From assembly GCF_011397635.1 (NCBI RefSeq), contig NC_064775.1, positions 15,513,452-15,577,451 on the forward strand: a stretch of DNA of 64,000 nucleotides. Reading direction: 5' to 3'. Position numbers and translations under genes: made by a program. Numbering within the stretch: the stretch's first letter is position 1; every line of letters starts with the position of its first letter. Positions 1-64,000 of the stretch are shown here, piece by piece. The notes under the pieces are model-generated. The model saw only the letters and a list, made by a program, of their open reading frames with translations. It did not search any database and was not told the DNA's origin. Source of the stretch: Epinephelus fuscoguttatus. Its lineage: Eukaryota; Chordata; Actinopteri; Perciformes; Serranidae.

Positions 1-390
1 CTCTCTGCAGTAAATGTTAATGAAGTGGAGAGAGATCAAAGTGGAATTAAAAGTGGAGAAACTGCTCTGCCACCCACTGAGATGAGTGGACTTTGTAGCA
101 GTCATGTGTGATGCTGGATTAAATCTATCAAACATGCAGCAGCTACAAAACTGCCTGTGTGTCTCTGGTGGCTCGTGATGACTTGGTAAAGGAGAGGAAG
201 TACAGTATTTCTACACCGCAATGAAAGCATTCTGACTGATGTCACGCATAGTTACACAACAAAAACAACTTCAAGTCTATTATGAACTGATGAAACATAG
301 ATGGATAATGCAGCTTCTTTACTTCACTTTACATTAAGTATAAAAAGTAAGTCTTATATAGGGCTGCCACTAAATCTGTATGGTATATTC
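1..390. other. unannotated flank
   Basis: AT-rich sequence with no coding region, RNA gene or repeat that I can support. Confidence 0.5.
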
Positions 391-1328
391 TATTCATCCA
401 ACCATTTTCAACTGCTTATCCAGCAGGCTGAGCAAAGCACCCCAGATGTCCTTCTCCCCAGCAACGCTTTCCAGCTCCTCCTGGGGGACCCCAAGGTGTT
501 CGCAGGCCAGATGAAATATGTAATCCCTCCAGCATGTTCTGGGTCTGCCCCGGGGCCTCCTACCAGTGGGACGTGCCCAGAACATCTCCAACAGGAGGTT
601 CCCAGGAGGCATCCTGATCAGATGCCTGTACCTCCTCACCTGACCTCTTTCGACACAAAGGAGCAGCTGCTCTACTCCGCGCTCCCTCCAGATGTCCGAG
701 CTCCTTACCCTATCTCTAAGGCTGAGCTCAGCCACCCCATGGAGGAAACTCATTTTGGCTGCTTGTATCTGGAATATCATTCTTTTGGTCACTACCCAGA
801 GCTCATGACCACAGGTGAGGGCTGGGACATAGATGGAGCAGTAAACCAAAAGCTTTGCCTTCTGGCTCAGCTTTCTCTTCACCACAACAGTCCAGCAGAG
901 CACCCGCATCACTGCAGACGCTGCACCAAACCATGATCCGTCTCACACTTCATTCTACCCTCGCTCATGAACAAGACCCTGAGATGCTTGAACTCCCTTG
1001 CTTGAGGCAGCAACTCTCTCCCAACCTGGAGGGGACAATCCACCGGTTTCCGACAGAGAACCATGGCCTCAGATTTGGAGGTGCTGACTCTCATCCCAAC
1101 CGCTTCACACTCGGCTGCAAACCGCCCCAGTGCGTGCTGGAGGTCACGGTGTGATGAAGCCAACAGAACCACATCATCTGCAAAAAACAGAGATGCAATT
1201 CTAAGGTTACCAAACTGGACCCCTTCCTCCCCCTGGCTCCTGTCCATGAATATCACAAACAGACTCAGGGACAAGGGACAACCCTGGCGGAAGGTATGGT
1301 ATGTTCTTGGACACCATCTCGAAACCAT
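391..1328 (-). mobile_element. decayed non-LTR retrotransposon (LINE) reverse transcriptase, 3' part
   Basis: Read on the minus strand, 1328 to 909 encodes the end of a reverse transcriptase palm domain: a QGCPLS-type motif, then the FADDVVLLASS block with the catalytic F-A-D-D, then a segment around RVSTSKSEAMVL. In another frame, 912 to 394 continues into the C-terminal region with a YVPALTCGHELW segment and a PRGRPRTCWRDYI motif of the kind common at the C-terminus of RTE- and Rex-like fish LINEs. The frame change between the two parts and the missing 5' part show that it is dead and 5'-truncated. Its 3' end lies near 391-421, where the minus strand reads GGATAAGCAGTTGAAAATGG followed by a short TGGATGAA-type tail. 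The clade assignment is uncertain. Confidence 0.85.
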
Positions 1329-1364
1329 GCCATTTATTTAGCCCTGCGATAGTCTAGATCTGCC

Positions 1365-1456
1365 TAGGCTGTACCCTACCTCTCGCCCTATGTCAGCCGG
1401 GATAGTCTCGAGCCCCAACTGGATAAGCGGTTACAGAAGATGAATGAATGAATGCC
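1365..1456 (+). mobile_element. LINE 3' tail in opposite orientation
   Basis: The stretch reads GCCCTATGTCAGCCGGGATAG, then ACTGGATAAGCGGTTACAG and three ATGA repeats. This is the characteristic 3' end of a very common fish LINE group. It points right, while the reverse transcriptase fragment to its left points left, so these are two insertions or one rearranged insertion. Confidence 0.75.
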
Positions 1457-1526
1457 ATTTATTTATTGCTATTTTTAAGATTATTGTATTTGTTCATATA
1501 CATTTCAAACTGGGATTTGATTTATT

Positions 1527-1554
1527 TCATTTTATTTTATTTTATTTTATTTTT
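1527..1554. repeat. (TTTTA)n microsatellite
   Basis: Pentanucleotide TTTTA repeats about five times just upstream of the presumed etv5 promoter. Confidence 0.8.
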
Positions 1555-1647
1555 ACTTACTGATTTAATGGAATGGCGGTGCTGGCCCTTTAAGAGAGCT
1601 GTGGAACCATGAATGAAACGCAGCCATTCATAAAAAACACAAGGGAC

Positions 1648-1790
1648 GGACGTCAGCGCAGTCTTGAAGATGATTGGCTGGCCCTTTGACTGACTTTGTC
1701 CTCCAGCCAATGGCAGGGCAGCACAGGGCTCGGCTGTGGATCCAGCCATCAGAGCTCTTCATTGAGAAAAATCCACAGCCGAGTTTTAAT
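1648..1790 (+). promoter_or_regulatory. etv5: presumed etv5 promoter
   Basis: The region before the likely first exon holds a cAMP-response-like GGACGTCAG at 1648-1656, an inverted CCAAT box (ATTGG, 1673-1677) and a direct CCAAT box (1707-1711), with no clear TATA box. The transcription start is not visible from sequence. The role is inferred from position upstream of a good splice donor and the downstream coding exons. Confidence 0.5.
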
Positions 1791-1865
1791 CCGAGGAGCT
1801 GCAGGGGATGTAGGGGAGGAAATCTGCGGTTATTTTTCACACTGACAAGAAACTTCACTTCCCAG
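1791..1865 (+). other. etv5: probable non-coding first exon of etv5
   Basis: The sequence ends TTCACTTCCCAG followed by the consensus donor GTGAGT at 1866. No ATG-initiated reading frame here would join the downstream ATG exon, which has its own in-exon start codon, so this would be a 5'UTR exon spliced to 5039. The left boundary is arbitrary because the transcription start cannot be seen. Confidence 0.5.
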
Positions 1866-2852
1866 GTGAGTCCTGCATTGTTATTACATCACTTTTTACA
1901 AACAGAGTTCACGCGTGGGCTTGTTTTTGCCTTGTTTAGTTACATAAACCGCATCGTCGCGGTTTGTTGCTGGCTGTGAGGGAGCAGGTATGGGTTCGGA
2001 GGCGAACGCCATTTTCTAAAAATCAAAGGCAACATTGCGTCCATTTCCCCGCATCTGTCAGCCGTGCAGCGCGGTATATCCGTCTGCAGCAGCTGTCTGT
2101 ACGGCCTGCTAGCATCGTGGATCTTAGCACAGAGGTGCTCTGTGACAAATTTCTCAATGGTGAGCTGGTGTGCCCCCCTCCTCCTCCTTCCTTCTCCTCC
2201 TGCCAGGATCAAGTTTCACTTCATTGAGAAAAACAAGGAGGCGCTTTCTCCCGTGCGTCACGCCAAACTCCATTCACAAATCTTTGATTTTTGTTTTTGT
2301 GCTGCTTACAGTCAACCTAACGGGTCGTAAACACCACGAGTAAGAGTCATATGACTTCATTTAGTTTGCGTCATTACAGCAGATCAACCAAACTTTAATT
2401 ACAATTTTTTGTTGGTTATTTAGAGGATATTCTTCCAACAAAATCAGTAGTAGGGAGAGGGTGTTGTTTACTTACGGAAACCACTGCTTTCATCAAAGGA
2501 ATGTGACTTCCGTGTGCTGTGATACCATCCAACAATTATGAGATAAAGTTGAGACTTTTCATCTTATTCTGTAGCTTGAGTTTAGTCTGATTAACTTCTT
2601 GAAGATGGGCTTGGATTGTTTTTAAGCCTACAAAGACATAACAGTTGAAATCTTGCTGGACCAGACTCAAAAGACTAAACTAGTGTTTTTAAGATTATAA
2701 CCCATCTCACTGTCACCTGTGTGAATGGGAAGCTTGTTACTGTCTGATGTTATAACAACAAGTACAAATCTGAAACACTATTGAAGTTTAAAGTTACAGT
2801 ATAATATCAACTTTATAGCTTTACAACTCCTTCTTTTCTTTCTTTGTCTTCC

Positions 2853-2881
2853 TCATCATCATCATCATCATCATCATCATG
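2853..2881. repeat. (ATC)n microsatellite
   Basis: About nine consecutive CAT/ATC trinucleotides in the first intron of etv5. Confidence 0.9.
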
Positions 2882-3606
2882 TGTTGACGCCTGAGCCAGC
2901 TCATTCACTCAAGCATAGGTGCAGAGCTCAGGGGGACACAAGGGACACATCCCCGTCAATTGAAAGTAGCCAAGGACTTATATTTTGATGAATTTAAAGA
3001 CATTTCCACCATAAATTGCTGCAGACAAATGTCTGCATAGATATCCACCAAAATGAGGAAATGAAGTGTTTGACGCTCGAAATTTCCTAGGGGAGGACTC
3101 CAAACTCTCCATGTTTTTCATGTGTCACCTCCGGTGTTGAAACCAAACCTACTCCCTTACACTCACTAAAACTGTGAGTTGTGCTTGAAAGCTCAGAAAA
3201 AAACTGGTACCTTCTGAGTTGAGATTATTTCGTCACACACAACAACGATTTTATTCTTAAACATCAGTTTTCTGTTTTATATGACTGACATATACATCAT
3301 CATCCCCCTCCAGTACAACCAGATTAAGTCCAGCTGTGTTCTGGATACTCCCTTAATTGTGGAACTGTTCCTTTAACAGGGTGTCAGCAGGTCCTTAACA
3401 ACGCTTAAAGGTCCAGTGTGTAGGATTTAGGGGCATCTATTAGCAGAAATGAAATATAATATATATTTTTAGCTACATATAGAGTGGGTCCTCTTCCACC
3501 GCGTCTGCCATGTTGTTCCTACAGTAGCCCAGAACAGACAAACCAAACACTGGCTCTGAACAGAGCCATTCATGTTTTTGTGTTGGCCACTGTAGTTCTC
3601 CTAAAC

Positions 3607-4153
3607 CAGGGGTCGACAAAACATATTTGAGCCTCATAATAATTTTCCTAATCATCTCCTCAGAGCCTTGTAAGTTGAATTCGGCCTATCAACATCGCCA
3701 ACAGATCGTAATAGGCATTTGTTAACATGTTTTAGCACAAGGTGGCTATTCTGCAGTGGGCTATTTTTGATTATTTGGTACTTTGACTTTGCAGCGTTGC
3801 TGAGGAAAGCAAACATATTTGTCCACACACTATTAAATTCTCTGTTTTCCCCTGATACTTTTCCCTTTTTGGATTTGGAATCCACAGCTAGCCTAGCTAG
3901 GAAGACTCAAGACTACTGTAGACATGGCTAGTGATGTTTTTTCGGGGGGAAAAGGTGCCAGGCCAGCGACGTATGATGTATGAGCTACTCATTTTTACAG
4001 AATTAAAGAATCACTTTGGGCCCACAACAATAAATGAAAATGAAAATGATAAAAATGAAAATAATGGTTATTCATTTCCACATAATTTTCTGCCAAAACT
4101 TCAGGGAGCAACTGGAGAGGGGCTAAAGAGCTGCATGTGGTTGCCTACACCTG
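3607..4153 (-). mobile_element. nested hAT-superfamily remnant
   Basis: The left end CAGGGGTCGACAAAA and the right end (on the minus strand CAGGTGTAGGCAACC) form imperfect terminal inverted repeats of the CAGGGGTCGGCAA type typical of fish hAT elements. The neighbouring 8-mers TCCTAAAC and TCCTTGGC are only partly alike, as expected for an old target duplication. Most of the transposase gene is missing. Confidence 0.65.
3652..3885 (-). pseudogene. hAT transposase N-terminal fragment
   Basis: The minus strand has an open frame of 77 codons starting at 3885. Its N-terminal part, with KKGKVSGENREFNSVWT followed by a hydrophobic segment, resembles the start of hAT transposases, where a K-rich stretch and an ENRxF..xW block precede a BED-like zinc finger. 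The cysteines of that finger are not preserved and no catalytic domain follows. It sits inside the hAT remnant 3607-4153 and is not a host gene. Confidence 0.5.
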
Positions 4154-5056
4154 TCCTTGGCACACGGGAAAAGTTTCAGTTAATTGCAACCTCAACCCCG
4201 ACCTCACCGTAGTTGCCACTAAATTCTACACACTCTGAAATTCAATTTTATAAACCTTAAGCTTCAAAAGTCATTGTTCTTAAGTTTGAATTTGTAAAGT
4301 CTTAATTGCCTGAAATATTCAATCTAATTTTGTTTATCAATCTTTCAGTTTCTTTTTGGTCAAAATGAGTTATGGTCTGATGTATGAAACAAGTAGGTGT
4401 GTGTGATAAACCAGTATTGATGATAACTGTGATATTCAGAATTGAAAATAAGAATAAAAGCACCTTTACACTGCACTTACCTTGAAAAAGAAAGATACTT
4501 TGTCCAATAATCTTTAAGTCTTAAATTTTTACTTTAAAAAGTATCTGATACCTGCAGACACCTTTTTTATTTATCTTCTAATAAGACAATCTGTCACATC
4601 CACTTATTTCACTTATAAAATGCCTGTAGTATCATTTTGTTAACATTAAAACAAAGATTTACTCCATGATTAGTGATACCAGTCTGATGAAGTACGCAGT
4701 AAAGTCTCCACAGTGCAGCCACACAAGAGGAAAATGAGAGACGTCACAGTTTATTAGATTATAAGGCTGCTTTCTGTTTATCTCCTCAGAACTAGCATCA
4801 CTTATGCAAACATGTTTAAAGGGACACGGCTCGTATTTATGATTTAACGTACAGGAGGTTGCATAACACTGTCACTGACGACAAGGCTTTTATAGCCACT
4901 GTAAACCCTGCTGTGATGTCATGGAGGTTAGAACAGCACAGAGATACATGGAAGAGGTGATAGTGATATGGATGGAGTACTATTGGTGAAGATTAATATG
5001 ATAGGTAGGCTAATGTGTTTTCTAATCTGTCCTTCCAGGGTGAAGACGCCTGCAAC

Positions 5057-8000
5057 ATGGACGGCTTTTATGACCAGCAGGTCCCTTTCGCAGTCCCCGA
5101 GAAGGTGAGTTCATCATCCCGTGCAAGTTGCCGATCAACCACTGATTACATTTTCAATTTGTGTTCACTGAAGTTTTTTAAACTTTTAGAAATGTGATGC
5201 CGAGGGAGCAGAGAGATGTCTCAGCGAGCGGAAAAGGAAGTTCATGGACACAGAGCTGGCTCAGGACACAGAAGGTAGACTCATCATGTCCACATGTGAA
5301 AGTGTTTACTGTGTCAGCGTTTACTGGGCATCAGAGGGAGTGACATGTTTGTCTGTGAGAGGTTCGGAAAGTAACATGGTAGCTCTGTAAAAGTAATATT
5401 GACAACTAACATTACTAGTATTTTAATACAGTTTCATAACTGTGTTGCAGAACTCTTTCAAGATCTGATCCAGCTTCAGGAAATCTGGATCGCAGAAGGT
5501 GAGACCTGCATGCATCACGAAACAAAATTCTATCTATCTAACTGTATCTGTGGGATTGAGTTGATGCACAGTATACAGAAATTCAGTGATGAGAGGAGTC
5601 CTTTAACATCCCGTTTTTATCCCTCTGACAGCTCAGGTTCCTGATGACGAGCAGTTTGTCCCAGATTTCCAGTCCAATAACTGTGAGTAGTTGCTTCTCC
5701 TCTAATATTTATAGAGAGCGCTTGGAGTGGTACGTCAGGGAGCGGATATTTTGTAGAATAACACACATGCTTTATTTATGTCTAGACATCTGAGTGACAT
5801 CTGGAAATAGTCCTCAAGAAATGCACTATGTACACCTGTTTCAGTGAGTCTTACATAGAAACCTACGTGCTCGAGACTATGAGTCACAGATGGTGCTGAC
5901 AATAACAAGAATGGCAGCTTTATGTCAAGTACAGTCCCAGTACTACAGAAATATTCCATACTCCAAATAAATTGCGGCCAGTCCCTAAATTTGGAGAAGC
6001 AGACAGGAGTACTGCCATGGAAGGCAAACAATGTGCTGCTGTGGACAGGGGGCAACATTAAACATATTTTAGCCAACAAAAAAATCTGTCAATTTAAGTG
6101 TAGCTATATGTAGATTATTTTCACTTTAATCATTTCACAGCTTCAATTTGTCAATACCACCAGACTCCATTGACAAAAACACTCATTTAAGCTTGCTGAA
6201 CACAGGAGCTCCTTGTCTCCCACTGCCTCAATCAGCTATGTTTGTTTGTGTTGTTGTGTGATTTTGGCATTTTAAAGAGTTAGTTCAGATTCACCAAAGC
6301 CACACAATAACACAAGCAAACTAACCAGTCAAGGAAGTGGCAAAGCAGAAGCTCCCCTTTTCATCAAACTAAAATTACTATTTTTGCCAATGGAGTTTGG
6401 TGGTTTTGACAAGAGCAGAGTTGGGGAACTGAAACTGTTAACAGATTCCCTGTCAGATAGAACTGACTGACGGAAAATTCGAGTGGTGAAAATATTCTAA
6501 ATATAGCGTAAACCTAGACTGGTATTGTGTTTTTTGTTGTTTTTTTTTTAGGTGGGACTTTTTTAAGGTGGCCAAAATGTGTTTTGCTGCTGACCCCATC
6601 CACTGCAGTGCATTGCTTAGCTTCCATGTTGGTACTCCTGTCTGCTTCTCCAAACTGGGGGCGTGACGACTGCCTTTTACTGTAGATAGTAACTGGCTAT
6701 GGATAAGTACCTCATACAACCCCACTTCAAAAAACCTGAACTATCCCTTTAAGTATCACTCCTCATGCAGAACAGCCATTTTGAGAGCGATTTTCTGTTT
6801 TGTTGGATTAAGATTTCTGATTCATAAACAGTAATTGAGCATTGAGCAGTATTTTGATGCTGAACATATGTTTTAATCACATAATTTGAAAGTACAAGTA
6901 CCTCAGACTTCTACATTACTGAGGCTTTGTACAGTTTTTCCGACAGTCTGTGTGAATGAGTACAATCCATGTACTCTCCAGGGCCAGTGGTGTAAATATG
7001 TCTGTGTTTACTCTCTTCAAGTTGTCTGGTATTACAGTATATGACCTTCACACAGGCGGTGGTTCTCTGCCAATTAAATGATGGTAGTCAATGGTGCAGG
7101 AAATAGAGGGGGGGCTATAAAATGATTTCCAGACACTGTACCTGTACCTTAAAAAATGATGTCACAGATAAGACCTGGGGAAATGGTACATTTCGTGCTG
7201 CTGCCAAACACGTGCTGCATGAATTTATTGCTGTTTGATAGCTGCCTAAACTCAGTGACTCTGGGTGCTGACAATAAATGTGGTGGTGATTGCGCTGTGG
7301 ATGGAAACAGCGCTTCAGAGTCCAGGAAGGCTGAGATCAGATAGGAGGATTTCTTTCTTCTGCTCAAACACAAATCTCACACGTAAGCTGCAGCACTGGA
7401 AACCAGAAATCATTGTTTAACCTTTTGTTTTACCGTCACATCTCTGAATGTAAGACACAGTAGATATTGTATATGATATATTGTGACAAAAATGCCCCGA
7501 GTGGTCAGATTGCAGCCTGTTTCACGGCTGCCGGCTGCAGCGTTCTTGCTCAACACTGGACCCGTTTCAAAAAAGTATATTCCCATTAGTCACCTAGACA
7601 CAAAAACTCAGGAAAAAATATCAAAGTTTCCTTAATAACTAAATATATAATGTTTAATACTATCTTAAAATTCAAATAAAACATATGGATAAAGTCAGGA
7701 ACAAAAGAACAAAATGATTATTATTCATGAGTGTGTTTGTGTTCATGTGTGTGTGTTTGCAGTGATGTTTCATGGACCACCTGTCAGCAAAGTGAAGAGA
7801 GAGCCCAGTCCGTCTAAAGACCTGTCTCCCTGCAGAACGCCTCACCCTGACATGTGCCTTTATAGTTACAGGTATGAAATCAATGTTTTACATCAGTGTA
7901 TCTTATGATGAAATGTGATCTCCAGGAACTTGACATCTCCTCTTCTCTCCTCAGTGCCTGTGACAACAAGCCAGCTGGACTCAAAGATCTGACTCCAGCC

Positions 8001-10497
8001 TCCACACCAGCACAGTGTGGCTCCACCCACCCTGCTGGACTTCCACCTGTACAGAGGCAGCTACAACCTTCTGCCCCGCAGCTGACCAGCAATTGCCCTC
8101 CAAGCCACGTTCCTGCCCTGAGCCCCTCCCACCACCACCACCACCTCCCACAGCTCAACCAAAGCCAGCAGTTTGCTCTGCCACGTCCCCCCGTCAGCTG
8201 CCCCACTGCGTCTTTCAGCACAGAGCAAAGGTCAGACACGATTAAAACTTTTATATGATTTATGTTGGAAACAAAGTTCAAACCCTCAAACCTCCTCCTG
8301 TGTTCTTCCACACTGCAGGTTTCAGCGGCAGCTGTCAGAGCCCTGCTTGTCTTTCCTCCCTCCGGAGAAAACCGTGAACTCACAGTACCAATCTGCGAGT
8401 CGTGATGGTCGACCGATGTATCAGCGCCACCTTTCAGAGCCTCTAGTTCCCCACGGCCCCCGAGTTTTCAAACAGGAGCTGGTGGATCCACGATATACTG
8501 AGCCAGGGCCACCCACTCCAAGTCTGGCCCAGCCCCAGACTGCCTTCAACCATGTCACAATCAAACAAGAACCAAGAGACTTTGGCTTTGACTCAGGTGA
8601 GTGTGTCGTCTGCTACACCTACTTACAGTTGCTTCATTTTGAATGTACAAAAAGACATAATTAAATGGTGCATAATTTTAGTTGAAAGCATTTAGAGACC
8701 AGAAAGCTTGCTTTGTGTCTTCCAGACGTTCAAACCTGCCAGTCGACGTTTGGGAAGTCTTCAGTCATGTACCAGAATAACAGCGTTGGTGAGTTTATGT
8801 GTTTGTCTTTGCTTTGATGTTCTCAGCAGAACAAATGTTAACTCTAATAATATTTAATTTTTTTGCCCCACAGCGTTTGGTCATGACAGAGAGCCACATT
8901 TGTACTATGACGACACTTGTGTTGTACCAGAAAGACTGGAGGGTAAGACAGGATTTGAACTCTAATTACTGCTGCTGATATTTAGAATGAATTCTGACAA
9001 TAGTCATGCCCAAAATGAGTACAAGGCGTCCTCATTGTATCCTATTTGACTCTGTCAACAGCCAAAGTGAAGCAGGAGGGTTTGCCGTACCAGCGCCGCG
9101 GCTCCTTGCAGCTCTGGCAGTTCTTGCTCACACTGCTGGAAAACCCGGCCAACGGACACCTGATAGTCTGGACGGGACGCAACATGGAGTTTAAACTAAT
9201 TGACCCTGAAGAGGTCAGTCGTCGCACAACCCCAGGGCTGTTTTAAAAGGCTTTTAAGGATGAAAATGAACCTAAAGTTGACTGGTTTGGTAAATGAAAA
9301 ATTAAATTATCTTTGTGTTCAGGTGGCTCGGCTCTGGGGGCTTCAGAAGAATCGGCCGGCCATGAACTACGACAAGCTGAGCCGCTCACTGAGGTACTAC
9401 TACGAGAAGGGCATCATGCAGAAGGTAAAGGCACGTTTCACCTCTCTCCTCCAGTGCTCTTAAAGCCCAGACACACCAAACCGACGAAGGCCTCAAGTTG
9501 CCTGTGCCTCTTCCAGAAAGTTGCATCTGAACTCACCGCAAAGACTACAGCCGACAGCCAACTAGCATGTACGTTCTGCTCCTGCGTGAGAGGAAATAAC
9601 TCTCGATAACAGCAGGTGGTGGTAGTCTGTATTTGTCATTCAGAAAGGGAAACCAAAAGACCAACAGGGCGGATTCAAGATGCTCGTTAGCCAGTTAGCA
9701 CATTAACAACACAATCAGATGTTGAAAGAACAAATGATATTTACTGTGTGCTAATGAACATAACACAAACAATTAAGAACCATTTCTGCTGAAGTGCTCA
9801 ATGGCCAAAAATAAAAAAGAATCCCACCTAATATAACAAGTTTGTTTTGATCTCAAGCCCTCTTGACTTTAGTCATTTGTTTATTTTCCTCACTTCGGTT
9901 TCTCCTCTTGTGAGCTGAGGCGAACTGCCAGTCAGAGTGATGTCATTCACCAATGGGCTCCACTGTCCCTGACAACCATTAACAGGCTGAACAGGCTAAA
10001 AAAAAAAAAGTCGACAAGGGCCGACAAGAGCCAATGGTGCAAGACAGACCACAAACACTAAGGCGACAGATGCTTACTGATTGCATTGACCGATGGCCGA
10101 CCATCAGCTTGGTGTGTCAGGGTCTTTGTATGTGCTTACTGGATAAAATCTGAGTTCATGTAACCAAAATCACAAAACTATTGAAATTTGCATTGAATTA
10201 ATCACTTTAAATTCTCAACAAACATCCTTAATTTCTCTCACCCCTGATTGGCCCATCCTTCAGGTGGCTGGGGAAAGGTACGTCTACAAGTTTGTGTGCA
10301 ACCCCGAGGCGCTCTTCTCCATGGCTTTCCCAGACAACCAGAGGCCGAGTCTGAAGGCCGACCCGGACGCCATCCCTCCCCCCAGCGAGGAGGACGGCCT
10401 CCCCCTGCCCAGCTATGAGGAGGAGGGTTCGTACCTGGCTGAAGGCGGGGAGCAGTGCGTCCAGGGACTGGCTTTCCCCGACAGCTACCCATACTAG
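5057..10497 (+). CDS. etv5: ETS translocation variant 5-like transcription factor (PEA3 subfamily)
   Basis: Twelve coding exons join in frame into 504 aa: 5057-5104, 5190-5274, 5451-5498, 5632-5682, 7763-7871, 7955-8230, 8319-8596, 8726-8788, 8874-8942, 9062-9213, 9323-9424, 10264-10497 (acceptor of the first at 5039). All have AG/GT boundaries. The start [11 protein letters not shown] is that of ETV1/ETV5. Residues 43-74 are the acidic activation domain (ELFQDL..QLQE.W). Four sumoylation-type sites lie at K89, K257, K288 and K346, and two COP1-type VP[D/E] degrons at F69-D72 and V337-E339. The ETS domain is about 356-440, with recognition helix residues R414 and R417 in [20 protein letters not shown]5 binds GGAA sites in the nucleus downstream of FGF/ERK signalling. 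Oddities: several changes in normally invariant ETS positions ([11 protein letters not shown]) and a shortened linker before it. The length fits ETV5 (about 510 aa). The a/b paralogue is not resolvable here. Confidence 0.93.
5880..6269 (-). mobile_element. inverted copy of the 6270-6751 TIR element
   Basis: Read on the minus strand, this stretch matches the neighbouring element over long segments: the AATGGAGT(C/T)TGGTGG block near 6160 and 6390, and the ACTCCTGTCTGCTTCTCCAAA block near 6000 and 6640. It lacks an outer terminal repeat, so it is a truncated copy placed head-to-head. The pair forms a large imperfect palindrome centred near 6270 in the fifth intron of etv5. Confidence 0.7.
6270..6751 (+). 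mobile_element. TIR (MITE-like) element
   Basis: The left end TTTAAAGAGTTAGTTCAG and the right end CTGAACTATCCCTTTAA are inverted repeats, of the AAAGGGATAGTTCAG type found at the ends of common fish MITEs. The interior has no transposase. It sits in the intron between the etv5 exons ending at 5682 and starting at 7763. Confidence 0.75.
9464..10123. mobile_element. 660-bp TIR element, copy 1 (etv5 intron)
   Basis: The ends CCCAGACACACCAAACC and, on the minus strand, CCCTGACACACCAAGC are inverted repeats. The interior has no reading frame. Related copies lie at about 40780-41190 and, reversed, at 59716-60095; shared blocks include AAAGAACAAATGATATTTAC. This copy separates the last two ETS-domain exons of etv5. 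Confidence 0.8.
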
Positions 10498-11980
10498 ACT
10501 CCACAGCCTGGCAGCTGGAGGAAACGGGAGGTATTTCACAGGTGGAGCCTGACTTACTGAGCAGTGTTTGAAATAATCACCACGTATACCCACATTATGT
10601 ATGTATGTCACAGAAATTATGACTTTACGAAAGAAGTTTTTATTGAAACGAAACGTCTCTTTTGGCAAATGTTTTGGTTTCAGCTTGAAGCTGAAAATCA
10701 GAGATGCAAAAATGCAATCCTTTGTCTAAAACTATTGTAACTCTGATTTGGTTTAGTTGTTATAATGGGTTAGAGCCAAAAACAGAAACGTTTGGAGATT
10801 TCAAGAATTAACTTGTAATAGTTTTTCAAAAATTTGAAGAAATAGTTGTAATATTTCAAGATGAAGTTGTGACATGAAAAACGTCATAATATTATGGGGA
10901 GAAGTCAGTAATTTTATGCAAAAATGTTATAATGTGATTGTCATGACAATAGTCAAGAAAATAGTCTTATAGTTAAAGTAATATTGAAGAATAAAGTTTT
11001 AAAAGTCTTTCAAATTAAGTTGTAATTTGAAAGACTAGCTAACAAACTATTACATTATTATTATTTTATTATTTTGTAAATTTACAATTAAACATTTTCT
11101 GATAAGAATTGCAACTGTATTCTCAAAATGTTACATTTTAAACTTTTGCTCATAACATTAGGACGTTTTTCTCAGTATTTATATTCCCCCCGTCACACTG
11201 GCCCTACAGCCTGTTTGGTTGTAGTTCTGTAGCATGGTTGTCGCTGTAGTCCTTGCGTACGTGAACTCTGGGATCTGTATTTCAACCAAAAAGCATCTCA
11301 AAACCATGAGCGCTCCTTTATTAATTTACTTCTAATTTTATATTTTTGGGGGGTAAACCTTATACTGCTTGAAAGGGACACACGTGTATTTTCCAGATGT
11401 TGTAGTCCTCCTATAAACATGTATATTGAAATGTCTTTTGTGTACTTTTTCTTGTTTTCAAAGCTAATATTTTTGGCATTATATGGACTTGTAAGTTTTT
11501 CCTAAACTGTTTTTTGACAAAGGTACTGCTACTATTTTTGATTCTGTAATACTGCCACTATGATGCTAATAATAATAATAATTATAAGCATGGACTTTCT
11601 TACAAACGGCTTATTGTACTGAGATAGTTTTCTGCATTTTGTATAGTTGATTTGCTTCAATGTGTAGAAAAGGTGTATAATTATATATGAATATATTTTT
11701 GCTAAAGGCTGCGTTTGCTTGAAGTCGTACTATGAGCTGCAGAGTTTAGCCTGCTAACGTATTGCATCAGTTTCAGCCTCTCCAAGGTGCATGACTTACA
11801 CACTTTGAGTCCTGCAGATAGAAATTGTTGTGATGGTATATTTTGCTATATGATGATCACATGGTTTGAGTGGAGGCTGGAGAGAGATACTGACACTGGT
11901 GTGACGTCTGCCTTCAGATACTGTATGTGTGCCTTCTGTTGATCTTTACTGATCCAATAAACTATTTTACTCTTTTCTTT
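10498..11980 (+). other. etv5: etv5 3'UTR
   Basis: AT-rich sequence with many ATTTA-like and TTTTTG stretches follows the stop codon TAG at 10495-10497. It runs without another exon signature to the polyadenylation signal at 11956. The exact cleavage site is inferred, not seen. Confidence 0.7.
11956..11961 (+). terminator. etv5: etv5 polyadenylation signal
   Basis: A canonical AATAAA in GATCCAATAAACT, followed by a T-rich stretch (TTTTACTCTTTTC) and a downstream GT-rich segment. It is the last good signal before the repeat that starts at 12023. Confidence 0.7.
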
Positions 11981-12022
11981 CGCCTCATGGTGAGATCATT
12001 TAAAGGCTTTTCCAAGCTCTGT

Positions 12023-12656
12023 CTCCAGTGAAGGAGCAGCAGCGTCCTCTGCTGTTTTTAAAGTGAAAAGATACAGCACCTGGTATTCCCAGGCAGTCTC
12101 CATCTAAGTACTATTTAAGTTCCCATGTAGAAGGGGTGGTGGGGCCTTTTGCATGCCCAGGGGCCCACTGTCTTGTAATCCGCCCATGCCTTTAGACATA
12201 TTATAATATCAGGTAGTGTTAAAATTTTACATGTAGATGGTTTCAAAACAAGACAAAGCATTTTACTAAGATAAAGAAAAGTCCAATATATACACAGTGT
12301 CACCTCCTTGAGACTGTTACACTGTAAAATCTGATATTAAAGGATTTATTATCACTGATGCATCACTATGTTAACAGCATTTTTATGTTGTGGCTGAAAC
12401 TACTTTTAATTCCATTGGTATATACTGATATGCTGATGCTCCTGAGCAGGTAAACGTACACAGTTGTTCATAATGGACATCTTTAAAGGGCCAGTCTGTA
12501 TAAATGCTGTTGCTTATAGCTGTACCTCTCTGAATACACCCCATCTCACAAATTTAACAGATCCAGGTCTGGTTTGAACTTGGGTGGGAACAGGTGCTGT
12601 CAGGGTTTCACTTCTCTTTACAAACAGCAGAGGACGCTGCTGCTTCTTCACTGGAG
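12023..12656. mobile_element. element with ~45-bp terminal inverted repeats
   Basis: The left end, CTCCAGTGAAGGAGCAGC and onward for about 45 bases, is repeated in inverted orientation at the right end (12606-12656) with only a few mismatches. The interior includes a fragment at about 12121-12190 that recurs, inverted, at 49950-50015. No coding capacity is seen. It begins about 40 bases past the presumed etv5 cleavage site. Confidence 0.75.
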
Positions 12657-12659
12657 GAA

Positions 12660-13900
12660 AAAAGATGGCAGATAATTTATTCACCAATAAACAGAGATGA
12701 GTAGAAATAGAAAAAAAAAATACTTACACAATTTAAAACAGCATAGTTCAGTCCATGAGGATTTTTATTTTCAGGTGTAAAGTTACTTCAGTATTTCCAT
12801 TTTATGTGACTGTATACTTCTACCCACACCACATTTCAGAGGGAAATGTATAGTTGTCGTCGACTTCATTTAGACGTATCTGACAGCTGTAGTTACTAGT
12901 TAATTTATAGATTAAGATTTTAAACCCAGTGTATAAAATATGATGCATTTTTAGTTCTTTGTGCATGTGATCAAATAAAACAACAGAGAGAAAAAATATA
13001 ATAACATAAGCAAAATGTAAAGGTGGGATGATGGAAAAAATCCTTGAGGGCTTGTAAAAGGATACTGCCTTACGCTTAAATCAAAGAAAGCTGTGTATGT
13101 TAACCACTACTTTAGAAACAAAATTATTTTTAATATATCTTTAAAAAAACATCCAATCAAGTAATATTATTGATAATAAAGATAAGGGAAAAAAACGTAA
13201 TAGAGAGATGGGGGAAAAAAGAAAGAATATAATTTCCAAACAGGTGGTAGGCTACTAGGGATTTTTTTTAAAAAAAAAAGACAGGGGAAGAAAAAGAAGG
13301 AAAAAATCTAGAGAAAAACTACTAGATAGATAAAAATAAATAAATAAAAATAAAAAAGAATACAACTTGCAAACTTCATTTAGGCCTATCTGAAAAAGAC
13401 ACATAGACTAAACTACAGATTATTATTATTACTATTATTATTACCATCATCATCAATAATAATAATAATAAGAAGAAGAAGAAGAACAATGATTAAAAAT
13501 AATTTTTAAAAGATATGATTTCCAAACAAGTAATACCAGAGATTTAATAATATGGGAGGGAAAAAATAAAATATAATTTCTACTAAATACTAGTGATTAA
13601 AAAAATATGATTTCCAAGCATGTAATACTAGACATTAAAAACATTAAGGAAAAAATAAAATACAATATAATTTCCAAACAAGAAATACTAGAGATAAAAA
13701 GGAAGAAGAAAAATCAAGAAAAAGAAAACAAGGATCGCAATTATTTACATTTATAATATACATGATATGTACACTGTTTCATAACTCATTAACACAGTAC
13801 TGTGCACCTCTCAGAAAACTTGCTCAAGATCTTGTTATTTATAATGGAGTATTTTACTCAAATAAACAATCTGAATACTTTTTAAATGAATACTTTTTGA
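12660..13900. other. AT-rich intergenic DNA with simple repeats
   Basis: The sequence is rich in AAAAATA-type tracts and holds ATT, ATC, AAT and AAG trinucleotide runs at about 13421-13487. No coding region is supported. Confidence 0.6.
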
Positions 13901-13972
13901 TGAAGGCACCCATGTTTTTGCAATGACGCCACACAGCGGGCGACACCCAGACACCTCCTTCTTCCTGTGCTG

Positions 13973-16900
13973 ATGGCTGAGCGCGGCTTACGACGAACTG
14001 ACAACAACCTGAGCGGATACCTGGCGCTGATGTCGGCTCTTTGTGAGGCTGCTTCAGAAATACGTCTGCAGGACGAGATGTAAAGGGAGATAAACTGGAG
14101 GGGAATGGAAGCACGTGTAGTTTGTTGTGAGTTATGAGGTCAGTCAGGGACACAAACAAACACGCGGTCAGTTGTTAGCTAGCTTACAGCTAAGCTAGCA
14201 GCTAAGCTAGCAGCTGTACAGATGATACATTAACTGTTTGGGGGTAAATAAACAAACGACCCGGCGGTAAATGCACCTGAATGAAACGAGGCGAAAATTA
14301 GACATTACTGTGAGAATTAACAAAACGTTTTAAATCGATTTAATTACAGTTTTCCTGCTGCTGTTGTCAGAGTAAATCATCTGCACCTGTGGATGAGCAG
14401 TTAGCTTCAGACTCTGAACATCAGGAGGAAAGCAAGATGGCGGCCGATAGACAGGAAGCCAGCAGCTATAGTTACTGTACAGACGTCATACGTGGTTCTT
14501 TTTTGTATCGTTTGTGTCGATAAATATGAATACTTTGAGTAATTAATGTGCGCATTAGATATGTTCAGCTGTAGTTTAATAAGTTATGGCTCAGTTTTAA
14601 TTTACATACATGATGAGCCTGTTTCTGTCATAGCCACACTTTACCACCTGCTGGAAATACTGGCACCATGCTCATGATAAGCTGGCAGATGTATCCTAGC
14701 AATATATCAGGTTACTCAGTGATGTAAAAGATTTTTGGATACACTAATTAACTCATTATGTGATCCTCATGTCTTCACTGTGAGACCCTGATGCCATCAT
14801 AATGAGATCCTGACTTTTTTTGGTTTGTCCCCATAATGGCATGATTATGACGCCAGATTGCTTTGAATGTGTTCAACAGGGTTCAACTTGAAACTAATGC
14901 AACTCAAAATTCTGATGACTACAACATATAAGCTGTTTAATCAGTGTGATTTAAGGAATTACTTTGTCTTTGTCGTTTCCCACAGGAAAGACACAAGGTG
15001 TTGGTGGAGGAGCAGCAGACTGGAAAGAGAAGAGGACTTCAAGGTGAGGAGAGGTGGACCGGAAAAACACAACCATTTCTACACAGCTGCAAACTGCAAC
15101 AGTCAAATGACATGATTTTTAAATTTGAATGACTGGGTGTCTCTTTTTTTTGCATCTCTGTGCTTCAGAAAAGTAGCAGGTGGAGAACCACAGGGACACA
15201 GGCAGAAGCAGCTCAGTCGCCTCTGGGACAAAGTAGAAGAGAAGCAGAGGATGCCGGACAAACTCAGAGTAAGCAGAATATTCTCCTGATCCTTTTTTTT
15301 TTAAAAAGATATTTATGTGGCATTTCAGCTTTTGAGTGATAGTTGATGGTGGTATGTGTCAAAACCACTTGACTACTTGGACATACATGTTTTAATTTTG
15401 ATTTTATTTTCTTATTTGTCACCTTTGTTACCAAATGAATGGACTGATAGACAGTGAAGGTCCCATTTAATTATTGTGAGTCATTTTGTCCCTTAAAGTA
15501 CCTCAGATGTGATAAATCTAAGTTGCTTTTAACTCCTTGTCACCATCATACCAGGCTCACTGTGATTACATGATCTGATTGTCAAAGTGTGACCCAGTAT
15601 ACATCTGTGTTTTGACCTATCTTGCATGAAAACTGATACAAAAAGTCTGTCTAAAAATGGCAAACCAGGATCTATTGTTGGAGCAGGAGAGACTTTATGT
15701 ATTTTAGAAATGTTGGTGTAAATGTATCTGTTTTCTGTCCAGACTGCTCGATGAACAAAGAGACTAAAAGGGCCTGAGAGTGATGAGTTGGAGCACATGG
15801 AACAAACATTTGGTAACTATCAAATCAACTAGTAGTTGTTGTAGCACTAGTTTTTGTAGTTGTAGAATTAGTAGTAGTTGGAGTCATTGTAGTCATAGAA
15901 GTAATTGTTGTAGCAGTAGAAGTTGTTATTTTAGTTGTAGAAATATTAGTTGATATGATAGTAGATATTAAAGTTCTAGTGGTAATCATGAAAAAGTATA
16001 GTATGCCATAAAAATGTGAAAATAAATGTCATAGTATAAGTCATATAGTTTGACATAAAAATTGAAAAAATTAGTATGCCATAAAAATACTGTGAGCAAT
16101 AGATTAATAAATGTCAAAGACTAATAAAAAAAGTCATAATATATTATGTCAGTAAAAGTGTACAAATAAGTCATAGTATGTCATACAAAAATAAAATAAA
16201 AAGTAATTGAAAAGTGGAAATAGTATAATATGCTATAAAATGTTAGAAGAAATAAATGTCAAGTCAAAAAGTCATAATATGGTATGTCAAAAAAATCATA
16301 AAAAAACAACATAATACAAGTATGTCATAAAAAAGTTTATTAAAAAAAAAGTCATAGTATACTATGTCATAGTATAGTATGTAAAAATCATAAAAAGTCA
16401 CAGTTAAGTATGTCATAGAAAAGTTAAAAAAAAAAAAAGTATAGTATGTCATAAAAATGTTATAAGAAATAAGTGTTGTGGTATAGTATGTAAAAGAAAA
16501 TCATTTAAAAAAGTCATAGTAAAGCATGTTATAGAAAAGTTATGGAAAAAAACCATAGTCTAGTATGCCATAATAAATCATAATAGCATAAAAAGTCCAA
16601 AAAAATAGTACATTAAATTAGTCATAGTAAATTAAAAAAAATCATACAAAGTCACAGGAGAGTATATCACAAAAAGGGAAAAAAAAGTCATAGTATAATA
16701 TGCCATAAAAAAGTAAAAAATTAAAAATGATTTTATGGTATGTCTTTAAAAAAATCATGGTATAGTATGTCAAAAGTGACAGATTAGAAAAACTAAAAAA
16801 AAAAATAGTATTTCATAAATTTAAAAAAAAGATAAATCTTAAAGTAATATTTAATTAAAAATATAGTTTTAAAAATGATAGTATATCATAATGAAATTTA

Positions 16901-17140
16901 ATTTTTGTCATAGTATAGTACCTCATAAGAAAATGGCATGCATAATAGCTGTTATATGTCATAGTTTTATTAGTTGTAGTTTGTAGACATGTATGTGAAG
17001 CAAATTCTTATACTGTCCCTCCTTTTCCTCTCCAGACTGAAGCTCAAGAAGACCCAGCATCAGAAGTCGATGTCTTCTTCTACTGTTCTGTGTGTCTCCT
17101 ATACTCATGTTTAAAGCGCTTTTTCATTAATTATAAATAA
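13973..17140 (+). CDS. possible small spliced gene, unrecognised
   Basis: A consistent splice pattern suggests a short gene. Exon 1 is 13973-14079 (ATG, 35 codons, donor GTAAAG). An exon at 15169-15268 has acceptor TTCAG and donor GTAAGC. A last exon at 17036-17140 has acceptor CTCTCCAG and ends with TAA overlapping AATAAA at 17136. Joined, these give 103 aa: a leucine/alanine-rich N-terminal helix, a charged middle (QKQLSRLWDKVEEKQRM) and a hydrophobic, cysteine-containing C-terminal segment. A further 58-nt exon-like block (14986-15043, CACAG..GTGAGG) would shift the frame if included and end the protein early. I recognise no family. It could equally be a non-coding RNA. The region around 13930-14450 is richer in CpG than its surroundings, as expected of a promoter. 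Confidence 0.35.
14173..14215. repeat. short tandem repeat of AGCTAAGCTAGC
   Basis: Overlapping self-complementary units of the form CAGCTAAGCTAG occur about three times, downstream of the putative exon at 13973. Confidence 0.6.
14434..14444 (+). promoter_or_regulatory. YY1-type site AAGATGGCGGC
   Basis: The 11-mer AAGATGGCGGC matches the long YY1 motif that commonly lies just downstream of CpG-rich transcription starts. It supports a promoter in the 13.9-14.5 kb region and could mark an alternative start, since its ATG has a strong context. Confidence 0.45.
15815..15960. repeat. degenerate (GTAGTT)n-like repeat
   Basis: Many GTAGTTGTAG, GTAGTAGTTG and similar trinucleotide-based units follow one another before the AT-rich block. 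Confidence 0.6.
15961..16970. repeat. AT-rich degenerate tandem repeat
   Basis: About 1 kb built from variants of AGTCATAGTATAGTATGTCA followed by A-rich spacers (ATAAAAAAGT). Unit spacing is irregular, so this is an old or unstable satellite-like array. It lies between the two last exons of the putative small gene. Confidence 0.7.
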
Positions 17141-17229
17141 ATATATAAAACTCACTGTTCCATAATCCCTTGTTTTTATCTTTTTGAAACACCGGGAGGA
17201 GACACACATCTCAACTCCCTTTTCCACCT

Positions 17230-18060
17230 CCACAGTGGAGCTCTGGACACAGTGCCCTCACAACGGTGAGAACCGAACCCAGCTCTGGCGCCTTCCAAAC
17301 CGGGAACTGACAGACCACGCCACCATGCCACGCACACTTGGAACTGTTCTCTTCGTGTATTTGTCTTCTTCATTTTGGGAATGATGTCTCAAAATTCACT
17401 GCACCAAATGAGGATTGAACTCTTGAACCTTTGGTTTGCAGACCCACCTTTTATCACCGTGAGCTGTTTGATCTGACACTGTAGCTGTTTCATAGAACTT
17501 TTGGTTTCTTCACTTTGGGTGTAGGACTTCAAAATCCACTGCACCATGTAAGAATTGAACCCACAGCCTCCAGTCTGCAAACCAGTGACTTATCACACTG
17601 AGCTATCTGATCGGACACTTCACATGTGTTTCTTTGAACTTTTGACTTCTTCACTTTGGGTGTTACAACTTCAAAGTTCACTAATAAGAGTTGAACCCTT
17701 GCTCTTCACTCTCAGGAACATCCTTGTATCAGCCTGAGCTATCTTTACCAACATGTCATTATTGTGTCTTGGCGTACTTGTCTCCTTCTCTTTGGGTGTG
17801 TGACCTCAAAAGTCATTGCAATACAAGGCTTGAACTCTCAACCACAAGTTACCAGAGGAGTTGTCTTTTACTCTGAGCTATTTGTCCAGAGATGTTTTGC
17901 CATTGTTTCATAGAGCCTTTGGATCTTCATGTTGTGTGTTGGACTTCAAAAGTCATTGACTTGCTTAAGGCTTGAGCTCATGTCCTCAAGATATCTGACT
18001 AGAGATCAAACACGATTGGCTACAGGGCCATGGGCACTGAAAGCATCATTTGAAGAACCT
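17230..18060 (-). repeat. ~140-bp tandem array of tRNA-like units
   Basis: The landmark CTTCACTTTGGGTGT and its variants recur near 17368, 17507, 17647, 17786 and 17926, a period of 139-140 bp. On the minus strand units carry an A-box-like TAGCTCAGTGTG (variants in the others; the most distal unit is the weakest) and, about 45 nt later, a B-box-like GTTCAATTC, GTTCAATCC, GTTCAACTC, GTTCAAGCC or GCTCAAGCC. That is normal tRNA spacing. Acceptor and anticodon stems do not pair well, so these are not intact tRNA genes. A more diverged unit may lie at 17230-17330. Origin from a tRNA-derived SINE or an amplified tRNA pseudogene is inferred. Confidence 0.65.
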
Positions 18061-19050
18061 TTCAGTCTTTCCTCTGCGTGTTGAATGTCAACAAACTTCC
18101 ACACAGATCCCCTGAGACGTTCAATCAGAGACAAGTCACTGCTGCTTCTTAGCATATTTGACTCTTTCCTTTTACAGCTTGTTCTCCAGACAGCTTTTAG
18201 GAGCAGCTTCATAAAGAGCCAGGTTATGTAAAATATCTAAAATTTTGACTGAAATAAAGGTTCACTCAAGTTGTAAACGTGTCTTTGGGTCAGTTCGCCA
18301 ACCCAAGCTTCGCCTCGGCAAGCTTACCAACACAGGAATGGGGTGTAAGTTTCTTTCATTGTATGGTGTCATCATGGGTGTCATTGCCAAAATAGGGTCC
18401 TATCATCAAAAAGCTATCACTTATCATTCATCTTGATAGTGGTACATCTGACTGGGTTGTGCGCTTCAGTTGGTTGGTTTACAAAGGGAATGTGCAAATG
18501 AAAATGGGGACTGACCAGTGCGAATTGCAAACTTGAGTGAGAATCATATTTTAAGTTTTCTTCAGTAGTAAAATAATCCAGTGATAGATGTGTGGATACA
18601 CTGCACACACAAACTGCTAGTAAATAATTTGGCATACTTTTAATGGTGCAAATTTGCCAAAATGTGAACAAATATAGGCAAAAAAGCGAGCTCAAACTAT
18701 CGCCCACTGCTAAATTAGTGATTCTAAAGCAACTGAGTACTTTCTGTTTACAAGTGTCAACAATAACAGGTAGTACATGCTTAAAAATGTAAATAAATAA
18801 ATTATATATGTATACAAACTTATGTATGTATACTAAAAAGCTGCTTGACACTGCTCAAGTTTAGAGTTCGGTAACTGATTTTATAGTGGTGCACCCAAGT
18901 CCCCAAATTTTTTTATTTCCTTGTTACTGACAAGGAAAGTATAATTTATATTTTTCTTGGTTAATGATTTGAAACTCAAGAGAATACAAACATCAATAAA
19001 ATACAGCACACGCCAACATTCATTGCAGTGAAAAAAAAAAAAAAAATTGC
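18061..19050. other. intergenic DNA between convergent genes
   Basis: No exon, RNA gene or clear repeat beyond a poly(A) run at about 19031-19046. The sequence lies between the tRNA-like array and the presumed 3' end of cacnb4. Confidence 0.5.
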
Positions 19051-19059
19051 CGTAGCCAA

Positions 19060-22000
19060 CTTTAGAACGACTCTTTTATTTTGAAAAAGAAATGTTTTAA
19101 GTCACTTGTTGCTTTGCCTTAAACACAATCACCTCCAATTTCATGTATTTTTCTTTATTCCTTTTTATAAATTAGAATGGTATATTATGCATGCAATACC
19201 GCATTAGCCGCTTAGGTTTTCATCTTCCACAGAAAAGAAAAAGATAAAACACAAAAATCCCTTAGAAGTCCAGATGAAGCTGCTTGGAAAAGGGTGGTTG
19301 GAGAAGCCACAGCATGAAGCGATGTACACAGTTTGCGGTTGCATAGTACAGTACATGAAGTTCCTCATTTTAAAACAGCATGCCGTTTTGTATTGCACAT
19401 TACTGAAACTTTGTATACTGGACCTTGCTGTCGTTCCAAGTGTCCCACATGGGTCGCCGTCGTCGTCGTTGTCTCATTTCAGCACATGTATACAGCAAAT
19501 AGCATCTCTCAAAGACATTATGTACATTTATTTGTTATAAAAATAATCGCCAGCAAATATTCATCTATCACTTTTCTACTGGAATAAATATTTGTTCTTT
19601 TTCTTCTTCTTTTTTTTTTTTTTTACCTCTTTTGTTTTACACTTCACCAAATAAAACCCTCCCCATAAATTCTGTATTTTGTGGACACCTTGAGATTTAA
19701 TCTGTGAGAAGTAAAATAAGTCATGACTTTCATTTTGAGACAAAAGTTTGGCCATAGGTAGAGGTGATAAAGGAAAAGAAAACCAGGACGGACAGTTTGT
19801 TTTTGAGGTCTGTGAGTGAGCGTGGCGTTATTTTTGCTCCGATCCGATTCCACGACTCAACGGGGGCGGACATCTCTCATCATTTTGGGGCATTCACAAA
19901 GAGAGGGATGGGTGGGACGCTGGTCTGGAAATCCCTTCTGATTGTCTCAAGCAGCCCAGCTCAACATTGGTTGGTTTGATTTTGGATGGAAAATGGCTCC
20001 CTGTTCAATCAACCAATGGGATTGATGCTATGGGGCGGGATGAGACAGAGAAGCGTGCGTGTAAACTTTGAAACTCTCATTTGCAGTCTTGTTTCAGTCC
20101 GTTAACAAACAGTGTACAACAAGGGAATTGTGGGCAAAGAAACTTATATATATAATAATCTGTGCCCTTGCACCGGATTCACATTACGGGAACAGTTGCT
20201 CAAAAAACACTGTCGTTTTTTGCTTTTTCTTTTGTGCTATACAAGTTTTTCCCCTTTCATCCAGATCTATACAAAGTGACCTATTAAGAGGAAGTACCTT
20301 ACACCTATTTGGCATTTAAACCAATAAACTAAGAGCTGCTTTGCTCCACAGGAAAACATCTTGATGTGAGGGTATAAAAAGGAGGAGTCCGTCAACGCTT
20401 TTTCGGAAGTTGCTCCAATTAGGTCTCACAAATTAGCTCCCTTGAAACTGTGTCAGGCTGTAAAATTCTTGGGGCCAGTCAAATGTCTCTTAAATAGGAC
20501 AGAATTTACATCTTATTTCTGAGGATTCAAATCTGAACTATTAAGACAGCACTCTGTATAGATCTCAAGACAAAAAATATGTATTATAGCTCATTGTATT
20601 TTGAGGGAATGGATCCTCCTTCTGAGCGTTTTCTAAGGCACCAAGCTAATCTGGTGCTGCAGCGGTCACGACTACATCACGTTTGTCAGGAGGGTTTCGG
20701 TGTTATAGAGTGGCGTCAAAGAAAACTCTCCTGACAAATATGCTTTGTTATATGGTACAATTCTGATATCAGAGAGCAAATGAGGACAATAATTACATGT
20801 TTCACTGTGATTTCTTTTCCGATACAAACACATTTTTCCTGGCAGTGTGTTTTTGGGAAGTCTGTCTCGGCTGAGGCTAGAACATGAAGGTTTGGTCTTG
20901 GTTTTGTCAGGTTTGGTCCTGCTTGGAAGATAAAAGAATATTATTATTATTTTTTGTGGAATTAGACTGAAGATGAGCTTGTTCATCATTATATATACCT
21001 TCTTCTTCTCATCAAACAAAGACACACTGCCAGGAGCACACATGAATCAGTGACACACACCTTTTAACAATCTACAGAAGCCATGAGCATCCACAGAAAG
21101 CCCCATGACCAATTGTTCAGAAAACAACTTATGTTCTTGTGGCTTCATATATTTTTGTCCCGCTACAATAAAAACTGAAGCATCTCATCATTTCAAGATA
21201 ACAAATGTTGCGTACTCTCTCCTGGTGCCTTTTCTCTCTCTGTGAACTATGGAAGACCTTTGTCCTGTGTAATAAGACAAAAAGCAAGTGCTCTATTCAA
21301 TTTAAAGTTCTATTTAGCCGAATGTTATATTAATTCAAGCCTGAAAATGGGCTTAAAAGTAGCTCTCTAGAACTGTTTGTTATCTGGAGATGAGATAATC
21401 AAGTCGTTATCACAGAATAAGATATATACAGTGAATTATGAGAATGATAACAAGCCTTAAAACATTATTAAAGCAGCTTCCTGCTTCCATACAAAGTGGG
21501 TAAGGTAAACTTTTCCTCATAATAAACCTTTTAGCGAGGGCTGTAAGACAATTGTTTCTATCTTCTAACATAATTCTGAATAATTATTATCATCATGGCG
21601 ACTCCTCTTTGAGTCATGCAATCTGCTGAAACTCTGAACTTTCAGAATAACACAAACCAACACTTTTCTGTTTAGCTGTTTCAGTGTACTGAGTAACAAA
21701 CTGCAGCGATCCAGAAATCATTTATCTGTAATTTGGGCCATCTTTTCTTTTCTTTTTTTTTGTCTTTTTGGAGAGATGCGCCCTATACTTCTACAAACAT
21801 CAACTTGATTACAGTAGGGTTCTATTTTACGTTTGGAGGGAACATGCTCTGCAGTCAGGACAACATGCCAGCTACACAGAGAATGAACATGATGCAACCG
21901 ATCCTGCCATGTCTCATTTTTAATGCTTTAATCCCCCAAAAACCACAGGAAGGAACTTCAACGGCTGTGGACCATGACTGGCATGACTTCACCACCATCT

Positions 22001-23177
22001 GTACTTTCGTTTTAACGCTGTTCGACTTTGAGTTCGATGCTTATAAATGCAAAACAACCTGTAGTTTCAGCAGCAGATGCTTTGTTAGGTCTATCAAACA
22101 CAAAAAAACTGATCCCGGTCCTATTCTTCACGCTGGCAGGGCCAAAAACTGCTCAAAAGGCTCTCACAGCATTGGTTTATGCTCATCTCAACAACATCAA
22201 ACGGCATCTCAAGTAGTATTTTGCTATTGTATTTCACTATACTATCTCACAGTCACTGCTATTGCCTTCTCTAACTCTCTAAGTGCTAGCTGTTAACAAC
22301 AGAAGCAGTATTGCCTTCTCCTAGAGTGTAACTGAGATCTGATCCCAGCACCATCAGTCTGCTCTGCTCATGACGGTGAGGGTCAAATGAAATCCTAAAG
22401 CTATGCTACAGAAAAGCTGGCCTTGCTCAAATCGACTTTCAAATAGCAAAATAGTTTAGGAATGTGAAGCACCAGTTTTCAAAACTAGCAGCCAGATATC
22501 ATCTGCACACCCCCACACAAACCCACCGCCTGACGCCACCTAACCACACAATCAGGTGATTTAGAAAATTGGACCTCCGTATCTACACCTCATTAGAGGA
22601 GAATCCAGAATGCTAGGTACAAAATATCGATGAAGTGGAGTGCGGAGGTTGATCATCTATCAGCATGCAATAAGCTAAATGGTGAGAGGATTTATACACG
22701 GCCCAGTGTTTGGGTCAGCAGCCTTCAGCAGTCTGTGTGCAGTGGACTCCCCTCCGGCCTGGTGCGATGTCCCAGGCACTTAGAAGCCCGTACACCATCA
22801 CATCTGACCACTATCCGTAATTAGCTTGCTGACACAGGCAACAAGCTCGATCTGCGCTGCATGTCTGCTGAGCTTTGTGTTAGTACAATCCCAAAAGGTC
22901 CCAGGAACAGAAATTAAAGGAATTCATTTTTAGTTAATGTTGGCATCCTGAACCTCTCGGCTACTCGCGCTGTTGATTGACGGGGGTTTACCCTGGCAGC
23001 TTGATTAAAAACAAACACCTGATTTTGTTGGACTTTTAAAGAGAAAAATAGCCAGGCAGACAAAACAAATTAACACAAACTGAAACAAAAAGGTACAATT
23101 TGGGACCGCCTTGGCTCTGTTGCAGCGTTTATTTTGGAATCTGGGCCATTTGAGCCCTGGTGGTGACAGGAGTGGGC
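19060..23177 (-). other. cacnb4: presumed cacnb4 3'UTR
   Basis: About 4 kb below the cacnb4 stop codon has no coding exon and few recognised interspersed repeats, unlike the rest of the window, which suits a long neuronal 3'UTR. A minus-strand AATAAA (+ strand TTTATT at 19075-19080) is the most distal plausible signal; others lie at 19154-19159 and 19528-19533. The extent is inferred. Confidence 0.45.
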
Positions 23178-49196
<26,019 letters not shown>

Positions 49197-49199
49197 TTC

Positions 49200-49440
49200 G
49201 GCCAGGACATCGGTCCAGAGGGCTGGCTGCTCCGGTCCAGTCCAGCGGTGGGGTGGCGGGTTCCGGGCTGCGTGCTCCAGCTTCACACCACACAGCAGAA
49301 CATGAGCGCTCGCGAGCTGCTGCTTCCTCAACTGTCCACCTCACGAGACAGGTGTTCCGCTGGCTCCTGCTGGCGCGCGCCGGGAGGTTGATCATGCACA
49401 CTGCTGCCGCTCGAGCCACTCAAAACCAGATGATGGACGG
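49200..49440 (-). promoter_or_regulatory. cacnb4: presumed promoter/5'UTR of the long cacnb4 form
   Basis: This stretch is distinctly richer in G+C and CpG (GCGCGCGCC near 49375) than the AT-rich DNA on both sides and lies just upstream of the first coding exon. It fits a CpG-island promoter. No TATA box is evident. Confidence 0.5.
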
Positions 49441-49499
49441 AACTATTTTAGAAACGAAGGGGGGGAGGGAACCTTAAATTAGCCTGAGGAGTAGGATAA

Positions 49500-52400
49500 C
49501 TGTCTTAAAGAGGAACAAGGTAACTATTTTGGACTCTAAGGGGAACTATTTTAGACTGAAACCACCAACAAGGAGTGATTAAAGACACATATTTAAGCTA
49601 CTTTTATTATAAGAATACAGACATTGCTAACCTGTAATATAGAGCAATGGTTCAAGTCTGTCTAACACAGATGTTTTGCTGTTGATGGTCACTGGCTCCC
49701 AAACTTTTTGGCTTGAGACCTCTTAAAATGAAGCAGCCCATTGTCAAAGGTTAATACAACTAAATAGAAATGTAGGTATCTTAGAAGCCTGGGAAGGCAA
49801 TATTAACCAGTAATTTACAAAAAAAGCAAATATTAGAGTAATGTAGTTTTTTGTATTTATATGTTTTCTGTTCCTGTTGTGTTCTGTTGTGCTGCATTGT
49901 CCTGCATCCCCTTATAAGTTATTTGTCTCTCAAACCCCTAACCCGCAGACATGGGCGTACAATGAGACAATGGGACCCTGGGCACAGATATGTAAAAGGC
50001 CCCACCACCTCTCTTACATAGGGGCAAGACACACTAGCATTTTGGTCACGCTATTGGGCTGCTACGAATTATACACAGAACCACACAATGGCAGCATCAT
50101 TCAACCCCTGTGTGTGATTTTAGAGGCAAAAGAAGCGTGACGGGCATAACAAGTGAGACAACAACGTCAGCATCGAGTGTGACATATGACATATGCTTGG
50201 CAGTTCTTTATAAACAAAAACAATGGCATAACATGGCAATAATAATTACTCATTCCTGTTATATGGCGGTTGATCTCATCACTCAGAGAGTAAGGAGCTC
50301 ATGGACCTCACTGTTTCCCAATTTGCGGACATTTTCAGCTGCTGTTCCTTGAGTTAGCTGCTAATTGCTACCAGCTACTCCCACAATGGGTCATGCATAT
50401 AATATGTCATCAAAATGTCACACCCGTGCCGCCCATGATCCCATCCTGGCATCCTGTTTTAGGGCTGTCACTAACTCTGATGTTGGCTTAAAGGCGAGAC
50501 AAGTCTGCGATTGTGCCCTTTATACAGAAGGGTGAGGTGGAATAAGGGCAAGAAATTCCTGCCTTGAAGAGGCAGTGTAAAAGGGGCTACAGGCTTTTTT
50601 GTTGTTGTTGTTTGCATCTCTTATGTCTCATTTTGTGTCTCTGAGGTCATTTTGTGACTGTATCTGTCGTCTTGTGTCTCTGTGTTTGTTTTGCCCCTTT
50701 TTTGTAGTTACTTTGTGTCTCTTTAAGGTCATTTTGTTTCTCTTTGAGGTAATATTGTGTCTCTTTTGACCATTTCGTGTCTTTGTGGTTATTTTGCCCC
50801 TGTTTGTAGGTTTTTTGTGTCTCTTTGCATTTCCTTTGCATCTCTTTGCGGGCAATTTGTGTCTCTTTAAGGTGGGTACATGTTTGAGAAACATTTTGCA
50901 AGCAAAGGGCATGGGGGGTTTGCCACTTTGAGCCCCAGAGCCTATGCCTGGTAGGCCCATTCAGTAATCCATTCATGCCTGCAGGTTAGGAACTACTGGT
51001 CCAAGTGAAAAGACAACTCTTGCAGGAAATAGAATTATGCATATATGCAAATCTTAATCCACTATTACTCATTAGGCGCCTAATTTAAATAATTGAATAT
51101 TACAGAAGCTGTCAAGGGACACCTCCAAATACCCCAGCCCCCGAAAACAGCTCACCTGAAACAGAAAATATCACTAATTTCAGGAGTCAGCTTCTTGCAG
51201 CAGGCTTACAGTTGCATTATGCTTCCTTGCCTCTCTTCCACTCTGAATGCTGCTAGTTCAGAAGTAGGCAATTAGGTCATGTATGTTTTGAGCTCTCACT
51301 GCAGGTTATCTAAAAAACTCTGAAAAATTGTACTCTTTAATTAGTTTATGTAGTTCATGATTTATTTTTAGTTAAGTTTTGTCTTGTTGTAGCAAACATT
51401 TAGCTGATATTTTACCCTCACCAGGAATATATTCTTCCCTTAACACATGCACAGTTATTCCTGTACCACTGGCAGACACACAAAGCATAATAGATGAATC
51501 TCCATGCTCAATGGCTGCCAAGAAGTTCTTTTATTCAAATCCTATTTTTCCCTAGACACACTGTTGGTGAGTGTGGCCAAATAATTCAGCTGTTGTTCTA
51601 TCAGTCCCCACAACTTTGTTCCAAAATTTCCAACACTTTTTTTCTCTGTGTTGAGATCACTGGTGAAGTTTCTGTCTGATGGTACTTCCGTGCAGATTGT
51701 GCTGTGGACAGTGGACTGTGCAAAACCTTCCTTTAGATCTTAGGAGCATTTAAGGTGGCTTCATTTTAGTTGCTAATATTCATGTCAGTAACAGAGGACA
51801 GTTGCAGTAAACTCCATGCTATCTCTCCCTTTGCCCAGCAGATGGCAGCATTATCAAAATAAAAGCAAGAATAAAAGCAGCTGAGGATGTCACTGTCCTT
51901 TGCACATTGCAGGACGAGGTGTGTTTTCACTGTTGCAGGTATAGAGGGAGATGTTGTTCCTTCATGGGCTTCATAAAGGTCCAGTCTCTGAAATAGGGCA
52001 CACTAACTTATGCAGAACATGAAAGCCCACAATCTATTGTTTGTCTTATGGAAGTGTAAGCCATCAACCTTGCTCACATTATCAGGACATTTTTTGTGGT
52101 ACAGAACATTTCTTGCGTGTCAAGAAGCCCTGCAGGAATTTAGCTACAGACACATTTTTTTTTTTTACATTTGAGCAATTTGTAACTCTGACTTTTCTAT
52201 TTCGAAACTTCCGGGGGACGAGAATAACCAAGAACACTTTGCCGTTGATCTGGCAAGTTCCTCCATCCATCTTCACTACTGAGTGCTTCTCATCGGCTTT
52301 TTCTGCAAGTTACTGTACCTGAGTGTCTCTGCACTCACCTGGTTGACCAAAGCAGTGAGATGGGCAACCTTTAAAATATCTAATGCTTTAAATAGCCATC

Positions 52401-52940
52401 TCCTCCTGTTGAACTTGTGTATGTGAAGGAATGGCCCACATGCAAACCACTTTGTTGCCTGACTCTGAATGAATCCCAGTTTAGACATCCTCATGGTCCA
52501 GTGGCACGGATAAGAAAAGTAGGCAGAAACTTTATTTGTGGCTTATATAGAAGAAGCGTGATATCATCCCAGAAGCTACAAATGTCATGGTAACAGCTCT
52601 ATATGTCTCTGAGCACTTTTATACATTGTTCATTGAACAAATGAAAAGCCCCTACTTTGGTTCACGGACTTATGTCTTCATGTATTCAGAGACACTTTGA
52701 TCAGGCAAATCTCCTAAGGGTGGATGTAGTGGATTAGCTAAATTAAAAGAAGGAAGGATTAAGTTGTTTTTCTCTCTTTTTAGCCATGTCAGGAGCAGGG
52801 TAGATCAGTCGGTCCACTACAACTGGCTCCTTCATGAAATACATTTACTGTCATCAAACTGGAGCAAAAAACTATTGTCCTAGTAGTTTAACTGTAGAAA
52901 TGGTTATGAATTATGGTACAACATTATGTTTAGGTAGAGG
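49500..52940. other. intergenic DNA with repeat fragments
   Basis: No gene is supported. It contains a fragment at 49950-50015 related, inverted, to 12121-12190, and the minisatellite at 50605-50890. Confidence 0.5.
50605..50890. repeat. minisatellite, ~25-bp degenerate unit
   Basis: Units of the form TTTTGTGTCTCTTTAAGGTC recur about eleven times with variations. The minus strand is open only because the unit lacks stop codons in one frame (KETQ..-type repeats). Confidence 0.8.
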
Positions 52941-53422
52941 TTAAAGGGACAGTTCAGTCCAAAGTCATAGTTGTCTGCCTTTTCTTCAATGTAATTGAAC
53001 AAGATGGCACTCAAACACCAAAAAATACCCTTGAAAAAGTCAACAGCAATGTCTCTTTGCACAAATCATGACCCAATTACTCGAGATAATCCACACACCT
53101 TGTTGTCTTGTTGTGCACACTTTCATGTAGGAACTATTTTCTTTCTCCCAAAGTACACTCACCAACAGTATCATTGAGCAGAAGGAAGCGTGCATCTACT
53201 CATGGACAAGAGGCTTGTGCACAAGATGTAAACACGTAAGCTAGCTCAGATGTGTTCACAGTATATTGAACTGTAAGTTAGAACAGAGAGAAGGCAGACA
53301 TCTCTACTGCCGATATCTCCAACACTCTGCAACTCACACCAAAACAATCTAGATTGATAAACAGCACTACAGGTAAGAGGAAAAATATGTGTTTTTGATT
53401 TGGGGGTGAATTTTCCCTTTAA
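52941..53422. mobile_element. TIR (MITE-like) element
   Basis: The left end TTAAAGGGACAGTTCAG and the right end GGGTGAATTTTCCCTTTAA form imperfect inverted repeats. No coding capacity. Confidence 0.65.
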
Positions 53423-53429
53423 GAATGGT

Positions 53430-56049
53430 TAAAATTAGGAATTAGGTTTGGAAACACTAGTGGTGAAATGTGACGCATTTCCTAAAATGTAAATTCGAGG
53501 TACTTGCACGTAGGTATTTCTATTAAATACAACTTTTTAATAAATTGTGAATTTTGTACTTTTTATTGCACTACATTTGTCTGACAGCTTTAGTGACTTC
53601 TTATCCCCTTCCTGTCCAGTGGAAACCAAGTATCTCCAGATGTATTGATTTTGAATGTTTGTGATAAACTGTTTCTTTTTGTGTTGAGAAAATTCACCTA
53701 ATTCTTTCAAGCTAAATAAACTCTTTAAAAACCCTCTGGGATCTTCTGGAGAAAGCGTCGTCACAAAACTGAAAACAGGGCTGTTTTTCTGACACCATGA
53801 AAAGCTGACCTTTTAGAGATTCGTGGTTCTCACAGGACAGGCACGCCACACTACCCGTCAGTATATAAAGGAGTTAAAATTAGCACAACCTTAAGCATCT
53901 GCAGCTCTAAAATGCAACATACACATTAATGCAGCAGTAATATGAATCCAAAAACATCAGTTATGATGGTAAAACACTGAAAGGGAGCATTTTACCGCAC
54001 AATTAATACTTTTTTCATAATATAAGTACAGTTAAGTTCTGAATACAGGACTTTTACTTAGAATTGAGTGTTTTCACTGTGTGGAATTAGAACTTTTGCT
54101 TAAGTAGAGGATCTGAATACTTCTTTCACCCATGGGAAACATTCCCCAAAACTCCAGGCGTCAAATTTGAAGGGGAGCAGACTTTGTTGGGGGATTTTCT
54201 TGAATGCATCTTCTGTGTTATGTGCAATATTTATGGGCTTTTGCTCTATTTATTCCCCCGGTTGCTAAATGGAAGGGAAAAAAGACATTCAGTTGAATAA
54301 ATAAATAAATAAATAAATATAGTGCATGGGTGACCCAGTGGTTTTACCAGCAGATTAAACTCTCAGATAGCAGAGCAGTGCTGCTCACTGGGCTATGAAC
54401 AATAAACACTGGAGTGCAGTCTGTTCAGAGCAATGATGTGAGAACTAAGTGGCTTGAAATATTTGGCAGTAGATGGGTAGACACTGTTGGGTTTTTTTGA
54501 GTGAAAAATGTGGCTGTTAGTGTTGGGATTGGGCTGCACTGCTAAACCACCTGCCCAATGTCAAACAGAAACACAAACAGGATTACAGCCCCAATGACGG
54601 AAAGCAGGATTTCCAAGAACTGAGCCCAACAGTGCCCAGGGGCGTAGGTTATGTTGCAGTGTTTGGGAGGAACACATAAAACAGAGGGGTTGGGGGTTCT
54701 CCCTCAGGAGATTTTGAGCATCAAACACTTACATTCCTGCATCCTGGTTAATTTTCATACACTAATTAGTACCTTTTCTGCATCAGTTTAAGGTGGAAAT
54801 GCCTTTAACTGGCAGTAAGAAACTGTATTACCTCCTGCAGAAATCATCCATACAGTATGACGACATCTATAACACAACATATATGTCTATGTCAGCTCCA
54901 TGCGTGCCTATATGGGTTATGGGGCCAAGAACAGCAAAGTGGAGACTGTGTGGGCATTCATCCTAACGTACCAAATGGGCCCCCTGTGTCTATTTACAGT
55001 ATAGTGACTATGGGTTTGCAAAAGGTAGGGTGGGTATCTGTTTGCTTGTGTGCCATTTTAAAAGATAAATGACCGTCTTTGTTGTTGCTTTACACATTGT
55101 TTCTTCCAATCCCAGCCAAACAACTAATTAACTAATTTATATGACTAAATAAATAACAGATAACTGTGTTTCTCTGGTTGCATCTACTCAAACTGCCCTT
55201 CCATCCACCAGGTGCTTCTATTATTCATCAGTGTCTTCTTGACCACATGAAAAATAGAAACATAATCACCATGGTATAGAGGACAAAATGGTGGACGTGA
55301 CTTACCTGCATGTCTGTCTTCTCTCTTCTCAATTATTAAAGACATAAGGGAGGCTGAGAGAGTTAAGTCACTAAAAAGAGCACCTTGTAACCCTTGTCTT
55401 CCTGCTCGTGCATCAGTCAAACCACTTACTGTGAAAGACAGAAAAAACCCCACCTTAAACAACATCTGACTTGACAAAAAGCTACTGACAAAGAAACATC
55501 TCCGTGCCCATGTTGTTGGTTTGTTGCTTCTCAACTGTGAATACTTTTACCCTGTTGGAAAGTGCTGTCAGAGATACTGAAACTTCCCCTACTTTTAGTA
55601 TAACTGATTATGCTTTGATACACTTTAAGTTATCTACAACCAAAGTGGTGCAAAGATTAAGATAGTTAAAGCTAATGTGCATGTGTTCCAATACTTGTGA
55701 TTAGGAATACCAATATATATATGTATGAAAAGCTTATCTTAAAAAGCTAGTGACTGCTTGTGGTGTGAAAAAAACTCCCCTTTCTCACTGGACAAAAAAC
55801 CTCACTGACACCCACTAACATCTGGCTTTTGTATATTTAGTAGAAGCAGTTATAATCTGCATCAGCACGCAACGACACACCTTATCATTGTATTGTACAG
55901 GTACATAAAAAAAGCCACTGTAATATTCTCCCTGGCCTTCATGTTGCTTTCTATTGCTAATTTCTTATTGTTAACCTGTTTTCTGGCACACATTCATCAA
56001 CTGGAAATAAGAAAGGCATCTGCTACCTACTTTTAGCGGGGTTTAAAAG
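53430..56049. other. intergenic DNA
   Basis: AT-rich, with an (AAAT)n run at about 54297-54317. No exon, RNA gene or recognised element. Confidence 0.5.
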
Positions 56050-56535
56050 TTCAGTGCTTAAGATTTAGGGTGATCTGGAAGTATTTAGTAGTGAGGATGG
56101 CAGATTGTAACCAGCTGAAACTTCTCCAGGTAAGAATTCAGTCAGAATTGATTGTTCAGGAGGTTTTTACTGGGAGTCAGATTATCTGCAGAGATCTCGT
56201 TGTCTCCAAAACAAACTGACATAGTGATTTAAACCATGCAGTAAAAACACTTAATAAAGCAGTTTTGCATTAAAAAAAAAATCAGTGTTTTTCGGCACTC
56301 TCATCACAGAGGGGCTGCTAACCATTGTGGCCAATGCGAAAATGTGAAGGCCCTGTCTAGAGCCAGTGTTTGGTTTGTCTGTTCGGGGCTGCTGAAAAAC
56401 ATGGCAGTCGACAAAGACGTGCTCCCTACATAGAAATAAACAGTTCATTTGAAGATATTGGAAACATGAAAAAAACATGCTTATTATATCATATTGCTTT
56501 TCTGCCAGTATATCCCCCTACATCCTAAACACTGA
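56050..56535. mobile_element. TIR element related to the 3405-4240 family
   Basis: The left end TTCAGTGCTTAAGATTTAGG and the right end (minus strand TCAGTGTTTAGGATGTAGGG) are inverted repeats. The interior has GCCAGTGTTTGGTTTGTCTG, shared with the 3405-4240 element in reverse. Confidence 0.7.
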
Positions 56536-58125
56536 TAATTTAAAAAACCTGCATATACTTGCTAATTTTAGTGGAAAGAAAGGGCATTTGTAATTTTTTT
56601 CATTAAGTTTATAGCATGGATAATCAAAATATTGACACAAAGAATTGATTTATTCATCTTTTGTTTTTTTTTTTACAGTGTACATTATACAAAAATATAG
56701 AGTACCAAAAGTTCACAGTGTCCAAAAGGCAGTGTTTAGTCAAATTCACATCATATTATAACAGCAGAAGTGTCTCTTGGGAGCAAAACAAATCCATTTA
56801 GGGGCCCGTTTGAAGATATTTAAATACAAAACACAACCTTTTTTTGCCACAGCACAGGCTGAGGGTGCCCCTTTAAAAATTAATATTTCATTGTCTGGGC
56901 CAAACACATACGCACACATGTGTACACTTTACATAAACATGTACTGTGTATTCGCATAAGAGTGTCAGTGCATGCAGTCGAGCACCCAAACGTGAACACA
57001 TATTATCAGGGCTGTTTGTTTCATGCTACATAACACTGCAGATGGTGAAAAACACCTGGATTCATTTCTTGGTATTTACAATTTAGAAAGAGAAGATATG
57101 CAATATACATTTTACAGCACGGAGTAACTTAAATATTAGCAATACTGTCCTGTTTTAATAGCCCACTATTTTGGAGGTATCTCAATGAGCTTGTGAAACT
57201 ATTTTATTTCCTTGAATATGTAATTTCAGAATAATATCCAAGACGTATCCTGTAAAGAACTATGTCATTTTGGAAAATGGAAAATGTTTTAATCAAGGAC
57301 ATTCCCCTATAACTTGTACCAAACTACAGGATATTTTTTTGAAATTATTCTGAAATTATTGACCCCTAAAAGAAGGTGATCCTAAAATTTGAATTGCAGG
57401 GGGCATGTAAAATACTTGCACGCATAATGCCTCCATAAACGACAGAAATATGAAAAACATATTTATACAAGCACCAGTAATGTCACCTCATACACAACAC
57501 ATATAGACAGGCAGCCATTCACACTCACTTTCAAATCTATGGGCAATTTAGTGTGGCTAGTTCACTGAACCTGCATGTCTCTGGACTGTGGGAGAAAACT
57601 GAAGCACCTGGAGGAAATCCATGCAGATACAGAAGAATGCAAAAGGTCACATTTGTTGTGTTTTTGTTCTTGCAAAATTTTACACATTAGTAGTTGTATT
57701 CAGAAATGTAAAAAAAAAAAAAAAAAAACAGTTATAGTCCTCCATGCTTTTCTTAATTGTCAACAATTAACAAGTCAACAAGTGTTTGCCATATTTTCAT
57801 CTAATAAAACCTCAGTTATAACTTATTACATTAATGCAGAACATTTTCTACATACAAAAGCTTTTCCTGCCTTGTTTTCCCTGCCTTTGAGCAGCCATTG
57901 TTTCCCATTCATTTCAGTACACTATAAAACAAAATATAGAGACTTGAGACCTGCTTGAGCAAGTAAATCCATCACAGTTATACACATGGTTGAGTTACCT
58001 TCGTGATGCGTGGCACTGCAGTTGAAAAGTTTGTGGCTGATTTATGGTGTGTTCATGCTCTGGTGAGAGGCGCTGTAAAATACAGGTACAGCTGCATTAT
58101 ATTTGGTGATCTTTGAACAATAACC

Positions 58126-58576
58126 TTAAAGGGATACTTCACCCGCAAAGTGATCGTTTGTGTATCAATTACTCATGGCGTGTTACCTAAAATTCTTCCA
58201 GAAAACCTTGTTTTTCTTGCATGTCTTCATGGTGAATGAAGAATCCAAAAAAAAGACAAACATTCTTCATGAAGTCATTGGGGTCCACGTTTAACAGCAA
58301 AACTATATTAAAAACATCAGTTTACAAACTGTCACACAACTCTAACAGTATAATCCAAGCCTCATTTATCCAGTTGTATACTCAGTACTTCCCAAACACA
58401 TGCTAATTTTCACTAATTGTTGTCCCTGTTCACTTTGAGTAATGAAGAATGTTCGCCTTTTTGGATTCTCCTGTCAACGTGGTGCCACACGAGAAACAAA
58501 TCTTCACAAATTCAATGTAACTCGTGTCGAGTAATTGATTAACAAACAGCCATTCTGTTGGTGAAGTATTCCTTCA
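58126..58576. mobile_element. TIR (MITE-like) element
   Basis: The left end TTAAAGGGATACTTCACC and the right end GGTGAAGTATTCCTTCAG are inverted repeats. Interior landmarks (ATTCTTCATGAAGTCATTGG) match a family I recognise from teleosts. Confidence 0.8.
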
Positions 58577-58579
58577 GTG

Positions 58580-59715
58580 CATTAACATCCAGAAAATATG
58601 TGTGACTGACAAAAAAAATAACCCACATGTTCGTAAAATTAAATCATTTTTTCTCAGCAGATACAGATACAAATACAAACAGTGACATCTGTGAATACAC
58701 CTAAAATAACTCATATAATCTGCTGTCAGAGAAGTCAACAGATGTTCATTTTTTTAACACAGTACAGTACGTAGTGAGGTGTGTCCGAAATGTCCTCTTC
58801 AGTGTTGTTGTGGTTTCTGCTAAACAGGAAAATTAAAGCAAATAATTCAGAAGTCTGTAAGTCTCTGTTCGTTTCTTCACTTCATTCACATCACTGTCTT
58901 TACTGAGGCAAACCCACACTTAAGTGTCCAAGCTACAATATCTTACAGTGTCACTGAGTCCTCCGAACACACCTGCTGAAAATGAGGAAAAGGAAAATCC
59001 CCCAAATAACAACCAGCAGATGAGTCTCTTCTCAGTCCAGTGGAAATCCAGGTACGCACATTGTCCAGGAAGTCTACCAGAAGACCTGGAGCTCTGAGTC
59101 CTACCCTGCTCTCAAACTGCCCTGAGCACAAACAGAGCACCTCAGGGTGGGTGACGTAAGAAGGAGAGGGGGGCACCTGAACTGTAGGTGCTGGTTTCAT
59201 TTAGAGAACAGATGAAAACATGGGGAGGTAAAGGCTGCTGCATACCTTCTGTGTTGGTTGTGGCTTACACGCAGATGCATCCTGAAATTTGAAACAAGGA
59301 CAGTGGTTGACCTGACTAAACTCAGCTCCTGGTTACTAAACAACTAAAATGACACCCAAAGTCACATTAATGCTACTGGATAAGATTTAATGCAATGATA
59401 AATTCAAGAGTGTTTCGGTGTGTGCCCAAGTCTAATTTTTGTCTCCCCCCTCCGGAAGTAACAGTAATTACACAAACACTATCGACGCGCTTATGACGTT
59501 TGCCTGCAGATGAGCTCCCGCGATCACTTTCTTTCTTTTTTTTTTAACTTTAGTCCATTCTCTGAACATCAAGGTTTTTTTTTAATGGGAGCACCCACTC
59601 CAGAAACTTTTCCTGGGCACTTCTTAGGATTTTCTGTCACAATCCTAGCTGCTGCTCTGTCGCTATGGACTCTCCCCCTCCCGGTTGGGTACTAAACTTG
59701 GTATTTTTGAGGGCC
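58580..59715. other. intergenic or sema5b 3'UTR
   Basis: No coding exon is supported. An open minus-strand frame at 58943-59200 lacks homology that I recognise and has no splice context. The sequence could be distal 3'UTR of sema5b. Confidence 0.4.
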
Positions 59716-60095
59716 CTGAAACACCACGCTGATGGCTGGCCGTTGGTCAATGTCAGCGCAACAGTGAGCGTCTGTTGCCCTAGTTATTTTGTTGTGTCCT
59801 GCGGAACAGAAGTGAGGACAGCAAACAGACAGCCTCAGTCAAGAGGGTGTGAGATTAACACAAACTTTTTATATCAGGTAAGATATTTTTTTTTTAGCCA
59901 GTAGGCTATGTATTTGTTTGTATTTATGTTTGCGAGTGCACAGTAAATATCATTTGTTCTTTTAACAATGTGTTGTGTTGTTAATGTGCTAGCTGGCTAA
60001 TTAGCATCTTTAATCTGTCCCGTCGGTCCTCTGGTTTCCCTTTTTTTAATCACAAATACAGACTACCGCCGCCTGCTGGTATGAAACACATTACT
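59716..60095. mobile_element. TIR element family, copy 3 (reversed, internally deleted)
   Basis: CCCTGAAACACCACGCTGAT at the left matches, in reverse, the right end of copy 1 at 9464-10123. A GTCTGTTGCCCTAG block and an AACAATGTG/AATATCATTTGTTC block follow in the expected reverse order, with a middle part missing. Confidence 0.7.
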
Positions 60096-60658
60096 CCCAG
60101 TGTGCCAGTGTGGCAAAGTTGCCACAGACACCACAGCTCTGCTATAGTGAATAATACAGAGAGCTTTATCAGACGGCATAGGCTTGATGAGCACTGTGTG
60201 TGAAACAGACATTATTTATATGTAATAGTCCTGCATTCCCGCTTTAAACTTCTCTGCTGTCGTTACTCACAAACGAAAACTGCATGTAATGTAGCAACTG
60301 TGCATGATGGAAAGAAAACAATGTTTCTGGAAAAGATGATGAATTGTTTTAAAATGTAATTTTTAGTTGATGTCGGTGCAAGAAACGAAATTCTGGTACC
60401 GTAGCACCTGGGCAAATCAAACCAAAACCATCTGCATGGCAAGATACCACAAAAAATAAGAGTAATTTGGGTGAAGCAAGACTTTAAGATCTCATTAACA
60501 GAACCAAAAATTTGTGAGGAACATGAGAGCAATTTCAGTGATTACTTCTGGAGTAACAGGATCAAAAATCTTGGTGTATTCTTTGAATGTGTAAACACTT
60601 CAGGGTGGTGTTTGGGTGAGTGAAGAGGGCTGGTTTGTTTTCAGAGCCTGGCCTCCTC

Positions 60659-63600
60659 TCAGCTGTGCATGTAGGTCCTGCAGGGGGAGTCTGGATGGAA
60701 GTCGTACTTGCTCAGGCTGGGTGGGTAGTAGGTGGTGGTGAACATGTTGCTGGAGGGCAGCGGGGAGGGGAAGTGGTTGCACGTCTCGTCGTTCACGTGG
60801 AGATTGTTCTTGTTTAGAGTCTGTAGTGTGGAGACATGAAGACAGTTTGGGTCCTTAGATAAAGGCACAAAAAAAAAATCACCTTTCCAAAATGGATTCT
60901 TCCGTAACGGTCTAATGAATGTGACAGGAGAGTCATGACACAATTGAACCAGCCCACCTTAAACTCCATGGGGATGTACTTCTCATTCTTTGGCGTGGCG
61001 TTGCCCTGCTTGTTGTAGGTGAGGTGGTTGGGTGTGCTGGGGTGGATGACCGCAGACTCTGCTGATGGTCGGTTCAGCTGGTGGCAATAGGTGTAGGCCA
61101 GTGCTGACAGTAATGCTGCTGCGAAGAAACTGGCTGAGCCCACAGCTACTAACTGGAACAAAGTAAAGGCTGGGAACAAAACAGGGGGGTTGGAGGGAAA
61201 GAAGACAAAGAGAGAGTTTAAGACAAACACCAATCGTCTATTCAAATTTTTATACTTCTTGTGTACATTGGAAGCGGAAATTGTGGAGCGAGTAAACACA
61301 GCCTCCCTCTTTCATTACCTCAACCATGTTCTTGAAAAGGTCGGAGTTGCAATATTTCCGCATTTCCAAAATTCTTTTTGTATCCAAGTTTTTCAGAAGG
61401 TGTGTTTCTCCTCAGACCAGAAATGTGGACTTTTCTTTTAGGCATGCATCTCGACCACAGCCTTGGTTTGTGCATAACGTATCCATGACAACAAACAGAG
61501 CTGACTATAAACAGGCAAGATACGCTGTCTAACGAACTGCAAGAAATCCAACTGAGATGCATATTCCAAATGCACTGTATACGTGTCCAAAGAATGCTCC
61601 TAAAACCCGAATAATAGCATGATATCCCACATGTTCTTAATCAGAAAATGCTACTTTCAGAAAAAGGCCTACTTTGCAGTATCTAAACTAAATATGCACT
61701 GTAACCAAATTTTGTAATCTGAACAGTATTTTATTGTAATATTACAATAAGATACTGTGAACGGTACATACAGTATGTTACTGTAAATAGCAAAGCATTG
61801 TGGGGAAATACTTGGTCACAATTGTAATTCTTGTCTACCCTAAATCAATTTACAATAGTATGCCTGCCCACAAAAAAACCCACTGTGCACGGGTATATTC
61901 AAAAAGTACTGCAATTGGACATTTTTTTTTACACTAACATATTGTCATTTCTCAGTAGAAACTGTAATTTCAATCATGTACTGTAAATTTGTTAAAAGAT
62001 AATGAAACTAACTGTAAATAACAAAAAACAGTGATAATACTGAAGTTAAAAAACAGTTAAAGTGCTGTAAATGAAAATACAGTAATGACACTGAAAATTA
62101 AATTACAGTAATAATACTATGAAAAACTTTTAGAGTAACTTACTTGCATCCAGCTGCCAGTGAGTTACTGTAAATGTACAGCAACCTTTTTACAGTGTGC
62201 TGTTTACATTATGTATCAAATTTGTATTATGTCATATTTGCAATAATTGTGGAATATTCATGTGCATGACATGTAGTCACTGTGATTCATCCTCTGGGGA
62301 CCATGAATATCCACAGCAGATGTCTTCAGGGTTCTCACACATTTTCATGTTTATGGACAAATTTTCAAAATTTTTCCATGATTTATCAAGAACACTTTTT
62401 TTTCCCTTGCCCCGCTTGCTGGGTATTTTTCAAACATATCAGATTCAAATTCTATTCAAACATAATGTCAACTAGCTGGCATACATGAAGAGGGGGACAG
62501 GGGACGCAGGGTGAAAATGAAGAAACATATGTGACAATAAATAGTATTAATAGTAATTCCATGACTTTTCAAAAACTATCAATGATTTTTACTAACTCCA
62601 TGACTTTTCCAGGCCTGGAAAATGTGATTGCCAAAAATTCCATGACTTATCTAGGTTTTCCATGACTGTGGGAACCCTGTGTCTTACTAATCTCATAGCT
62701 TTCAGAGGTTTCTAAACAGGGAAGCTTTTGTCAGATGGTGACTCCAGACAAACTTTCAGGGAACAGGGGGTCAAAGTTATTATGAGGAACCATCTTTGGG
62801 GAGCCATGCTTCACCACACCAAGAATCACTGCGGTCCGGCCAGTAAAACATGAGATGTCTTGCCTTGAACTAAAGTCAGAGAAGGACAAACTGCTGGACA
62901 GACGTCTGACAGTTATTGGCATCCTGAGGCCCTGCTGCCAGTGATGCAGGACAGGAGAAACCACCATCATAATTTGACTTGATGTCACCATCTGGCTGCT
63001 ATCTAACTTTATCAAAAGACCAATACTAATCCCACACTTTGCCCGGTCCCATGTCGTGTTGGGGAAAAAGCCACAAACAAAAGTCAATATTCTACCAGCT
63101 GTGTGGGACGCATCAGGTGATGAGGAAAGCCAATAACTTTGCAACAGTAACTTGGTGCTGCTACATGCTCAGAAACTGCAATTAAATCAAAGTGACATTG
63201 ATTTACTGTGGATGCAGGAGGACAGTGAAGGCATAAAACCCGACAGAATTTAAGTGGAGAATTGAGGAGGTGTGTGTGTGAGCTGGGAACAAAGAATAAT
63301 AACTCTAGGAGATTGAATAGAGACATCACTTGTTTTCACTCACTTCCACAGCTCTGGTCCTCCTGTCCGGGTAAAATAACTGAGAGGAGACAGAAAGGAA
63401 TGAAAACAGAGAGACGGAAAAAAACATCAATGTAGTGAAGTAAAATCATTACAGCTCCGAGAGATCAAACAACAAAAAGACCTGTTAATTTCTCTCAAAG
63501 GCTTCACTGTTCTCGAGGTAGGCAGAATGCTGACATCTCCATTAATTCATCTTTTTAATTTCGACACAGAGTGAACAAGTCAGCATTTACTGTGTCTGAT

Positions 63601-63861
63601 TAAACTTTTGTATAACCGGATTTTTCCGGCTTATATCAGCAACAGTCCGCAGCAATTTACTATATGCAGCAAATTTGTCCCAGCAATTTATTAACAAAAG
63701 CATGTGCTTACCTGGCACCTCGTGAGGCTGGCAGGGCCGGGACTGGGTGATGTTACCCTGGCAGAGGCTGGCCTCAGCCTGCTGGTCCTCGCTGCAGCGA
63801 CGAGTGCGATGCTGCCGACCGTCTTCATCACAGTCCCCCCACTCTGTCCATTCACCCCAAT
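60659..63861 (-). CDS. sema5b: semaphorin-5B, C-terminal part (gene continues past the right edge)
   Basis: Four in-phase exons, 63861-63712, 63379-63344, 61169-60958 and 60820-60659, encode the last 185 residues. The first holds a type-1 thrombospondin repeat (WGEWTEWGDCDEDGRQHRTR, then CQGNITQSRPC). A short juxtamembrane exon ends QEDQSCG. The third encodes the transmembrane helix (LVAVGSASFFAAALLSALAY), then HPSTPNHLTYNKQG and TPKNEKYIPMEFK. The last starts TLNKNNL and has TTTYYPP before the stop. The TPKNEKY(T/I)PMEFKTLNKNN tail is that of SEMA5B, not SEMA5A. The protein is a type I membrane axon-guidance ligand/receptor. The sema domain and the other repeats lie outside the window, so the entry is partial at its 5' end. 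Confidence 0.94.
61694..62201. mobile_element. TIR (MITE-like) element rich in ACTGTAA motifs
   Basis: The ends GCACTGTAACC and TTTTTACAGTGTGC are inverted. The interior repeats ACTGTAAAT / TTACAGTAA motifs typical of a fish MITE family. It lies in the sema5b intron between 61169 and 63344. Confidence 0.65.
62327..62679. mobile_element. hAT-like MITE, complete copy
   Basis: The left end CAGGGTTCTCACACATTTTC and the right end CATGACTGTGGGAACCCTG are inverted repeats. TGTCTT occurs immediately outside both ends (62321-62326, 62680-62685), a probable target duplication. It is the same family as 27540-27915, and lies in a sema5b intron. Confidence 0.8.
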
Positions 63862-64000
63862 CTGATGAAGAGTGGATTTGCACATTGCATTATGTTGTTG
63901 GCTGTTGCTTTGCAGTAAATCCAGGATTTATTTTGGGCAAAAATTCTAATTTTTCTTCTAATTTAATGTCAATAAATTAGTGTCCAGCCTGTTTTTAATA

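Follow-up and report, generated by a model that had tools for sequence, protein, structure and literature searches.

A diverged family of tandem units with tRNA-like A and B boxes on one contig of the Epinephelus fuscoguttatus genome

Tandem repeats with tRNA-like Pol III sequence have been described in squamates and amphibians (PMC10702118). In the sections of that article drawn on here, the squamate repeats are SINE-derived satellites (sSats), most of which have a longer terminal unit, and the amphibian ones, from newt, frogs and Xenopus, are Pol III tandem repeats with tRNA-like sequence, namely PolIII/TAN of Cynops (~360 nt), OAX/satellite I of Xenopus, Rana/polIII (~250 nt, up to 10% of some genomes) and Hy/polIII (~200 nt). 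A preliminary description of an array in a 64,000-nucleotide stretch of the Epinephelus fuscoguttatus genome (hereafter the window) had stated that no element of this form was described, a claim that is too broad in view of these amphibian repeats and squamate sSats, as presented in those sections of PMC10702118.

The array in the window consists of five head-to-tail units (U1-U5) on the minus strand at 18030..17332, each 135-141 bp long, with spacings of 136-141 bp. Self-alignment of the region 17000-18400 gave E=3.7e-48 at one period, and the array is therefore not due to chance; the two-period alignment (8.4e-26) extends into a sixth, in-phase unit (from 17266), and the one-period alignment to 18091, that is, into a seventh unit present only as a partial, weak tail (18041..18091, minus strand) for which nhmmer gave no match. 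The tandem ~140-bp units first reported, five clear and perhaps six, are thus confirmed, as is the single orientation of their tRNA-like A and B boxes. Pairwise identity among U1-U5 is 0.50-0.66 and K2P distance 0.45-0.85, so the array must be old and without ongoing homogenisation. Tandem Repeats Finder did not list it at 17332-18030, and a five-unit nhmmer profile gave no other significant match across the 64 kb of the window, its best extra match (E=0.19, 18172-18130) adjoining the array.

U4 (17473..17613), with its A box at 17598-17605, B box GGTTCAATTCT at 17551-17561 and TTTT at 17531-17534, has the top combined A+B score of all window positions; the next score is a tie of U3, the terminal unit and two other sites. 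In U3 (17614..17748) the A box lies at 17734-17741 and the B box GGTTCAACTCT at 17687-17697, followed by TTT only; in U2 (17749..17889) the A box is at 17873-17880, the B box AGTTCAAGCCT at 17826-17836 and TTTT at 17808-17811; and U5 (17332..17472) has CAGCTCAC at 17459-17466, AGTTCAATCCT at 17411-17421 and TTTT at 17391-17394. The most decayed unit, U1 (17890..18030), keeps TAGCCAAT at 18015-18022, AGCTCAAGCCT at 17968-17978 and TTTT at 17948-17951, and its nhmmer value of 5.7e-32 is not independent, the profile having been built from the same window units. The array ends in a GC-rich terminal unit (17191..17331, minus strand; 58% over 17200-17331) that retains the A-like TGGCGTGG (17315-17322) and a B-like GGTTCGGTTC (GGTTCGGTTCT, 17269-17279). 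A perfect 12-nt inverted repeat (TGTGTGTCTCCT) has one copy outside this unit, at 17089-17100, and the other inside, at 17197-17208.

The A box TAGCTCAG is exact in three of the five window units, those of U5 and U1 being the variants given above. A B-box core had been claimed for four of the five and is found in them as GTTCAA, with one mismatch in U1; the A box had been placed about 45 nt before it, and the A-to-B distance in U3 and U4 is 44 nt. A canonical A+B scan (spacing 40-49 nt) of 300,004 bases on both strands, at loci mostly chosen for their arrays, gave 12 sites with a score of 16/18 or more, of which 11 lie in family units, with spacings of 43-45 nt; the box consensuses used in the scans were general-knowledge motifs. 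On the minus strand of 17181-18170, T4 runs occur at one place per unit only, ~20 nt past the B box in four of the five units, and by our count 21 of 26 family units have a T4 run close to where it is expected. Type 2 Pol III units are laid out in this way, with an A box and a B box at tRNA spacing and a T-run after them.

Related units occur at six further places of the same 1.05-Gb genome, all on C24, the contig that carries the window (22.36 Mb of 1,047 Mb; window array at 15.53 Mb). A genome search with the window array as query gave 12 matches, the window included, at five candidate places, all on C24; besides the window these are arrays at 2.763-2.765, 5.058-5.060 and 14.864-14.866 Mb and one partial unit at 20.463 Mb. 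Flank scans with a 26-unit profile added five matches at 5.045-5.046 Mb and two clear ones at 20.4496-20.4499 Mb. The 14.86-Mb array as query gave 10 matches, all at its own locus and in the window, and the terminal unit of the 5.058-Mb array matched two places, both on C24; these counts are lower bounds, as the search passes over very common words and scores few candidates. The profile scan covered 200 kb (160 kb of C24 flanks and 40 kb from four other contigs) and had no match in the latter, a small control. Restriction of the family to C24 is thus indicated, not proven, because the counts are lower bounds, common words are skipped and the 40-kb control is small. All places found lie at least 1.9 Mb from the C24 ends.

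The window and four loci together gave 34 profile matches. The 26-unit alignment has 25 distinct rows, and 24 units entered the tree, from which the near-identical inverted copies L13f and L13g were left out. Two of 23 candidates, L013:4878-5019 and L014:4867-5008, were kept out of the alignment as partial or overlapping, as were candidates below 30 bits, and neither a weak L025 match (E=0.022, G+C 0.2) nor a third L030 match (E=0.76) was counted as a unit.

How does this family compare with the described repeats? According to the parts of PMC10702118 used here, sSats likewise have short tandem units, a tRNA-related head and mostly a longer terminal unit, and a distinct terminal unit is present at one end of the window, 14.86-, 5.058- and 2.763-Mb arrays. 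By the same account, the likeness among sSat units is mostly 82-97% and their source SINEs are known, whereas the window units are 50-66% alike, with no parent SINE seen; the main snake sSat unit (67 nt) corresponds to the 3' portion of the head, B box included, whereas the C24 units have both boxes and a T-run; and sSat loci prefer subtelomeres, unlike the C24 places. The amphibian Pol III repeats, as treated in those sections of PMC10702118, are also tandem, include a tRNA-like stretch (in doubt for Hy/polIII) and have no SINE confirmed as their parent; their units are however longer, and Rana/polIII reaches 10% of some genomes. We searched the literature on repeats, SINEs, tRNA and TFIIIC at the level of titles, none of which names the C24 family. 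As judged from its sequence, the family is of the same general kind as sSats and the amphibian repeats and not a member of a named family, and it appears to stand apart by its divergence, its two boxes with a T-run, the lack of a seen parent SINE and its known distribution.

Two further systems invite comparison. In tRNA-derived SINEs the head is tRNA-like, its A and B boxes being spaced as in a tRNA, which also applies to the C24 units, and the body is free of Pol III terminators up to its end; in the C24 family the T4 run lies inside the unit. Of the earlier readings as tRNA-derived or SINE sequence, that of a tRNA-derived tandem family stands, and that of a simple dispersed SINE is less apt, given two genome places for the terminal unit of one array, matches on C24 only and an internal T-run, in a search that skips very common words. 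The three genome searches, with that same omission, matched C24 only, with no SINE parent seen. ETC sites keep mainly the B box. Like tRNA gene clusters and tDNA/ETC insulators, the C24 arrays are sets of A and B boxes kept without a foldable tRNA; unlike ETC sites, many C24 units keep both boxes.

The reading that we prefer, at about even confidence, is that of a tandem family of tRNA-derived, Pol III-type units which has been copied along one chromosome and whose promoter boxes are under weak constraint. Each ~140-bp unit would comprise a ~75-bp tRNA-like stretch, with A and B boxes ~44 nt apart, a T-run ~20 nt past the B box and a spacer that follows the T-run and sits upstream of the next unit. 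The units would have arisen by tandem duplication, after which arrays or parts of them were presumably copied elsewhere on the same chromosome. Each pair of boxes is most likely bound by TFIIIC, as predicted from the motifs, and at least formerly the units may have given ~95-nt RNAs ending at the T-run. Such predicted binding would hold back change in the boxes relative to the rest, even as the tRNA fold is lost.

A less probable alternative, which remains serious, is that of a SINE-derived satellite in decay: a tRNA-headed SINE was duplicated in tandem, spread by segmental duplication and now drifts neutrally, and the slowness of its boxes would stem from ancestral uniformity, alignment anchoring or gene conversion rather than from present use. 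The outline that sSats share with the array, of short tandem units with a mostly longer terminal one (in the cited parts of PMC10702118), agrees with it, as does the strong divergence of the window units without homogenisation. Conservation within the window also lends it weight. Over the five units, the A and B boxes each score 0.76, the remaining tRNA half 0.47 and the spacer 0.63; A+B together exceed all other sites (0.76 vs 0.56, p=0.004), but not significantly the spacer (p=0.058), of which the blocks TTTTGAAG (0.83) and CACCCAAAGTGAAGAAG (0.77) equal or surpass the boxes, the spacer blocks being thus about as conserved as the boxes. On whether the boxes are conserved no better than the rest, the window therefore gives a divided answer, better than the rest of the sites and not significantly better than the spacer. 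The selective conservation of the boxes proposed at first is accordingly supported against all other sites, and with 24-26 units from four loci, and is not established against the window spacer.

At the level of the family, the B box and the A box are conserved beyond their surroundings, even though the difference from the spacer is not significant on the five window units. By tree-based site rate (24 units, mean 1.0), the slowest 8-mers are the A box TAGCTCAG (0.45) and the B box GGGTTCAA (0.46), and the next-slowest distinct blocks are AAGTCAAA (0.53) and TGAATTTT (0.57). In the same 24 units, the B box taken with two degenerate positions has an unremarkable rate of 0.74, a third of windows being equally slow, and so has the T-run ATTTTGA (0.62, equalled by 15% of windows). 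In eight sister pairs, five between loci and three within, A+B differ in 21 of 118 cells against 324 of 934 elsewhere (Fisher p=1.6e-4), about half the frequency of other sites, with cells within a pair not independent and tree support of at most 63 for four of the eight; the T-run differs in 12 of 54 cells. When the boxes and T-run were masked in the profile of window units, 21 units were found elsewhere (L013-L015), and their boxes proved near-intact, with on average 1.14 mismatches of 8 in the A box (3.52 when shuffled) and 0.52 of 6 in the B core (2.09 when shuffled). At L016, L022 and L030, the units that the unmasked profile had recovered were all missed by the masked one; detection bias is reduced and not removed, because L013-L015 had been fetched by unmasked matches and the other three loci were missed. 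Counted from the alignment of 26 units, TAGCTCAG is exact in 14 and GTTCRA present in 20; both boxes are lost in L14h and L15e, and L14g and L15f are degraded.

These comparisons favour constraint on the A and B boxes of the family, whose slow-changing motifs could still be in use, and the low difference between sister units and the near-intact boxes found under masking argue against simple decay of a satellite. So does the position of TTTT inside the unit, which would tend to end a Pol III transcript before the spacer. No parent SINE has been found, the terminal unit of the 5.058-Mb array having two genome places, both on C24, in a search that skips common words, and the unit profile lacks a match in the 40 kb from four other contigs, which is little sequence. 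We infer that the slowness of the boxes reflects present selection.

The fold of a tRNA has fared differently from its promoter. Over the 26 units, the paired cells amount to 39.5% for the acceptor, 43% for the D, 69% for the anticodon and 79% for the T stem; cloverleaf pairing is 56.7% overall, against 33.7-48.4% for slid versions. A conserved cloverleaf was rejected despite the T stem, as the covariation score was equalled by 37 of 500 shuffles and RNAalifold predicted no pair on the family alignment. That the stems needed for a tRNA are not preserved is mostly borne out by the acceptor and D values and by RNAalifold, and the view that the boxes remain while the fold decays was right in outline. 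Because the boxes are kept and the fold is not, a role at the level of DNA, as docking sites of TFIIIC, is more likely for the core units than a structured RNA product, and an insulator or TFIIIC role of the arrays is possible. As to tRNA identity, the place that we take to be that of the anticodon suggests GCA in U4 and U5 and GAA in the family consensus.

The terminal units call for separate treatment. Between the window and the 14.86-Mb array, identity is 98-100% over 150 bp (17237-17386) and then falls to 86% and 52-72% (50-column blocks); the window terminal unit from 17237 on thus matches that of the 14.86-Mb array at 98-100%, and a unit at C24:14.864 Mb shares 98% identity with the 3' part of U5 (17337-17386). 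Between the 5.058- and 2.763-Mb arrays, identity is likewise 94-100% over 150 bp, then 50-76% (50-column blocks). Selection or gene conversion would each suffice to explain such near-identical terminal islands. The terminal unit might be a functional non-coding RNA gene, with the upstream units as older tandem pseudogene duplicates, an explanation of the arrays that we consider unlikely. Both pairs of islands are in line with it, and the 5.058/2.763-Mb terminal unit is a candidate small-RNA gene by folding and by its boxes: an ~80-nt hairpin of -41.6/-46.1 kcal/mol (z -4.7/-4.4; L014:3495-3592 and L015:3899-3996, minus strand) goes with strong A and B boxes scoring 17/18 at 43 nt. Against this, the window terminal unit has a fold that shuffled sequence matches (z of 0.72, 0.01 and 0.12 over three stretches) and a weaker B box (7/9), the stretch examined downstream of the 5.058-Mb terminal unit has no T4 run, the identity islands could be gene-conversion tracts, and the retention of boxes in the other units is left without explanation.

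The tree bears on how the arrays spread. Support is 100 for L14c/L15c, 93 for U5/L13a and 73 for L14a/L15a, which suggests that units of different arrays can be closer to each other than to their neighbours, as if whole arrays had been copied, with the cautions that the 3' part of U5 lies within the near-identical island and that L14c and L15c fit the unit badly in their tails. We infer such copying for the preferred reading of a Pol III-type family under weak constraint. The 14.86-Mb arrays form an inverted repeat at L013:3793-5434 (C24:14864292-14865933), in which two 479-bp arms, 99% identical, are separated by 684 bp and each contain a terminal unit and tRNA-like units; as read from its arrangement, it could be a source of double-stranded RNA.

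Upstream of the window array, on the plus strand, lies an ETS/PEA3 gene (PF04621), and a calcium-channel beta-3-like C-terminus is found on the minus strand at 23.2-23.5 kb of the window (E=5.9e-5); the 14.86-Mb array is ~13 kb from a SOX gene. Window 15112-15865 and L013:1433-2193 share 70% identity over 800 aligned columns, upstream of both arrays. The window segment is an exon-like plus-strand sequence which, by eye, seems to hold an in-frame stop. Apart from this likeness, the 70 best cross-locus flank matches revealed no gene family that all arrays have in common. The window further contains an AT-rich repeat of CATAGTATAGTATGYCATAAAA-like units at 16266-16900, with similar stretches near the L013, L014 and L015 arrays, a tandem repeat of 21/102-bp units (TTTGTGTCTCTTTGAGGTCAT-like) at 50674-50873, and, at 909-1334 on the minus strand, part of a reverse transcriptase (PF00078) that probably belongs to a LINE-type element.

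That the arrays are clusters of ordinary tRNA genes in decay, i.e. tandem tRNA pseudogenes, is barely credible. The tRNA-like layout with its 44-nt A-B spacing fits, and by eye a unit at C24:5.045 Mb has a 6-bp acceptor-like match (GCCTCG/CGAGGC), in a piece that, folded without its 5' half, did no better than shuffles. Yet ARAGORN (bacterial code) found no tRNA in the arrays examined, nor did Rfam, with E up to 10 in parts of the window, L014 and L022 and at gathering score in the window and L013-L016; the acceptor and D stems are paired in only ~40% of cells, and the spacer is conserved along with the unit. A vault or other known RNA was rejected likewise, Rfam having given no tRNA or vault match in 16900-18400 up to E=10, no match to its Vault model and otherwise unrelated weak matches or none. 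A coding origin was dismissed, as the units contain indels and array translations match mainly repeats at other loci among the matches listed, and an upstream PSE-like promoter, seen in CACCCAAAGTGAAGAAG at 8-9/13 in U2-U4 with a general-knowledge consensus, was dropped because a score of 8 is attained at 1,174 of ~128,000 window positions and one of 9 at 215.

What might such arrays do? One far-reaching proposal, suggested by the sequences and in our view a long shot, is that they are chromosome-restricted TFIIIC-docking arrays, in which dozens of A/B-box pairs would be selected after loss of the fold, spread within the chromosome and serve as its own boundary, pairing or expression-domain element, the terminal units being conserved small-RNA genes. 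The sections of PMC10702118 drawn on here give few vertebrate examples of tandem repeats that derive from tRNA and lack a SINE parent. If the boxes of the C24 family are indeed slower, its units lack a SINE parent and it belongs to one chromosome, it would allow one to ask in nature whether selection acts on TFIIIC sites as DNA, apart from any RNA; if the constraint proves false, it would instead clearly exemplify how tandem tRNA-derived repeats are lost by drift.
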